The position numbers were made by a program, and so were the translations under genes. DNA of 64,000 nt. Origin: Sulfurovum sp. (GTDB taxonomy: Bacteria; Campylobacterota; Campylobacteria; Campylobacterales; Sulfurovaceae). Location: the NCBI GenBank assembly GCA_026990595.1, contig JALXCZ010000007.1, positions 1 through 64,000 of the forward strand, given 5' to 3'. Of this stretch, positions 1-64,000 are shown piece by piece. Numbering within the stretch: position 1 is the stretch's first letter; each line of letters starts with the position of its first letter. Under the pieces are notes generated by a model. That model had not been told where the DNA came from and ran no database searches. It saw only the letters and a list, made by a program, of their open reading frames with translations.

Positions 1-252
1 TCTGAATAACCTAGACATTCACAATGGGTTTTGCAAATGTAAGATTGTGCAAGAGATTTACAAGTCCTAGCCGTAGCTAAGTCGAAGTAAATATCTTGTG
101 CAAGATTGCGTTTGCAAAGCCCACCCAAAGGGCATCACTAGCTTTCGTATATGCGTCGTTACTCTTTTTTGACTTAGCTAAGGCTAGGACTGCAAAAGAG
201 TGCCTAGCCTAGACAAAAGCTAGAGATGTTGTGAACGCCTAGGTTATTCAGA
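1..252. repeat. MITE-like element with 24-bp terminal inverted repeats
   Basis: The first 24 bases and bases 229-252 are inverted repeats of each other with two mismatches; the tips read TCTGAATAACCTAG and its complement. Inside are three more inverted pairs: 25-57 with 93-123, 63-83 with 171-191 (one mismatch in 21), and 133-145 with 216-228. Some pairs cross one another, so this is not a single hairpin. There is no convincing ORF. It fills most of the gene-free stretch 1-343; the rest (253-343) is AT-rich promoter DNA for the next gene. The size and terminal repeats suggest a non-autonomous mobile element, but no target-site duplication can be judged because the left end is the window edge. 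Confidence 0.55.
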
Positions 253-280
253 GGGTTCTATAAGTTTAACATAGATTAGT

Positions 281-286
281 TATAAT
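281..286 (+). promoter_or_regulatory. candidate -10 box for the regulator gene at 344
   Basis: TATAAT in an AT-rich stretch 58 bases before the ATG. No -35 box is visible, which is usual for Campylobacterota sigma-70 promoters. The palindrome at 302-318 would lie just downstream of the expected transcription start. Confidence 0.45.
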
Positions 287-301
287 ATTACTATTACAAA
301 A

Positions 302-318
302 TGATTATTTTTTAATCA
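302..318. promoter_or_regulatory. candidate operator, palindrome TGATTA-N5-TAATCA (copy 1)
   Basis: A perfect 6-5-6 dyad 26 bases before the start of the Fis-HTH regulator gene. The same 17-bp dyad recurs at 1761-1777 and 3690-3706 before the two amt genes. The spacing equals that of the classical NtrC site (TGCACC-N5-GGTGCA), and the regulator has an NtrC-type DNA-binding domain, so autoregulation is a reasonable inference. Confidence 0.5.
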
Positions 319-343
319 AATCATAAATATAAAAAGCACTTAT

Positions 344-1078
344 ATGGAACAATTTTTCACCAACTCAGAGCAAGTACAAAATATTATTAAAGGGTTTAAT
401 CTTACCAAGACCCTTTTTGTCTCTTCTATTATCATAGGTGAGCCTCATATCGGCAAGAAATCATTAGCAAGATACCTCTTTCCTGAAACACCTTTAGTCT
501 CAGGGGGAAATCAGGAAGAGGTAGTAAAAATGCTAAGTGAAGTTGACGAACTTATCATCACAGATTTTGAAAAACTTAGTAATCAAGAGTCACTCAATTT
601 GGATAACAAGCGTATTATTGCTACAGCAAACTATATAGGCAATCAACAAACCATAGACAATCTTTTTGCTTTTATTTATGCACTTCCGTCACTCAAAGAG
701 CGTGCTGAAGATACAAACTTTATTAAAAAAATGTTCATTAAAGAAGCACAGTCAAATCTTATGCTCAAAACAGTGGATATTCCCATAGAAGAGCTCCCCG
801 TTGACCTAAGAGAGAACAGTAAAAGTCTTAAAAGAACAATCTATCGCTATATGATGAATCATTCCATGAAAGCGGAAGATATACAAGAAGCTATCTACCA
901 TTACATCCTTGAAGAACTCAATGGCAATAATGGCTATAAGGAGCATCTAGGACTTTATGAAAAACCTCTTATTAAAGCCGGTCTAAAAAAGTTCGGTTCC
1001 CAATTGCAGCTTTCACAGGTATTGGGTATTAACAGAAATACACTTAGGAAAAAAATACATGAACACCATATCGATTGA
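344..1078 (+). CDS. NtrC-like Fis-family regulator, no receiver domain, degenerate AAA+ domain
   Basis: Probable DNA-binding regulator of the adjacent ammonium uptake genes. Residues about 30-150 resemble a worn AAA+ domain: the Walker A-like stretch GEPHIGKK has Lys where Ser/Thr is expected, the Walker B-like stretch is LIITDFE, and the GAFTGA loop that touches sigma-54 is missing. The last ~40 residues are a clear Fis-type helix-turn-helix (LGINRNTLRKKI). At 244 aa it is about half the length of NtrC and has no receiver domain. It overlaps the next gene by 20 bases. Without GAFTGA it is unlikely to activate sigma-54 RNA polymerase; a role as a repressor or simple DNA-binding switch is inferred. 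Confidence 0.7.
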   Translation: MEQFFTNSEQVQNIIKGFNLTKTLFVSSIIIGEPHIGKKSLARYLFPETPLVSGGNQEEVVKMLSEVDELIITDFEKLSNQESLNLDNKRIIATANYIGNQQTIDNLFAFIYALPSLKERAEDTNFIKKMFIKEAQSNLMLKTVDIPIEELPVDLRENSKSLKRTIYRYMMNHSMKAEDIQEAIYHYILEELNGNNGYKEHLGLYEKPLIKAGLKKFGSQLQLSQVLGINRNTLRKKIHEHHID

Positions 1079-1763
1079 TTTTCAAAAATTCATAGACTGG
1101 GATAACAGCCCTTTTATACTCTTTAGTGCACAGGGTAAGATACTCTACCTAAACAATACAGCAGAAATACTCTTTGGTTATGTCTCCAAAAAAGAGCTTT
1201 ATGACTTAGCACTAGCCTATGCCCCGAAAAGTTTTGGACATAAGACAACCACCCTTGCACTCAACTACGACTCATTCAGTTTTTATGCTATTACCGTAGG
1301 ATATGAGGATGAAGAGCAGATTTCTATACGTTTTTACAACGCACCGCGTACCAAATCTGCAACACCCATAGAACAAGACAAACTGGTAACTACAGATATC
1401 AACCTTCTGCTTGAAGCAAATATCACACTCTTTAAGACAAAGAACAACAATACTTTAAGACTTTTAGCAGACCCGGATATCCCCTCTTTTAAAATAGATC
1501 AGAACAGATTTTCCAAACTGCTTAGAAAAACCCTGGATACATTCAGATCTTCTGACTCTATTCATATTACACTTAAACTCTTAGTAGGTGAGCATGTCAT
1601 CATTTCAGGCAAAAAAAAGCCTATTGTTCAACTCAGCATTGAAGCAAACGGACGTTACAATGAGAGCGATGAAGAGATACGTACACTGGCAACACAAAGC
1701 CACATTACCCTGCTTCTCAAAGAGAGAACCATTAAATTGGAGATCCCTCTTATTCAAGATTGA
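1059..1763 (+). CDS. PAS-domain protein resembling a degenerate NtrB-type histidine kinase
   Basis: Residues about 10-80 look like a PAS sensor domain (SPFILFSAQGKILYLNN). I see no phosphoacceptor H-box. Residues ~110-234 keep the outline of a HATPase domain: an N-box-like helix (DQNRFSKLLRKTLD) and a G1-like stretch (PIVQLSIEANGR) in which the usual Asp-Gly signature is not kept. It therefore looks like an NtrB relative that has lost catalysis. It overlaps the upstream regulator gene by 20 bases, so the two are surely co-transcribed and may form a protein pair. A signalling role through protein contact is inference. Confidence 0.55.
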   Translation: MNTISIDFQKFIDWDNSPFILFSAQGKILYLNNTAEILFGYVSKKELYDLALAYAPKSFGHKTTTLALNYDSFSFYAITVGYEDEEQISIRFYNAPRTKSATPIEQDKLVTTDINLLLEANITLFKTKNNNTLRLLADPDIPSFKIDQNRFSKLLRKTLDTFRSSDSIHITLKLLVGEHVIISGKKKPIVQLSIEANGRYNESDEEIRTLATQSHITLLLKERTIKLEIPLIQD

Positions 1764-1777
1764 TTAAAAATTAATCA
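1761..1777. promoter_or_regulatory. candidate operator, palindrome TGATTA-N5-TAATCA (copy 2)
   Basis: Perfect 6-5-6 dyad overlapping the stop codon of the PAS gene and centred about 78 bases before the first amt start. Not followed by a T-tract, so it does not read as a terminator. Confidence 0.5.
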
Positions 1778-1846
1778 TGACTCTGATAAAAAGCATCTCT
1801 TTTAGATGTTATTATTTCTTTGAAAATTATTTTAAAGGAAAACAGC

Positions 1847-3154
1847 ATGAAGTTAAAACTTTTCGCTCTACTGGCATCGTTGATGCCGATCGCCGCTATG
1901 GCAGAAGACAAACTCGATACGGGTGACACAGCATGGATGATGATCTCCACTGCACTGGTACTGCTCATGACACCTGCAGGTCTTGCACTGTTCTACGCAG
2001 GTATGACAAGAAGTAAAAATGCATTGAACACTTACGCTATGGTCATGGGTGCGTTTGTGCTTGCTTTTGTGGTATGGATCATTGCCGGATATTCCATTGC
2101 CTTCGGTACCTCGGAAGCAGCCGGAATCCAAAAATTCATTGGTGGATTTGGAAATGTCTTCCTAAACGGTATTAAATGGACTGATCTTAGTGGAACCTAT
2201 CCTACATATGTATTTGTTGCATTTCAAGGTACATTTGCGGCTATTACTGTAGCGATTGCTTCAGGTTCAGTCATCGGACGTATGAAATTCTCAACATGGA
2301 TGGTGATCGTAGCGCTTTGGGGTCTGGTTGTTTATGCACCTATTACACATATGGTATGGGGTGGAGACGGTGCCCTTCTTTTTGATGCAGGTGCACTTGA
2401 CTTTGCCGGTGGTACAGTTGTACATATGAATGGTGGTTTAGCAGGTCTTGTACTTGCCATCCTTATAGGTAAAAGAGCAGGATACCCTAAAGTTGCAATG
2501 CAGCCATTCAGTATTCTCTTTACGGCTGCTGGTGCTGCTATTTTATGGTTTGGTTGGTATGGATTTAATGCTGGTTCAGCATTTGGTGCCAATGCAGTTG
2601 CAGGTGTTGCACTGCTTACTACCACCATTGCCACAGCAGCTGCAGGTCTTACATGGTTGATCGTTGAGTGGATAGTCTATAAGAAACCAACCCTTCTCGG
2701 TATCGCTTCAGGAATTGTTGCAGGACTTGTTGCCATTACACCTGCTGCAGGATTTGTAGGTATCGGTGGTGCATTCATTGTAGGTATCGGTGGATCACTT
2801 ATTGGATTCTTCGGTGTAGTTAAACTGAAGAAAATATTTGGTTATGATGATTCTCTTGATGCATTTGGTATTCACTTCCTAGCTGGTCTCTGGGGTGCAT
2901 TAATGACAGGTGTACTTGCATTGAATGATAAAGATCTTCTTTGGGATGGTCCGATGAAAGCCAGTGGTGACAGAATGGGACAATTCATGGTTCAGGTTGA
3001 GTCAGTAGTTGTTGTTGGTCTATGGACACTCATCGGTACAGTGGTAGTTTATTATGTTGCGTCTGCACTCACAGGTGGAGCAAGAGTAGATGAAGAGACA
3101 GAATATAACGGTCTTGATGAAGCTATACATGGAGAAAAAGGAATTAACATTTAA
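1847..3154 (+). CDS. amtB: ammonium transporter Amt (first copy, with signal peptide)
   Basis: Inner-membrane ammonium channel of the Amt/Mep/Rh family, 435 aa. The twin pore histidines are present at H193 (GTVVHMNGG) and H343 (DAFGIHFLAG). A cleavable signal peptide is evident (LFALLASLMPIAAMA), as in E. coli AmtB, followed by about 11 membrane segments. I start at 1847 because AAAGGAA lies seven bases upstream and the signal peptide begins there; an in-frame ATG at 1820 lacks these. It is followed by a PII gene, the usual partner that plugs the channel under nitrogen sufficiency. The palindrome at 1761-1777 lies just upstream. Confidence 0.95.
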   Translation: MKLKLFALLASLMPIAAMAEDKLDTGDTAWMMISTALVLLMTPAGLALFYAGMTRSKNALNTYAMVMGAFVLAFVVWIIAGYSIAFGTSEAAGIQKFIGGFGNVFLNGIKWTDLSGTYPTYVFVAFQGTFAAITVAIASGSVIGRMKFSTWMVIVALWGLVVYAPITHMVWGGDGALLFDAGALDFAGGTVVHMNGGLAGLVLAILIGKRAGYPKVAMQPFSILFTAAGAAILWFGWYGFNAGSAFGANAVAGVALLTTTIATAAAGLTWLIVEWIVYKKPTLLGIASGIVAGLVAITPAAGFVGIGGAFIVGIGGSLIGFFGVVKLKKIFGYDDSLDAFGIHFLAGLWGALMTGVLALNDKDLLWDGPMKASGDRMGQFMVQVESVVVVGLWTLIGTVVVYYVASALTGGARVDEETEYNGLDEAIHGEKGINI

Positions 3155-3170
3155 TTAAAGGTTAATTTAC

Positions 3171-3639
<469 letters not shown>

Positions 3640-3641
3640 CT

Positions 3642-3670
3642 CTAAAAGGTCGATAGAATCGACCTTTTAG
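3642..3670 (+). terminator. hairpin terminator after first glnK
   Basis: Perfect 12-bp stem (CTAAAAGGTCGA and its complement) with a 5-base loop, three bases after the stop codon. There is no long T-tract immediately after it, but the stem ends in a run of T. Confidence 0.7.
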
Positions 3671-3689
3671 AAGATTTACTACTATGAAC

Positions 3690-3706
3690 TGATTAAAAAT
3701 TAATCA
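3690..3706. promoter_or_regulatory. candidate operator, palindrome TGATTA-N5-TAATCA (copy 3)
   Basis: Same 17-bp dyad as copies 1 and 2. Here the symmetry extends to 10 bp on each side (3687-3709) and a T-run follows, so it could also act as a second terminator. It lies downstream of a stronger terminator and about 128 bases before the second amt start, which favours an operator or upstream activator site. Confidence 0.45.
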
Positions 3707-3825
3707 GTTTTTTCTACTGTTTTTAAAAAAAAACTATTTTTTTGCCTAAATATCAATCACTTTATCGGAAAATACCCTTTTTATTTTCTATACACTAATA
3801 CTATTCAAGTTTATTAGGAGAAAAA

Positions 3826-4998
3826 ATGGAAATGAATTATGTGATAGACACATTCTTTGCACTTTTTACCATGACCCTTATTATTTTCATGGTACCCGGT
3901 TTTGCTATGCTAGAAGCAGGATTGGTAAGAACAAAGAATGTTACTTCGGTATTGACAGTCAATGTTATGATCTATGCTGTGGCATCAATGGCCTTTTTAC
4001 TGATAGGATATAAGTACGCTTTTGGAAGTTGGGATCATCAGGACAGCATCAACAAATATGCTTTTTTTCTCTTTCAAATGGCTTTTGTAGGCAAAGTGGT
4101 CAATATAATGAGTGGGGGTGTAAGTGAACGTTCCCGTATTATTCCTCTGGTACTCTTTACTGTTATCGTAGGTGCTTTTCTCTACCCAACCATTGTCAAT
4201 CTGACATGGGGTGCAAACTTTTTGGCAGGTACCGCTTTTGATATTTCTGCCATGCATGATCTTGCGGGCTCGACAGTCATACACTCTACAGGAGGATGGG
4301 CTCTTCTTGCAGCAATACTGATCATGGGTCCAAGACGTGGAAGATACAAAAAAAATGGAGCCATTCAGGTTATTCCGGCTTCCAATATTCCTCTTGTCGT
4401 ACTGGGTGCCTTTCTCCTATGGATAGGATGGTTCGGTTTTAACGGTGGATCAGTCGGAGCTATCTCAAGCAAGGAGAATGCTGATGCCGTTGCACTGACT
4501 ATTATGAATACCAATACAGCCGGACTTGCAGGAGCGATCATCGGCTGGTTGATCACCTATTTCCGCTATAAAAAATTCGATGTGACCATGATCTTGAATG
4601 GTGCGTTGGGCGGATTGGTAGCTATTACAGCAGGTCCTGATCTCTATGATATATATACCCCTATACTCATTGGAGCGATCGGTGGTACCTTGGTTGTCTT
4701 TTTTGTACCGTTTTTCGACAAACTCAGAATGGATGATCCTGTTGGTGCACTTTCAGTGCATTTGGTCAACGGTATTTGGGGGACACTGGCAGTAGGTATC
4801 TTTGCTGATGTCAGTTTTCTGGCACAACTTAAAGGTGTAGTGATGACGGGGGTTATTGTTTTTCCACTCTCATTTGTCATTATCTACAGTATCAACAAAG
4901 TCTTCTCTCTTCGTGCAGAAGATGAAGAGCAGCTCGAAGGAATCGATGCAACCGAGTGTGGTATAGAATCCTATCCTGAATTTAAGCGCAGTATCTAA
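3826..4998 (+). CDS. ammonium transporter Amt (second copy, no signal peptide)
   Basis: Second Amt/Mep/Rh channel, 390 aa, clearly diverged from the first. Pore histidines H153 (STVIHSTGG) and H312 (LSVHLVNG) are present. There is no signal peptide; the first membrane helix begins at about residue 8. AGGAG lies six bases before the ATG. A PII gene follows after 23 bases, so this is a self-contained amt-glnK unit with its own upstream region (3671-3825). The two channels may differ in affinity or in which PII they bind; that is inference. Confidence 0.93.
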   Translation: MEMNYVIDTFFALFTMTLIIFMVPGFAMLEAGLVRTKNVTSVLTVNVMIYAVASMAFLLIGYKYAFGSWDHQDSINKYAFFLFQMAFVGKVVNIMSGGVSERSRIIPLVLFTVIVGAFLYPTIVNLTWGANFLAGTAFDISAMHDLAGSTVIHSTGGWALLAAILIMGPRRGRYKKNGAIQVIPASNIPLVVLGAFLLWIGWFGFNGGSVGAISSKENADAVALTIMNTNTAGLAGAIIGWLITYFRYKKFDVTMILNGALGGLVAITAGPDLYDIYTPILIGAIGGTLVVFFVPFFDKLRMDDPVGALSVHLVNGIWGTLAVGIFADVSFLAQLKGVVMTGVIVFPLSFVIIYSINKVFSLRAEDEEQLEGIDATECGIESYPEFKRSI

Positions 4999-5018
4999 AA
5001 ATATATAAAAAGGATTAA

Positions 5019-5362
<344 letters not shown>

Positions 5363-5363
<1 letters not shown>

Positions 5364-5382
5364 GGTTGGCTTTAGCCAACCT
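5363..5382. terminator. bidirectional hairpin terminator shared by glnK and yigZ
   Basis: Eight-bp stem AGGTTGGC/GCCAACCT with a TTTA loop, followed by a T-rich tract. Its left edge is the last base of the glnK stop codon, and its right arm is inside the 3' end of the convergent yigZ gene. Confidence 0.75.
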
Positions 5383-5932
5383 GTAATTTTTTAAACTTTT
5401 CTATTTTATCTTCACTCCCTATAATCCCCCACATTACACTGTCAACACCAAAATCACGTTCATACTGCGTAATACCAAGTTTTTTAAGCCTATAAAGTGT
5501 TTTGTCTACCCCACTGTAAGGAGTAGAAAAAGAATGCTTTACCTCTTTTTCATAATGTACAAAATTTGCTTCGGTTAGTACATTTTTAACAGCCAAAGCA
5601 TAAGCTCTTGCCATACCAGCTGTTCCAAGTTTGATCCCGCCAAAATAACGTACAATCAATACAGCACAGTTTATAAGCTCTTCTCCACGCAGAACATTAA
5701 GTGCCGGAACACCTGCACACCCCTTTGGTTCACCATCATCCGAACTGTTCTCCACAACTTGATCAAACTCATTTAAATAACGAAGTGCATAAATTACGTG
5801 ATTGGCTTTTGGATGTTCAGCTTTCAGTCTCTTCTGCAATCCACCATATTCGGATATAGGCACTAAATGGACAATAAATTTTGAACGATTGACCTCAGTC
5901 GTATAGAAACAGGAACACTTAATTATCTGCAT
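5372..5932 (-). CDS. yigZ: YigZ/IMPACT family protein (UPF0029)
   Basis: Member of the YigZ/IMPACT family, 186 aa. The family signature SSDDGEPKGCAG followed by RYFGGIKLGTAGMARAY is present in the N-terminal domain; a ferredoxin-like C-terminal domain follows. In bacteria its exact role is unclear; links to translation and peptide handling have been proposed for relatives. Start at 5932 is the ATG in a TGATG overlap with the upstream VanZ-like gene. Its last codons are part of the terminator stem shared with glnK. Confidence 0.9.
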   Translation of the reverse strand: MQIIKCSCFYTTEVNRSKFIVHLVPISEYGGLQKRLKAEHPKANHVIYALRYLNEFDQVVENSSDDGEPKGCAGVPALNVLRGEELINCAVLIVRYFGGIKLGTAGMARAYALAVKNVLTEANFVHYEKEVKHSFSTPYSGVDKTLYRLKKLGITQYERDFGVDSVMWGIIGSEDKIEKFKKLQVG

Positions 5933-6318
5933 CAAATCACTCTACGCAAATACTTATAAAGTTTCAAACCGATAAAACTTCCTATTGTATCTGCAGCAAT
6001 ATCTGCCCAGTCACTGCTTCTGCTAATACTGAAAAGCTGTGAAACTTCTATGAAGCCACCATAGGCTATAAGAAGTAACAATGCAGTCCAATAATGTACA
6101 CGGTAAGACAATCTCAGTAATATTCCCAATACAATAAATGCCAGTATATGATGTGCTTTATCATTCAAATTTCCTATGTGTGGTGCTATCTCCTGTGGTA
6201 CCACTGCAGCTATATAACTGACCATAAGTGCCAGCCAAAACAGTACTTTAAATTGGGAACGATACTTATAAAGTTTTGATCTTTTCAACCACAAACTCCA
6301 CAAATTTCTCAGAATCAT
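5932..6318 (-). CDS. VanZ-like family membrane protein
   Basis: Small inner-membrane protein of about 128 aa with three to four hydrophobic helices and the VanZ-like C-terminal pattern (EVSQLFSISRSSDWADIAADTIGSFIG). VanZ relatives outside Enterococcus have no firm function. The reading frame overlaps the end of hemH by 53 bases. A later TTG at 6288 has GGAG seven bases upstream and would shorten the overlap to 23 bases, so the true start may be there. It is translationally coupled to yigZ (TGATG). Confidence 0.75.
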   Translation of the reverse strand: MILRNLWSLWLKRSKLYKYRSQFKVLFWLALMVSYIAAVVPQEIAPHIGNLNDKAHHILAFIVLGILLRLSYRVHYWTALLLLIAYGGFIEVSQLFSISRSSDWADIAADTIGSFIGLKLYKYLRRVI

Positions 6319-7210
6319 TCAAACATTTGGCTACCACATAATCATCATACTTTAACTTATCGGCAATTTCACGATGCTCTATATCCAATTCAAACAGTGT
6401 CTCAGAATTATCTATGGTAAATGCCAAAGGGTAAATAATTACTTTCTTATGGCTGGGATTTCGAAGTACATTAGCAAGATTTGGTTCAAGCCATGCCGCA
6501 CTTCCTACTTTAGACTGATAAACAAGCTTAATATCATGGAACTCTATCCCTTTGCATGTTAAATAGGTTTTTATAGCAGAAACATTCCCTTCAACCTGAT
6601 TCTGATAAGGATCACCTGCTTTGATGATACTAAGAGGAAGTCCATGTGCAGAAAGAAGCAGATCATACATTTTTGTCTCTTTGCCCTTCATGGCTTCCAT
6701 AATCTTTTCACAACTTGCTTCTATATAACGATAGTCATCATAATATGGATCTATCACTGTTATTTTAGGTCTATACCCCATTGCTTTACATCTGGACTCT
6801 ATATCTACTACAGATGAAAGTGTAGTAGTCGTTGAGTATTGCGGATACATAGGGAAAAGGATCAGTTCCTCTACCCCATCATTCTTACACATTTCCAATG
6901 TTCTATCAGCAAAAGGAGGTACATATCGCATAGCAGGATAGACAGGTATATCAAGATGCTCTTTTAATTTCTTTATAAGCCTATTTGTAAGTTCGGGAAG
7001 TGGTGACTTCCCTCCTAACAACCTATAATTCTCTTTCACATCTCCCAGACGTTCTGAGATAATAATGTTGGCAACAAATTTACGCGCATAAGGGTTCATC
7101 GTCAATATATTTTTATCGGCAAACATATTACGTAGAAAGAGTTCAACCTCTTCAATGTTATTTGGTCCACCCATGTTAAGCAGTAAAAGTGCCTGTTTTT
7201 TGTAATTCAT
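6266..7210 (-). CDS. hemH: ferrochelatase HemH
   Basis: Inserts Fe2+ into protoporphyrin IX, the last step of heme synthesis; 314 aa, the usual length. The N-terminus LLLLNMGGPNN, the metal-site histidine H189 in LLSAHGLP, and the later VYQSKVGSAAWLEP segment match the family. It is the first gene of a three-gene minus-strand run (hemH, vanZ-like, yigZ) and is divergent from kdsB. The intergenic space to kdsB (7211-7288) presumably carries both promoters. Confidence 0.95.
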   Translation of the reverse strand: MNYKKQALLLLNMGGPNNIEEVELFLRNMFADKNILTMNPYARKFVANIIISERLGDVKENYRLLGGKSPLPELTNRLIKKLKEHLDIPVYPAMRYVPPFADRTLEMCKNDGVEELILFPMYPQYSTTTTLSSVVDIESRCKAMGYRPKITVIDPYYDDYRYIEASCEKIMEAMKGKETKMYDLLLSAHGLPLSIIKAGDPYQNQVEGNVSAIKTYLTCKGIEFHDIKLVYQSKVGSAAWLEPNLANVLRNPSHKKVIIYPLAFTIDNSETLFELDIEHREIADKLKYDDYVVAKCLNDSEKFVEFVVEKIKTL

Positions 7211-7288
7211 TCTTATTATCCCTTGGTTGCTTGCTATTTTAGCATAGAGAGTGTAAAATCATACATAATATTACACAAAAGGTACTCT

Positions 7289-8008
7289 ATGATCATTATT
7301 CCTGCACGTATCGGATCAAGTCGTTTTCCTAATAAGGTATTGGCTGACATTGGCGGTATGCCTATGGTGGTAAAAACAGCTAAAAGTGTCGAAGAGATTG
7401 ATGCTGTTGTGATCGCAACAGATTCACAGGAGGTAATCAATATTGCCAAAGAACACGACATCCAAGCTGTACTTACCTCGACAGAACATCAAAGTGGTAC
7501 AGACCGTATCTATGAAGCGGCACAAAAGCTTGGTTTGAATGAAAATGAGATCATTATCAATGTACAGGGAGATGAACCTTTTATTGAGACTGACGTTGTA
7601 CAGGCTATTTATGATCTAACCAAAAAGAACAGGAATAATGAAAATATCATGATGAATTCATGCTACAAGACCATCTCCAATCCTGAGGCAGATGATCCCA
7701 ATATTGTCAAAGTTGTAACAGACAAAGAAGATATCGCACTCTATTTTTCAAGAGCTAAAATTCCTTACCCAAGAGATCATCATTTTGATCAGTATAAAGG
7801 ACATTTGGGAATTTACGGTTTTACCGTAAGATCATTACAAAAATTTTGTACCCTTACCTCTGCCCCGCTTGAAGAGATAGAAAAATTGGAACAATTACGA
7901 GCCCTCTACCACGGTTACCGGGTAGCCATGATAGAAGTAGATACAGAAAGTTTTGGGATAGACACGCCCGAAGATCTGGAAAAAGCTATTAAGCATCATA
8001 GACTTTAA
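7289..8008 (+). CDS. kdsB: 3-deoxy-manno-octulosonate cytidylyltransferase (CMP-KDO synthetase)
   Basis: Activates KDO as CMP-KDO for lipid A-core assembly; 239 aa in the cytoplasm. The N-terminal nucleotide-binding pattern IIIPARIGSSRFPNKVL and the later INVQGDEPFI are diagnostic. Start at 7289 is supported by AAAGG seven bases upstream and by the family N-terminus; the in-frame ATG at 7223 would add 22 unrelated residues running into the hemH promoter. It ends at a strong hairpin facing the convergent pilus cluster. Confidence 0.96.
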   Translation: MIIIPARIGSSRFPNKVLADIGGMPMVVKTAKSVEEIDAVVIATDSQEVINIAKEHDIQAVLTSTEHQSGTDRIYEAAQKLGLNENEIIINVQGDEPFIETDVVQAIYDLTKKNRNNENIMMNSCYKTISNPEADDPNIVKVVTDKEDIALYFSRAKIPYPRDHHFDQYKGHLGIYGFTVRSLQKFCTLTSAPLEEIEKLEQLRALYHGYRVAMIEVDTESFGIDTPEDLEKAIKHHRL

Positions 8009-8033
8009 TAGTTTTTATATGAAAACTATTAAA
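8004..8033. terminator. hairpin terminator between kdsB and the pilus cluster
   Basis: Perfect 12-bp stem (TTTAATAGTTTT and complement) with a 6-base loop spanning the kdsB stop codon. A second A/T-only hairpin (GAAAGAAAAA/TTTTTCTTTC, 8036-8058) follows directly, so termination in both directions is likely. Confidence 0.7.
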
Positions 8034-8058
8034 GAGAAAGAAAAAACCTTTTTCTTTC

Positions 8059-9306
8059 TTAACCTTTAACTGCTTTACCAAGATCCCACATTGGCATAAA
8101 TATACCCAGTGCCATCAGAAGTACCAACCCTGCAATAAAGAACATCATAATTGGCTCTATATATGTAGAAAGGTTATCAATAAGATCCTGAAATTGCATA
8201 TCATAATACTGCGTGACCTTATCCAGCATTGCATCCAATTGTCCACCTGCTTCTCCGGCTTTGATCATTTGAAGCAGCATATTTTCATACAGACCCGTGA
8301 TCTCAAAGGCTTCAGCAAGATTCATTCCTCGACCGATATTTGCATTGACTGTCAAAAGTTGTTCTTTTATTGCCAGATTATCAACCATTCCAACTGCTGT
8401 GCTTAACGCTTCAGAGACAGGAATTCCCGATTTTACCAACTCACCGAAAACCAGATTATATTTGTGCATCGTAGAGAGAAATATTGCCTTATTAATAAGA
8501 TAAAATTTAGGATGTATCATCAACTTATCCATGCTGTATTTGAAATCTCTATTGTTTTTATAAAAATATTTAACGGAAAAAATAGAAGCAAATAAAATAA
8601 CTAAAAGCAATATTCCATAATTACTGAATGCCCACTCTAATTTAAGAAGTATCTGTGTTGGCAATGGAAGTTCTGTTTTAAACTTAGAAAAAATATCTTT
8701 AAATTTTGGTACAACCACCATAATAAGTATGGTAAAAGCAATTCCCATTGCAGTCAGTGTAATAAGAGGTGAACGAATTGCTTTTTTGAATTTAGCTGTG
8801 TTATCTCTGATATTCTCTAAAATATCTGCAAGTTTATGATAAGATTCAGAAATATTACCTGTTCTCTCACCAAGATTTGTCATAGCAAGTGCCACATGTC
8901 CAAACTCTTCCGTATAAGGTTCCATGGCATCAGACATACTGTTTCCGGCATTAATATCACTGTTTATTTTTGTATAGATCTCTTTAAGCTGTTTATTGTG
9001 GGTATTGTCAGCAACATCTTCAAGAGTATCATTGATCGCAATACCCGCATCAGTCATAACAGCAATCTGTCTAATAGTAGATATTTTATCATTAATAGGA
9101 ATTTTTGATTTAAAAGATTTTTTAAGCCCGTCAAACAATTCAGATATACTATCTTCAAGTGGCGCTGATGTCTCAACTGCTTTCATTACCATTGTACGGG
9201 GAAACTTGTTTTTGGCCAATTTAACCGCAGTCATTCGCGAATCAGCTTTAATCAGTTCCTCCCGCTTTTTGCCCTTATCCATGATCGTAACATTAAAATA
9301 TCCCAT
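8059..9306 (-). CDS. type II secretion/pilus inner-membrane platform protein (GspF/PilC/MshG-like)
   Basis: Polytopic platform protein of type IV pilus and type II secretion machines, 415 aa. Two repeated T2SSF domains (about residues 65-190 and 270-395) are each followed by membrane helices. It is translationally coupled to the ATPase gene upstream through a TAATG overlap. Its position as last gene after an MshE-like ATPase matches mshG in the MSHA gene order. Confidence 0.9.
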   Translation of the reverse strand: MGYFNVTIMDKGKKREELIKADSRMTAVKLAKNKFPRTMVMKAVETSAPLEDSISELFDGLKKSFKSKIPINDKISTIRQIAVMTDAGIAINDTLEDVADNTHNKQLKEIYTKINSDINAGNSMSDAMEPYTEEFGHVALAMTNLGERTGNISESYHKLADILENIRDNTAKFKKAIRSPLITLTAMGIAFTILIMVVVPKFKDIFSKFKTELPLPTQILLKLEWAFSNYGILLLVILFASIFSVKYFYKNNRDFKYSMDKLMIHPKFYLINKAIFLSTMHKYNLVFGELVKSGIPVSEALSTAVGMVDNLAIKEQLLTVNANIGRGMNLAEAFEITGLYENMLLQMIKAGEAGGQLDAMLDKVTQYYDMQFQDLIDNLSTYIEPIMMFFIAGLVLLMALGIFMPMWDLGKAVKG

Positions 9307-11045
9307 TATAACCTCGCTACCCTGTAGATTTCTTCAATGGTTGTTTTACCCTCTAGTGCTTTATGCACTCCATCTTCAAACATATTGATAAATCCTTCTT
9401 CCATTGCCTGTTTTGTCATCTCTTCTTTGGATGCACTTCTTGCGATCATACGGGAAAATGTCTCACTGATCGTTAAAACTTCCGAGATCATCTCTCTTCC
9501 TGCATATCCGCTGTGTCCACACTCTTTACATCCCTCACCTACATAAAATACAGGATTTTCAGGAAGATACTGCTTGACATCTTTTAAAAGTGTCTCCGGG
9601 AGTATGGTCTCTTTTTTACAATGTGTGCATATTTTACGTACGAGTCTCTGCGCCTGTATCGCGACCAAAGCCCCACTTACCAAATACTCTTCAATACCCA
9701 TATCCAATATTCTGGTTACTGCGGAAATCGCATCATTTGTATGCAGTGTAGATAGTACTAGGTGCCCTGTAAGTGCTGCTTGAATAGCAATACGAAGCGT
9801 TTCCTGATCACGGATCTCTCCGATCATAATCTTGTCCGGATCCTGTCTCAATATAGATTTTAATGCATCTGCAAAACTTAAGCCGACATTTGCTCTTACT
9901 TGCACCTGCTGAAGACCACTCATTTGATATTCTACAGGATCTTCAACTGTAATGATCTTGTCTTTTACATCTTTGATCGCGTTCAAGGCACCGTAAAGCG
10001 TGGTTGTTTTTCCTGATCCCGTAGGACCTGTTACCAATACAATACCATAAGGAACTTTGATAGACTCAGCGAACCTGTCATAACAGAATTTACTCATTCC
10101 TGCATCTTCAAGGCGTATCATAGCTTTGGATTTATCCAAGATCCTCAAAACGATCGATTCTCCATAAATTGTCGGAAGAGTAGAAACCCTGAAGTCAAAA
10201 TCTCTTTTATTGATCGTTGCAGAGAATCTGCCATCCTGAGGTTTTCTCTTTTCTGCAATATCCAAATTTGAAAGCAATTTCATACGTGAAGCAAGTGGGT
10301 TAAAAATATCTTTATCAAATGTGAAACTTTGACGTAGCATACCATCCACACGTTCCCGTACAATACAGCTTTTTTCTGTTGCCTCAATATGAATATCACT
10401 TGCACCAATATAAATGGCTGATTTAAGAATAATGTCGATCAGTTTTAATACGGCAGGAGACTCACCTTCTTCCTCCTCCATATTTCCTTCTTGACTGAGA
10501 TCTTTTCGTATATCTGATACCAGACCTTTAATACTCTCATTGATCTCCAAACGCTGCAAATGCTGTTGGATCTGCTTGGGTTTAGAGATAGCGATTCTTA
10601 TAGGTTTTTTAGGAAATAAACGTTGTATCGCATCTTGTGCTGCCATATCCAACGGATCATCAAAAACAATAAGTACATTAAGATCATTCTCTTCAATAGG
10701 TATAACATTATATTTAATAAGCTGTCTATAGGGTACTTGTGAAAAAAGTTTCATATCTATTTCCACTTCATCCAGATCAACGTATTCAACATGAAGTGCT
10801 TTTGCAACCTCTTTAATGATCGGATCAATATCAATACCTTCTATTTTTTCCAAATGGGATAAAGTAATAACTCCCTGCCTTATTTTTTTTGCCAAAAAGA
10901 TCTCAACAGTATGCAGATCAATCATTTTTTCAGCTATAAGATTGGCAAACGAAATCTTTTTAGGTGGTCTGCTTTTGACCAATGCAGAAATAGCATCCTT
11001 GGTTATAAGATTTTCATCAAGCATGATTTCAATAAGTTTTACCAT
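9306..11045 (-). CDS. pilus assembly ATPase (GspE/PilB/MshE-like)
   Basis: Hexameric cytoplasmic ATPase that powers pilin polymerisation, 579 aa. Walker A GPTGSGKTTTLY, Asp box and Walker B (DPDKIMIGEIRD), and a tetracysteine zinc motif (CTHC ... CKEC) are visible. The N-terminal ~170 residues fit the MshE N-domain; in Vibrio MshE that region binds cyclic di-GMP, which I cannot confirm here. A 65-base gap upstream contains TATAAT- and TATACT-like boxes and AGGAG before the ATG, so an internal promoter is possible. Confidence 0.92.
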   Translation of the reverse strand: MVKLIEIMLDENLITKDAISALVKSRPPKKISFANLIAEKMIDLHTVEIFLAKKIRQGVITLSHLEKIEGIDIDPIIKEVAKALHVEYVDLDEVEIDMKLFSQVPYRQLIKYNVIPIEENDLNVLIVFDDPLDMAAQDAIQRLFPKKPIRIAISKPKQIQQHLQRLEINESIKGLVSDIRKDLSQEGNMEEEEGESPAVLKLIDIILKSAIYIGASDIHIEATEKSCIVRERVDGMLRQSFTFDKDIFNPLASRMKLLSNLDIAEKRKPQDGRFSATINKRDFDFRVSTLPTIYGESIVLRILDKSKAMIRLEDAGMSKFCYDRFAESIKVPYGIVLVTGPTGSGKTTTLYGALNAIKDVKDKIITVEDPVEYQMSGLQQVQVRANVGLSFADALKSILRQDPDKIMIGEIRDQETLRIAIQAALTGHLVLSTLHTNDAISAVTRILDMGIEEYLVSGALVAIQAQRLVRKICTHCKKETILPETLLKDVKQYLPENPVFYVGEGCKECGHSGYAGREMISEVLTISETFSRMIARSASKEEMTKQAMEEGFINMFEDGVHKALEGKTTIEEIYRVARL

Positions 11046-11110
11046 TCAACTACTCCTATTTTATCTATTTAGTATACCATTATATGATAACAGTCAAGCT
11101 AAATAATATT

Positions 11111-11851
11111 TTATAAATTGCCTTTTTGAATCTTATATAAAAGTCTTCTTGCGTTTTTTGAATTTGATCTTTTTATATAAGACATTAAAAGACGGATCGC
11201 TTCATTTTTATGACCCAGTTTTACTTTGGATTTTGTAAAGATCAGCCAACTCTCCTCGATATTTCCATTAACTTTGTTCGTTTCCAAAGCCCAGTGCTCT
11301 GCCTTTTTATAAAGACCTTTACTGTAATAACTCTTCGCCAGGAAAAGTGAATCATCAGTATCATGTGATGCGTAAAAACGTTTTTCAACATCTTTATAGG
11401 CACTCACACTTGTTGTTTCTATAATATTCAGATGCATTTTTTTATGGGGTTTTTGCACCATTTTTACTTTTGATTTTATTCTAGGTTTTTTAATCTTCTT
11501 CTCTTTAACATATACTTCAGAATTTCCCATTGGATCATCATAAGAAGTTATAGTTGTGGGCTTAATCTCCAAAGTTTTTGCAATAACATTCTTTTTAGAT
11601 TTTTCCAATTCAAGTGTTGCTAACGATTTATCCATCAAAATGGAACTTGACCCGCCTTTCTCTACTTTACTGAATGTTTCAACACTCTTGTTTTGATCAC
11701 TGGATTTAAAAGAATCCGTTATGTTGAATTTAAAAATAACAAAAAATATGATGGTTGACACAATAATACCTAGACCCAACAGGTACCACGGCTTTCTCTT
11801 TTTTTTATTATATTTATTCCACTCTTCCTCTAAGGGTTTGATATCATACAT
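11111..11851 (-). CDS. TPR-containing pilus biogenesis protein (MshN-like)
   Basis: 246 aa with a short basic cytoplasmic N-terminus (YNKKKRKPW), one membrane helix at about 22-43, a low-complexity basic linker, and TPR-like helices in the last ~90 residues (YYSKGLYKKAEHWALETNK). The position between the AAA+ ATPase and the assembly ATPase equals mshN. It overlaps the upstream ATPase gene by 8 bases. Sequence evidence alone is weak; synteny carries the call. Confidence 0.7.
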   Translation of the reverse strand: MYDIKPLEEEWNKYNKKKRKPWYLLGLGIIVSTIIFFVIFKFNITDSFKSSDQNKSVETFSKVEKGGSSSILMDKSLATLELEKSKKNVIAKTLEIKPTTITSYDDPMGNSEVYVKEKKIKKPRIKSKVKMVQKPHKKMHLNIIETTSVSAYKDVEKRFYASHDTDDSLFLAKSYYSKGLYKKAEHWALETNKVNGNIEESWLIFTKSKVKLGHKNEAIRLLMSYIKRSNSKNARRLLYKIQKGNL

Positions 11852-12656
11852 GAATATACCCCAATTTCAGTGCAGCCATTTCAATAATTCTTTGTGGGAT
11901 ATGTTCGTAATTGATTTTAGACGGTTCATTTTTATCATAATATTCACAAATTTCAAATATAGTAAAAAGTAATTTGTTACACTCTCGAAAGTTTCCTTTA
12001 GTAAAAGCATGAATCAATTTCATATCTTTGTCTTTTATACTGTTAGCTATTTCAAAAAGATTTTTTTTCAAAAGTTTTTTATGGATATAAGTAGTCTGAT
12101 CCGCTTTTGTTGCATTCTTAAGTTCTATCACTTCCCAAATACGAGATTGAAAATGCTCTTTTGCAATAAGATCTTCATCTTCTGTTTTATGCAGAGACAC
12201 AACGAATTTGACTGCGCGGCTGTCTGAAAGAAGTCTGATCTTCTCCATCATTTCAATACCATACATCTGCGCTTCATCCAAAAGAATGACAATTTCTCTT
12301 TTCCCTCTCAACTCTTTACAAAAATCAACTAAAGCAGAAAAATTAACTTCTGTATTGTTAGGAAGATCTTTCTTGGTTAGGACTTTAAACAGTTTATGAA
12401 AAAACTCTTTTTCATTAATTGCCGGTGTATCAAAATAATGAATCTCTTTTTGATGTTTCAGCTTTTCTGAGATCCTGTTAAGAAGTATACTTTTCCCTGT
12501 ACCGGGACGTCCAAAAAGCAATATCATTTTTAATGGTTTATCCATACTGTGATGTAGTTGCTTATAGGCTGTAACAGAAGATTCTAACTCAATGTAGTCA
12601 TCGACATCTACTGAATCGATGAATACATTTTTAGCAGCTTCGTATCTACTTTTCAT
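11844..12656 (-). CDS. AAA+ ATPase of the ExeA/MshM family
   Basis: 270 aa AAA+ ATPase. Walker A GRPGTGKSILL and Walker B IVILLDEAQM are intact. ExeA/MshM relatives help the secretin assemble through the cell wall or multimerise. Unlike ExeA there is no C-terminal peptidoglycan-binding domain or membrane helix visible. It overlaps the secretin gene by 11 bases and the MshN-like gene by 8 bases. Confidence 0.85.
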   Translation of the reverse strand: MKSRYEAAKNVFIDSVDVDDYIELESSVTAYKQLHHSMDKPLKMILLFGRPGTGKSILLNRISEKLKHQKEIHYFDTPAINEKEFFHKLFKVLTKKDLPNNTEVNFSALVDFCKELRGKREIVILLDEAQMYGIEMMEKIRLLSDSRAVKFVVSLHKTEDEDLIAKEHFQSRIWEVIELKNATKADQTTYIHKKLLKKNLFEIANSIKDKDMKLIHAFTKGNFRECNKLLFTIFEICEYYDKNEPSKINYEHIPQRIIEMAALKLGYIHV

Positions 12657-14226
12657 TTAACTTTGTATATCCTAGATCTTTCAATGATACAGATTTGGCA
12701 TTTTTAATAATATGTGGTGTAATAATCAAAACCAATTCTTCTACAGTATTGATCTTCTCTTCATGTTTAAACGCATATTCCAAAAGGGGAAGATCCCCAA
12801 GTAAAGGCACTTTATTGATTTTTACACCCGTTTTGGAGGAGATCAGTCCTCCAAGAATAGCATGCTGTCCATCTCTCACTTTTATCACTGATGCGATTTG
12901 TCTTCTTACAAGATCAGGTGGAATAGATCTTACACCTCCATCACTTTTTACGGTATTCACTGTATCTGATATAGATGGATTGATTTTCAATGTAATCATA
13001 CCATGTGAATCTATTTCCGGGGTAATATCTAATAAGATACCTGCAAACACAGAATCTACCAATTCCCCTTCTGAAGAGGTGGAACCGCCGCCACTGCTTG
13101 TTGTACTGCTGGATTTTATTTTATAGAACAATTCCTTACCCACACTGATAAGTGCCGGCTGATTATTCAGTGTCATCACTCTTGGACTTGAAATAGATTT
13201 AACATCTCCCTGTGTTCCTAAGAATTTTACAACATCTGTCACTTTTGCATTTCCTGTAATATTGACCAACTGTGCATTTCTTGGTCTTGTTCCTTCAGAA
13301 AATGTTGTATCTGTAATTCCTTCCAGATTATCAAAAGTGAAAGACGAAATATTTTTTTGTGCCATAGCCAGTGTATTTATTGTGAAATTCTGCAATCCAT
13401 ATAGCTGAGACCAATCCACACCAGTTGTTTTACTGTCATCGAATGTAACAGTCAAAATACGTACATCTATCAGTACTTGCGTTTTAATCTGTTTAGCTAA
13501 CGTACGGATATAACGTGCGACTCTGTTTATCTGTCTTTCTGTACCTGTTACCGTCACCATTCCGGCTTCCGGATTTACGATCGGTGCCAACGGATTATAT
13601 TCCCACACCTGTCCATCAGGACCTGTCCATCCGTCACCTGTTTTCGTATAATGCGTACTTCCGTCTGCTGCACCGATCAAGATACGCTGTACTTCATTTT
13701 CAACCGTTTTCCAAAACTTGAAATCATCATTACTTTCTATGGAAATACCTGTTTTAGAAGCGCCACTGCCCCCACCGGTACTACTCCCTCCAGATGCAGC
13801 TGAATTGTTTGAATTTGCTATAGTCACATGTGCGTTACTTTTCCCTGTTCTCTGTCCTGAAATATAGTGTATACGAAATGTACGTGTAATCAGATAAGAA
13901 ATTTTAAGTTTATTGCCATTCAGTGTATAGTGAAGATCATTGTCCTGCAGTATCGTATTTAAAAAACCTTTCAGTGTACTGTTCTTTAATTTTACATAAT
14001 AGAGTTTTTTATTCATTCTTTTTTTTGCTGCATCATCTTTTACAACAACTGTTAATCCGCAGGTTTCTGCCAGATTATCAATAACATCTCCAATTGTAAG
14101 CTTACTGTCAATGGTAACACTAAACAGTTTATTAGAACAACTACCCGCAACAAGAGTATTTGTAACACCTAACAGCATAAAAAATGCTATAATGATCTTT
14201 ACCCCTAACTTTTCTACTCTTTTCAT
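12646..14226 (-). CDS. outer-membrane secretin (MshL/PilQ/GspD family)
   Basis: Forms the outer-membrane pore for the pilus, 526 aa. There is a signal peptide (IIIAFFMLLGVTNTLVAG), an N-terminal STN/N0-like domain (about 35-110), a Gly/Ser-rich linker near residue 140-160 and a C-terminal secretin domain with the family end segment (VPLLGDLPLLEYAFKHE). No lipobox is seen, so a separate pilotin or the MshK-like protein upstream may be involved. Confidence 0.92.
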   Translation of the reverse strand: MKRVEKLGVKIIIAFFMLLGVTNTLVAGSCSNKLFSVTIDSKLTIGDVIDNLAETCGLTVVVKDDAAKKRMNKKLYYVKLKNSTLKGFLNTILQDNDLHYTLNGNKLKISYLITRTFRIHYISGQRTGKSNAHVTIANSNNSAASGGSSTGGGSGASKTGISIESNDDFKFWKTVENEVQRILIGAADGSTHYTKTGDGWTGPDGQVWEYNPLAPIVNPEAGMVTVTGTERQINRVARYIRTLAKQIKTQVLIDVRILTVTFDDSKTTGVDWSQLYGLQNFTINTLAMAQKNISSFTFDNLEGITDTTFSEGTRPRNAQLVNITGNAKVTDVVKFLGTQGDVKSISSPRVMTLNNQPALISVGKELFYKIKSSSTTSSGGGSTSSEGELVDSVFAGILLDITPEIDSHGMITLKINPSISDTVNTVKSDGGVRSIPPDLVRRQIASVIKVRDGQHAILGGLISSKTGVKINKVPLLGDLPLLEYAFKHEEKINTVEELVLIITPHIIKNAKSVSLKDLGYTKLNEK

Positions 14227-14230
14227 CCTC

Positions 14231-14638
14231 TTACCTCTCTTCTAATGTAATAAAACTATCTCTTTTTTCATGTAGAAATAATTTCTTAATATGATTACCG
14301 TTTCTAAGTACCACACCTCTTTTCCCTACATACTTCAATGTATATCCCATGATCGTATCATCAACACTTTTCCAGGCATCATTAATGTAAGCTTTTCCAT
14401 TTACAATAGCATGCAGTGATAACTTTGCCTCTTCTGCTTTTACAGGAATAACAAAGGTTGTAATATTATTATCTTCTTCCAAACGGACGAATGGCTCTTT
14501 TGTTGTTTCCAGTGTTTCCAGTTTTACACCTTCACGCTTTTCATGTATTTTACTTACCATCTGCTGTATTTGCTCAACAGAAAGATCTGCATACAGTGAG
14601 AATGTCAAACTTAAAACTATCAATAGTGTCTTTTTCAT
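14231..14638 (-). CDS. periplasmic MshK-like pilus biogenesis protein
   Basis: 135 aa with a signal peptide (KTLLIVLSLTFSLYA) and a small C-terminal domain containing AYINDAWKSVDD and GKRGVVLRNG, the pattern of PilP/MshK-type periplasmic proteins. I start at 14638 because this ATG forms a TGATG overlap with the upstream gene and opens the signal peptide. Order between MshJ-like and MshL-like genes agrees with mshK. Confidence 0.7.
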   Translation of the reverse strand: MKKTLLIVLSLTFSLYADLSVEQIQQMVSKIHEKREGVKLETLETTKEPFVRLEEDNNITTFVIPVKAEEAKLSLHAIVNGKAYINDAWKSVDDTIMGYTLKYVGKRGVVLRNGNHIKKLFLHEKRDSFITLEER

Positions 14639-15291
14639 CAATGATTTATCCCCCATACAGAAATATTAATATCCGCTACGATTTGTGATGAATTATTATC
14701 CAGAGAAAATTTCGTACCGTAAATATCAGTGACAAGTACATTTTGTTCTAACTCATTCATGAATTTTACGATTCCCTTATATTCACCTTTACAGCCTACA
14801 CCAACTTCAAGAACATATCCGAAACTACCGTTATTATCTACATATTTATTTGTAATATACTGAATATCAACATTCTGTGCTTCAGCATTGTCTGTAATAG
14901 AATTAATGAACTTGGACCAGCTTTTTTGATTAAAAAGCATATCTGAAAGTCTGTTCATTTTATCATCTATAAAATTTATTTTTTTATTATACTTAACAAT
15001 GTTTTCTTTTTTTGTAACGATATCCCGATCAAATTTCTTCACATAAAATTCACGATCACCACCAACCGTAATAGAATTAAGATATGTATTGTTGTCTGCT
15101 ATACTTTTTTGTATACTTTTTTTACTTGTTTCACTTTTTTTGTACATTTTTTCAGTATACGGTAAAATATACGCATAGGCGAGATAGGCAATAATACCTG
15201 CAACACCTAATATAACCAACCATTTCTCACTCTCTTTTTTTGGTGCAAAATAGGCATCAAGTTCTTCTAATTTATCTTCTATGAATTTCAT
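14638..15291 (-). CDS. PilO/MshJ-like pilus biogenesis protein
   Basis: 217 aa bitopic inner-membrane protein: short cytoplasmic N-terminus, one membrane helix at about 24-45, a coiled-coil region (45-110) and a ferredoxin-like periplasmic domain. This is the PilO/MshJ layout of the pilus alignment complex. It overlaps the upstream gene by 4 bases and the downstream MshK-like gene by one. Confidence 0.75.
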   Translation of the reverse strand: MKFIEDKLEELDAYFAPKKESEKWLVILGVAGIIAYLAYAYILPYTEKMYKKSETSKKSIQKSIADNNTYLNSITVGGDREFYVKKFDRDIVTKKENIVKYNKKINFIDDKMNRLSDMLFNQKSWSKFINSITDNAEAQNVDIQYITNKYVDNNGSFGYVLEVGVGCKGEYKGIVKFMNELEQNVLVTDIYGTKFSLDNNSSQIVADINISVWGINH

Positions 15292-16829
15292 CTTAAATCA
15301 ACCTTTAACAGACCTTTATAATAATGGTTCTCCGGGTCTTTTTGGATTCTCTCAATATCTATTTGATCGATCTCATCAAAATGATGATCAGAGATATACT
15401 GAATAAGTTCGGTGAGTTTTCTGTCATCTGAACTCACCAATGAGATCCATAAAGTATCCTCTTTACTGTAAAGCATATCAACATTCACACCAAATTTACT
15501 TAGCTCTTCCGCAATCGTATGGAACGTTCCTGATTTCAGACGATAATTCACTTTTTTGTCATAAATGGAGGTCAGCGTTTTTGTTTTTCCCTGATATCTT
15601 TTTGAAAGATTTCCTATCTCTTTATCCAAAACACTTATTTTCTGTTTCTTGTCACTCAATATTTTTTTGTATTTATTTGCTTCTGTACTCAGTTTATTAT
15701 TTTCTATTTTAAGTGCATAGATCTTTGCATCATTGATATATGAACCGATAAGGTAAACCAAAGGATATGCCAGACCCAATGAGATTGCAGCAAAAGTTGC
15801 AATAATAAATTGTCCACTTGCACGATTTACAAAAGCTGGTGCACGTGGGAACATAGTAAGATTGACAATGGAAGATTCATCTTCCATATAATCAAAGGAA
15901 CTAAGCAACATTAAATACTGTAATTGATCTATATACCATTCATCGTTGCTTACATTATAGTTAAAATTGAGGTCCGCTGATTGCAATCCCAAATAGTTTT
16001 GACTATACTCATCCAGTCCAATAATAGGACCCTGTACACTGCCTATATACATGTGATCGATACTTTCTAACTGGAAAGCTCTTTTTGCATAAATAATAAT
16101 ATCATTGATAGTGATAAACACTTCACCAAAGATCTTCATGAAATTTTGTTGATAATCACTATTGGTTGTCTTTAAACCTTCTGCCTCTAAAATGGAAAAG
16201 AACTCTTTCTCATCGATCTTCTCTCCCACCATTTCACAATATTTTTCATAGATCTGTTCCAGTGAATATTCTATTGATTTTGAATAAAGATATTCCCCGT
16301 TTTTATAAAATGTTACAAAGGCATCCTGTTTTGTAAAATAGATAAAACAGTGTGTACCGTTATCCTGTAATATTTCTTTTTTATAAAGTGCTTTATAAAG
16401 AAGTGGTGCAGGGACAATAAGATCTATATATTTTGTTTGTTGCTTTATCGGAGAGAAAAGTTCATCCAGAACTTCAGGTTGTGCTACAAAAATATGATAT
16501 TCCCGCTCTTCTCCTGCATTTTCAACTTCTACTGATGAAATAATATAATTACTTGCCTGATCCAGTCCCAACTCTTCATATGCTTTAATGTCAAGAATAT
16601 CAGGAATGTCTTCCTGGGGAATACTGCGGCTTAAATGTACCGTAGTAGTGATCATGTCTTTATTACTTACATAAGATGTAATAAAGTTTGACGTGTTATA
16701 ACTGAGTTTATTTAAAGATTGAAATGAATCACCTTTAAAGATATATTTCTTATCAGTATAAGCATTAAGTGTAACAATATTTTTTACAGCCGATTTGGAC
16801 TTTTTCGACGAACTTTTTTTCAAAAACAT
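15288..16829 (-). CDS. PilM-PilN type fusion protein (MshI-like)
   Basis: 513 aa. Residues 1-330 look like an actin-fold PilM domain; a membrane helix (about 343-365) is followed by a coiled coil and a PilN-like periplasmic domain. The PilM and PilN roles are thus carried by one polypeptide, the GspL/MshI type arrangement. It is the first gene of the eight-gene pilus run; AAGGAA precedes the ATG and a TATAAT lies 26 bases upstream. Confidence 0.75.
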   Translation of the reverse strand: MFLKKSSSKKSKSAVKNIVTLNAYTDKKYIFKGDSFQSLNKLSYNTSNFITSYVSNKDMITTTVHLSRSIPQEDIPDILDIKAYEELGLDQASNYIISSVEVENAGEEREYHIFVAQPEVLDELFSPIKQQTKYIDLIVPAPLLYKALYKKEILQDNGTHCFIYFTKQDAFVTFYKNGEYLYSKSIEYSLEQIYEKYCEMVGEKIDEKEFFSILEAEGLKTTNSDYQQNFMKIFGEVFITINDIIIYAKRAFQLESIDHMYIGSVQGPIIGLDEYSQNYLGLQSADLNFNYNVSNDEWYIDQLQYLMLLSSFDYMEDESSIVNLTMFPRAPAFVNRASGQFIIATFAAISLGLAYPLVYLIGSYINDAKIYALKIENNKLSTEANKYKKILSDKKQKISVLDKEIGNLSKRYQGKTKTLTSIYDKKVNYRLKSGTFHTIAEELSKFGVNVDMLYSKEDTLWISLVSSDDRKLTELIQYISDHHFDEIDQIDIERIQKDPENHYYKGLLKVDLR

Positions 16830-16854
16830 TCTAAACTTCCTTGTTTGTTAAACA

Positions 16855-16860
16855 ATTATA
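16855..16860 (-). promoter_or_regulatory. candidate -10 box of the MSHA-like operon
   Basis: TATAAT on the minus strand, 26 bases before the first pilus gene, giving a leader of about 20 bases with AAGGAA. The rest of the 16830-17018 gap is very AT-rich and shows no other clear feature. Confidence 0.45.
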
Positions 16861-17018
16861 TATGTTATAATATTAAAAGTATCTTACAAAAATAAAATTT
16901 TCTTTAAAATATAACTTTTTTTAATTATTAATCTTTCAATATAAAGTTTAATTTCTTGTTTATAAGGAATAGAACAGTGCATTATTTCATTTAAGAAAAT
17001 ATAAAATTCAAAGCATAT

Positions 17019-17921
17019 TTAAATGATATATCCGAATTCTTCTAAACTTTCTCTATTTTTACTCCAACCTTTTTTCACGGAAACATGCAGATCCAAAAAG
17101 ATTTTTTTACCGGAGAAGTATTCCATTTGTTCACGTGCCAATTTTCCCACCCTTTTAATGGTTGCACCTTTTTGCCCGACGATCATCCCCTTTTGTGTCT
17201 CTTTTTCTACCACGATCGTAGCATACACTTTATCTATATTTTCTTCTTCATAGATCTTTTCAATAGTTACATCACTTTCATAGGGTATCTCATCACTAAG
17301 ATTTTCAAAAATAGACTCACGGATGAGCTCTTTGTAAATATCACGTATATTATCTGTAGTAAGGATCTCTGTATCATAAAAGAATGGAGATTCCGGGAGA
17401 TGTTTTCTTATCTCATCAAGTAACTGTTTCTTTCCTACTTTTTTATTGACAGAAAAAGGGATGATTGCTTCAAACTGATCTTGATACTTTTGATACTCCC
17501 CAAGTTTAGCCAAAATATCACCCTGTTTGGCATGATCTATTTTAGTAAGTACCACTATATGTTTTACCCCTTTTGCCTGTGCCAGTTTCAAAAATTTCTC
17601 ATACTCCGTCAGCTTATCTGTTACCGGTGCAAGAAATACAATGAGATCACTGTCACCCATTGCTTTTAATGCTTCATCAAGCATGAACTGGTTAAGCAGT
17701 CTTTCTTTTTCATGAATCCCCGGGGTATCAACAAAAATGACTTGGGCATTCTCATGCATAACAATAATATTCATACGCTTACGTGTTGCCTGAGCCTTTT
17801 TTGAAACCATAGCAAGCTTCTCTCCCACCAAATGGTTCAGCAAAGTACTTTTCCCTGCATTGGGTCGTCCTACTACGGCTACAAAACCTGCTTTTGTACC
17901 GGTCATCTTTTTATTAAACAT
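17019..17921 (-). CDS. era: ribosome-assembly GTPase Era
   Basis: Essential GTPase that binds the 3' end of 16S rRNA during 30S maturation; 300 aa. G1 GRPNAGKST, G3 DTPG and G4 TKID are visible (Thr instead of the usual Asn in G4), and a C-terminal KH domain carries GMIVGQKGATIKRVG. Last gene of rplI-hslV-hslU-era on the minus strand; 8-base gap after hslU. Confidence 0.96.
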   Translation of the reverse strand: MFNKKMTGTKAGFVAVVGRPNAGKSTLLNHLVGEKLAMVSKKAQATRKRMNIIVMHENAQVIFVDTPGIHEKERLLNQFMLDEALKAMGDSDLIVFLAPVTDKLTEYEKFLKLAQAKGVKHIVVLTKIDHAKQGDILAKLGEYQKYQDQFEAIIPFSVNKKVGKKQLLDEIRKHLPESPFFYDTEILTTDNIRDIYKELIRESIFENLSDEIPYESDVTIEKIYEEENIDKVYATIVVEKETQKGMIVGQKGATIKRVGKLAREQMEYFSGKKIFLDLHVSVKKGWSKNRESLEEFGYII

Positions 17922-17929
17922 CTATACCC

Positions 17930-19258
17930 TTATAATATATATCTGGTAGTATCTTCATCTTCCACTACTTTTTCTAGCTTCTCTTCTACTAAATCTTTAT
18001 CTATAGTCACCCTATCACCTGAATGTTCATCAGCTGTAAAGCTGATCTCTTCAAGTATCTTTTCCATTACCGTATGCAGACGTCTTGCACCGATATCTTC
18101 TGTTTTCTCATTTGCAAGCAATGAATAGTGGGCAATAGCACTTAATGCCTCTTCATCAAATACCAGTTCAACATCTTCTACTTTCATAAGTGCCTGATAC
18201 TGCTTAATGAGTGAATTTTTCGGTTCTGTCAATATACGATAAAGTGTCTCTTCATTTAAACTGTCCAACTCTACACGCAGAGGAAAGCGCCCTTGAAGCT
18301 CAGGCATAAGGTCACTGGGTTTTGAGACATGGAACGCCCCTGCGGCAATGAAGAGTATATGGTCCGTTTTTACCATACCCAGTTTTGTATGTACCGTTGA
18401 TCCCTCAACAATAGGAAGAAGATCTCTCTGTACCCCTTCCTTACTAGGATCCTGTCTTCCCTGCGAATTAGCAGAAACTGCTACTTTGTCTATCTCATCA
18501 AGAAAAACAATACCGCCCTTCTCTACTTTTTCAAGTGCCAAAGCTTTGAGTTGCTCTTCATCAAGAAGCGCTTCACTCGCTTCTTGTGCCAATATTTTTT
18601 TGGCGTCAGCTACAGTCACCTCTTTTTCGGGGCCTTTTTTCCCCATACCACCAAGTACTTTTACGATGGACTCCTGCACCTGTATCATTTGAGGAGGGAG
18701 TCCCTCTTCAGGCATCTGAGGATTGTTTGGCATAGTTATCTTCACTTTGAGATGATCAAGTTCTCCTTTAGTAAACTTCTCCTGCATACGGGCAAAAGAT
18801 GCATCATACTCTGCCTGCTTCTGTTCACTTGCACCCTTTGGAAGTGGTGGAAGCAGTTTTTCAATGATCTTGTTTTCGATATAATTGGCTATCTTTTCTT
18901 TGTTCTTCTCATTCTCTCTTTCACGAACGATGCTTGAAGCAGTAGCCGCCAGATCACGGATCATCGACTCTACATCACGCCCGACAAAACCTACTTCTGT
19001 ATATTTGCTTGCTTCTACTTTAATGAACGGCAAGTTCATCATATTTGCCAAACGTCTGGCGATCTCTGTTTTACCTACTCCTGTACTTCCTATCATCAAG
19101 ATATTTTTTGGCGTAACGTCTTTCTGCATCTCTTCATCTAACTGCATGCGTCTGTAACGGTTACGCAGTGCCACTGCGATAGTCTTTTTGGCATCACTCT
19201 GCCCTATCACATATCTATCCAGGTGTGCTACGATCTCTTTTGGTGTTAACTTATCCAA
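17930..19258 (-). CDS. hslU: HslU ATPase subunit of the HslUV protease
   Basis: AAA+ unfoldase of the HslUV (ClpYQ) protease, 442 aa. The N-terminus LTPKEIVAHLDRYVIGQ, Walker A GSTGVGKTE, Walker B GIVFLDEIDK and the sensor-2 arginine region (EDIGARRLHTVME) are conserved, and the C-terminal tail that docks into HslV (DTTRYIL) is present. Lies directly after hslV. Confidence 0.97.
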   Translation of the reverse strand: MDKLTPKEIVAHLDRYVIGQSDAKKTIAVALRNRYRRMQLDEEMQKDVTPKNILMIGSTGVGKTEIARRLANMMNLPFIKVEASKYTEVGFVGRDVESMIRDLAATASSIVRERENEKNKEKIANYIENKIIEKLLPPLPKGASEQKQAEYDASFARMQEKFTKGELDHLKVKITMPNNPQMPEEGLPPQMIQVQESIVKVLGGMGKKGPEKEVTVADAKKILAQEASEALLDEEQLKALALEKVEKGGIVFLDEIDKVAVSANSQGRQDPSKEGVQRDLLPIVEGSTVHTKLGMVKTDHILFIAAGAFHVSKPSDLMPELQGRFPLRVELDSLNEETLYRILTEPKNSLIKQYQALMKVEDVELVFDEEALSAIAHYSLLANEKTEDIGARRLHTVMEKILEEISFTADEHSGDRVTIDKDLVEEKLEKVVEDEDTTRYIL

Positions 19259-19286
19259 ATTTTATTTCCTTACTTCTTTGTTCTCT

Positions 19287-19817
19287 TTACAACTCTAATA
19301 TTTTAATATTTTTATTGGTATAGATACAGAGCTCACCTGCTACTTCCAGTGATTCCTGCACCAACTCTCTAGGCTCAAGATCTGCATGTTTTTCCAGAGC
19401 ACGTGCCGCTGAGATGGCATAGTTCCCACCGCTTCCGATGGCTGCGATCTTCCCATCCTGAGGCTCAACCACATCACCCGTACCTGAAAGAATGAAGATA
19501 TGCTCTTTATTCAGCACGATCATCATTGCTTCAAGCTGACGTAGATGCTTGTCTTTTCTCCACATTTTGGAAAATCCTATCACAGACTTAAAAAGATCAC
19601 CCTTTTTCTCTGCTAGAATACCTTCGAACATATCAAAAAGATTGAATGCATCGGCAGTACTTCCGGCAAACCCAGCCAAGATCTTTCCCTCATACAATGT
19701 TCTTATCTTTGTTGCATTACTCTTAAGTACCGTATCTCCAAAAGTAACTTGACCGTCACCGCCGATAACCGCCTTTCCATCACCTTTGTAACCCAGTATC
19801 GTAGTCGCATCAAACAT
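19287..19817 (-). CDS. hslV: HslV protease subunit
   Basis: Proteasome-like threonine peptidase, 176 aa. The catalytic Thr is expected at residue 5 ([10 protein letters not shown]), so a short propeptide of four residues must be cut off; most HslV proteins have only the initiator Met before TT. Gly and Ser active-site surroundings ([18 protein letters not shown]) are normal. Two bases separate it from rplI. Confidence 0.96.
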
Positions 19818-19819
19818 AA

Positions 19820-20263
19820 CTAGACACCTACTACTTCTACTTTAAGTGCTGCATGGATACCGTGTCCCAGTTTTGCATCTACCTCATGGACACCGGTTGA
19901 TTTGAGTGCTTTTTTAAGATTGATATGTTTTTTATCCAACTCAATATTCAACTGATCCAGGATCGCTGCAGAAATATCTGCATTTCCGACTGAACCCTTT
20001 ATTCCTACCGGTGCCAAAGGTTTTTCTATTTTGATCGTTGCAGCTTCAAGGGTGATCTTCTCCGCTTCGAGACGTGCCAGATCATCTTTAAGCTCCTGCT
20101 CCATACGTGCTTGTTCAGCTTTCCAGTTCTCAACCACATCAGGAGTCGCCAATTTGGCAAGCCCTTTGTTTATGAGAAAATTCTGACCATATCCGTCTTT
20201 CACCTCTTTGATCTCCCCTGCTTTCCCAAGTGTTTTTACATCTTTAATTAATAATACTTTCAT
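19820..20263 (-). CDS. rplI: 50S ribosomal protein L9
   Basis: 147 aa, full length. The N-terminal domain begins [18 protein letters not shown] followed by YGQNFLI, the L9 signature; a long linker helix and C-terminal rRNA-binding domain follow. AAGGA precedes the ATG. First gene of the rplI-hslV-hslU-era run and divergent from the gene at 20393; no adjacent rpsR/rpsF. Confidence 0.97.
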
Positions 20264-20392
20264 TCTATGTCCTTATGACTTTATAATTCATATATTTTAT
20301 CTAAACTTTGTTAATAAATGCGTTTACCAAATCAGTTTACAATAACTATTACTCCGATAAAATAGTATTGATATTATACAAAAAGGAATATT

Positions 20393-20686
20393 GTGCTGAC
20401 AGATAACTTATATACCATAGAATTTAAAGATGACACAAAAGCTGTAGTTACATTGAGCAATGAAGATCATCCGGTTTTTAAAGCACATTTTCCAAACAAT
20501 CCCGTCTTACCGGGATTTGTCCATTTTGACATTGTATCAGATGCGTTTAACATAGAGTTAACCACCATTAAAAAAGCTAAATTTGTAAAGATAGCTCTCC
20601 CTTCACAAACATTGGTATATGAAAGAAACAACAATAGATTCAAAATTACCTGCAACGATAAGGAGATAGCGAGCTTCAATCTATGA
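20393..20686 (+). CDS. small hotdog-fold dehydratase, ApeI/FabZ-like
   Basis: 97 aa, GTG start with AAAAGGAA eight bases upstream. It carries the FabZ/ApeI active-site stretch FKAHFPNNPVLPGFVHFD (His and downstream PVLPG). ApeI-type proteins dehydrate 3-hydroxyacyl-ACP in aryl polyene synthesis. It overlaps the glycosyltransferase gene by 4 bases. Both functions are standard parts of aryl polyene clusters, and the large cluster at 25360-42820 has only one other dehydratase, so this pair may serve that pathway. It is short for a stand-alone FabZ (~145 aa). Confidence 0.75.
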   Translation: MLTDNLYTIEFKDDTKAVVTLSNEDHPVFKAHFPNNPVLPGFVHFDIVSDAFNIELTTIKKAKFVKIALPSQTLVYERNNNRFKITCNDKEIASFNL

Positions 20687-21369
20687 AAACATGTATTGTT
20701 GTTCCTGTATACAACTCTCCTTATATTACAGAAGTGATAGATGATCTTTTAAACTATGACTACAGAATCATTGTTGTGGATGATGGTTCAGACACCAAAG
20801 TAGAGATAGATCATCCAAATATAGAGTTGCAAAGACACCCGGTAAATATGGGGAAAGGCGAAGCTATACTCACAGGAGCCAAAAAAGCCAAAGCCTTGGG
20901 ATACGAGAGTTTTGTAACCATTGATGCAGACAAACAGCATTTAAGCTCTGAGATCATTAAACTGCTCAACACGTATCAGCCAAACACTATTGTCATAGGC
21001 AATCGAAACTTTGAACATGCACATGTACCGAACAGTTCAAAATTCGGACGTAAATTCAGTAACTTCTGGGTCATGCTGGAAACCTTTCAAAAACTAGGTG
21101 ATACACAAAGCGGTTTTCGAATGTACCCAGTCTCGATACTGGACTTGAATATCAAGAATAAACGCTTTGATTTTGAAATAGAGGTCTTGGCACTGCATGC
21201 CTACAGAAAAGGACGGATCATCGATATTGAAGTGGAGTGTTACTATCCACCTGAGGATGAGAGAATATCGCATTTTGACAAGATAAAAGATAATATACGT
21301 CTCTCTTTGTTACATTCAAAACTCATAACCCAAAGATTTTTACTTCTCAGAGGGTTTTTGTGGCACTAA
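20683..21369 (+). CDS. family 2 glycosyltransferase
   Basis: 228 aa GT-A glycosyltransferase of the dolichyl-phosphate-mannose-synthase-like group: PVYNSP at the N-terminus, VVDDGSD, TIDADKQH (DxD equivalent) and GDTQSGFRMYP. No membrane helix. In aryl polyene clusters a similar domain is often present, frequently fused to an acyltransferase; here it is alone and coupled (4-base overlap) to the dehydratase. Substrate unknown. Confidence 0.8.
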   Translation: MKTCIVVPVYNSPYITEVIDDLLNYDYRIIVVDDGSDTKVEIDHPNIELQRHPVNMGKGEAILTGAKKAKALGYESFVTIDADKQHLSSEIIKLLNTYQPNTIVIGNRNFEHAHVPNSSKFGRKFSNFWVMLETFQKLGDTQSGFRMYPVSILDLNIKNKRFDFEIEVLALHAYRKGRIIDIEVECYYPPEDERISHFDKIKDNIRLSLLHSKLITQRFLLLRGFLWH

Positions 21370-21406
21370 TGATACAATTACCAAAAAAATAATAACGGAT
21401 TAAAAT

Positions 21407-23356
21407 ATGTTTCAAGCATTTAAAATAAATAACCTCAATACATTTCCTAAAGATCTGGACAGACTGCTCAATAAACAACGTAAGACCATCCATAACATTA
21501 CACATAGTGAGGATAGTACATATGACAAAATACTCAAACCCCTTCAGGATCTGGATGAAGAATTAGGACTCTTTTTTACACCACTCTCTCACCTTAACTC
21601 TGTCATGAACTCCGATGAAACGCAAAAGGCTTATGAAGCATCACTCCCTTTACTCTCTAAATTCAGTTCTGAAATGGCACAGAATGTAGCACTCTTTCAA
21701 AAAATAGAGCAGATAAAATCTGAAGATGAGGAAGCTAAAACGGTAGTAGCACATGATATAAGAGATTTTGTACTCTCCGGTATCAACCTGCCTGAAGAGA
21801 AGAAAAAAAGAATGGAGGAGATAAGCCTTAAACTCTCGGAACTCTCTAACAATTTTTCACAGAACCTGCTTGATTCAACCAATGCTTATGAGCTCATCAT
21901 AAAAGATGCCAAAGATGTAGAGGGTATGCCTCAGTCTGACATTGATGCAGCTAAAGAAGAGTTAGAAGGAAAAGCTGTGTACAAATTTACACTGCAAATC
22001 CCAAGCTACCTTGCCTACATGACCTACGGACCAAACAGAGAATACAGAAAAGAGCTCTCAAAAGCATACAGTACAAGAGCACCCCAGAATGCAGAAGTGA
22101 TCGACCAGATACTCTCCCTCAAACAGGAGAAAGCAAAACTCCTTGGCTTTGAGAACTATGCGAAGTATGCACTTGAAACCAGAGATGCTTCTACACAGGA
22201 GGAAGTAACAGGGTTCTTAAATAAGTTGGCAGATGCAGCACTCCCACAGGCAAAAAGTGAACTTGCAGAACTTAAGGATTTTGCTGATAAAGTCGATGGT
22301 ATTGACGATTTGGCAACCTATGATATAGCGTATTACTCTGAAAAACTCAAAAAAGAAAAGTTTGATTTCGATGACACTATGACCAAACCCTATTTTCTGC
22401 AGAACAAAGTACTTGAGGGACTATTGGGTATCGTCTCCGATCTCTTTGGTGTAACCTTTAAGCCAGCCGATGTACCTACCTGGCATGACTGTGTGAAACC
22501 TTTTGATATCTACGAAGACAGTAAATTAAGTGGTCGTATCTACTTTGATCTTGAGGCACGCAAAGAAAAACGAGGTGGTGCCTGGATGAATGACTGGGAG
22601 ACACACTTTGTGGACAGCAAAGGCAAAACACATCTTGCCTCAGCCTTTGTGGTCTGTAACTTCTCCCCTGCCACTGAAACAACACCCTCTCTTCTGCGTC
22701 ATGATGATGTCGTCACGCTCTTCCATGAAATGGGACATGCTATCCATCATCTTTTTGGAAAATGTCATGAGCGTTCAGTCTCCGGTATCAATGGTGTGGC
22801 ATGGGATGTAGTAGAGTTTCCTTCACAGTTTTTGGAAAATTTTGCCTATGAATCTGCTATTTTAAAACGCTTTGGCTTTCATTATGAAACAGGAGATCCC
22901 ATACCCCAAACGTTAATGAATAAAATCAAAGAGACCAAGAACTTTCAAGCTGCACTTGGTATTCTCAGACAAGTGGAATTTTCTCTTTTTGATTTTAAAC
23001 TACACCAAAAGCTCTATCAGGGAGAAGAAGTACAGGCACTGCTTGACAGCATCAGAGAAAAGACTTCCCTGCTTAAACCACCAAGCTACAACAAGTTCCA
23101 GCACGGTTTTGCACACATCTTTGCGGGTGGATATGCGGCAGGGTACTACAGCTACAAATGGGCAGAGGTACTCAGTGCCGATGCTTTCTTTAGCTGTTTG
23201 GATGAGAAACACGGATTTGACAAAGTACATGCAAAAGGATATAAAGAGATCATACTTGCCAACGGTGGAGCCAAAGAGATGAGTGAGCTTTATAAAGAGT
23301 GGCTTGGACGCAAGGCAGATGTAAAAAGCCTTATTAAATTGTATGAAATAGATTAA
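21407..23356 (+). CDS. prlC: M3 family oligopeptidase A (PrlC-like)
   Basis: Cytoplasmic zinc metallopeptidase of family M3 that degrades short peptides; 649 aa. Zinc motif HEMGH begins at H440, and the downstream GVAWDVVEFPSQ segment is typical of oligopeptidase A. Starts 37 bases after the glycosyltransferase gene with GGA eight bases before ATG. Confidence 0.93.
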   Translation: MFQAFKINNLNTFPKDLDRLLNKQRKTIHNITHSEDSTYDKILKPLQDLDEELGLFFTPLSHLNSVMNSDETQKAYEASLPLLSKFSSEMAQNVALFQKIEQIKSEDEEAKTVVAHDIRDFVLSGINLPEEKKKRMEEISLKLSELSNNFSQNLLDSTNAYELIIKDAKDVEGMPQSDIDAAKEELEGKAVYKFTLQIPSYLAYMTYGPNREYRKELSKAYSTRAPQNAEVIDQILSLKQEKAKLLGFENYAKYALETRDASTQEEVTGFLNKLADAALPQAKSELAELKDFADKVDGIDDLATYDIAYYSEKLKKEKFDFDDTMTKPYFLQNKVLEGLLGIVSDLFGVTFKPADVPTWHDCVKPFDIYEDSKLSGRIYFDLEARKEKRGGAWMNDWETHFVDSKGKTHLASAFVVCNFSPATETTPSLLRHDDVVTLFHEMGHAIHHLFGKCHERSVSGINGVAWDVVEFPSQFLENFAYESAILKRFGFHYETGDPIPQTLMNKIKETKNFQAALGILRQVEFSLFDFKLHQKLYQGEEVQALLDSIREKTSLLKPPSYNKFQHGFAHIFAGGYAAGYYSYKWAEVLSADAFFSCLDEKHGFDKVHAKGYKEIILANGGAKEMSELYKEWLGRKADVKSLIKLYEID

Positions 23357-23361
23357 TTTTT

Positions 23362-23428
23362 GGATACCCACAAGGGGCATCCCTACACAAAACACAAATA
23401 CCGTAGGGGCAATCCCTCGTGGTTGCCC
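23362..23428. repeat. intergenic inverted repeat, GTAGGGGC type (family C)
   Basis: Two diverged inverted arms, 23362-23386 and 23403-23428, both carrying GTAGGG at the inner end and GCCCC/TTGCCC further out. The arms flank a short AT-rich loop between prlC and the membrane-protein gene and end just before that gene's ribosome-binding site. Similar in plan to the GTGTTGT repeats at 43772 and 52187. Confidence 0.5.
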
Positions 23429-23448
23429 TTTATAAAAAAGGAATAGAT

Positions 23449-23964
23449 GTGAAAGAATATCGCTCTCTTGTTTTTATTATTTTATCTATCTTCGCTATCA
23501 CCCTTCTAGGTGCATACTTCAGCCCAACATTCCAAGAACAAAAAACCTTCCTTGAACTCTTTTTCCTAATGGGAAGCCTGCTTTTCATTTTCTCTGTACT
23601 CGTTATTTTTGCCACAATAGGGTTTGGTTCATTTGCTCTTTACGGTGCTGTTTTCCTGGCTGCTGTCATGGGTATGTATGGCATAGAGGGGGCTTTACTT
23701 GTTACAGGCATGACCTACTTTGTATGGGGTTCCATGTTTGCCATGGAAGTACTGCTTGTTTACAATGGTCTTAAAAGTGCTCAGGAATGGTTCAAGCAAC
23801 GCTATACTTTCAAATCATTCAAACTTGAATACAAAGTCTTTTACCCTATGCTTATAGTGGCTTATATTTTTCTGGAAATCATTCCGAGTATTTTTTACAG
23901 AGAAAGTTTTTTAAAGTTCTCGCCTTCAAAAGTTTTGAAGGCAATGGAGAAATTGCTGGACTAG
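23449..23964 (+). CDS. uncharacterised membrane protein
   Basis: 171 aa with about five hydrophobic segments (near 8-26, 35-60, 65-85, 88-108 and 135-155) and a short charged tail. I do not recognise a family. I place the start at the GTG at 23449, where AAAAAAGGAA lies seven bases upstream; a longer reading frame from 23419 would be encoded by the repeat. It converges on argG with a 3-base gap. Confidence 0.7.
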   Translation: MKEYRSLVFIILSIFAITLLGAYFSPTFQEQKTFLELFFLMGSLLFIFSVLVIFATIGFGSFALYGAVFLAAVMGMYGIEGALLVTGMTYFVWGSMFAMEVLLVYNGLKSAQEWFKQRYTFKSFKLEYKVFYPMLIVAYIFLEIIPSIFYRESFLKFSPSKVLKAMEKLLD

Positions 23965-23967
23965 ATC

Positions 23968-25305
23968 CTAATCCTCTCCTCCAACTAACTTTTTAAAGAA
24001 TCTTTTGATCTTTTGACAGATCGTAGTCGATCCTGTTTCAATGTGACATACTTCAACTTCATTATAGTTTCCTATAAGTGATTCTATACGCTCAGGCTGT
24101 TTCTTCCCTTCAATGATGAATCTAAGTGCATTAAGTCTGATGAACCCTTCTGCATCTTTTTGGTTATAGACTTCATCTTCTTCAAAAGTCGAGTGTTCTT
24201 CTGAGTAGAGAGAAAGATCAGACTTTCTACCCACTACAATGACATTCCCTTTGTAGAGTTTAAGTTTTACATCACCCTGTACTTGTTCTTGTGTTGTATC
24301 TATGGCAGCCTGGAGCATCTTACGCTCTGCCGACCACCATAGTCCGTTGTAGATGAGTTTGGCATACTTTGGCATAAGCTCATCTTTCATATGAGCCTCT
24401 TCTCTGTCAAGTGTGATAGACTCAATGGCACGATGAGCTTTAAGCATAATGGTTCCACCCGGAGTCTCGTAACATCCTCTGGCTTTCATCCCTACCATAC
24501 GATTCTCTACGATGTCAATACGTCCGATACCGTGTTTTTTACCAAGCGTGTTCAATGTCTCCAAAATAGTTGCCGGACTCATCTCTTCACCATTGATGGC
24601 TACCGGGTCACCTTTTTCATAGCTAATGGTAATATACTCAGCCTCATCGGGTGCTTTTTCAGGACTCACCGACCAGAGCCACATATCTTCTTCAGGTTCA
24701 TTGAACGGGTTCTCCAACCACTCACCTTCATAAGAGATGTGAAGCAGGTTCGCATCCATAGAGTAAGGCTTTGCCTGCCCTTTCCCATCAATGTCAATAC
24801 CATGTGCCTTAGCATATTCGAGTAACTTCGTACGTGAATTCAAGTCCCACTCTCTCCATGGAGCGATCACTGCAATGTCCGGGTCAAGTGCAAGGTATCC
24901 AAGCTCAAAACGTACCTGGTCATTCCCCTTGCCTGTAGCCCCATGAGAGACTGCATCAGCACCTGTCTCATGTGCTATTTCTATCTGCTTTTTAGAGATA
25001 AGCGGACGGGCAATAGACGTACCAAGCAAGTACTCACCCTCATAAATAGCATTGGCTCTAAACATAGGAAATACAAAGTCTTTTACAAACTCTTCACGCA
25101 GATCTAAAATGAAGATATTCTCTTCTTTTATCCCCATATCTAACGCTTTTTGACGCGCAGGCTCTACCTCTTCCCCCTGTCCAAGATCAGCAGTAAAAGT
25201 CACTACTTCACACGCATATTCGTCTTGTAACCACTTTAAAATAATACTCGTATCAAGCCCACCAGAGTAAGCCAGTACTGCTTTTTTAATTGTTCTTTTT
25301 GCCAT
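23968..25305 (-). CDS. argG: argininosuccinate synthase
   Basis: Joins citrulline and aspartate with ATP in arginine synthesis. The pyrophosphatase-type P-loop YSGGLDTSI is at residues 13-21. At 445 aa it is about 40 longer than most ArgG; the extra lies at the C-terminus after [16 protein letters not shown] and ends in a basic stretch (KIKRFFKKL). Monocistronic, between a convergent membrane protein and the pigment cluster. Confidence 0.96.
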
Positions 25306-25359
25306 TATATAAGCCTTGTAATAATATTGTCGCGATTTTAGCGTAATTTTGGTTAAGGA

Positions 25360-25698
25360 CTACACAAACCCCCACTTCTTCAAAATAATCTCCAACACAG
25401 GCTTCTTATATGCTCCAGTATGCCGAAATATTTCATTGCCTGCTGCATCAAAAAAGATCTGTGTCGGCATCTCTTTGAGTTTGTAGGTATCGCGGGCAAT
25501 GATACGTTCTTTTTGTCCGTCTATGGCATAGATCTGAAATTCCGGATGCTCTTGCAGTACTTCAGCAAAAACCTTGGACATCGCCAAACAGCTGTAACAA
25601 TGGCTCATACCAAAGGCTAAAATGACTGGTTTCCCGTTACCTATGTAATGTTTAATGTCTTTATATGCGTTGATGGGTAATAGTTTTTTTTCAGACAT
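25360..25698 (-). CDS. thioredoxin-fold protein, last gene of the pigment cluster
   Basis: 112 aa thioredoxin-like protein without signal peptide. A CxxC pair (C34, C37 in SHCYSCLAM) and a cis-Pro stretch (KEMPTQIFF) are visible. One base separates its ATG from the stop codon of the dehydratase gene upstream, so it is almost surely the 3'-most gene of the 25360-42820 operon. A cytoplasmic redox role is likely; its link to pigment synthesis is inferred only from position. Confidence 0.8.
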   Translation of the reverse strand: MSEKKLLPINAYKDIKHYIGNGKPVILAFGMSHCYSCLAMSKVFAEVLQEHPEFQIYAIDGQKERIIARDTYKLKEMPTQIFFDAAGNEIFRHTGAYKKPVLEIILKKWGFV

Positions 25699-25699
25699 G

Positions 25700-26056
25700 C
25701 TACTGAAGGACTATGACAAAAGAACCAGTTAGCACAGGTACAGTGTCATCATAAATAGTAAAAGACAAATAACGAAGATCGTCTGCTTTAAGGTCTAAAT
25801 GTATCTTTACTTGAAAAGTGGTTGTGTAGGGTGTTTGTAAAAGTTTAATGTTTTTAAGGGTGACCAAAAAACCTATGCGTCCATTGATCTCATCATTAAG
25901 AATACCCGATGAACTCTGTGTCGCAGCCTCAATGAGCATACCAAGAGACGGTACATCATCAAATCCTATTTCAACGATTGCATCCTCAGTCGTTGCTTCA
26001 ATCCGCCGCTTGACAAATCTAAGTGGTGCAAGATGGGGAATAGCAAAATCAGACAT
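25700..26056 (-). CDS. 3-hydroxyacyl-ACP dehydratase-like protein (ApeP-like)
   Basis: 118 aa hotdog-type protein of the small ApeP/FabA-like dehydratase family found in aryl polyene clusters (opening with AIPHLAP, then MLIEAATQSSSG). In the characterised system ApeI and ApeP cooperate in dehydration. Similarity is recognised mainly through the N-terminal pattern and context. Sixteen bases separate it from the ACP gene. Confidence 0.7.
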   Translation of the reverse strand: MSDFAIPHLAPLRFVKRRIEATTEDAIVEIGFDDVPSLGMLIEAATQSSSGILNDEINGRIGFLVTLKNIKLLQTPYTTTFQVKIHLDLKADDLRYLSFTIYDDTVPVLTGSFVIVLQ

Positions 26057-26071
26057 AAGAAGAAAACCTGA

Positions 26072-26326
26072 TTATGCTTTCTGTTCGTTAATGTAATTTA
26101 CCAGAGTGTTCGGTGTTTCAAAGATGTTTTTGTTCTCATCCATATTGGTGACTTTTACACCAAACTCTTTTTCTAAAATAAGCGTGATCTCAATAGCATC
26201 TACACTGTCAAGTCCCAAGCCATCATCCCCAAAAAGTGCCATATCATCACCGATCTCATCAGGCTCCATATCTTCAAGACCCAAACCTGCTATGATCTTC
26301 TCTTTTAAATCATGTGTTGTTACCAA
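26072..26326 (-). CDS. acyl carrier protein of the aryl polyene pathway
   Basis: 84 aa ACP. The phosphopantetheine serine is S41 in GLGLDSVDAIEI. I start at the TTG at 26326 because AGGAG sits seven bases before it and it gives the usual ACP length; an in-frame ATG at 26356 lacks a good ribosome-binding site. It is one of two ACPs in the cluster, matching the two ACPs of known aryl polyene systems. Confidence 0.88.
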   Translation of the reverse strand: MVTTHDLKEKIIAGLGLEDMEPDEIGDDMALFGDDGLGLDSVDAIEITLILEKEFGVKVTNMDENKNIFETPNTLVNYINEQKA

Positions 26327-26384
26327 AGTAAAACTCCTGCGCAATATTTTTGACATTATACCCTATGAAGCTGAGTTGATGGGA

Positions 26385-27530
26385 CTACTGTTCTATCCCT
26401 ATTTTTTTACCGACTGAACTTCTAAGAATTTTCATATTATTATGTATCTTAAATGGTATGTGAATCGTACCTAATGCTTTTTTCAGTTCTGCTCGTACTG
26501 TTTTTGCATCTAAGACATAAATGCCTTCTACGTAAATATCCAGAATTTCATCTTTGAGTGCCTTGTCATCTCTTCTGATCTTAATAAGTACAGCATCCAC
26601 CCCCTCAATATGCTCAATAAGAGACTCTATCTGCATCGTTGAAATCCGCTTGCCTGCTATTTTTGCCAAGTTCGAACTGCGACCCAAAAGCTTGAACCGC
26701 TTTTCATTGACGATCTCAATAATATCTTCTGTCTGAAACGGCAACATAATATCTTCTTTGACACCATTGTTAATGACCTTTTTTGTCACAAGTGGTGAAC
26801 TCACACAGAGTCTATCGTTGTTTTGGGAAACTTGCACAATATCATAGGCAGTAAGAATAGTCTCATCATCTGTTTTGTAGGAGATCAATCCTGTTTCTGT
26901 TGAGGCGAACATTTGTATTACACTGGCACCATAATGCTCTTTGAAAGCTTTTGCTTCCTCTGCCGGAAGCGGTGCCGTAGAAGTGAGAAAAAGTGTATTA
27001 GTGAACTTTACATCTTTTTTTATGCGGTTGAGTGCCTTGATAAAAAGTGGTGTCGTCACAACAAGTGTATGCTCCTTTTGTGCTTCCAAGGCCAACTCTT
27101 CAGGTAAAAAATTCTCTTTTACCCAAATATCTATATCTAACTCAAAAGGTACCACACCCCCTATATCTATGCCATAAATATGTACAAAAGGAACTGTTGT
27201 CACTACTCTGTCAAACTTCATCCCTTTGAATGTTTTAATAAGTGCCTGCGCCTGCTCATAGGAGTTTTGCTTTGTTTTATAGACACCTGTCGGTGTTCCT
27301 GTTGTGCCCGATGTAAAAAAGAGCCACTGCATCTTCTCTTCATGTAACAAAGCATTATCTAAAGTAGCTATATAACTTTTTAAAGCCGGTTGAGACTGAT
27401 CATATACCACTTTAAAAATATTATGTTGATAGCAATAGAGTGAATCAGCCAGTTGTTCTGCCTTTGTTGCAGGATCGTCATACTTGACAATATCCACATA
27501 ACATTTTTTATCTATATCATATATTCTCAT
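26385..27530 (-). CDS. AMP-dependent acyl-ACP ligase (ApeH-like)
   Basis: Adenylate-forming enzyme, 381 aa, expected to load the aromatic starter acid onto the ACP. The ATP-binding loop FFTSGTTGTPTG is at about 72-84 and a C-terminal AMP-binding subdomain with LGRSSNLAKIAGKRIS is present. It is shorter than most acyl-CoA synthetases (500+ aa), as expected for cluster-specific ApeH types. Start at ATG 27530 is favoured over TTG 27542 because GGAG lies six bases before it. Confidence 0.82.
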   Translation of the reverse strand: MRIYDIDKKCYVDIVKYDDPATKAEQLADSLYCYQHNIFKVVYDQSQPALKSYIATLDNALLHEEKMQWLFFTSGTTGTPTGVYKTKQNSYEQAQALIKTFKGMKFDRVVTTVPFVHIYGIDIGGVVPFELDIDIWVKENFLPEELALEAQKEHTLVVTTPLFIKALNRIKKDVKFTNTLFLTSTAPLPAEEAKAFKEHYGASVIQMFASTETGLISYKTDDETILTAYDIVQVSQNNDRLCVSSPLVTKKVINNGVKEDIMLPFQTEDIIEIVNEKRFKLLGRSSNLAKIAGKRISTMQIESLIEHIEGVDAVLIKIRRDDKALKDEILDIYVEGIYVLDAKTVRAELKKALGTIHIPFKIHNNMKILRSSVGKKIGIEQ

Positions 27531-27551
27531 ATCTCTCTCCAATGTGGGGTA

Positions 27552-29636
27552 TCATCTGTCTGATGTTCCCCAAAGTAAAATAAAAATAGCCCCTATTCCT
27601 ACAGTGATCACAAGCCCTATGGAATGAAGCGCAACGGTATGACTGAATATCAGCACCCCAAATCCTGCCAATGTACTCAAGAGTGCATATTTAATAGCTG
27701 TTCTGGTCTCTGTCTGTGTTGTAGTCCTGTGCATATAGACACCGTAATCTATGCCTATCGCTATAAGTATGATCATCGCAAACAGATGCATAATATTGAT
27801 CTTTCCAAAAAATGTAATACAAAAGAGTACCACACTTAACGGAAAAATAATATAGACCAAAGGGTACAAAATATGAATACCGCTGACAAAAACAAGCATC
27901 ATAACAATAAAAACAATAGAAACTGTCATGAATTTTACTATCGTCTGCTTAGAGTTCTGCATATCCTGTGATAAATGCTTTGCAATATCCAGTATTTCAA
28001 CCCCCTCCATTTTAGCCACTGTTTCATTTTTAGGAATAAACACTGCTGTGTAGTAGCTGCTGTTCTCTTTGACTATTTTAAAGCCCATATCATCAAAAGC
28101 ATGCATTCTGTCACAGTTCATATTTTCCAACCCTGCATAAAGATGTTCAAAGACATTGGTAAAACCGATTTTCTTTGCCTGGGTTCGTATGGTCTCTCTG
28201 ACCTTTTCAAAATCATACATTTTAAGCTGATGCAAACGCGCTTCACATTTACCTCTGCTGAAAAGAAATTTTCCAATGCCCTGCATATCCGGATACATTT
28301 TCTCAACCTTCTCATACTTTTCCAACAACAACTCCTGTGTGCTGGCATGCAGTAATACAGTCTGATAGTTGCTTTGCATCAGTCCTTCTCTAAATTGTTG
28401 TGACAATGCCAAAAGTTTCTCATTTTTATAGTCAAGATTTCGAAGATCATCATCAAATTTCAAATGTGTATAGCTATAGCCAAACAGTACAAAGGAAATA
28501 AAAAGCACATAGAGTGGGTTCACTTTTTTGAAAGTATGTTTACTCTGACCTAACTTTGGTTTTTCTATCTCCAGGTAGCTAAATACCCAGCTAAACAATA
28601 TATAAGCGACCAACAAAGAGACTGCAGAAAAAAATGCAAGTTCATAAAAAAGCCTGATAGAGATAAAACTAAAGATCACAAAAACACCAAATGTCGTTAA
28701 AAATCCAAAAAATACCCTCTTTTGTTTTATGAACCCTTTTGTAGCAAAATCTCCATGAAAATAGTAATGGAACATATAGTCAATAGAGATAGTTGTAATA
28801 CTGATACCAAAAGCAAGTACCATGATATTGACACTGCCAAAAATGTAAGCACTTGCAATGATAGCAGCAAGTACAGAACTTCCTATCGCAATGATGGTGT
28901 GAAACAGAAGTCTGTAGTTCCTTAACATGAAAAAGTAAAGAAGTAACAGCAGCACAGTAGCCAGTGTAATGATCTTTTGCGTATCACTGCGTATATAGGA
29001 GGAGTTTTCAACCAAAAAGAAAAAAGGTGCATAGACAAGCAGATCTTTATGATCTTTTAAAAGTGTATTTACTTTAGTATAAAGTTGTTTTGCTTCTGCT
29101 GCAGAAGATGTATCGACAGATACACTTGCTTTTAAGACATAGCCGTAATTTTTCAGTTTTAAATACGCATGATCTTCACCGGCTTTAACCGAAAAAATCC
29201 CCAGAGGATCATTGGTATCTAATGGCATATATATAAATGCCTCTTGCAGTGCAGTATAGGCTCTCTGTAACCTATAATGTATCTCCTGTGTAGAAAGTTT
29301 CGTATCATTGAAATCGGCAAGAAGGTAATAGTTCTTTTTATAATACTCCCTAAGCTCTTTTGAGGGAGACACAGAGAGTTGTACTTTCGAGATACCTTCT
29401 ACTTTTTGAAGTTTATCAGCTATGCTTCGAAGTGCTTTCAGCGATTCATCACTGAAACCCTTTTTAGCAACATATATGTTATTCGAGAGTCCCAGTTTGG
29501 AAGTGACATTCAGAAGCGTTGTGCTCTCTTTTGAAAAAAAGACTTCTAAGAAATTGGTAGAAAATTTTATCTGTGAAGAGAAGATCAAAAAGATCACAGA
29601 CAAAATAAAGAAAATAAAGAGATTTAAATGCTTCAT
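27552..29636 (-). CDS. MMPL/RND-family exporter
   Basis: 694 aa inner-membrane transporter with the RND/MMPL plan: one N-terminal helix, a periplasmic domain, five to six helices (about 220-355), a second periplasmic domain and five to six more helices. MMPL proteins export lipids and polyketides, and one is standard in aryl polyene clusters. Overlaps the LolA-like gene by 4 bases (ATGA). Confidence 0.85.
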   Translation of the reverse strand: MKHLNLFIFFILSVIFLIFSSQIKFSTNFLEVFFSKESTTLLNVTSKLGLSNNIYVAKKGFSDESLKALRSIADKLQKVEGISKVQLSVSPSKELREYYKKNYYLLADFNDTKLSTQEIHYRLQRAYTALQEAFIYMPLDTNDPLGIFSVKAGEDHAYLKLKNYGYVLKASVSVDTSSAAEAKQLYTKVNTLLKDHKDLLVYAPFFFLVENSSYIRSDTQKIITLATVLLLLLYFFMLRNYRLLFHTIIAIGSSVLAAIIASAYIFGSVNIMVLAFGISITTISIDYMFHYYFHGDFATKGFIKQKRVFFGFLTTFGVFVIFSFISIRLFYELAFFSAVSLLVAYILFSWVFSYLEIEKPKLGQSKHTFKKVNPLYVLFISFVLFGYSYTHLKFDDDLRNLDYKNEKLLALSQQFREGLMQSNYQTVLLHASTQELLLEKYEKVEKMYPDMQGIGKFLFSRGKCEARLHQLKMYDFEKVRETIRTQAKKIGFTNVFEHLYAGLENMNCDRMHAFDDMGFKIVKENSSYYTAVFIPKNETVAKMEGVEILDIAKHLSQDMQNSKQTIVKFMTVSIVFIVMMLVFVSGIHILYPLVYIIFPLSVVLFCITFFGKINIMHLFAMIILIAIGIDYGVYMHRTTTQTETRTAIKYALLSTLAGFGVLIFSHTVALHSIGLVITVGIGAIFILLWGTSDR

Positions 29637-30109
29637 CTCTTCACAATTTCAAGGGTGTCACCATTGTTCATAAAGAGTTTAAAGCTTTTTACTTTTGTAC
29701 CTTGTGTTTCTACTTCCGCTTTGGGCAGCATTCGTTTCAAGTCACCTTTAAATGTTAAAATATATCTTTCACCTTCTTTTTTAACATCAAAATCTTTATT
29801 CTCTTTTATCTCGTTATATTGACCCAATCGTATCATAATATCTATGAACGCTTTCGTATGGGAGAGGGCTTTACCTTTGAGGTAGTACTTCTTCCCGGAA
29901 CTGCCCTCTATACTTATGTTATTATCCGCTTTAACGATCTGTTTGTATCGTGGATGACTGTAGGTGATCGTAGCTTTTTCTTTTGTATAGGTAATATTTC
30001 CTACTTTATGGAATGTATTCCCCAGTGCAAAAACAAATTTATTTTCATCAAAATCATAAGAATTTGCAAAAATAAATGTCGTAAAAACCAATATTAAGAG
30101 AGATCGCAT
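29633..30109 (-). CDS. LolA-like periplasmic carrier
   Basis: 158 aa with a signal peptide (SLLILVFTTFIFA) and a beta-rich body of the outer-membrane lipoprotein carrier type. LolA-like proteins occur next to the MMPL exporter in aryl polyene clusters and probably carry the lipid across the periplasm. The family call is by overall pattern and context; no Cys lipobox is present. Confidence 0.7.
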   Translation of the reverse strand: MRSLLILVFTTFIFANSYDFDENKFVFALGNTFHKVGNITYTKEKATITYSHPRYKQIVKADNNISIEGSSGKKYYLKGKALSHTKAFIDIMIRLGQYNEIKENKDFDVKKEGERYILTFKGDLKRMLPKAEVETQGTKVKSFKLFMNNGDTLEIVKR

Positions 30110-30834
30110 AATGTGTCCTTTTGTTCTTGCATTATTTTTTGTATATATTTCATCAATGCTATATCACTGTCAAATTCCTGAGGATAAACAGGTCTCAGAA
30201 TTTTTACATGTACCACAGTTTTTTTGTTTGTTCTAAAACAGAAACTCTTTCTAGGCAGGATTTGTGTCAATCCTTCTATGACTACAGGAACAATAGGTTT
30301 TTCTGTCTTTACGGACAACCTGAAAGCACCTCTTTTAAAAGGCTCAAGGTCTCTTCCTGTATGTCGTGTACCTTCCGGGAAAAATATAATATTATTATTA
30401 TTTACCAACATATCTTCGAACTCTTGGTATATTTTACTCACTTCGTCTATACTTTTCCCTGCAAAATATCTCACACCAACAAGATTGGAAATGAATGCCA
30501 CAAACGGTACGGCACCCAAATTCACCTTGGCAACAATGAGATGTTTTTTGATCAGCAGACTAAGTATAGGGTAATCCAAAATAGACTGGTGTGTAGAGAG
30601 GTAGATCGCACTTTCGGGAAGATCTTTTTGAAGATCGAACTGGAGTTTGATCTTAGGTACCAGAAAGAAAAAAATTCTATTACTCAGAGCAAACCCTTTT
30701 TGAAAAAAATATTCAGGCTCTTTTAAAAACGGCTTTATCAGCACATAAATAACAACAGCAACAGGCAGAGAAATTACTATCAGTCCAAAAAAGAGAAGAT
30801 GTGAAAAACTACCTATAATACATTTTAACAGCAT
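30094..30834 (-). CDS. PlsC-type lysophospholipid acyltransferase
   Basis: About 246 aa membrane-associated acyltransferase. The HxxxxD motif (H82, D87 in STHQSILDYP) and FPEGTR are present. It probably transfers an acyl group, possibly the polyene, to a lipid or resorcinol acceptor. I prefer the ATG at 30834 (GGGAA six bases upstream, 26-base overlap with the upstream gene) to the ATG at 30924, which would overlap by 116 bases; 30846 is also possible. Confidence 0.8.
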   Translation of the reverse strand: MLLKCIIGSFSHLLFFGLIVISLPVAVVIYVLIKPFLKEPEYFFQKGFALSNRIFFFLVPKIKLQFDLQKDLPESAIYLSTHQSILDYPILSLLIKKHLIVAKVNLGAVPFVAFISNLVGVRYFAGKSIDEVSKIYQEFEDMLVNNNNIIFFPEGTRHTGRDLEPFKRGAFRLSVKTEKPIVPVVIEGLTQILPRKSFCFRTNKKTVVHVKILRPVYPQEFDSDIALMKYIQKIMQEQKDTLCDLS

Positions 30835-31354
30835 AGAGTTTCCCATAAATAATTTGTGCAAGTAAAGATACAAAAAACAGAATGTACCAACCAATAGAAG
30901 TATAGAATGCCCATAACAGATCATCTCCGTAATAGATCACAAAGATCTGTATCAAAGTATTGATCAAAGTAACCCATGCCCAATAACCATCACCATTTTT
31001 GACAAATGCCTCTTCAGCCTCTGTAAGTTTCTTTTTGTAAAATTGTTTTGTAAATCCCCATATCATATGTTTTTTAGTCAGTGTCGCATCTACAAAGAGT
31101 GCAAAGAAGATAATAGAGAGTGTCACAGGTACAAATTTAACCACAGAAAAAGAAGAGTAATAATAGGCTATACTCAATGCTATAAGATAGATAGTAGGCA
31201 TCAACATATCTCTGAGGGTCTCTTTTTTATAATGCATATAGATAAAAAATATCACAGCAACAAACAGATAAAAGGTAACGACTAAATTGAATTCAAAATA
31301 GTGCAACAGTATGACAAATACAGGAGCAAAAAGTATAGAAAACAAATTGGTCAT
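30809..31354 (-). CDS. membrane protein of the aryl polyene cluster (COG4648-like)
   Basis: 181 aa integral membrane protein with about six helices and a conserved-looking soluble bend (FTKQFYKKKLTEAEEAFVK). Proteins of this sort (COG4648) accompany aryl polyene genes; the function is unknown. It lies 6 bases after the ketoreductase gene. Confidence 0.65.
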   Translation of the reverse strand: MTNLFSILFAPVFVILLHYFEFNLVVTFYLFVAVIFFIYMHYKKETLRDMLMPTIYLIALSIAYYYSSFSVVKFVPVTLSIIFFALFVDATLTKKHMIWGFTKQFYKKKLTEAEEAFVKNGDGYWAWVTLINTLIQIFVIYYGDDLLWAFYTSIGWYILFFVSLLAQIIYGKLYAVKMYYR

Positions 31355-31360
31355 ATTCTG

Positions 31361-32053
31361 TTACCTTACTAATCCGCCACTGATATTGAGTACCTCACCC
31401 GTAATATAAGACGCCTTATCTGCCAAAAAGAAAACAGACTCTGCCACCTCTTCAGGTCTGCCTATCCGTTTAAGTGGAATTGTTTTTTTCATCTCTTTAA
31501 GATCTAGTGCTTCTGTCATTTCAGACTCTATCAACCCTGGGGCAACAGCATTTACTCTTATTTTATAACGTGCAACTTCTGCAGAAAGCGCCTTGGTAAA
31601 TGCTATTATTGCTCCTTTGGCAGCAGAATAGTTTGTTTGTCCCGGATTTCCTACAATGCCAGAGATAGAAGCAACATTAACAATGGATCCTTTTTTATTT
31701 CGGATCATATTTTTAAGTACTGCTTTGGTGACATAATACGTTCCGTTTACTGAAGTATCTATCACACTTTCCCACTCTTCATTACTCATAAAAAAGAAAA
31801 GATTGTCTTTGGTCATTCCTGCATTATTGACTAGAACATCCAACTCAAGATCCTGTAGCTTTTGTAAGACATCTTCTCTGTTGGTAATATCAAATCCGAT
31901 GATCCGGGAATGCTCCAACGCTTCATGTAATGCTTGTGCTTTTGTTTCCTGACTCCTATAGTGCAGATAGACAAAATATCCGTTATTATGAAAATATCTG
32001 GCACAGGCTTCCCCTATAGCTCCGGTTGCTCCTGTGATCAAAACTTTATTCAT
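31361..32053 (-). CDS. 3-oxoacyl-ACP ketoreductase (FabG/ApeQ-like)
   Basis: 230 aa short-chain dehydrogenase using NADPH to reduce the beta-keto group in each extension round. TGATGAIG cofactor loop, NNAG at 76-79, catalytic S129, Y142 and K146 (NYSAAKG) and the C-terminal ITGEVLNISGG are all in place. Overlaps the ammonia-lyase gene by 4 bases. A housekeeping fabG is presumably elsewhere. Confidence 0.92.
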   Translation of the reverse strand: MNKVLITGATGAIGEACARYFHNNGYFVYLHYRSQETKAQALHEALEHSRIIGFDITNREDVLQKLQDLELDVLVNNAGMTKDNLFFFMSNEEWESVIDTSVNGTYYVTKAVLKNMIRNKKGSIVNVASISGIVGNPGQTNYSAAKGAIIAFTKALSAEVARYKIRVNAVAPGLIESEMTEALDLKEMKKTIPLKRIGRPEEVAESVFFLADKASYITGEVLNISGGLVR

Positions 32054-33564
32054 GCCAATTCACCTTTAAGCAATAGTGTATTCACTGCCTGAATATCCAG
32101 GTCTGTTCTTCGATCTTCTACCAACACATCCACCACTTCTCTAATACGTGAATAATTCTGTTTTAAATAGTCTGAACATTGATCAACCCCTCTAATATCA
32201 GCAGCCTGTGCCATACCAATAAATGCTATACTAAGCATATTGGCTAGATCAGGAAGCTGTTTGGCAAAGTTCAATGCGGCCGTCGTTCCCATACTTACTT
32301 TATCTTGATTAAGTGATTCTGTAGGACGTGAATGCAGCGATGCAGCCGTTGTATTCATAATCACATCCGCTGCCAATGAGCTGAGTGTTACCTGAATCAG
32401 TTTAAGACCATGGTGTGTAGATTTTTCATTGATCTTTAGACTCTCACCTAAACCTTTATTAAATTTATGGTCTATCAGAAGTGCAAATTCCTTATCAAGA
32501 AGATCTGCTACATTTCCGGCACAAACTCTCATACTGTCCATCGCCTGTGCAATGTATCCGCCGTAAAAATTACCTGAAGTATAAATTTTCTGATTCACAT
32601 GATCAATGAGAGGGTTGTCATTCACACCGTTTATCTCTGTCTGTATCCATTTTTTAGCTACTTCCAGAGAATCACGTACGACCCCTAAAACTTGTGGTGC
32701 ACAACGAATGGAATATCTATCTTGGATATTCTGCTCTTTTTCCAAATGAAAATTTTCATATCTGCTAAATGCCTGATGTGTCAGTTTTGAATTTTGACAT
32801 TTTGCAAAAATATTGGCTGCACTCTTCATCTGTCCATCAAATGGTTTACTTTCATGTACAAATGGTTCCAATGGCGTTGTATCACAAAGTAGAAGTTCAA
32901 AGACGGAGGCGACAAAACTCTCCATACTTTCAAGCAGAAGTTCAAATTTCTGTATGGCATCTATGGCAATAGCACTCATCGCTGCTGTTCCATTGATGAC
33001 ACCCAATGCCTCTTTTGCTTTGAAAACATAAGGTTCTATACCTAACTCTTGATAGACATCCGCTGTATTTCTCTCTTCACCTTTATAGATGACTTCCCGC
33101 TCACCTGCTATCACTGCTGCAATATAAGACAAAGGAGCCAGATCACCACTGGCACCGACTGATCCCTGTGATGGGATAAGTGGATAGATCTCATTTTCAA
33201 TCAGTATTTCAAACCTTTTTAAAAGGTTGTAACTTACGCCGCTTTTACCTTTACTGAGACTTATCAATCGTATTGTAAGCATGATCTTCACAACATTGGC
33301 ACTCAAATACTTACCTACACCCACACCGCAAAAGCGATAAAGATTTTTTTGAAGCTCTTCTGCCTCTTCAAATGCAGCATAATTGCTTCCAGCTTCTCCA
33401 TATCCTGTTGTAATACCATAGATAGGTCTTCCATCACGTATTTGATCAAGTAAGAACTGGTGTCCTTCATTAATAAAATCAATAAACTTTTGATCACTGC
33501 TCAGTCTTATTTTTTCATTATGCGTAAATTTTTCATAACTTGCAACACTGTTATCTATTATCAT
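32050..33564 (-). CDS. aromatic amino acid ammonia-lyase (HAL/PAL/TAL family)
   Basis: 504 aa MIO enzyme that removes ammonia from an aromatic amino acid to give an aryl-acrylate. The MIO triad Ala138-Ser139-Gly140 (GSVGASGDLAPL) and the catalytic Tyr of YGITTGYG are present. The substrate-selectivity pair falls at F78-C79 (LYRFCGVGVG); by my alignment PAL has Phe-Leu, TAL His-Leu and histidase Ser-His there, so phenylalanine is favoured over tyrosine or histidine. No hut genes are nearby. Set among KS/ACP genes, it most likely supplies a cinnamate-type starter. In flexirubin clusters a tyrosine ammonia-lyase holds this place. Confidence 0.88.
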   Translation of the reverse strand: MIIDNSVASYEKFTHNEKIRLSSDQKFIDFINEGHQFLLDQIRDGRPIYGITTGYGEAGSNYAAFEEAEELQKNLYRFCGVGVGKYLSANVVKIMLTIRLISLSKGKSGVSYNLLKRFEILIENEIYPLIPSQGSVGASGDLAPLSYIAAVIAGEREVIYKGEERNTADVYQELGIEPYVFKAKEALGVINGTAAMSAIAIDAIQKFELLLESMESFVASVFELLLCDTTPLEPFVHESKPFDGQMKSAANIFAKCQNSKLTHQAFSRYENFHLEKEQNIQDRYSIRCAPQVLGVVRDSLEVAKKWIQTEINGVNDNPLIDHVNQKIYTSGNFYGGYIAQAMDSMRVCAGNVADLLDKEFALLIDHKFNKGLGESLKINEKSTHHGLKLIQVTLSSLAADVIMNTTAASLHSRPTESLNQDKVSMGTTAALNFAKQLPDLANMLSIAFIGMAQAADIRGVDQCSDYLKQNYSRIREVVDVLVEDRRTDLDIQAVNTLLLKGELA

Positions 33565-33585
33565 TTTTTCTATTTTCCCCTAAAA

Positions 33586-34233
33586 TTAAAGTTCAACCAG
33601 GATTTTTTCTGTTCCCTGTTCATGCATCATGACTACACACATAAGATCTTGCAAAGAGTCTATTACACCCGGAATACCTATATCTTCCAACTCTTTTGCA
33701 TCCTCTGTGTTTTGGGCTATTTCCAACACAATTGCTGCACCTGCTTCAAGATACTCTGTGCACCTGTTTATCTCATCTATATTTTTAATATTGATACACT
33801 CTATAGCCACACAAAAAATCTTTTCTCCGGAGACCAGTGCCTGTAATGCCGCAGTTTTGAGTGTATCCAAGGATGTTTTCATTCCTGAAGAGACTGTAAT
33901 AATCTCATCTTGATCTTTATGAATAAGTGAAAAATACGATGGTGCTGTATTGTAGACACTGTTTTGAAAAGAGATGGGTGAGGGTAACTCTTTCATTAAA
34001 ACAGAATTTGCAATATTGGCAGTCTCTTCAAGTTCACTGTAACAACTGCCATAAACTACTTTACCATTGTTTGCAGCACATTTGTCAGCCAAATAAAGCA
34101 TCACTTTGGCATTTCGTGTCAAACGGCGACGTACCATCATATTAGGTACGATTCTTTTTTCTTCCAGATCTTCCAGTTTAACAGGAGCATATACTTTTGC
34201 TGAAGCTGTGATCTTGATCGCTACTTTTTTCAT
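33586..34233 (-). CDS. short ketosynthase-like chain-length-factor protein
   Basis: 215 aa protein resembling the stand-alone N-terminal ketoacyl-synthase domain family (SPISFQNSVYNTAPSYFSL). It covers only about half of a ketosynthase and lacks the His/Lys half, so it cannot condense by itself. Such proteins accompany aryl polyene ketosynthases. The 21-base gap to the ammonia-lyase gene is among the larger gaps in the operon. Role inferred: structural partner that sets chain length or holds the KS. Confidence 0.65.
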   Translation of the reverse strand: MKKVAIKITASAKVYAPVKLEDLEEKRIVPNMMVRRRLTRNAKVMLYLADKCAANNGKVVYGSCYSELEETANIANSVLMKELPSPISFQNSVYNTAPSYFSLIHKDQDEIITVSSGMKTSLDTLKTAALQALVSGEKIFCVAIECINIKNIDEINRCTEYLEAGAAIVLEIAQNTEDAKELEDIGIPGVIDSLQDLMCVVMMHEQGTEKILVEL

Positions 34234-35322
34234 CTAAACTCCCAAAACAATAGAGGTATTATTCCCGCCAAAAGCAAAAGAGTTGCTCATCACATTTTGA
34301 ATATCCGTTTCGATACTTTGAAGAGGTACATTAATATTTTGATTTTCAAGCTCTTTTAAGCCTGTTTGAGGCGGAATCATAGAGCGTTTTAACACTTCAC
34401 ATGAGACAATCGCTTCTACTGCTCCCGCTGCACCCAGAGTATGCCCAGTGATCGCCTTGGTTGAGCTCACATAAACACTTTTACCAAAAAGCTTTTCAAT
34501 GGCCAAAGATTCAACCCTGTCGTTGGCAAGCGTCGCAGTACCATGTGCATTGATATAATCAATTTCATCTGTTTCAAGACCAGCATCAGCCATAGCATTT
34601 TTCATGGAGGCAATAGCTCCCCCTGCCTCAGGGTCAGGGTTGGTCATATGGTAAGCATCACTGCTTGCACCTGCCCCTTTAAGTTCTATCGAGCTATCCT
34701 GTTTTACATTTTGTATCAAAAGTGCACTCACCGCTTCAGCAACATTCATACCGTTTCTATGTGTATCAAAAGGAGTACATCTTTTATCAGACAATACACC
34801 TAATGCATAAAAACCCAGTACAGTTGAATAACATAACCCGTCTACTCCCATAACTAAAATATTGTCGTAGGCCTCTACCTCTATGAGGCGCTTTGCTAAC
34901 AACAGAGCATTTGCACTTGAAGTACATGCTGTTGAGAGTGCCCTTGTATCATAAAAATGAAATTTTTTCATAAGATGATCAGTCAGTGCATTCATAGAGT
35001 ATCTATTTGAATCTATATTTTTAAAACTTTTTTCACTGTAGAAAATCTGTTCACACTCTTGCATTCCACCCACAGATGAACCTAAAATAAGTAAAGTATT
35101 ATGAAAATTTTCAAGATTTGAATTTTTGAGTACTTTTGCTGTCACTTCATCCATCGCAGTGAAAATATTTTCATATTCCATTTTTCCCAAACCTGCTGAT
35201 GCATCTTCAATGTAAGAATTGTCGATCACAAGTGCGGATTCTTTACTATAGATAGCTTCCATTAAACTTTTTGTATCTCCTGCATCACATAACAATTCAT
35301 ACGTGTTGATATAGGCATTCAT
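34234..35322 (-). CDS. beta-ketoacyl-ACP synthase, catalytically complete (KS 2)
   Basis: 362 aa FabF/FabB-like ketosynthase. Catalytic C133 (TACTSSANA), H260 (NAHGTAT), K289 (SSTKAIT) and H294 (GHTLGAAG) are all present. It immediately follows the dead KS-like gene (4-base overlap) and precedes the short CLF-like gene; a KS plus partner arrangement as in aryl polyene systems (ApeO/ApeC) is likely. Confidence 0.9.
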   Translation of the reverse strand: MNAYINTYELLCDAGDTKSLMEAIYSKESALVIDNSYIEDASAGLGKMEYENIFTAMDEVTAKVLKNSNLENFHNTLLILGSSVGGMQECEQIFYSEKSFKNIDSNRYSMNALTDHLMKKFHFYDTRALSTACTSSANALLLAKRLIEVEAYDNILVMGVDGLCYSTVLGFYALGVLSDKRCTPFDTHRNGMNVAEAVSALLIQNVKQDSSIELKGAGASSDAYHMTNPDPEAGGAIASMKNAMADAGLETDEIDYINAHGTATLANDRVESLAIEKLFGKSVYVSSTKAITGHTLGAAGAVEAIVSCEVLKRSMIPPQTGLKELENQNINVPLQSIETDIQNVMSNSFAFGGNNTSIVLGV

Positions 35323-36122
35323 CTCAAACTCTTTACTTTTAATATTTTATATTTTTCTTCAAAACAATCTATATAGACCATATCTTCATTTTTTTTCATC
35401 GCATCATTTAAAGCGTAACTGGCCATGGTTTCGAAAAGTTTTGGCTCTTTAGACTTCTCTAATTCCATACATCGTACAGAGGTTAAAATATTTCTGTTCT
35501 CTTCTTTTAAGATGGCATTTATTTCATCTAAATTGTATGTTCTTATATCAAACTCCACTTCTGCTACGGCATCCCTGGCATCAAGTGAAAATTTTTGATA
35601 ATTCACACTGCTGATGACCTCTATCTCCTCATTCACTCCCAAAACCCTCTTACTAACTTCTGTAGGGTTGCTCGTTAGATCTATAGCACATAGTATAGCA
35701 TCTTTTTGGCTATTCTTTATTGATGCATACAATGAAATAAGTGAATTTATATAAGTAAAATGATCTGAAATTTGAAATATATTTTTACCACTTATATTCA
35801 ATGATTTAGCAATATAATAACTTGTAGTATTTCCCAAGAGGTTAATAAAATCAAATAGTTTGACAGCCTGTTTTTCCTTATTGACATAGGTATTGGTACG
35901 CTGTACTACATCTACATCCCCGTAACCACTTGTGACATAAAGCTCATCATCTGCATGGATCACTGTTTTTTCTTTTAACAATTGAGCTCCATAGAGTGCC
36001 AAATGAATGAAATCATCCTGTCTTCTTGTATCAAGCTGATACTTCTGCTTTAAAACTTTTTTAATATCTACAGCTTCTTGGTCACTGCGATAGCTGCTAT
36101 AGTTTTTAACATACATTTTCAT
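35319..36122 (-). CDS. catalytically dead ketosynthase-like protein
   Basis: 267 aa. The middle resembles a thiolase-fold ketosynthase (FINLLGNTTSYYIAKSL, then ISDHFTYINSL), but at the nucleophile position of TACTSSANA the sequence reads SDHFTYIN, so there is no active-site Cys, and the protein ends before the His and Lys motifs. It lies between two intact KS genes, overlapping both by 4 bases. A chain-length-factor role for one of them is the best guess, but similarity is faint. Confidence 0.5.
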   Translation of the reverse strand: MKMYVKNYSSYRSDQEAVDIKKVLKQKYQLDTRRQDDFIHLALYGAQLLKEKTVIHADDELYVTSGYGDVDVVQRTNTYVNKEKQAVKLFDFINLLGNTTSYYIAKSLNISGKNIFQISDHFTYINSLISLYASIKNSQKDAILCAIDLTSNPTEVSKRVLGVNEEIEVISSVNYQKFSLDARDAVAEVEFDIRTYNLDEINAILKEENRNILTSVRCMELEKSKEPKLFETMASYALNDAMKKNEDMVYIDCFEEKYKILKVKSLR

Positions 36123-37249
36123 GATAACTCTTTTTTAATGATCAATGAAATATTGTTACCGCCAAAACCAAAATAGTTGCACATAAAAAGTCCTCTATCG
36201 CACTTTTTATGCTCAGATATCGGTCTGTATTCAGGAAGTATCGGTTTTTCACAAAAATATGTTTTAGGAATGAACCCTTCATCTACAGCTGCCATCAACA
36301 GAGCGATCTCCAGTACCCCGGAGGCTCCTATGGTGTGTCCTACATAAGGTTTTAATGCTGTAAAAGTCAGGGAAGGCTCAAACACTTTGCTTATGGCATT
36401 GAGTTCTGCCAGGTCATTACTGTGTGAACCGGTGGCATGTGCTTTAAGTGCAGTGATCTCTTTTGCTTCTACACCACAGTTTTGCAGTGCTTTTTGCATC
36501 ACTTCTACACACTCATCACCACTTTGGCTTACAGAAGTGATCGTTTGAGAATGACAGTTACTGAAACCACCCTCCAATGACCATTTTGTATCATCTTTAC
36601 CAAGTACTATTCCAGCTAACGCTTCACCTAAGATTAACCCATCTCTGTCAATATCAAACGGTTTTACGATATCGTTTGCAATAAGATCCATCGCATAAAA
36701 TCCGCTGCTCATAATAGGAGAGAATATCTCTACTCCAATAACAATGGCATATTCGAACAATCCGATATTGATCATATTCGATGCTTCCAAAAGTGCATTG
36801 GCACTTGAAGTACATGCAGTATTTATGGTCATGGTAAAATCATTGAGACCAAACTCTTTAGAGAGCTCTTTTGCGTAAGAATCAATACTCTGTTTTTGGG
36901 AAGTGTAAGGTTCTTTTTCATCATCATAGACGGTAGCATTGATCGCATCAACAAGATGCCAATCTACCAAAGAGGTTCCGACAATCAATGCTGTTTGGCT
37001 TCGATTACTCTCTTCCGGTAACAGCTTTAGAAGCATATCTCTCATAGCATGATAAATACTTCTTTGTTCCTGCTTGATCTCTTCCTTAAGAAGATAATAG
37101 GGAATCTCTACCTCTTCCATGGATGCCTGTATTTTTTTAATTGATCTGACTATCCGGTCATTTTTAATGGCATTTAAAGTTTGCTGCAAATTTCCTTGTG
37201 AAGCATTAACTTCATACTTTAAAATGTTTACTTTAGCCATTATGCTCAC
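36119..37249 (-). CDS. beta-ketoacyl-ACP synthase, catalytically complete (KS 1)
   Basis: 376 aa ketosynthase II type. C146 (TACTSSANA), H271 (KAHATGS), K300 and H305 (ALKPYVGHTIG) are present. Only about 270 of its residues align well with FabF; the first 80 are diverged. It overlaps the ACP gene by 17 bases, or 8 if translation starts at the second Met (37240). Could perform priming or the first condensation. Confidence 0.88.
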   Translation of the reverse strand: MSIMAKVNILKYEVNASQGNLQQTLNAIKNDRIVRSIKKIQASMEEVEIPYYLLKEEIKQEQRSIYHAMRDMLLKLLPEESNRSQTALIVGTSLVDWHLVDAINATVYDDEKEPYTSQKQSIDSYAKELSKEFGLNDFTMTINTACTSSANALLEASNMINIGLFEYAIVIGVEIFSPIMSSGFYAMDLIANDIVKPFDIDRDGLILGEALAGIVLGKDDTKWSLEGGFSNCHSQTITSVSQSGDECVEVMQKALQNCGVEAKEITALKAHATGSHSNDLAELNAISKVFEPSLTFTALKPYVGHTIGASGVLEIALLMAAVDEGFIPKTYFCEKPILPEYRPISEHKKCDRGLFMCNYFGFGGNNISLIIKKELS

Positions 37250-37499
37250 TTACATACTTTGCCAAGGCATCAATCGTAGTGACAGTTCTTCTAAAATCTT
37301 TAGAATCTCCCAATCTTACATTGTATCTGTTTAAAAGCCCCATTGAAATTTGCAGTGCATCCAGTGAATCCAACTCCAATCCACTCTCATCTGAAAAAAG
37401 CATCACATGATCATCTATCTCTTCAGGGGTAATATCTTCTTTTTCACACTCTTGTATTATTAATTCTTTTATATCATATTTTAATGCTTCAAAATCCAT
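37233..37499 (-). CDS. acyl carrier protein (second ACP of the cluster)
   Basis: 88 aa ACP with phosphopantetheine serine S45 in GLELDSLDALQ. I start at the ATG at 37499, which forms a TGATG overlap with the upstream permease gene and has GGGG a few bases before; a longer frame from 37580 would lie inside the permease gene. Sits directly before KS 1. Confidence 0.88.
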   Translation of the reverse strand: MDFEALKYDIKELIIQECEKEDITPEEIDDHVMLFSDESGLELDSLDALQISMGLLNRYNVRLGDSKDFRRTVTTIDALAKYVSEHNG

Positions 37500-38656
37500 C
37501 AAATTCCCCTGTTTAATCTTCTGCGTAATAGTATCATAGATAGGATTAACAAGATAACACCAAAAAGCAGTAACATACACGATTCATTTAAGATCATTGA
37601 AAAATCCCCGCCTTTTAAAAAAATATCAAGAAATCCATCCAGTCCCCATGACATAGGAGAGATATTTGCCAGGGTCTGCATAGATTCCGGCATAAAGAAT
37701 TTTGGAACCATCACACCGCCTATGGAGCCTAAAAGTATGTTGGATATACCACCTATGGTTGTTGCCTGTTCTGTAGATTTTGCTGTAACTGCTATGAGAC
37801 TGGAGAGCCCGACAGCAGCAACACTCAGTGCAAAAGAGAGGAATGTAAGTCCGGCTACAGAGCCATTTATCTCCAAGGCAGGGGTATGAAACAAAGGAAC
37901 AATGAACATTCCTACAGCTATCATTACCCAAACCTGGATCTGTGCAATAAATAGATAAGGAACAACTTTGGAAAGTGTGATAGAGAATGCAGAGACATTC
38001 ATAGAGTTTAATCTTGCCAATGTATGCTGTTTTCGTTCATTGATATAGATCGTTGACATAGGGATGACAATAAAGAACATTCCAAATACGATCCATGTCG
38101 GAACACTCTGCTGTGTAGCATTGGGTACCTCTTTTTTTTCATTGTAACGCAGATCGAAAAGTGCATCTGTAGAAAGTTTTACAGAACCGACTGCAGCTGC
38201 CGCTTCATCAGAGAATTCACTTAAACGTTCAGTAATGATGCCTAATTTCAAGTCAACAACCTCTTTAAGAAGTTTTGCTTTAAAAAGTTCTATCACATCA
38301 CTTTTGGCAGAGCCTTTGACCTGTATCTCTATTTTAGGGTTTTTTACACTGTTTTGTTCATCACCATACCCTTTTGGTATATGAATAATAAACTCCGCTT
38401 CATTCTGATCTACAAGATGAAAACTTTTATTCTTCCTGATGTCTTTTGTAAGGGTTCTACTGATACTGCTTTGATCCAAATCTACAATCGCAGTATTAAA
38501 ATGGATACTCTCCTGGGAAAAAATATCTCTCATGGCAACAGACATGATCAAAATAAAAATAGCCGGCATGACAAAAAGTGCCATGAGTGCCTGCTTGTCT
38601 CTAAGTACAAGAATAAACTCTTTTTTCACCAATGCACTAAACATCTTGAGACTCAC
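37499..38656 (-). CDS. ABC-2 type transporter permease
   Basis: 385 aa permease: N-terminal membrane helix (ALFVMPAIFILIMSVAM), a periplasmic loop of about 140 residues, and five C-terminal helices, the ABC-2 plan of drug and lipid exporters. It overlaps the ATPase gene by 20 bases (8 if the second Met at 38644 is used), so the two form one transporter. Confidence 0.87.
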   Translation of the reverse strand: MSLKMFSALVKKEFILVLRDKQALMALFVMPAIFILIMSVAMRDIFSQESIHFNTAIVDLDQSSISRTLTKDIRKNKSFHLVDQNEAEFIIHIPKGYGDEQNSVKNPKIEIQVKGSAKSDVIELFKAKLLKEVVDLKLGIITERLSEFSDEAAAAVGSVKLSTDALFDLRYNEKKEVPNATQQSVPTWIVFGMFFIVIPMSTIYINERKQHTLARLNSMNVSAFSITLSKVVPYLFIAQIQVWVMIAVGMFIVPLFHTPALEINGSVAGLTFLSFALSVAAVGLSSLIAVTAKSTEQATTIGGISNILLGSIGGVMVPKFFMPESMQTLANISPMSWGLDGFLDIFLKGGDFSMILNESCMLLLFGVILLILSMILLRRRLNRGI

Positions 38657-39353
38657 TGGTCAATGCTAAAAAATGTTTTTCAAGTGTTTCACTTTTACTT
38701 TGCAGTATCGCTTTAAGTGTGCCCTGTTCGATCAGTTTTCCCTTTGCTATGACAGCAACATCATCACATATCTTCTCGATCTCATTCATATAGTGGCTGG
38801 TATAAACAACGGTGATCCCAAGATCTTTGTAAGATCTTATGGAATCTAAAATATCATTCCTGCTTTTAGGGTCTATCCCCACGGTTGGTTCATCAAAGTA
38901 GATGATCTTCGGATCATTCAACAGTCCTATTGCCATATTGAGTCTTCTTTTCTGTCCGCCTGAAAGGGTTGAAGCTTCCTGATTCAAAAGTTTTGAGAGA
39001 TCATTGATCTCTATAGCTTTGGCAAAATTCTCTTTGGATGCCTGTTGTACATTGGAGAAAAACTCCAAATTCTCTTTGACAGTAAGTTTTTCGTAAAAAG
39101 CCAGATTTTGAGGTACGATGGAGCTGATATTTCTAATTTCTCGAATCTTTTTTTTAAGATCAAGCCCAAAAATTTCTACACTGCCTTCATCAATATCTGT
39201 TAAACCGTTCAATACGGACAAAAGTGTACTTTTCCCTGCACCATTTACACCCAAAAGACCAAATATTCTACCTTTTTTGATCTCTAAAGAGAGCCCATCC
39301 AATGCTAAGATATCACCATATCTTTTAGTCACATTCGATACTTTGATGAGCAT
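38637..39353 (-). CDS. ABC transporter ATP-binding protein
   Basis: 238 aa. Walker A GVNGAGKSTLL, signature LSGGQKRRLNMA, Walker B KIIYFDEPTVG and H-loop (YTSHYMNEIE) are complete. It pairs with the ABC-2 permease downstream and directly follows the BtrH-like gene. Similar ATPase-permease pairs accompany BtrH-like genes in flexirubin-type clusters; export of the product or of the resorcinol part is inferred. Confidence 0.9.
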   Translation of the reverse strand: MLIKVSNVTKRYGDILALDGLSLEIKKGRIFGLLGVNGAGKSTLLSVLNGLTDIDEGSVEIFGLDLKKKIREIRNISSIVPQNLAFYEKLTVKENLEFFSNVQQASKENFAKAIEINDLSKLLNQEASTLSGGQKRRLNMAIGLLNDPKIIYFDEPTVGIDPKSRNDILDSIRSYKDLGITVVYTSHYMNEIEKICDDVAVIAKGKLIEQGTLKAILQSKSETLEKHFLALTSESQDV

Positions 39354-40352
39354 TTAAACAGCTGCCTTGAATTCGAGCATTTTTTTATATACTTTAGCTT
39401 CATTCTCACTGATGTGCATCAGTTTATCCGAAATAGCCCTGTAATCTATCGGATTTTTTGACTTAATTGATTTTGCTATCATAAGAGCAAACTCTCTCCA
39501 TTCATCTCCCACGGCAAGCATTAACTTTGATGCTTCTGCCAAGATAGGGTCATTCTCAAAAAGTTCACTTGCTTCCTGAAGAAAGGAAGCATACATAAAT
39601 CTGAATCCTGCACCGCCTGTACCTATCTCTTCCTGCATCCTGACAATATGCCCAAGAAAAAGTTTGGCATATTTTTTTTCTTTGGATTCCAGTTTTAAAA
39701 TCGATTTTGCCAAATACCTCATACCACGCAGTCCGGCAATAGGTACTGGTGTACCCAGCATCGTTTTTGCGATCTTTTTTATATTTTTTGTAACAACCGG
39801 TTTAAGATCGATCTCATTAGGCACAGAGACCGGATAATAGAGTAAGCCCTTAGGTGCCATCACACCTTTTGCAAAACGTGCTTTGGTAAGAGATGCCCGC
39901 GAACAGGTGACACTTTTATCAAAAACGGGGTCACTAATGGAATACTCATCTCCGTCTCTGTCATAGATCAACAGGTTATGTGCATTAAAATGGAAACGTA
40001 TCTCTTTGGGGAAATATTCAAGCCAATAGACAGAACTCTGAGCTCCTACTATTTTTCCCTCTTCCAAAAGTTCATCAAGCCTTTTTTCACCCTTTTCTTT
40101 AGAAGAAAATCTCTCAAGTTTCATCTCTATCTTCAGGTTTTTCTGTATGTTTTTAATAATAGATTTTGGCATACTTCTGTAAGCAATCAGCGGCATGCCT
40201 CCTATCTTTACAAAAGGAATATAGGCAAAATTCAATGCATTGGCAAGTCCAAAGACCATGGGTTCACTCAGGTTCACTCCATGATGCCTTAACATGGAAG
40301 AGACAACACCACTTTCACAATGTGCGTGGTGTGTATGCTCAAAATTATTCAT
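39354..40352 (-). CDS. BtrH-type acyltransferase (BtrH_N/DUF4872-like)
   Basis: 332 aa. The N-terminal half looks like the cysteine-protease-fold domain of butirosin BtrH, which moves an acyl group from an ACP to an acceptor: Cys12 in HCESGVVSSML, His in FNAHNLLIYD and Asp in ISDPVFD form the likely triad. In this cluster it could release the polyene or resorcinol chain from its ACP onto the partner molecule. The C-terminal half is helical. Overlaps the small upstream gene by 8 bases. Confidence 0.75.
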   Translation of the reverse strand: MNNFEHTHHAHCESGVVSSMLRHHGVNLSEPMVFGLANALNFAYIPFVKIGGMPLIAYRSMPKSIIKNIQKNLKIEMKLERFSSKEKGEKRLDELLEEGKIVGAQSSVYWLEYFPKEIRFHFNAHNLLIYDRDGDEYSISDPVFDKSVTCSRASLTKARFAKGVMAPKGLLYYPVSVPNEIDLKPVVTKNIKKIAKTMLGTPVPIAGLRGMRYLAKSILKLESKEKKYAKLFLGHIVRMQEEIGTGGAGFRFMYASFLQEASELFENDPILAEASKLMLAVGDEWREFALMIAKSIKSKNPIDYRAISDKLMHISENEAKVYKKMLEFKAAV

Positions 40353-40755
40353 CTCTGTCCTTGGGTATCGTTTTTATTTCATCCAGTCTTTTACCTAGCA
40401 CATCACAATACGCCAACAGTCTCTTTTCACTAAGCTTCTTAAATATCTCCGGTTTGAAGTGTCTCTTGATCGTCCATTGAAAAAAACCTGTAGATTGTGC
40501 TAGTACCAGCAGATCCATCCTAGCATCATACATATGATAGTAAAGCGGGGATCTTCTTCCTGCCTTTACCTCTTCATATGCATTCTCAATACTCTTTTCT
40601 ATATCTTCAAGTGCTGCTTTGGTAGCGATCTCTTCGACTTCCCATCCAGTTGAGCCTACCGTTTGCATTTTACCGTCTTTGTCTCGTGCATAGATAGCTT
40701 TTTTCATATTTGCATAGGTTTCGCTATTATCCTGAGGAACGCTGTTAATATCCAT
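40345..40755 (-). CDS. unrecognised 136-aa protein of the pigment cluster
   Basis: Soluble, mostly helical, no signal peptide or membrane helix. Charged N-terminus followed by SPLYYHMYDARMDLLVLAQ and a basic FFQWTIKRHFKPEIF. I do not recognise a family. It is locked between the DarB-like gene (one-base overlap) and the BtrH-like gene (8-base overlap), so it should act in the same step; an assembly or binding partner is possible. Confidence 0.6.
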   Translation of the reverse strand: MDINSVPQDNSETYANMKKAIYARDKDGKMQTVGSTGWEVEEIATKAALEDIEKSIENAYEEVKAGRRSPLYYHMYDARMDLLVLAQSTGFFQWTIKRHFKPEIFKKLSEKRLLAYCDVLGKRLDEIKTIPKDRDE

Positions 40756-41900
40756 TAAACAGCCTCTAACAACATGAACGCTGTAGAAAAACGTCCGCTC
40801 TCAGGAATATAACATAAAAGTTTCTCACCTTTTTTGATCTTACCTGAATTGAACAGCTCTTCCAAAATAATATAAATAGAAGCTGAACCGGTATTTCCTT
40901 TGGTTTCAAGATTTGTAAACCATTTCTCCTGAGGAATATCACATCCGACATCTTTCATCGTATCATAAAGCTTATCTCTGAAATACCCTGATGAGTAATG
41001 CGGAAGGAACCAGTCTATCTCTTCAGGTTTGAACATCTCTTTTTGAAGCATCTCTTCAAGTGGTTTGTAGACTGTATACTCCAAGATATTTGCATTTAAA
41101 AGCTTTACATCCTGCTTTACTGCAAAGATAGATTTTGTGAGCCACTCTTCAGGTACATATTCTCTATACCCTCTGGTTGTACCGTCTTTCAGTTTTTCAC
41201 AACCTGAATACATACATGTTTCCAATTCACTGGCATAGGATCTTGAAAATATTTTATCGATCCGCAAAGAGAGCGAGTCACTGTTTGGTTTACTGCTTGT
41301 ACCTATGGCTCCGGCTCCGTCACTGAGCATCCATCGTAAAAAATCTTTTTCAAAAGTCAGTTCTTTATTACGTCTGACCATTTCTACCTTGCTTTGCACT
41401 TCAGGCTCAAAATTCCTTCCACGCATAGAAGCAGATACATTCTCACTGCCTGTGGTAATAGCACTTTCAATATCTCCCGATTTGATGGCATTGTAGGCAT
41501 ATTTAAGTGCCATCAAGCCACTGAGACAGATCCCTGCTATACTCACCACTTCCAGTGGTTTCAGATTTGTCTCACCATGTACCATCAGTGCATGCCCCGG
41601 CAATAACTGATCAGGGGTTGTCGTTCCACATGCCAACACTTCAGCACTATTTATATCAAATCCCGCATCTTCAAGATTTTCAATAGCCGCTGCCGCCATT
41701 TGTGCATTAGAATGTGTTGTCTCATTGCTCACAGGGTCAATAGCATAATATCTTGTTTTGATCTTGTTGGATTTGAGTACGATCCTTTTAACCAAAGAGG
41801 GATTGCCGTCTACCATACCCAAAACTTCTTCTATATGATCATTATCTACCGGTTCATTTGGAAAAAATGCTGCCATTTTATTAATATATACTTCCCTCAC
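40755..41900 (-). CDS. ketosynthase III family enzyme, DarB-like
   Basis: 381 aa KAS III-type condensing enzyme with the full triad C125 (AGICLSG), H301 (LPHYSSG) and N336 (KGNTGSA). DarB joins two beta-ketoacyl units and starts ring closure in dialkylresorcinol synthesis. The neighbour upstream is DarA-like, as in Bacteroidetes flexirubin clusters. A housekeeping FabH is less likely given its diverged sequence and this position. Confidence 0.82.
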   Translation of the reverse strand: MREVYINKMAAFFPNEPVDNDHIEEVLGMVDGNPSLVKRIVLKSNKIKTRYYAIDPVSNETTHSNAQMAAAAIENLEDAGFDINSAEVLACGTTTPDQLLPGHALMVHGETNLKPLEVVSIAGICLSGLMALKYAYNAIKSGDIESAITTGSENVSASMRGRNFEPEVQSKVEMVRRNKELTFEKDFLRWMLSDGAGAIGTSSKPNSDSLSLRIDKIFSRSYASELETCMYSGCEKLKDGTTRGYREYVPEEWLTKSIFAVKQDVKLLNANILEYTVYKPLEEMLQKEMFKPEEIDWFLPHYSSGYFRDKLYDTMKDVGCDIPQEKWFTNLETKGNTGSASIYIILEELFNSGKIKKGEKLLCYIPESGRFSTAFMLLEAV

Positions 41901-41908
41901 CTCAACTC

Positions 41909-42820
41909 CTATCTGCCACTTGGCTTTTCATATTTTACTTCCAGTGCTTTCAATTTTTCTTCTTGAAACAGATTCAACACTTTTCTCACTAAGATGTTTA
42001 ACGGTACAACGGTAAAGACCAGTAAAACCAAAAAAACAGAATAGAGCGTCAATCCGACTCTGCGCCCAAAACTTCTTTTTTTTCCAAAAAGCTTAATGAT
42101 TTTAGCCCATATTTTAGAACTTCTTGTTGCTATCATTTCTGAAGCTATCAACTTTCCATTAACATTGACCGCACCCAGATTTTGAAGCAAAGGTTCACCC
42201 TGCTTTTCCCTGTTTTCTTTTAATGCTTTCTTTAAACGTTCTCCAAATCTTGAAGCTGCCTCTATCTCACTTGGCAAGATCCCCGCAGGAGGAAAGATAG
42301 AAAATGCATCTTTCTTTCCCGTAAGCAGCCATCTTGGCGTGGTCACAAAAGAGTAGATACCCTTTCCCTGATCCGTCAAAGCGACATTGTCTAAGAGCCG
42401 TGCATCTACGGCTCTTAAAAGCCCCTTCATCTTTTCTTGGGCCATAACCCACATATCACGACATGCGATCAGTGTGACAACCGGTTTGTCTTTTAATATT
42501 CTTTTAGCCTGATTTGACTTCAAAAAACCGACTATAGGCGTAGATGGAGCTAAAAACCAGATCGTATATCCCAAAATAATCAGATCATAACTCTCTTCAA
42601 GATTTTCAAGTTCCTTTACTTTACAACCATCCATCTGTACAGCTTCAGGAAACTCATCTGCAAACTTATAAAACGACCATGGATAAGGATAGGTCTCGAC
42701 TGGTTCTATTCTTCTCACATCTACCTTGATCTTTTCATCCGCCAACTTAGAGATAAAACTCTCAACTACACTCCCCAACTGTCCCGACTGAGAATAGTAA
42801 AGTACTAAAACTTTTTTCAA
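41909..42820 (-). CDS. dialkylresorcinol condensing/aromatising enzyme, DarA-like
   Basis: 303 aa protein with a flavodoxin-like fold: VLVLYYSQSGQLGSVVESF is the FMN phosphate loop, and IILGYTIWFLAPSTP follows the flavodoxin pattern. A hydrophobic helix lies near residues 255-280. This layout matches proteins named DarA (dialkylresorcinol condensing enzyme). It starts with TTG at 42820 (in-frame stop just upstream, GGGA seven bases before) and is the first gene of the 21-gene operon. Confidence 0.8.
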   Translation of the reverse strand: MKKVLVLYYSQSGQLGSVVESFISKLADEKIKVDVRRIEPVETYPYPWSFYKFADEFPEAVQMDGCKVKELENLEESYDLIILGYTIWFLAPSTPIVGFLKSNQAKRILKDKPVVTLIACRDMWVMAQEKMKGLLRAVDARLLDNVALTDQGKGIYSFVTTPRWLLTGKKDAFSIFPPAGILPSEIEAASRFGERLKKALKENREKQGEPLLQNLGAVNVNGKLIASEMIATRSSKIWAKIIKLFGKKRSFGRRVGLTLYSVFLVLLVFTVVPLNILVRKVLNLFQEEKLKALEVKYEKPSGR

Positions 42821-42845
42821 TTATAGTCCCATTATTTTTCATAAT

Positions 42846-42851
42846 ATTATA
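42846..42851 (-). promoter_or_regulatory. candidate -10 box of the pigment operon
   Basis: TATAAT on the minus strand in TTGTATAATATT, 26 bases before the DarA-like start. No other gap in the operon is long enough for an obvious promoter, so one transcript of about 17.5 kb is likely. No clear operator is seen. Confidence 0.5.
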
Positions 42852-42950
42852 CAACAAAGATCATTAAAATTTTATGCTACGATCACGGCAGCATTGAGAA
42901 AGGAAAGATATTTGATGATATGATATATTTAAATCATACAAACCTTTTGA

Positions 42951-42956
42951 TATAAT
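42951..42956 (+). promoter_or_regulatory. candidate -10 box of pdxJ within a small palindrome
   Basis: TATAAT 32 bases before the pdxJ ATG. It sits in the dyad TTTGAT-ATA-ATCAAA, so a repressor could cover it. TTGGAG is the ribosome-binding site. Confidence 0.45.
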
Positions 42957-42987
42957 CAAACGAATCTTACTCATTGGAGTTTTAACT

Positions 42988-43770
42988 ATGTTATTAGGCG
43001 TGAATATTGACCACATCGCAGTTTTAAGAGAAGCCAGAAAAGTAGCAGATCCTGACCCTTTGGATGCACTTGGCATCTGTAAACGCTCAGGTGCAGACCA
43101 AATTACTATACATTTACGTGAAGACAGACGTCATATGCAGGACAGTGACGCAAAAAACATCATAGAACTCTCGACTTTACCTGTAAACCTTGAGTGCGCC
43201 ATTGCTTCAGAGATGATAGACCTTGCCTGTGAACTCAAACCACATCGTGTCACACTTGTACCGGAAAAACGTGAGGAAGTAACGACCGAGGGTGGACTTG
43301 CAGTCACAGGAGAACAGCCTAAACTTAAAGTTGCAATAAAAAGGCTGCAAAAAGAGGAAATAGAAGTTTCACTCTTCATAGACCCTACCCTTGATGCAGT
43401 CAGAGCTGCAGTTGATCTGCATGTAGAATGGATAGAGTTTCATACCGGGAAATATGCCAATATTCATACGATGCTCTACTCCAATCTTGCCAAAACACAC
43501 CACAGCATCCCTGAACTGGAGCTTTCGCGTAAAGTGCTTAAACAAATGCTAGATGATGAACTCAGAAACCTGCGGCTTCTCAGTTGTGATGCTATGGAAC
43601 TTGGACTCAGAGTTGCAGCAGGCCACGGACTGAATATGCAAAATGTCAGTGATATCGTAGAGATAGAGACCATAGAAGAGTTAAACATTGGACAAAGCAT
43701 TATTGCACGTTCTGTTTATGTGGGTTTGGAACAAGCGATTTTGGATATGAGAGCAAAATTGATCAGGTAA
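42988..43770 (+). CDS. pdxJ: pyridoxine 5'-phosphate synthase
   Basis: Condenses 1-deoxyxylulose 5-phosphate with aminoacetone phosphate in vitamin B6 synthesis; 260 aa TIM barrel. The start LLGVNIDHIAVLREAR and the ITIHLREDRRHM stretch are the PdxJ signature. Followed by pdxA, its partner in the pathway. Confidence 0.97.
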   Translation: MLLGVNIDHIAVLREARKVADPDPLDALGICKRSGADQITIHLREDRRHMQDSDAKNIIELSTLPVNLECAIASEMIDLACELKPHRVTLVPEKREEVTTEGGLAVTGEQPKLKVAIKRLQKEEIEVSLFIDPTLDAVRAAVDLHVEWIEFHTGKYANIHTMLYSNLAKTHHSIPELELSRKVLKQMLDDELRNLRLLSCDAMELGLRVAAGHGLNMQNVSDIVEIETIEELNIGQSIIARSVYVGLEQAILDMRAKLIR

Positions 43771-43771
43771 G

Positions 43772-43845
43772 GTAGGGTGTTGTGTGCCCCTACAACACCT
43801 TTTTAATATTTTATTTTTTGGTGTTGTAAGGGCACAACACCCTAC
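43772..43845. repeat. paired inverted repeat, GTAGGGTGTTGT type (family B), between pdxJ and pdxA
   Basis: Left arm 43772-43799 and right arm 43820-43845 are inverted copies (GTAGGGTGTTGTG... and its complement) around an AT-rich loop. A related pair lies at 52187-52278. The right arm ends one base before the pdxA ribosome-binding site GAGGA, so the folded RNA may affect pdxA translation. Confidence 0.65.
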
Positions 43846-43854
43846 GAGGAAAAC

Positions 43855-44802
43855 ATGAAGAAAAAAATAGCTATTTCAATTGGTGATCTTAACGGTATAG
43901 GCATACAACTAGCCCTAGAAAACCATGATACTGTTTCACAAACAGTTTCACCTATGTACTGCATAGATAAAATTATGTTAGAACAAGCTGCCAAGAAACT
44001 AGGGCTTACTATCCCTGATGATTTTCAAACCATCGAAAACATCGCTCCATATTTTGAGATAGAGGCAGGAGAAGTTAGTAAAGAGAGTGGTGCGTATGCC
44101 TATGCCTCTTTTGTGAAAGCCGTGGAACTTGCTAAAGAAAAAGAAGTTGATGCCATATGCACCCTTCCTATCAACAAAAAAGCATGGGAAGTAGCAGGTA
44201 TAAACTACAAAGGTCATACCGATGCCCTGCGTGACTTTTTTGATGCAAAGGCAATTATGATGCTTGGATGCCCCCAGATGTATGTAGCACTCTTTACAGA
44301 GCATATCCCACTCAGAGAGGTAGCCAGTAGCATCAACGAAGAGGATCTGACACACTTTTTGATAGATTTTTATCATACTGCCAAACCTACTTCAACCGTA
44401 GCTGTACTGGGGCTGAATCCCCATGCTGGAGATAATGGGGTACTTGGAGATGAAGAACTTATCATCCAAAAAGCCATAAACAACGCAACAACTATTCTAA
44501 AAAAAGAAATACCATCACTATTCACTATTCACTATTCACTATTCACTACACCCATGGTGCCCGATGTAGCTTTTACCCCAAATGTTCGTAAAAACTACAC
44601 ACACTATATCGCCATGTATCATGACCAGGGCTTAGCACCACTTAAAGCCCTCTACTTTGACGAAGGCATTAATGTAAGCCTAAACCTACCTGTCCTACGC
44701 ACCTCTGTAGACCACGGTACAGCATTTGATATTGCATACAAAAGAATTGAATTAAATAATCTAAGCTATTTAAATGCAATAAAATACATAAGAGAAAACT
44801 AA
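43855..44802 (+). CDS. pdxA: 4-hydroxythreonine-4-phosphate dehydrogenase
   Basis: Oxidises 4-phosphohydroxythreonine in the B6 pathway upstream of PdxJ; 315 aa. ISIGDLNGIG at the start, metal-ligand His in GHTDALRDF, LGLNPHAGDNG and MYHDQGLAPLKAL near the end are typical. An unusual stretch (SLFTIHYSLFTTP, around residue 222) is encoded by four tandem copies of the heptamer TTCACTA. Confidence 0.96.
   Translation: MKKKIAISIGDLNGIGIQLALENHDTVSQTVSPMYCIDKIMLEQAAKKLGLTIPDDFQTIENIAPYFEIEAGEVSKESGAYAYASFVKAVELAKEKEVDAICTLPINKKAWEVAGINYKGHTDALRDFFDAKAIMMLGCPQMYVALFTEHIPLREVASSINEEDLTHFLIDFYHTAKPTSTVAVLGLNPHAGDNGVLGDEELIIQKAINNATTILKKEIPSLFTIHYSLFTTPMVPDVAFTPNVRKNYTHYIAMYHDQGLAPLKALYFDEGINVSLNLPVLRTSVDHGTAFDIAYKRIELNNLSYLNAIKYIREN
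44521..44548 (+). repeat. tandem heptamer (TTCACTA)4 inside pdxA
   Basis: Four perfect 7-bp units, preceded by a partial one (ACTA). Because 7 is not a multiple of 3, gain or loss of one unit would shift the pdxA frame and truncate the protein before its conserved MYHDQG motif. Confidence 0.8.
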
Positions 44803-44876
44803 AAATAAGAAGAAACTAATACATCAAAAGAAAAGGAACAAAGAAAAACCTAAAAAAAGTATTGAGAAAGATCACT

Positions 44877-45104
44877 TTAACAAAAAAGCCCAACATCCTC
44901 TTCTCTCACGATCTCACACTCCTCATTCATCTGTGAGCAGAGCTTCTCCTTGCAACAATCACAAAGATAGCGGTAATTCTGCATATCATAATGGATCGTA
45001 TCGCCTTCATTAATATCATTATAACATTCACCACATACATTCGTGACACGTAAAAGTATCTCTTTGGTTGCAGTCTGGGTTACAAAACATGCATTACTCA
45101 TCAT
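44877..45104 (-). CDS. small cysteine-rich protein, probable zinc ribbon
   Basis: 75 aa (74 if the second ATG, which has better spacing to GGAG, is used). Two CxxC knuckles (CGECYNDI and CDCCKEKLC) suggest metal binding. No family recognised. Overlaps the ribosome-binding context of the TPR gene directly upstream (adjacent, no gap), so the two are co-transcribed. Confidence 0.65.
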   Translation of the reverse strand: MMSNACFVTQTATKEILLRVTNVCGECYNDINEGDTIHYDMQNYRYLCDCCKEKLCSQMNEECEIVREEDVGLFC

Positions 45105-45740
45105 CTACTCCGATAATTCTTTGATCATTTTCTTGGCAACTTCCAGTTCACTGTCCAGTGCAAAAGCTTTTTTATACTCAATCAATGCTTCTTCTTTACA
45201 TCCTAGATCATAAAGTGTGTTGGCATAATTGAAATGATGTGGTGCATACTCAGGGTCTAGAGCAATAGCTCTTTCATGATGTTGTTTAGCACCTTCTTCA
45301 TCACCCAACTGATGCAGAGCATTGGCTAAAGAGGCATGCGCCATATCATCACTCTCATCCAGAGAAAGTATTTTTTCAAAATACTCTTTCGCCTCCTGGT
45401 ATTTTTTCTGCTGCATGGCTACATAACCGCTTCTTTGGAGTGCTTCAATACTGTTTTCATCTAAAATAAGTGCACTTTGGAGTGCCTTTTCTGCCTCTTG
45501 CAGATCCTCTTTTTCTATGGCAGCATCTGCCATTTTTAAAAGTTGTTCCATACGTGTTGGCTGCACTGCAGGGGTAGAGAATGTTTTATCAGGACGGTTG
45601 ATCCCACCTATCTGTTCATCTGCCCTTTTGGCTTCGAAATCCACACCACGTTTGGGAAAACTTCCTGAAAAAAGTTGCTTAAAGAAGAGGTAAAAAATTG
45701 CTCCTGCAAGCACTAAAAGTAAAAGTTGAAAAGTAGACAT
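45105..45740 (-). CDS. membrane-anchored TPR protein
   Basis: 211 aa. An N-terminal helix (FQLLLLVLAGAIFYLFF) anchors it, followed by a linker and four TPR-like repeats at about 64-205 (for example EEGAKQHHERAIALDPEY). Protein-protein scaffold of unknown partner. Start ATG at 45740. Confidence 0.8.
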   Translation of the reverse strand: MSTFQLLLLVLAGAIFYLFFKQLFSGSFPKRGVDFEAKRADEQIGGINRPDKTFSTPAVQPTRMEQLLKMADAAIEKEDLQEAEKALQSALILDENSIEALQRSGYVAMQQKKYQEAKEYFEKILSLDESDDMAHASLANALHQLGDEEGAKQHHERAIALDPEYAPHHFNYANTLYDLGCKEEALIEYKKAFALDSELEVAKKMIKELSE

Positions 45741-45800
45741 ATATTCTCCAAAAGTTAATAAGCAATAATAGGATAATCTAACTTAAAGCCAAAGAAATAA

Positions 45801-46607
45801 TTACCAACCCTCAGCAAGATCGATCAGTTTATATCCTTCTTGCTGACGTTTTTCAAACTTTTTCGTAAATGCTTCCATGGTTGCAGCTGTTTCATAACCT
45901 TGCGCTGCATTATTTTTGGATCTGTAAAAAACAACCATCCATTTCCCCAATGTATATTCTATATTACTGATGTGGTATCCTTTTTTCCAATACTTTTCTA
46001 TCGCTCTCACCATATCACGCCAGGCAGAACGTATGATCATTGCCTGACCTTTGTATTCTGTTCCTTCAGCAAATATCCCTGTCCAACGTCCTTCTCCATA
46101 CTCAAGGTCAATAAGATCAAAATTCTCTTTCCATCGCTTATTGACAGCATCTACAAAAACATCCAACTTCTTTCTTCTCTCAAATGCCTGGTTAGTATAA
46201 GAAGTGTTTTTTTCAAAGATAACGATCCATTCTGCCAAGCCATGCTCCACATTGGTAATATAATACCCCTTGTCCCAATACTTTTTAAGTAAATTATTAA
46301 CAACAGAAAAACGTCTGGCAACAATATAGGTTTGATGTGTCTCTTTGGGATTTTTGGTAAAAACGGCTATCCATTTTCCATTACCATATTTGATCTCATT
46401 GATATCATACCCTTCTACCCAGCGTTTTCGAATACTCTTTTGCAAATTTTCCAGACTCATTGTACTCTCTATTTTCTGATTGCTCTTCTTTTTTTCAAAG
46501 GTACCTATATATTTGTAATGTGATGCACTATATTTGGATGTTTTTGCAGAGAGTTGTGTTGCAAAAAACATCATACCCATAATCAGTAAGTATATTATTT
46601 TTCTCAT
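45801..46607 (-). CDS. secreted protein of four and a half ~48-residue tandem repeats
   Basis: 268 aa with a signal peptide (YLLIMGMMFFATQLSA). From about residue 53 it consists of repeats of roughly 48 residues with the core W-x3-G-Y-x-I-x2-[IV]-x-[YH]-G-x-[GA]-x-W-x3-F; four are full and the last is cut after the first third. Trp, Tyr and Gly positions are the most conserved. Such W/G repeats often build beta-propellers or similar closed folds. I do not know the function. Confidence 0.7.
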   Translation of the reverse strand: MRKIIYLLIMGMMFFATQLSAKTSKYSASHYKYIGTFEKKKSNQKIESTMSLENLQKSIRKRWVEGYDINEIKYGNGKWIAVFTKNPKETHQTYIVARRFSVVNNLLKKYWDKGYYITNVEHGLAEWIVIFEKNTSYTNQAFERRKKLDVFVDAVNKRWKENFDLIDLEYGEGRWTGIFAEGTEYKGQAMIIRSAWRDMVRAIEKYWKKGYHISNIEYTLGKWMVVFYRSKNNAAQGYETAATMEAFTKKFEKRQQEGYKLIDLAEGW

Positions 46608-46615
46608 ATGTGATC

Positions 46616-46882
46616 CTATCTGTTTAATTGTGTAGCAATGGCTCCTATCTCTTCTTCCATCGCCTCTTTGGTATCATATATAAAAGTATGTTTATCTTCT
46701 TCACCTAAATGCAGAAAGATTCCATAGCCTACGACTTCCACTTTGTCTTTTGCTTCACTCTCAAGCCACTCAAGACTCACTTGTGTAGTCTCATCCTCAA
46801 ATCCGGTTCTAATCACTGCGGCAGGGTAAAGCTGTGTTATCTTTGCTGTATCAAACTCTTTGTTTTGTATGGTAATAATCAT
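46616..46882 (-). CDS. small uncharacterised protein
   Basis: 88 aa from the ATG at 46882 (MIITIQNKEFD), acidic, no membrane helix. A longer frame from 47014 would overlap the divergent yqeY-like gene and shows unrelated sequence. Eight bases separate it from the repeat-protein gene downstream. A TATAAT-like box lies about 10 bases before the ATG on the minus strand, so the leader would be very short. No family recognised. Confidence 0.6.
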   Translation of the reverse strand: MIITIQNKEFDTAKITQLYPAAVIRTGFEDETTQVSLEWLESEAKDKVEVVGYGIFLHLGEEDKHTFIYDTKEAMEEEIGAIATQLNR

Positions 46883-46928
46883 ACATTCATTATAGTATAA
46901 TTGTCTAAAATTATATGGGAGATCATAA

Positions 46929-47372
46929 ATGCGTTTAAAAGAACAGATCAAAAACGACATAAAAGAAGCAATGCGGGCGAAAGAGACAGCAAAAAGAGAT
47001 ACTCTCAGAAACATTCAAGCCGCTATTAAGCAGATAGAAGTAGATGAAAGAAGAGAACTGGGTGATGCTGATGTGGAAGCGATCTTAATGAAATATGCCA
47101 AACAACGTGAAGATGCCAAAGTACAGTTTGCTAAGGGTGGGCGTGATGATCTTGTGGCTAAGGAAGAGGCAGAGTTAGCCCTTATTAAAACCTATCTGCC
47201 TGAACCTATGGATGACACGGAACTGGAGTCCATACTCAAAGAGGTCATTGCCTCCGTAGGTGCACAGAGTATGAAAGACATGGGTAAAGTCATGGGTGCA
47301 GCCAAAAGTACCATAGGAAGCCGTGCAGATGGTGGACGTATTAATGTGATGGTGAAGAAGCTGTTATCATAA
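46929..47372 (+). CDS. GatB/YqeY domain protein
   Basis: 147 aa YqeY-type helical protein related to the C-terminal tRNA-binding domain of GatB. The pattern RDTLRNIQAAIKQIEVDERRE and LPEPMDDTELE with a closing [13 protein letters not shown] is typical. GGGAGA precedes the ATG. Its last 32 bases overlap the convergent lipoprotein gene. Function of stand-alone YqeY is not settled. Confidence 0.93.
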   Translation: MRLKEQIKNDIKEAMRAKETAKRDTLRNIQAAIKQIEVDERRELGDADVEAILMKYAKQREDAKVQFAKGGRDDLVAKEEAELALIKTYLPEPMDDTELESILKEVIASVGAQSMKDMGKVMGAAKSTIGSRADGGRINVMVKKLLS

Positions 47373-48225
47373 AAATATATGTGTAACCACGTGTAGCCAC
47401 ATATATTTTATTGTTTTTCTGTTTTATATCCAAGGCAGCATAGGCAAGTGGTATAGTTTGTATTGCTTTACCATTATGTCTATTTAACACATATAAATAA
47501 TCTTGATGTGCTGTTAAACCATAGCCTGTAACAATAATATCATCTGTTACAACAAAACTAGTATTACTTTTTTGTTCTTGGCTTCTCCATAGTATTGCAT
47601 TTGTTTTTAAATCAATAGCCGTTAAAAAACCTGTTTTGCCATTGACCTCTCTAGGAAATCCTCCTGAAGTAGAAATATATAAAATATTATCTTCTATCTC
47701 AGCCCAATCCAAAGATTGTCTCGCCCATGCTTTACGTACATGATACACGGAAGGATACTCATAATTTTTTAAATCAAAACTTTTTTGAATTGTATGTGTT
47801 TTCTTATCATAAATAACCAAATAAGCACCAGGTCTGTCAAGCTGTGATTTATAATAGACAAAATAAGAAGACTTTAGATTCAAAATTCTTTCAAGTAAAA
47901 TACCTTTATAGCTAGGCTTTATGCCTGTAGGGTAGTGTCCACCTTTAGGTCTTATGCGTCCACATGTACGTATAGTGGAAGGTTCAAACCCATATTGTTG
48001 ATACCATTTGTTACAATTTTTATATGATTTTACAAAGCTTTCTGTCTTAATTCTTTTTAATTTAGAAGTTGCCACTCTGTCGTTCTGACTCTGAGACAAT
48101 AAAAAACTATGCTCAGGTGGCTTTACTAAAACAGTAGCACTTTTTCCACTTTTTATATTGGGTTGAGCACAACCAAACAAAACAAATAATCCTACAAATA
48201 AAAAAGATATTTTAAGATTGACCAT
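47341..48225 (-). CDS. lipoprotein with PQQ-like beta-propeller features
   Basis: 294 aa. Lipobox LFGC at about 16-19 marks it as a lipoprotein. The C-terminal half has WD/PQQ-like blades ([33 protein letters not shown]). Function unknown. It is coupled to trpC (14-base overlap) and runs 32 bases into the convergent yqeY-like gene. Confidence 0.75.
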
Positions 48226-49009
48226 ACTTCACCTCTTTAATGGCAGCAGTAATATCATCTTGACGCATAAAGTGCTCACCAACTAAAAATGCATCTGCTC
48301 CCATTTTAGAAATTTCAACTACTGTTTCGTGCTCATTGATGCCACTCTCGGCTACAATAATCTTACCGTTTGGAATAAGTGGGATAAGTTTTTCAGTCAA
48401 ACGCATATCCATCTCAAAACTCTCAAGGTTTCGGTGGTTAATACCGATGATATCTGCTCCTGCAAAGATGGCTTTTACCAAATCGGTTTTATTGTGTACC
48501 TCCACCAATACATCAAGCCCTAGGTGTAGAGCATAGTCATGCAACTCTTTCAGCTCTTTACGACTCAATGCCATAGCTATGAGCAAGATATAGTCTGCTC
48601 CAAAAGCAAGTGCTTCAAGAACTTGATATTTATCTACGATAAAGTCTTTTCTAAGAAGGGGAATACTTACATAACGGCGTACCATCCCCAGATACTCTTT
48701 GTCACCCTTAAAGAAATGTGGTTCTGTAAGAATAGAGAGTGAATCAGCCCCGCCTTTTTCGTAAGCTTGTGCTATCTTCATAGGGTCAAAGTCTTCACGA
48801 ATAATACCTTTGGATGGGCTTGCTTTTTTTACCTCTGCAATAATACGATAGGGATTTTCTTCGGTTGAACGAAGTGCTGATTTCACATCTTTAGGCACAA
48901 AAGGGTTAAACGCCAAAGAGCGTCCCAACCACTCCATAGGATAATCTACTTTACGCTTCTCTAAATCTGTTTTTGTTTTTTTAATGATTTCATCTAATAT
49001 CTGAGCCAT
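48212..49009 (-). CDS. trpC: indole-3-glycerol phosphate synthase
   Basis: Closes the indole ring in tryptophan synthesis; 265 aa TIM barrel. [40 protein letters not shown] and [13 protein letters not shown] are family signatures. Not fused to TrpF and without other trp genes nearby. Confidence 0.96.
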
Positions 49010-49037
49010 CTATCTGCCTTAGGCTGAATTTTCGCGT

Positions 49038-49043
49038 ATTATA
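49038..49043 (-). promoter_or_regulatory. candidate -10 box of trpC
   Basis: TATAAT on the minus strand in GGCTATAATACGCG, 28 bases before the trpC ATG and just before the end of the upstream TPR gene. A similar TATAATCGCG string precedes bpt and leuD. Confidence 0.5.
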
Positions 49044-49045
49044 GC

Positions 49046-50302
49046 CTATTTACACTTTTGAATGGCATCCCAGTGTTCTATAATCTCGGGTTCTTCCAAG
49101 CCCTCTTTATCTACTACTTTTTTCATTAATTTATATGCTTTTTTACACTGATGTTTCCTATAGTATCCCCAAGCCAAAGAATCCAGATAATAGGTATTAT
49201 CAGGTTGCTGTATCAACGCCTCTTTAACGATCTTTATCCCTTTTTTAATATCTATTTTTTTTTCAATCAGGGTATAACCGTAATAGTTCAGATAAAGACT
49301 GTCATCTACACCTTCAGATAAAGCTTTCTCAAAAAAGGAGACTACTTTATCTAGCATTTTTTTATCATTTTTATCTTTTGCATTTTCAAAAAGCAAAATT
49401 GCTTTTTCTGCTAGCCATTTAGGGTCATGGTCTTTTGCATAAAGTTTTGCTTCAAGACGTAGTGCTTTGTCATATTCTTTATTTGCTTTGTAGAGTGCAT
49501 AAAGTGTTTTGTTTTCTATATGTTTTTTCTCCAAAAAGGCAATTGCCCCGTTCATATCCCCTTTATAGGCATAAGCATCAATGATTTTGGAAAGATATTT
49601 CTCATTAGGATCATGGTCATAAAGGATCTTATAGACTTCCAGTACCCCATCTACATCATTTTCTTTGACATACAATGCCAGCAGTTTATAATAAAGTTGA
49701 TTGCTTACTGTCACATTCATACGACGGTGCATTTCCAAGAGCTGTATCGCTTTTTTTCTCTCACCGGTATACTCATCCATGATGACACTCATGCGTAAAA
49801 GTACATCTTCATTGTGTGTTTTTTCATAAACTTTATTAAGCAGATGCAATGCTTTTTTGAATTCACCTGTATAAAGATATGGGTTGGATGCCAGATCCAG
49901 GTCTCTTGGCTTGGATGATCTTTCAACAAGTCCCTCTGCCTGATTTCTTGCCTCTTGTATTTGTTGATTGGTAAGATAGAGTGGAATAAGCAGCCGTTTT
50001 ACTTCCAGTGTATCAGGATGTGCTTTATCCCAGTGTTTAAGCCTTTCTATACTCTGTGCAATATGACTTCTGCTTAACAGAGATGATGTTACTTCTCTGA
50101 AAAGATACTCTTTGGCTCCCGTACTGTCATACAGTTTACCAAAAATCTCTCTACTGTTCTCATAAGCCTTGTATTCATCATACAGCAAGCCCTGAATGAT
50201 CAGTTCATCTTCACTCAGAACCCTGAGTTCTCTGGCTTGCACTACTCCAAGAAAAAGAAATAAAACAGTAATAATACTGGCTGCTAAACGATACCTGGAC
50301 AC
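49046..50302 (-). CDS. exported TPR protein
   Basis: 418 aa with a signal peptide (ASIITVLFLFLGVVQA) and TPR-like helical repeats over most of its length, clearest at 150-400 (for instance KKGIKIVKEALIQQPDNTYYLDSL). A role in envelope assembly or surface polysaccharide export is possible, but nothing shows which. Overlaps the YkgJ-like gene by 19 bases. Confidence 0.8.
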   Translation of the reverse strand: MSRYRLAASIITVLFLFLGVVQARELRVLSEDELIIQGLLYDEYKAYENSREIFGKLYDSTGAKEYLFREVTSSLLSRSHIAQSIERLKHWDKAHPDTLEVKRLLIPLYLTNQQIQEARNQAEGLVERSSKPRDLDLASNPYLYTGEFKKALHLLNKVYEKTHNEDVLLRMSVIMDEYTGERKKAIQLLEMHRRMNVTVSNQLYYKLLALYVKENDVDGVLEVYKILYDHDPNEKYLSKIIDAYAYKGDMNGAIAFLEKKHIENKTLYALYKANKEYDKALRLEAKLYAKDHDPKWLAEKAILLFENAKDKNDKKMLDKVVSFFEKALSEGVDDSLYLNYYGYTLIEKKIDIKKGIKIVKEALIQQPDNTYYLDSLAWGYYRKHQCKKAYKLMKKVVDKEGLEEPEIIEHWDAIQKCK

Positions 50303-50658
50303 TCTTTTCTTACCTCATCTTCATCATTTTTAAACTGCTCCCAAAAAGGAAATGTACGACACTGTAAAGGTCGTACAGGGTAGATAGAACAGCGATTCTT
50401 GGTTTCATCAAAAAAGATACAGGCATAATTATTTTCAGCCAGTTTCTTTTCTGTCAGTGAATAACGGTGCTTCACTTTTCGTAAATACATTGTAGCAAAA
50501 TCTTCTACACTAAGGTTAACAAAGTCTGCCATTTTCTCTATTTCGGCATATTTTGCCCAGATATAACCGCTCTCACCCGTGCAGCAATGTCCGCCGCAAG
50601 CTTCACATTCACTTGGTCTAAATTTATAGTTATATCCTTCTTGTTCCATGAGTTCCAT
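50284..50658 (-). CDS. YkgJ-family cysteine cluster protein
   Basis: 124 aa. The CEACGGHCC cluster near the N-terminus and CSIYPVRPLQCRTFPFW later are the YkgJ (CxxCxxxCC) signature, a probable Zn or Fe-S binding protein of unknown role. Its start overlaps the end of the methyltransferase gene (TAATG). Confidence 0.88.
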   Translation of the reverse strand: MELMEQEGYNYKFRPSECEACGGHCCTGESGYIWAKYAEIEKMADFVNLSVEDFATMYLRKVKHRYSLTEKKLAENNYACIFFDETKNRCSIYPVRPLQCRTFPFWEQFKNDEDEVRKECPGIV

Positions 50659-51356
50659 TAAAAATCACCTTTTATACTATATGTATTTGCCTTGTTGAAA
50701 GCCTCCCTAGCCTGTGGCATATAAACACTCTTACTATCAAATACCACAAACGGAGGCAATATTTGTGTCATGGATCTTGAGTTATTTCTGGCTGCGATCA
50801 TCACCAGTTTGGACTCTCTGTCTATTTTGGAGTGAACAAACTGTATCTTCTCAGGATTTATACCATTTATTTTCAAATGATACAAGAGTGCATCTAACTG
50901 TCTGGCATCATAACAAAAGATAAACCACCCTTTTGGCTTTAAAAAAGTCTTTACACGTCGAATGAAACTCTCTATAGGCAGATGATGTGCATATCGCGCA
51001 GTATTAAGATGTGTATCTTTGCTCTGTGTTGTATTAGAGTCATAAAAAGGAGGATTTGAGATGATATAGTCATACCGCTGTTCTGTAACAATATCCTTAG
51101 TAAAATCACCTAAATAACTCTCTACTTCAAGATCATTGAGTGCATAATTATGCTGTGCATAGTGGAGCATCTTCTCTTGTTTATCTATAATCGTTGGCTC
51201 TATGTTAAAATCGCGACTTAAAAGCAGAGAGATAATTCCTACACCACACCCAACATCAAGCAGTTTACCTTTAGGTTTGAAGGCTGAAATAAAATCATAT
51301 AAAAAAATAGAATCACTGTTGTAACAGTAACCACTGGTAGGTTGATAAAGAAACAC
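50658..51356 (-). CDS. tRNA1(Val) A37 N6-methyltransferase-like protein
   Basis: 232 aa SAM-dependent methyltransferase: DVGCGVGIISLLL is the SAM loop and NPPF (about 101-104) marks adenine-N6 or glutamine methylation. Length and pattern fit TrmN6/YfiC. Substrate not proven. Confidence 0.83.
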   Translation of the reverse strand: MFLYQPTSGYCYNSDSIFLYDFISAFKPKGKLLDVGCGVGIISLLLSRDFNIEPTIIDKQEKMLHYAQHNYALNDLEVESYLGDFTKDIVTEQRYDYIISNPPFYDSNTTQSKDTHLNTARYAHHLPIESFIRRVKTFLKPKGWFIFCYDARQLDALLYHLKINGINPEKIQFVHSKIDRESKLVMIAARNNSRSMTQILPPFVVFDSKSVYMPQAREAFNKANTYSIKGDF

Positions 51357-51398
51357 AAACTCTCCTGAATAAATATATGAATTTTACTATATTTTCAG

Positions 51399-51404
51399 TA
51401 TAAT
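51399..51404 (+). promoter_or_regulatory. candidate -10 box of bpt, possibly giving a leaderless mRNA
   Basis: TATAAT only eight bases before the bpt ATG at 51412, and no ribosome-binding site in between (CGCGATT). If this box is used, transcription would start at or next to the initiation codon. Confidence 0.45.
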
Positions 51405-51411
51405 CGCGATT

Positions 51412-52173
51412 ATGAATGAAGAACTAGATTTGCTTAATCCCCCATCAACAGATTTTTCTATGCTGGACTATGACTGTGCCTATATTCCCGGAAACTTTGT
51501 ACGTATGCATTACAAATATGTTGACAAGGCATCCAAGACCTTTGCAACAGCTGTCATAGCCAGAGGATGGAGACGTTTTGGAAAATACTATTTCCACCCT
51601 ATCTGCAACGGATGTGATGCATGTAAAAGTCTTCGTATCGATGTAAACAGCTACCACTACACCAAATCACAGAAAAAAGCGATCAAACGAAACAAAGAGA
51701 CACAGATCATTGTACAAAAACCTACGCTTACTACAGCTCATATAGACCTTTACAACCAATATCATGCATTCAAACACCAAAAAGACGGCTGGAGTCATCG
51801 TAATATCTCCCAAAGAGAGTACTATGAGAATTTTGTAGACGGTGCACATGATTTTGGCAAAGAGGTACTTTATATTATAGATGGAAAGCTTGTAGGAGTT
51901 GATCTTATTGATATTCTTAATGATGGTATCAGCGCCATCTATTTCTATTATGATCCCGACTATGCCCATCTTTCACTGGGTACTTTCTCTCTACTTTACC
52001 AAATAAAACTCGCCAAAATTCTGGAACTTCCCTGGATCTATCTGGGTTACTGGGTAGAAGGGTGCAAAGCCTTTGCCTACAAATCAAAGTTTCAACCTGA
52101 AGAGATACTTGACGGTTTTCCTCATGTATCAGAACAACCCTTGTGGGAAACATGGGATAAACCGACAGATTAA
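51412..52173 (+). CDS. bpt: aspartate/glutamate leucyltransferase (Bpt, ATE-like)
   Basis: 253 aa. Transfers Leu (or Arg) from tRNA to N-terminal acidic residues, marking proteins for ClpS/ClpAP degradation. CAYIPGNFVRMHYKY, CNGCDACKSLRIDV and the GNAT-like C-terminal half (YYDPDYAHLSLGTFSLL, YWVEGCKAFAYKSKF) are typical of ATE/Bpt. Confidence 0.92.
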   Translation: MNEELDLLNPPSTDFSMLDYDCAYIPGNFVRMHYKYVDKASKTFATAVIARGWRRFGKYYFHPICNGCDACKSLRIDVNSYHYTKSQKKAIKRNKETQIIVQKPTLTTAHIDLYNQYHAFKHQKDGWSHRNISQREYYENFVDGAHDFGKEVLYIIDGKLVGVDLIDILNDGISAIYFYYDPDYAHLSLGTFSLLYQIKLAKILELPWIYLGYWVEGCKAFAYKSKFQPEEILDGFPHVSEQPLWETWDKPTD

Positions 52174-52186
52174 AATCCACATTATC

Positions 52187-52278
52187 GGTGTTGTCATGGG
52201 ACAACACCCTACACCCTCATAATATTTAAGCTATCATAAAATTTCAAAATCCCTAGGGTGTTGTACCCTTACAACACC
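52187..52278. repeat. paired inverted repeat, GTAGGGTGTTGT type (family B), after bpt
   Basis: Arms 52187-52212 and 52254-52278 each carry GGTGTTGT and its inverse. Each arm is itself partly palindromic. Same family as 43772-43845. It lies between the convergent ends of bpt and the oxidoreductase gene and may work as a terminator for both. Confidence 0.6.
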
Positions 52279-52301
52279 AATCACCCATGCAAAGATAAAT
52301 A

Positions 52302-53534
52302 TTACAATTTCCTACACCATTTCAAGAACAATCTATCTGGGTTTATTCTCTTATCTATCTCTTTACCTTCTACTATAGACTCTGCCAATATTTCAGCCAT
52401 CAAAGGAGCAAAGACAAATCCCCGCCCGCCAACACCATTGAGTACATAAAGATTATCTATATGTTTAAGCTCTGGCTTTGCCCCTCTTACTATGGCAGGA
52501 TAGGTCTCTAACATATAAGGCACATCTATCACTTTTCCTACCAAAGGAAAGTAATCTTTCGACCCTGCACGCATCCCGCAGAAAGTCTCTTTAAGTACAA
52601 AATCACTGCTATCTACCATCTCTTTTGCTCTCTCTTCAAGACTTTGAAGTGGTTTACCATTACAGACCATACAAGGATTTTTAGCTTTATTGTGTGTAGC
52701 ACCTAACTTAATAATGCCATCTATATTTGCAGAGACAGAGATACTTTTATGCATACTCACATCTAGTCTCAATTTGGAGTAGTAGTCTCCACGGCTTCCC
52801 CATGTACCTCTTACCCCCATATATCGCATATCAAAGAGGGTGTTTTGGTATCCTGTTGCTAAGACTATGTTTTTGGCTTGAATTGACTCTTCATTATTCC
52901 CCTCGTTCCCACTCTCCTGAGTGGGAATGCATACATTCACTCTCTGTGGTTCAGAACTTTTACTACTCTTTGCATTGTCATATGCATTCCCACGCAGAGC
53001 ATGGGAACGGGCTTTTACATGCCAAACATTTTCGCTAAACTCCAGACTCTCCACATCCATCTGCATAAAAGGAACCTGCTCCCAGATAGCCCTGCACATT
53101 GCAGGGGCATCACATACCCCTGCTTCATCAAATATAAAACTCTCTTTGGCATTAGTAATACCAATGGCTTCTAACTCTTCTTTACTTACCCAGCTGTATT
53201 TTGTATGGTTAAAAGGTTCATAAAGTCTGAATTTCTCAGCATCTTCTGCATCTTTGGGTATGCGTATAACACCAGTTTGAGAAAAGTGTTCAGGAAAGTG
53301 TTTAAGGTAGAAGTCTTTGGCATATTCATAAGCTTCATTGGTAAGTGTTTGAAGGGGAGAACCTTTACCTATTTTAGGAGAGACAAAAGCCCCGGCAGCC
53401 CCACTTCCACCACTGGCAGGCACAGCACTTCTGTCCACCAAAAGAACCTTTTGTCCTTTTTGCTGCAAAGCATACGCAGCACAACACCCTGCTATACCCG
53501 CTCCGATGATGATGGTGTCGTAGGTTTTAGGCAT
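52302..53534 (-). CDS. FAD-dependent oxidoreductase, MnmC C-domain-like, with in-frame repeat insertion
   Basis: 410 aa. Dinucleotide loop IIIGAGIAGCCAAYALQQKG, SGGSGAAGAFVSPKIGKGSP and the C-terminal FAPLMAEILAESI match the FAD domain of MnmC, which oxidises cmnm5U to nm5U in tRNA wobble modification; the methyltransferase domain is not fused here. Residues about 175-211 (SHALRGNAYDN ... TQESGNEGN) are encoded by the two-arm palindromic repeat at 52902-53011 and look foreign to the fold. Whether the enzyme tolerates this insertion is unknown. Confidence 0.78.
   Translation of the reverse strand: MPKTYDTIIIGAGIAGCCAAYALQQKGQKVLLVDRSAVPASGGSGAAGAFVSPKIGKGSPLQTLTNEAYEYAKDFYLKHFPEHFSQTGVIRIPKDAEDAEKFRLYEPFNHTKYSWVSKEELEAIGITNAKESFIFDEAGVCDAPAMCRAIWEQVPFMQMDVESLEFSENVWHVKARSHALRGNAYDNAKSSKSSEPQRVNVCIPTQESGNEGNNEESIQAKNIVLATGYQNTLFDMRYMGVRGTWGSRGDYYSKLRLDVSMHKSISVSANIDGIIKLGATHNKAKNPCMVCNGKPLQSLEERAKEMVDSSDFVLKETFCGMRAGSKDYFPLVGKVIDVPYMLETYPAIVRGAKPELKHIDNLYVLNGVGGRGFVFAPLMAEILAESIVEGKEIDKRINPDRLFLKWCRKL
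52902..53011. repeat. paired palindromic repeat, family A, inside a coding region
   Basis: Arms 52902-52934 (CGTTCCCACTC...GAGTGGGAATGC) and 52981-53011 (GCATTCCCACG...GCATGGGAACG), with the same order and spacing as at 3171-3278. The insertion keeps the reading frame of the surrounding oxidoreductase gene open. Confidence 0.65.
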
Positions 53535-53539
53535 ATGAC

Positions 53540-55588
53540 CTAAACCGTAATCTCTTTAATATCTGCTATATTTTTAAATGTCTTATACACAGACCCAATC
53601 GTATGTAAACGGTTATTCTTCAACATTTCGTCTTCTGTATTGACCATCACATCATCAAAATATCCATCAAGCTCACGCTTGAGTCCAAAAAGAGCTTCGA
53701 GTTGTGTTTTGTAGTCCGGGTAGTCTTGGTTAATGACTTTTTCATAGGCATCGTAGAGGGTGACTTCTGCATCCTCCTTAAAGCATGTAGTATCTATGCT
53801 CAAGTCTGCATCCAGATCTACATCTTTAGAGATGTTGGCTACACGTTTGAAGGTAGAAAACTGCTCTTTAAAGGTATCTGAAGAGACAATATCATTCAGC
53901 GCAACTACTTTTTTAGCTATCTCGTTGATATCTCTCTCGCCGGATGCCAATACTGCAGCAATAACCGACGGGTTTGCATCAAGTGATTTGTAAATACGCT
54001 CTATCATAAAATCTGTCAATAATTTCGTATCAAAATCATTATAGGTATCTTTCAGCAGGACAATGACATCATCTATGTTAAATGCCAAGTCATACTCGGT
54101 GACAATACGCACAATACCGTTCACTGCACGACGCAATGCGAATGGGTCTTTGCTTCCTGTAGGTATCATCCCCACAGAAAAAAGTCCCATAAGTGTGTCA
54201 AGTTTTGCAGACATTGCCACAATAGAGGAGAAGATGGAACTTGGCAACTGCGCACCCTCACCTACAGGCATATACTGCTCTTTAATGGCAGTGTAAACCA
54301 ACTCATCTTCTCCCAGTGCTTTGGCATAGTAATAGCCCATCAGCCCTTGGAGTTCGGTAAACTCGTAGACCATCTCAGACATGAGGTCAGCTTTGGCAAG
54401 ATTGACTGCTCTGTCCATCAGTTTTTCTAGTTCTGCATTGTTTTTCCCAGTTTGTGCTTCTACTTTCTCCATATAGAGCCCTAGCAGACGTGTAGCAATG
54501 TTTTTCTCTCTTACTATCTTATCTGCCAATGTACCAAGACCATCGATGAACTGTACTTTTTCAAGCCCATCGGTACTGAGTCCATTTTTCAAGTCATTTT
54601 TGTAGAAAAAGAGTCCATCTGCTAGACGTGGCTTAAGTACACGTTCATTTCCTGCCACTACTTTAGAGTAGTCATCTGTGTACGCATTGGAAACCACTAC
54701 AAACTTGTTGGCTATCTTACCACCCTCAAATACAGGGAAATAACGCTGATGCTCTTTCATAGAGGTAATGATGACTTCAGGTGGAAGCTCTAAGAAAAGC
54801 TCATCAAATGTACCTACTAAAGCTTTAGGATTTTCAGTAATCGCCACGACTTCAGCAAGTAAAGCATTGTCACGTTCTATAACGATGTTATGCTCAGCCT
54901 CTAGCGCATCAAACTCTGCCAAGATAACTGCTTCACGTTCGCTAGGCTGAAGCATCACAGCACCCTCTTTGAGAATATCCTCATAGGCATCAATATTTGG
55001 TACTTCTACTGCATCATAACTTACCATACGGTGTACATAGGTTTTTGTATCTGACTGCACACCATAGAGTTCTACAGGTACAGAGCTTTCACCCATACGT
55101 ACCTGAAGCCATCGAATAGGACGGATAAACTCATCACTTCTGTCTCCCCATCGCATCATCTTTCCAAATGCCATAGAGCCGATCCATTTTTCTATCATCT
55201 CCTGAAGAAGAGAAGCTGTCTGGGCACCTTTTTCTTCTTTTTTGAAATACAGTACCTCTTTGCCATTTTTCTCACCACGTCCAAGTTCGTCAAAACTCAC
55301 ACCACATTTACGGGCAAACCCTTGGGCTGCTTTGGTAGGTTCACCATCTTTAAGTGCAGCCACCATTGGCGGACCGAAAAACTCAACTGTCGCGTCTGCT
55401 TGGCTTACAGGCATAGCAGAATGCTTAAGTACCAATCTTCTAGGGGTATAAATAAAGTCAAAGTCATTGGCTAAATTATATTCACCAAGTATCTTTGTCC
55501 ATGATTTTTCAATGTTAGCTACGATTTTAAGTAGTGGTATCGCGGGTAGTTCTTCTACACCTATTTCGATAAGTAGTGGTTGTGTCAT
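53540..55588 (-). CDS. glyS: glycyl-tRNA synthetase beta subunit
   Basis: Beta chain of the bacterial alpha2beta2 glycyl-tRNA synthetase; 682 aa. Starts PLLIEIGVEELPA, then YTPRRLVL and the SMKEHQRYFPVF segment. I start at the ATG at 55588 (AGGA eight bases upstream); a longer frame to 55636 is encoded by a palindromic repeat. glyQ is not in the window. Confidence 0.96.
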   Translation of the reverse strand: MTQPLLIEIGVEELPAIPLLKIVANIEKSWTKILGEYNLANDFDFIYTPRRLVLKHSAMPVSQADATVEFFGPPMVAALKDGEPTKAAQGFARKCGVSFDELGRGEKNGKEVLYFKKEEKGAQTASLLQEMIEKWIGSMAFGKMMRWGDRSDEFIRPIRWLQVRMGESSVPVELYGVQSDTKTYVHRMVSYDAVEVPNIDAYEDILKEGAVMLQPSEREAVILAEFDALEAEHNIVIERDNALLAEVVAITENPKALVGTFDELFLELPPEVIITSMKEHQRYFPVFEGGKIANKFVVVSNAYTDDYSKVVAGNERVLKPRLADGLFFYKNDLKNGLSTDGLEKVQFIDGLGTLADKIVREKNIATRLLGLYMEKVEAQTGKNNAELEKLMDRAVNLAKADLMSEMVYEFTELQGLMGYYYAKALGEDELVYTAIKEQYMPVGEGAQLPSSIFSSIVAMSAKLDTLMGLFSVGMIPTGSKDPFALRRAVNGIVRIVTEYDLAFNIDDVIVLLKDTYNDFDTKLLTDFMIERIYKSLDANPSVIAAVLASGERDINEIAKKVVALNDIVSSDTFKEQFSTFKRVANISKDVDLDADLSIDTTCFKEDAEVTLYDAYEKVINQDYPDYKTQLEALFGLKRELDGYFDDVMVNTEDEMLKNNRLHTIGSVYKTFKNIADIKEITV

Positions 55589-55616
55589 GTGGATGATCCT
55601 AATAAGTAACGTCACC

Positions 55617-55645
55617 CTCGTTCCTATGCAAAGCATGGGAACGAG
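55617..55645. repeat. single palindromic repeat, family A, upstream of glyS
   Basis: One palindrome CTCGTTCC...GGGAACGAG with the centre GCAAAGC, as in the arms at 3171-3278 and 52902-53011. It forms a hairpin about 30 bases before the glyS start. Confidence 0.65.
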
Positions 55646-55686
55646 AAAATTGACAATATTTTATCTAAAAGTTGGTAAATAGGGGG

Positions 55687-55881
55687 TTAGTCTTTTGTAG
55701 TGGTCTTATCTTCCTTCTTTTCAGACCTATCAAAAACATAGTCCTCTTCATACTCATCTACAAGGTCTTTACGTCTCTGCTCTTCATCAAACTTGGAAAG
55801 AAAGTTATTTCTAATGATTGTAAAGGTCATAAAAGAAAAGGCAATGGCTACAAAAATATAGAAGTAATCTCCAAATGACAT
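55687..55881 (-). CDS. small membrane protein
   Basis: 64 aa: one N-terminal helix (YFYIFVAIAFSFMTFTII) followed by a highly charged tail (FDEEQRRKDLVDEYEED). Adjacent to trmL with no gap, so translated from the same mRNA. Family unknown to me. Confidence 0.65.
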   Translation of the reverse strand: MSFGDYFYIFVAIAFSFMTFTIIRNNFLSKFDEEQRRKDLVDEYEEDYVFDRSEKKEDKTTTKD

Positions 55882-56376
55882 CTATTTATCCTCTAACGTA
55901 TTGGCTATGGTGATCTTCTCAAAGCCTTCATAATTCTGACGCAAGGCATCATAGACAACTACTCCTACACTCACTCCAAGATTCAAACTTCTCCCTTTAC
56001 CACCCATAGGGATGGTAATACACTGTTCAGGATGTGCAAGAAGCACTTTTTCATCTATACCTCTTGTTTCCGCACCAAATAGAATATGATCACCTTTTTT
56101 AAAAGGAGCATTGAAGTAAAGATTGTCTGTTTTGGTTGTACCCATATAAGAGTTTTTACCTATAGGATACTCTTTTAAATAATCATCAAAACTTTCCCAT
56201 ACTACCAGATTAAGGTATTTCCAGTAGTCCAGCCCTGCACGTTTGACAGCTTTGTCATCGATGTCAAAGCCTAGAGGTTTAATGAGATGGAGTGTTGCTC
56301 CTAGATTTACACATAGTCTACCTATGGTACCTGTATTTTGGGGGATTTGAGGTTCAACTAATACAATATTAAACAT
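55882..56376 (-). CDS. trmL: tRNA (cytidine(34)-2'-O)-methyltransferase TrmL
   Basis: 164 aa SPOUT-class enzyme for 2'-O-methylation of tRNA wobble nucleotide. VEPQIPQNTGTIGRLCVN, LFGAETRG and the knot segment GRSLNLGVSVGVVVYD are typical. AAGGA precedes the ATG. Confidence 0.93.
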   Translation of the reverse strand: MFNIVLVEPQIPQNTGTIGRLCVNLGATLHLIKPLGFDIDDKAVKRAGLDYWKYLNLVVWESFDDYLKEYPIGKNSYMGTTKTDNLYFNAPFKKGDHILFGAETRGIDEKVLLAHPEQCITIPMGGKGRSLNLGVSVGVVVYDALRQNYEGFEKITIANTLEDK

Positions 56377-56404
56377 GAAGTATCCTTATTTCTTTTCCAA
56401 TAAT

Positions 56405-56468
56405 CGCACGATAGTGCGCCTTGTCGTGGCGAACGCCCTTGAAAGCGGAGCGATTCGAGAGCCACGAC
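56405..56468. other. structured intergenic region between purU and trmL
   Basis: Two hairpins: CGCAC-GATA-GTGCG (56405-56418), and a long imperfect one closed by GTCGTGGC (56423-56430) and GCCACGAC (56461-56468). GC content is well above the surroundings. On the minus strand this would be in the leader of trmL. Could be a repeat, a terminator of purU, or a small RNA. The rest of 56377-56550 shows a T-tract hairpin near 56475-56500 and nothing else. Confidence 0.45.
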
Positions 56469-56550
56469 GATTTTTTGCTTCGTTTTTTCAAAAAAAATGA
56501 AGAGAGAAACAACGCCTCAATTCAAATACAAGGAAGTTAAAGAGAACCAA

Positions 56551-57387
56551 TTAAAATATTACAGTCTTATTGCCATTGACAAAAACTCTGTCATGCAGTA
56601 CTAATGCCAATGCACGGGAAAGTACTATCTTCTCTCCGTCTCGTCCGGCACGTTGCATATCTTTCCATGAAAGACGGTGGTTTACAGGGATGACATCCTG
56701 TGCTATAATCGGTCCTTCATCCAGATCATTGGTAACATAATGTGCTGTTGCACCAATGATCTTTACCCCTCGTTCATAAGCCTGTTTATAAGGATTGGCT
56801 CCTATGAATGCGGGGAGAAAGGAGTGGTGGATATTAATGATCTTTTGATCATAGACTTTTACAAATGTTGAGGTCAGGATACGCATATACTTGGCAAGAA
56901 CGATGTAATCAAAACTATACCGATCAATACACTCCATTACTTTTGCCTCATGCTTTTCTCTGCTCAACCCCTCAGCAGGAACATGGAAAAAGGGAATATC
57001 AAAACGTTCAACCAGTTCTCTTAATGTATTATGATTACCGATCACACACTCTATCTTGGCACCCAATTCACCATCTGCATGACGGATCAGAATATCTCCT
57101 AAAGCATGAGACTCTTTCGTGACCATAAGTACAATCTTTTTATCTTTGGGCTCGATAACCCTTATATGTGCCTCTTTTGGTGTAATAGCATGAAGTTCTG
57201 CAAGCAACTCTTCTATATCAAATATTCCTGAGACTATGGTACGCATAAAGAAACGTTTATGCTCTTTATCTACAAATTCACGGTTATTATCTATATTCAG
57301 CCCTCTGTCATAAAAAACTTTGGAGATATTATAGACCAACCCTTTTGCATCTTTACAGTCTATTAAAACTCTCGCTCTTTTTTCCAT
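56551..57387 (-). CDS. purU: formyltetrahydrofolate deformylase PurU
   Basis: 278 aa. N-terminal ACT domain (about 1-85), then a formyl-transferase-fold domain with the catalytic NIHHSFLPAFIGANPY and TAHYVTNDLDEGPII segments. Releases formate from 10-formyl-THF. GAGGGA precedes the ATG. Confidence 0.95.
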   Translation of the reverse strand: MEKRARVLIDCKDAKGLVYNISKVFYDRGLNIDNNREFVDKEHKRFFMRTIVSGIFDIEELLAELHAITPKEAHIRVIEPKDKKIVLMVTKESHALGDILIRHADGELGAKIECVIGNHNTLRELVERFDIPFFHVPAEGLSREKHEAKVMECIDRYSFDYIVLAKYMRILTSTFVKVYDQKIINIHHSFLPAFIGANPYKQAYERGVKIIGATAHYVTNDLDEGPIIAQDVIPVNHRLSWKDMQRAGRDGEKIVLSRALALVLHDRVFVNGNKTVIF

Positions 57388-57424
57388 TTTTCCCTCTTTC
57401 CCTGCTTTTAAAAAATTATCAAAA

Positions 57425-58579
57425 TTATAGCACTTTTTCTTTCAACTCTTTTATTTTCTGTTCCGTTCTTCTTTCAAGCTCTTCTCCTAAAGCCTTACCG
57501 CTAAACCCTTCTTCCAGCAATTCAGTGGGTGTCACACCTCTGTCAAACACGCTATCCCATACATTTAGACTTTTTGCAATACGTATAACTTCAGGATGCC
57601 AGTTACCTGCATATTCCATGATCGGCTCTTTTAAGGACTGACGGGCGACAAAAGTACACGTTACTTTTACAGGCAATGCAACATCAGTTACTTTTTTATA
57701 GTAACTGTTGGGAGCACCTATACTTTCAAGTATCTTATAAATATCTGTTTTAAAATAATTTCTGGAGATAAAAAGAAAATAGTAAGGTCTCAGTTTTTCC
57801 ATAAAGCACTTTTGACTCTTTTGTAAAACCCTTCCTAACTGTATAAAGTTTCCTTTACTGACCTCTTCGCCAAAGAGATGATTCGCAATTCCCAAAGCAA
57901 AAAGGTAATAAAGTCCGTAATGCAGATAGGAAGCTCTGAACATCTTTTCAAACTCTCTGAAGATACGTTCTTTAGGTAGATCATCAAGCCTAATATTCTG
58001 ACAAAGTCGGCAACTTTCACTCTCTACTTTAAATCCGAGTCGTGCAGCAAACTGCATAGCTCGAAGCACACGAAGAGAATCTTCTGTAAAAGAGCTTTTG
58101 TCAACCACTCTAAGTATTCTGTTCTCCAGATCATCCAAGCCTTGCCAGAAATCCAATATCTCTTCATTCTGAATATCATACATCAAGGCATTGACTGTAA
58201 AATCACGTCTTTTTGAAGCCTCTTTTTCCTTTTTTGCCAAAGTAACTTCAAAGCCTTTATGCCCAGTTCCCACTTTCGTTTCTAAACGCGGAAGGGAAAA
58301 ATCTATTTCTTTGTATTTGTAGACAAAAAAACTTTTTCCTACCCCTTGCCCACCCAAATAATGCATCGCACTTTCAAAATCTTCTACAGAGATACCAAAA
58401 CACTCTATGTCATAATCATTGCACTCCTGTCCCAGTAAATGGTCACGCACCGCACCACCTACCACATAACATTTTGCACCATACTGTTCCCAAAGATAAT
58501 CTGTTACTCTCTTAATATTTTGCAGTTGCTGTGAATTTGTTTGAGAAAAAAAATTTGGAGAAGTTTTTATTGTGGGCAT
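57425..58579 (-). CDS. cca: CCA tRNA nucleotidyltransferase / poly(A) polymerase family
   Basis: 384 aa class II nucleotidyltransferase. YVVGGAVRDHLLG and the metal-binding DYDIEC, then KRRDFTVNALMYD and the helical neck RVLRAMQFAARLGF, are diagnostic. Adds or repairs the tRNA 3' CCA end. Whether it does CCA or only part (C or A) addition is not visible. Confidence 0.9.
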   Translation of the reverse strand: MPTIKTSPNFFSQTNSQQLQNIKRVTDYLWEQYGAKCYVVGGAVRDHLLGQECNDYDIECFGISVEDFESAMHYLGGQGVGKSFFVYKYKEIDFSLPRLETKVGTGHKGFEVTLAKKEKEASKRRDFTVNALMYDIQNEEILDFWQGLDDLENRILRVVDKSSFTEDSLRVLRAMQFAARLGFKVESESCRLCQNIRLDDLPKERIFREFEKMFRASYLHYGLYYLFALGIANHLFGEEVSKGNFIQLGRVLQKSQKCFMEKLRPYYFLFISRNYFKTDIYKILESIGAPNSYYKKVTDVALPVKVTCTFVARQSLKEPIMEYAGNWHPEVIRIAKSLNVWDSVFDRGVTPTELLEEGFSGKALGEELERRTEQKIKELKEKVL

Positions 58580-58632
58580 TCTATCCCTTTTATTATAATG
58601 AGGGTGGAAAGAAACATACCCCCCCTTATTGA

Positions 58633-59700
58633 CTATCTGCTTGCATAATCCGCAATGATATCACCCATCATGGAACAGGTCACGATCTCCTGGGCATCAT
58701 AATCCCCTATATCACCGGTTCGGTATCCCTCGCTCAAAGCTTTTTTGATCGCCTCATCAATTTTCTCTGCTGCCTCTTGCTCATTAAGTGCATAACGCAA
58801 CATCATACTGGCACTCGAAATGGTTGCCAAAGGATTGGCGATCCCCTGTCCTGCAATATCCGGTGCTGAACCGTGGATCGGTTCAAACAACCCGACACCC
58901 TTACCGGTACTCGCACTTGGCAAAAGCCCAATAGAACCGCTTAGCATGCTTGCCGCATCAGAGAGAATATCCCCAAAGATATTTCCGGTCAAGATCACAT
59001 CAAACTGTTTAGGATCACGGATCAGCTGCATCGCTGCATTATCTACATACATATGTGAAAGCTCTACTTCAGGGTAGTCTTTCGCAACTTCTTCCACGAT
59101 CTCTCTCCAAAACTGACTGACTTCAAGTACATTGGCTTTATCGACAGAACAGACACGTTTTTCACGTTTCATAGCAATATCAAATGCCACTATCGCAATA
59201 CGTTTCACTTCTTCTCTTGTATAGATCATTGTATTGAATGCTTTATCTTCATGCAACTCTCTTGGCTGACCAAAGTAAATGCCACCGGTAAGTTCACGTA
59301 CCACCATAATATCTACACCCTGAATGACTGCAGGTTTCAGACTTGAAGCATTGACCAACTCATCATAGACCATTGCCGGTCTGAGGTTGGCAAAAGTTCC
59401 CATCTCTTTACGGAGTCCAAGAAGTCCGGTTTCTGGTCGTAAATGTCTCTCCAAATTATCCCACTTTGGACCACCAATCGAACCAAAAAGCACTGCATTA
59501 CACTTTTTCACACCCTGAATTGTCTCTTCAGGAAGCGGTACACCCGTTTCATCAATTGCCGCACCACCCAAAAGCATCTCTTCATATTTAAGGTTAAACC
59601 CTTGTGCTACAGAAACTGCGTCAAGTACTTTGATGGCTTCATCAATGATTTCAGGACCAATACCGTCACCTTTAATGACACCTATTCTATAATTTTTCAT
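58633..59700 (-). CDS. leuB: 3-isopropylmalate dehydrogenase
   Basis: 355 aa NAD-dependent decarboxylating dehydrogenase of leucine synthesis. [39 protein letters not shown] and [16 protein letters not shown] are the family signature. Three bases after leuD on the minus strand; leuA and leuC are not nearby. Confidence 0.97.
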
Positions 59701-59703
59701 ACG

Positions 59704-60195
59704 TTACGCCTTTTGACTTATTTCTTTTTTGGCAAATTCTATCAATCCGCCTGCATCGACCAATTCCTGCATAAATTCCGGGATCGGTGTAAATTTGTAG
59801 GTTTTAGCCTGAGTGACATTGATCACTTCACCGGCATCCATATCGACTCTTACAGTATCACCTTCGTTGATCTCTGCTGCTTCTGCAAGTTCAAAAATAG
59901 GCAATCCCATGTTAAAGGAATTTCTGTAAAAAATACGTGCAAATGTAGGAGCAATAATCGCATTGATACCTGCTGCTTTAAGTGCAATGGGTGCATGCTC
60001 ACGACTTGAACCGCAACCAAAATTCTCACCTGCTACGATGATGTCACCTTCACTCATTTTAGAAGCAAATTCAGGGTCTGCATCTTCCATAACATGTTTC
60101 GCCAATTGGCTTGGTTCACTTGTATTAAGATATCTTGCTGCGATAATAAGATCTGTATCGATATTATCACCAAATTTCCAAACTTTACCTTGCAA
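59704..60195 (-). CDS. leuD: 3-isopropylmalate dehydratase small subunit
   Basis: 163 aa swivel subunit of isopropylmalate isomerase. VWKFGDNIDTDLIIAARYLN and FGCGSSREHAP are typical. I place the start at the TTG at 60195, six bases after AAGGA; a TTG at 60201 would directly abut that site. Followed by leuB. Its catalytic partner leuC must be elsewhere. Confidence 0.95.
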   Translation of the reverse strand: MQGKVWKFGDNIDTDLIIAARYLNTSEPSQLAKHVMEDADPEFASKMSEGDIIVAGENFGCGSSREHAPIALKAAGINAIIAPTFARIFYRNSFNMGLPIFELAEAAEINEGDTVRVDMDAGEVINVTQAKTYKFTPIPEFMQELVDAGGLIEFAKKEISQKA

Positions 60196-60239
60196 AGTCA
60201 ATCCTTATATAAGAGGTTATCCTCTTTAAAATTTTCGCG

Positions 60240-60245
60240 ATTATA
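60240..60245 (-). promoter_or_regulatory. candidate -10 box of leuDB
   Basis: TATAAT on the minus strand in CTATAATCGCG, 45 bases before the leuD start. Divergent from the rpoD promoter. Confidence 0.5.
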
Positions 60246-60298
60246 GCTAAAAAAACAGAATTTGCCAAATTTTGTACCATTTTCTAATAGAATTTCGG

Positions 60299-60304
60299 TA
60301 TAAT
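60299..60304 (+). promoter_or_regulatory. candidate -10 box of rpoD
   Basis: TATAAT in TTCGGTATAATCC, 53 bases before the rpoD start. Confidence 0.5.
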
Positions 60305-60356
60305 CCACCTTAATAACAACTTAGAGATATTTCATCTCAAAACTCAAGGATTTATA

Positions 60357-62195
60357 TTGGCAGCAAAAGATAGTATGAAAAATATAGAAGCACTCTTAAA
60401 GTCTAAGAAAAAAGGGGATGTCGTTACTCTTGAGAATATCGCAAAAGAGTTTGGCAAACAGCCTACTGCTGCCCAGGCGAAGAAAATACATAAACTGGCA
60501 ACTGATGCCAAAGTAGAGATCATCTCAGCCTCTGAATATGCAAAATATCTTACAGAGAAAGAAGCAAAGAAACGTGCAGATGCAAGAAAAAAACTTGCTG
60601 AGGGTGAGGGAGAAGATGAATTTGATCTTCATAAAGAAAAAGAGCTTCTGGAGTGGAGCCGTTCTGACTCTCCCGTAAGGATGTACCTGCGTGAAATGGG
60701 GAAAATACCGCTTCTTACAAAAGAGGAGGAGGTTGACCTCTCCATGCGTATTGAAGAGGGAGAAGATATCATCATCGATGCGATCTGTTCTGTTCCTTAC
60801 CTTATAGGATATATCTTAAACTATAAAGAACCTCTGCTTAACCGTGAAAGACGTGTAAAAGAGCTTTTTAAAAGCTTTGAAGATGACAAGGGTGATACAG
60901 AGGACGAGGCAGAGGGAGATGGTGCAGACACTGCCCCCAAAGATGATAAACGTGTCAAGCAGGTTATAGAGAGTTTTAAGAGACTTGAAAAAGCAAAAAA
61001 AGAGTGGATGAGATCACGTGATGAACTTGATACGTTCATGGCTACGGAAACTGACCCTGTAAAAATTCTTCATGAGCGTCTCAAGATCGCATTTAAAAAA
61101 GGTCAGCTTAAAGCCGCTCTTCTTGACCTTGGACCAACCTCAAAACTTATTAATGAACTGGTAAAAGCCATGGAGACCGCACTGACTTCTGATGACAGTT
61201 TTGACAAGGAATTAAAAAGACTTGAATACAAACTCCCTCTCTTTAATGATACATTAAGAGAGAATCATCAAAAGATCCTCAGCAATATCATCAATATGGA
61301 TAAAGATGATATCATCGATGCAGTACCTGAAACAACCATGGTCAGTACGTATGTGGAGATCAAAAAACTTTTTGAAACAAGAGAAGCATCTAAAGGCGGA
61401 TTTGATCTCAGCGAAGAGAAACTCCAAGATATTCTTGGGCAGATACGCCAGGGGAAAGCCAAGTCAGAAGTAGCCAAAACACGTATGGCAAAGTCTAACC
61501 TTAGATTGGTTGTATCTATTGCAAAAAGATATACAAACCGTGGACTTCCATTCCTTGACCTTATCCAAGAGGGTAACATCGGACTTATGAAAGCGGTTGA
61601 CAAGTTTGAATATGAAAAAGGGTACAAGTTCTCTACCTACGCAACATGGTGGATCCGTCAGGCCATTTCTCGTGCCATTGCCGATCAGGCAAGAACTATT
61701 CGTATCCCTATCCACATGATCGAAACGATTAACCGTATCAACAAGATCATCAGAAAACACCTTCAAGAGACAGGAAAAGAGCCAGATCTAGACACTATTG
61801 CCCAAGAAGTTGGTCTTTCAGTTGATAAAGTTAAGAACGTTATCAAAATCACTAAAGAGCCTGTATCGTTAGAGACACCCGTAGGTGATGAAGATGATGG
61901 TAGATTTGGTGACTTCATCGAAGACAAAACTACACTCAGCCCGACAGATGTTGTACTTAAAGATGACCTCAACAACCAAATTGATGATGTTCTAGACCAG
62001 TTGAACGAAAGAGAAAAAGCCGTTATCCGTATGCGTTTTGGTCTGCTTGAAGACGAGAGTGACAGAACACTGGAAGAGATTGGTAAAGAACTCTCTGTAA
62101 CACGTGAAAGAGTAAGACAGATAGAATCATCTGCTATCAAAAAACTTAAACACCCTAAGGTTGGGCGTAAGCTTAAGAACTATATTGAGGAATAG
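60357..62195 (+). CDS. rpoD: primary sigma factor RpoD (sigma-70)
   Basis: 612 aa housekeeping sigma factor. Region 1.2 begins at about 100 ([11 protein letters not shown]), followed by a non-conserved acidic insertion, region 2 ([29 protein letters not shown]), region 3 and region 4 with the HTH ([20 protein letters not shown]). It starts with TTG at 60357, six bases after AAGGA. Followed at once by a TTG-started gene. Confidence 0.97.
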
Positions 62196-62198
62196 ACT

Positions 62199-62948
62199 TT
62201 GTCTTCTCCTCACTTCTTTACCCTCATCATAGGCACTGAGATCCTCAACCGACGAAGAACTGATGCACATTTTGACTTCGTAACTAAAGCTCTTGCAGCT
62301 AAAGGGTATAAACTTACAGGGTCTTTCATTATTGAAGATGACCCTGCTCTCATCATTCAGACTATTAAATTTATAGCATCTCAGCCCAACCCTGTACTTT
62401 TTTCTTTTGGTGGCATAGGTTCTACACCTGATGACCATACACGTAAATGTGCGGCTATCGCTCTACGTAGTGGTGATTTTGTGGTGCATAAAGAAGCCAA
62501 ACGTATCATAGAGGAAAAGCTGGGAGAGGCTGCCTTCCCTCACCCTATTAAGATGGCAGAGCTGCCACGTGGAGCAAAGCTTCTTGATAACCCAGTCAAT
62601 AAGATGCCGGCATTCTCTTTGGATGAGAGATTTTTCTTCATGCCAGGCTTTCCTGAAATGAGCCACCCCATGGTAGAAGAGATACTTGAAAAACTTATAC
62701 CTGAGAAAAAAATATACTATCGTCATACACTTACTGCTCTATGTAAAGAAAATGAACTTATAGAAGTGATGGAACAGATGCCAAGGGATGTAGAATTCTC
62801 TTCTCTTCCAAAATTGTATGATGATGGATGGCGCGTAAGCATCTCTGTCGCATCCCATGATAAAGCGTTGGCAGATGAAGCATTCCAAATGTATATTGAT
62901 ACATTAAAAATAAAAAACATCTACTACTCTTTACAAGACCAAGCATAA
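62199..62948 (+). CDS. molybdopterin-binding-domain protein (CinA N-terminal-like)
   Basis: 249 aa with the MoCF/MogA-like fold seen in CinA: IIGTEILNRRRTDAHFDFV, FSFGGIGSTPDDHTRK and a PGFPEMSHPM segment. The CinA amidase domain is absent. TTG start with GAGGA seven bases upstream, three bases after rpoD stop. Reaction unknown. Confidence 0.85.
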   Translation: MSSPHFFTLIIGTEILNRRRTDAHFDFVTKALAAKGYKLTGSFIIEDDPALIIQTIKFIASQPNPVLFSFGGIGSTPDDHTRKCAAIALRSGDFVVHKEAKRIIEEKLGEAAFPHPIKMAELPRGAKLLDNPVNKMPAFSLDERFFFMPGFPEMSHPMVEEILEKLIPEKKIYYRHTLTALCKENELIEVMEQMPRDVEFSSLPKLYDDGWRVSISVASHDKALADEAFQMYIDTLKIKNIYYSLQDQA

Positions 62949-62949
62949 T

Positions 62950-64000
62950 TTGAACTATATAGAAACCCTTCAACACCCTGTTATCAGAAGACTGTCATTC
63001 ATACAGCTTATCTCCTACTTTGGTACATGGTTCTCTCAAGTTGCGATCTACTCAATGCTTGTCAGTTTTCATGCCGATGCCGTTACCATTGCAATAACTG
63101 CTGCCATGTCTATGCTTCCTGCTGTAGTACTGGCTCCTCTTATAGGGATCATTATAGACAAAATAGCCTTTAAAAGGCTTATGCTTACGCTTCTACTTGT
63201 AGAGATAAGTATGACTCTCGGTTTTATTTTTATCAATTCTTTGAAATATATTTGGATACTAATGATTCTTATTTTCATACGTTCCTCAGCTGCAAGTATG
63301 CTTTTTTCTGCACAGATGTCACTTTTCCCAAAAATTCTTAAAGGAAAGATGCTTAAGAATACCAATGAAATACATTCTATCATCTGGTCTTTCACCTATG
63401 CTGCAGGTATGGCAGTCGGAGGAATGGTCACACATTATCTTGGGGTTGATCTTGCTTTCAGTATAGATGCAACACTCTATATAATTGCCGTACTCCTCCT
63501 TTTGGGCTTGAAATTAAGTCTTGAAAAAGTGATCTATGCAGATTCAAACTGGATAATGTTCATTGATGGGTTCAAATATCTTTTTAAACATAAAAAACTA
63601 CTGCACCTTATCTTGCTGCATGCTGCCATCGGACTTACAAGTTTTGATGCACTCACTACCCTGCTTTCTGACTATCAGTACAAAAAACTCATAGCCGTAC
63701 CACTCGCAATTGGCTGGATGAATGCTACTAGAGCCTTAGGACTGATGATCGGTCCTTTCTTTATAGGCAGAGTGATCTCCAAAGAAAACTTGCACTACTT
63801 CTTTGTTTTACAAGGACTTGCCATACTCTTATGGTCAGTATTGGAATTTAATTTTTACTATGCACTTTTTGCTCTCTTTGTAACAGGATTCTTTATTACC
63901 ACACTCTGGTCATACACCTACCTACTCATTCAGGAAGAGACAGAGTCAAAATATATGGGAAGAGTGATCTCTTATAACGATATGTTCTTCATGCTCTCCA
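62950..64000 (+). CDS. MFS transporter, truncated by the window edge
   Basis: At least 350 residues of a major facilitator protein, continuing beyond 64000. Read from the TTG at 62950 (one base after the preceding stop) it begins MNYIETLQHPVIRRLSFIQ and has about ten helices in view, with the loop DKIAFKRLM after helix 2 as in MFS loop 2-3. The layout resembles MFS proteins of the ENTS/macrolide-efflux type. The start lacks a clear ribosome-binding site; substrate unknown. Confidence 0.8.
   Translation, partial: MNYIETLQHPVIRRLSFIQLISYFGTWFSQVAIYSMLVSFHADAVTIAITAAMSMLPAVVLAPLIGIIIDKIAFKRLMLTLLLVEISMTLGFIFINSLKYIWILMILIFIRSSAASMLFSAQMSLFPKILKGKMLKNTNEIHSIIWSFTYAAGMAVGGMVTHYLGVDLAFSIDATLYIIAVLLLLGLKLSLEKVIYADSNWIMFIDGFKYLFKHKKLLHLILLHAAIGLTSFDALTTLLSDYQYKKLIAVPLAIGWMNATRALGLMIGPFFIGRVISKENLHYFFVLQGLAILLWSVLEFNFYYALFALFVTGFFITTLWSYTYLLIQEETESKYMGRVISYNDMFFMLS

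Follow-up and report, generated by a model that had tools for sequence, protein, structure and literature searches.

A phosphotransfer-less pair derived from NtrB and NtrC as a probable sigma70-dependent regulator of nitrogen assimilation in Sulfurovum and many other Campylobacterota

Introduction

The NtrC family is best known through the NtrB-NtrC phosphorelay that drives sigma54 promoters, and yet some of its regulators, such as VpsR and FleQ - full-length proteins with their own N-terminal domains, which bind c-di-GMP - are not limited to sigma54 activation. In Rhodobacter capsulatus, NtrC is without the GAFTGA motif and has been reported to activate sigma70 promoters by binding ATP, and not by hydrolysing it (PMC10274813). 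A further departure from the phosphorelay is found in NifL, a PAS-GHKL protein which binds but does not hydrolyse ATP and inhibits NifA by contact, and whose GHKL domain has been reported to interact with GlnK (PMC9866876). For the Campylobacterota, the genome paper of Arcobacter butzleri called it remarkable that NtrC and NtrB homologues are apparently lacking (PMC2147049). Within an open-access subset of the literature we found neither a nitrogen regulator described for this group nor a regulator of the kind presented here, although an earlier description elsewhere is possible.

Here we describe two overlapping genes of Sulfurovum sp., ORF1 and ORF2, which lie in a stretch of 64,000 nucleotides (hereafter the window) from a genome of about 2.05 Mb that is 99.8% complete. 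The pair resembles NtrB/NtrC in the ancestry of both proteins (as judged by profile and fold), in nitrogen-assimilation targets by operator content, in the presence of PII in the same genomes and in a predicted repression of its own promoter; it differs in having no receiver, no H-box or DHp, no GAFTGA and no Walker B glutamate, in a genome without sigma54, and in its operator, TGATTAAWWWTTAATCA. It shares the deleted L1 loop (GAFTGA) and, by prediction, the action on sigma70 promoters with the NtrC of Rhodobacter capsulatus and Caulobacter, but these keep a receiver, a phosphorylation site and a real kinase in NtrB, whereas here both halves of phosphotransfer have been lost. As in NifL-NifA, a PAS and GHKL protein without phosphotransfer is paired with a member of the NtrC family, as known here from genes and models; however, NifA has a GAF domain and a sigma54-type AAA+ domain with GAFTGA, neither of which is found in ORF1, and NifL has two PAS domains and an H domain, and binds ATP/ADP. 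VpsR and FleQ, unlike ORF1, have no PAS-CA partner.

Results

Layout of the locus

The open reading frame list of the window confirms the frames and coordinates given to both genes in an initial annotation made from the sequence alone. ORF1 and ORF2 overlap by 20 bp, and downstream of them lie amt-glnK and then a second amt-glnK unit. The features are as follows.

281..286, + strand: predicted -10 box TATAAT of the pair's own promoter (from sequence)
302..318, no strand: operator TGATTATTTTTTAATCA of the pair's own promoter, predicted autorepression site (from sequence; 3' of the -10 box)
344..1078, + strand: ORF1 ('REG'), 244 aa, shortened AAA+ domain, no receiver, Fis-type HTH (HTH_8 match, fold, NtrC profile)
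1059..1763, + strand: ORF2 ('PAS-CA'), 234 aa, N-terminal PAS and catalytically dead CA (GHKL) domain, no DHp/H-box, obligate partner of ORF1, as read from PAS match, fold and co-occurrence
1761..1777, no strand: operator TGATTAAAAATTAATCA before amt1-glnK1 (same position kept in Sulfurovum and relatives)
1810..1815, + strand: predicted -10 box TATTAT of amt1, 32 nt past the operator (from sequence)
1850..3154 (start about 1850), + strand: amt1, ammonium transporter, predicted target (open reading frame; homologous Amt genes with the operator in other families)
3298..3639, + strand: glnK1, encoding a PII protein; a predicted target that is also predicted to supply the signal input (open reading frame; P-II family match)
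3690..3706, no strand: operator TGATTAAAAATTAATCA before amt2-glnK2 (from sequence)
3826..4998, + strand: amt2, ammonium transporter paralogue, predicted target (open reading frame; operator 5' of amt2 in other families)
5022..5363, + strand: glnK2, second PII protein (open reading frame; P-II family match)

At the contig end, just 5' of the pair's promoter, a MITE-like element of 252 bp occupies window positions 1-252. Its terminal inverted repeats measure 24 bp (1-24/229-252, 92%) and enclose a nested inverted repeat at 63-86/168-191; the window has one copy of the element.

ORF1 is related to NtrC

In a single-sequence domain search, ORF1 matched HTH_8 at 27.6 bits, above the cut-off, with the HTH at about residues 206-240, and gave no other domain and no receiver match; it is the sole HTH_8 protein of this genome. 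The sigma54-activator domain was matched in 14 of 28 members of the ORF1 family. An AlphaFold2 model of ORF1, built from an alignment of related loci (mean pLDDT 89.8), resembles the AAA+ domain of enhancer-binding proteins over residues 3-174 (NtrC1, 1ny6: Z 14.8, rmsd 2.6, 170 aligned). Profile comparison with NtrC by hhalign gave 99.7% at an E of 3.8e-27, the NtrC profile consisting of ten full-length NtrC-type proteins, most of them encoded next to an NtrB-like kinase gene. This alignment starts at NtrC residue 137, just past the receiver, and runs collinearly through the last helix; the GAFTGA block of the L1 loop is deleted, and the C-terminal Fis-type HTH signature, LGINRNTLRKKI, is identical letter for letter in ORF1 and NtrC. 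VpsR and FleQ were distant profile matches in a search of the PDB. Going by sequence and model, ORF1 is an NtrC-derived candidate transcription factor.

The initial annotation had described the Walker A of ORF1 as damaged, and this is where it has to be corrected: the P-loop G-x4-G-K/R is retained in all 60 rows of two alignments (their lineages partly overlap), and the motif reads GK in 71 of 76 genomes and GR in 4, with one not matched. The ordinary NtrC-type proteins compared here have GESGTGKE at Walker A, the lysine being followed by E in 13 of 15 and by S in 2 of 15, so that the absence of Ser/Thr at this place in ORF1 is not damage. Loss is nevertheless real elsewhere, in the missing L1 loop and in the catalytic glutamate of Walker B, which is replaced by F, I, L or V in 60 of the same 60 rows.

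ORF2 carries a CA domain related to that of NtrB

ORF2 gave a weak PAS match (19.8 bits, under the Pfam cut-off; PAS was matched in 12 of 20 members), and a PAS-like fold is predicted at its N-terminus by AlphaFold2, in a model again built from an alignment of related loci (mean pLDDT 84.3); no cofactor of this PAS domain was identified. Residues 109-233 take the fold of a histidine-kinase CA domain, with that of E. coli NtrB (1r62, Z 14.8) and RetS (Z 14.9) tied at the top of the matches. By sequence, no HATPase was found in ORF2, either in Pfam or among PDB sequences, and the match to an NtrB profile is weak (90.9%) and covers the CA region only. The DHp helix pair with its H-box (HExxNPL), which is present in the aligned NtrBs, was seen neither in the sequence of ORF2 nor in the secondary structure of its model. 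Within the CA domain, the N, G1, F and G2 boxes are absent, and neither the invariant N241/N245 of NtrB nor its G1 motif DxGxG is conserved. Taken together, sequence and model mark this CA domain as catalytically dead and derived from NtrB.

With the exception of Walker A, the initial annotation thus read these proteins well. Coordinates, domain search and NtrC alignment bear out its receiver-less, GAFTGA-less ORF1 with an intact Fis-type HTH, placed with its partner before amt-glnK, and the CA fold, the missing boxes and the weak PAS match bear out its ORF2, a PAS protein with a decayed HATPase-like region and no H-box. Its derivation of the pair from NtrBC is upheld by the NtrC profile and the NtrB CA fold, and its claim that phosphotransfer is lost in both partners by the absence of receiver and DHp/H-box. 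It had also proposed structure prediction, which, run on each protein singly, recovered the relation to AAA+ (NtrC1) and to HATPase/CA (NtrB).

The two genes are kept or lost together

We surveyed 250 near-complete genomes of the Campylobacterota class, our own included, taking a clear full-length match as presence and setting aside weak matches to ordinary enhancer-binding or PAS proteins, far weaker than E 1e-40. Both genes occur in 77 genomes and neither in 173, with zero exceptions; here, as in the operator counts below, genomes are counted as independent, which phylogenetically they are not. Among 60 relatives, likewise, ORF1 was found in 52 and ORF2 in exactly those 52. The pair is unlinked in many families, with ORF1 in the order pal-ybgF-slyD-ORF1-fabD-mtnN-ttcA and ORF2 adjoining an rpoD-like gene (the names of the slyD, fabD and rpoD-like neighbours being taken from a reading of the sequences, with no profile check). 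That ORF1 and ORF2 are retained together even when unlinked suggests that they work as partners. A PII protein is present in 77 of the 77 genomes with the pair, which is no more than permissive for an input from GlnK.

Between Sulfurovum orthologues, pairwise dN is about 0.01-0.2 against a dS of about 0.4-2 for both genes (several dS values are saturated), and both are under purifying selection. The survey of orthologues that the initial annotation had called for found the same residues constantly lost in the members examined, and none with normal kinase or AAA+ motifs.

In several families (L033, L036-L040 and L076-L086) the split pair sits in such housekeeping clusters: ORF1 overlaps or follows slyD ahead of fabD-mtnN-ttcA, and ORF2 mostly comes after the rpoD-like gene.

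A probable palindromic operator accompanies the pair

Visual inspection first showed the palindrome TGATTA-N5-TAATCA in front of ORF1 and of each amt gene. Genome-wide there are 7 exact copies, against 0.62 expected from composition and 0 for the reversed control, and all seven are intergenic: three at window positions 302, 1761 and 3690, two at narK/nirA and two at a cytochrome/COX1 cluster. The consensus TGATTAAWWWTTAATCA, or TGATTAA-WWW-TTAATCA, comes from 138 sites, of which those of related genomes are not independent; A/T makes up about 98% or more of its five centre positions, which the search left unconstrained. Matches with one mismatch are mostly scattered in the genome and were not used. 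An FNR-type site, TTGATnnnnATCAA, was considered and rejected, as its spacer is 4 nt and the spacing of the operator differs.

The strict operator was found in 44 of the 77 genomes with the pair versus 2 of the 173 without it (p 2e-25, genomes treated as independent). It is absent from all 23 genomes with a full amt but no pair (0/23), and from all 26 with PII but no pair (0/26), so the presence of nitrogen genes does not account for the association between site and pair. In the two pairless genomes with a strict site (G125 and G143), it precedes genes not recognised as nitrogen genes. In 9 other Sulfurovum genomes, too, the promoter of the pair carries a site close 5' of the start codon.

The 33 of 77 genomes that have the pair without a strict operator include all six of one family (f8; site 0/6), in which the recognition helix is changed to NR[IV]TLRKK; another family (f15) has NRVTLTKKM, yet keeps the site in 6 of 7. 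When the latter is left out, the operator occurs in 1 of 11 NR[IVA]TL-type genomes versus 36 of 58 with NRNTLRKK (p 0.002, not corrected for phylogeny). This is suggestive only, but an altered recognition helix may account for some of the site-less genomes. In one locus (L029) of a family without the strict site, a one-mismatch site lies between amt and ORF1.

Promoter geometry and predicted regulon

In other genomes the operator lies 5' of amt1, amt2, glnK, glnA, narK and nirA, and also of porins and ABC binding proteins, about 70-80 bp typically separating its centre from the start codon; amt, glnK and glnA are the most widespread of these targets. The nirA of our genome is ferredoxin-nitrite-reductase-like, and two operators lie between it and narK. 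A -10 box of the form TAnnnT follows the operator at 31-32 nt in 46 of 72 target promoters: the offsets of 31 and 32 nt hold 29 and 34 occurrences against a background of about 3, and the best -10 boxes fall within a window of 26-34 nt in 53 of 72, compared with a mean of 11.2 and a maximum of 22 in shuffles. If these are the -10 boxes, then the operator would span about -60 to -44, with its centre at -52, which is the place of an activator on a sigma70 promoter. A few genes depart from 31-32 nt, amongst them amt2 of the window, with 28 nt. At the pair's own promoter, the -10 box lies upstream of the operator or, as TATGCT in some other Sulfurovum genomes, abuts it, and for this reason autorepression is predicted.

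No rpoN (Sigma54_DBD) was found in this genome or in most of its genus, and a sigma54 activator is rejected here on that ground. GlnD, too, was not found in this genome.

Two arrangements of paired operators were also observed. Those between narK and nirA (L026 5197 and 5274) are 76-78 bp apart, or about seven helical turns, in several Sulfurovum genomes, the layout recurring in L102, L105 and L111. Elsewhere in our own genome (C31; L027 3714-7413), two operators 52 bp apart lie between the gene of a multihaem cytochrome (Cytochrome_C7/C554) and that of a 203-aa protein without a family match, next to which a COX1-family (haem-copper oxidase-like) protein is encoded. This second arrangement is a possible link to NO or nitrite respiration.

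Discussion

We consider it probable that the pair is a sigma70-dependent regulator of nitrogen assimilation in Sulfurovum and many Campylobacterota, stripped of both phosphotransfer and contact with sigma54. In this mechanism a dimer of ORF1 would bind the palindrome through its Fis-type HTH, a step that the site and gene distributions make very likely. From about 52 bp 5' of the start site it would recruit sigma70 polymerase and so turn on amt, glnK, glnA, narK, nirA and related genes; that it activates rather than represses at these targets is likely from promoter sequence. At its own promoter, with the site on or past the -10 box, it would act as a repressor. The reduced AAA+ domain keeps its P-loop, and would probably bind nucleotide as a conformational signal, with no usual ATP hydrolysis. 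ORF2, for its part, would be a non-kinase sensor or anti-activator whose PAS-CA module contacts ORF1, and we hold control of ORF1 by this contact to be fairly likely; the proposal of the initial annotation, that the pair may work by protein contact alone, would fit. Lastly, the CA domain of ORF2 may take the nitrogen signal from GlnK, the least supported step, to which we give an even chance. Perhaps PII signals by ligand alone, considering that no genome with the pair is without it and that no GlnD was found here. Against the proposed mechanism stands a CA domain without canonical ATP boxes.

Could ORF1 instead mainly repress the nitrogen genes, with ORF2 and GlnK relieving it under nitrogen limitation? 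The operator on or past the -10 box of the pair's own promoter would suit such a role, as would the few genes off the 31-32 nt spacing. However, a repressor's operator is expected over or past the -10 box and needs no rigid spacing, whereas most targets have theirs at a fixed distance 5' of the core promoter, centred at about -52 as for an activator, and we regard general repression as unlikely. It is very unlikely that the palindrome belongs to another transcription factor which merely co-occurs with ORF1 and ORF2 while these do something else. Binding by ORF1 is, indeed, deduced from co-occurrence, and the strict site is missing from over two fifths of the genomes with the pair (33/77). Nevertheless, many Sulfurovum genomes have a site at the promoter of the pair itself, pairless genomes with amt or PII have none, ORF1 is the only HTH_8 protein that this genome has to offer, and a 17-bp palindrome with an A/T-only centre suits a dimer of the Fis/NtrC type.

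A third possibility concerns the signal: the pair may sense redox or NO, the nitrogen genes being part of a wider nitrogen-oxide response. The PAS domain of ORF2, the handling of nitrate and nitrite by narK and nirA, and the two sites between the multihaem cytochrome and the COX1-family cluster (with, in one relative, L208, a site before a homologue) speak for this. Against it, amt, glnK and glnA are the targets that recur most widely, PII accompanies the pair in all 77 genomes and no PAS cofactor was identified; we consider it quite unlikely. The initial annotation had left the choice between a nitrogen and a redox switch, and the predicted regulon of amt, glnK, glnA, narK and nirA favours nitrogen; for redox we found no support beyond that one operator pair before the haem-copper oxidase-like/cytochrome cluster. 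As for a decaying remnant of NtrBC, one could be suspected from the missing receiver, L1 loop, H-box and ATP boxes, but the same losses recur across 77 genomes of many families, under strong purifying selection and alongside strict co-retention and a conserved regulon. The survey already contradicts decay, and we rejected a pseudogene on the grounds of conservation and a dN/dS well below 1; its probability is close to nil.

Returning to the sigma70-dependent regulator that we favour, we tentatively posit, at slightly under even chances, a switch that is class-wide: the sigma54-driving phosphorelay of NtrB and NtrC would have been remodelled, both partners together, into a contact-operated combination of PAS-CA and mini-AAA+ proteins that acts on sigma70 promoters and takes its input directly from unmodified GlnK. 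If true, this phosphate-free switch would fill the apparent absence of NtrBC seen in Arcobacter butzleri. The pair clearly exemplifies how both partners of a two-component system can shed phosphotransfer simultaneously; as the pair itself, its DNA-binding end and its targets have been kept throughout, the step from kinase signalling to signalling by contact becomes testable. For the Campylobacterota of vents and sediments, and for those that oxidise sulfur, it provides a concrete candidate regulator, complete with a partner, an operator and a predicted regulon.
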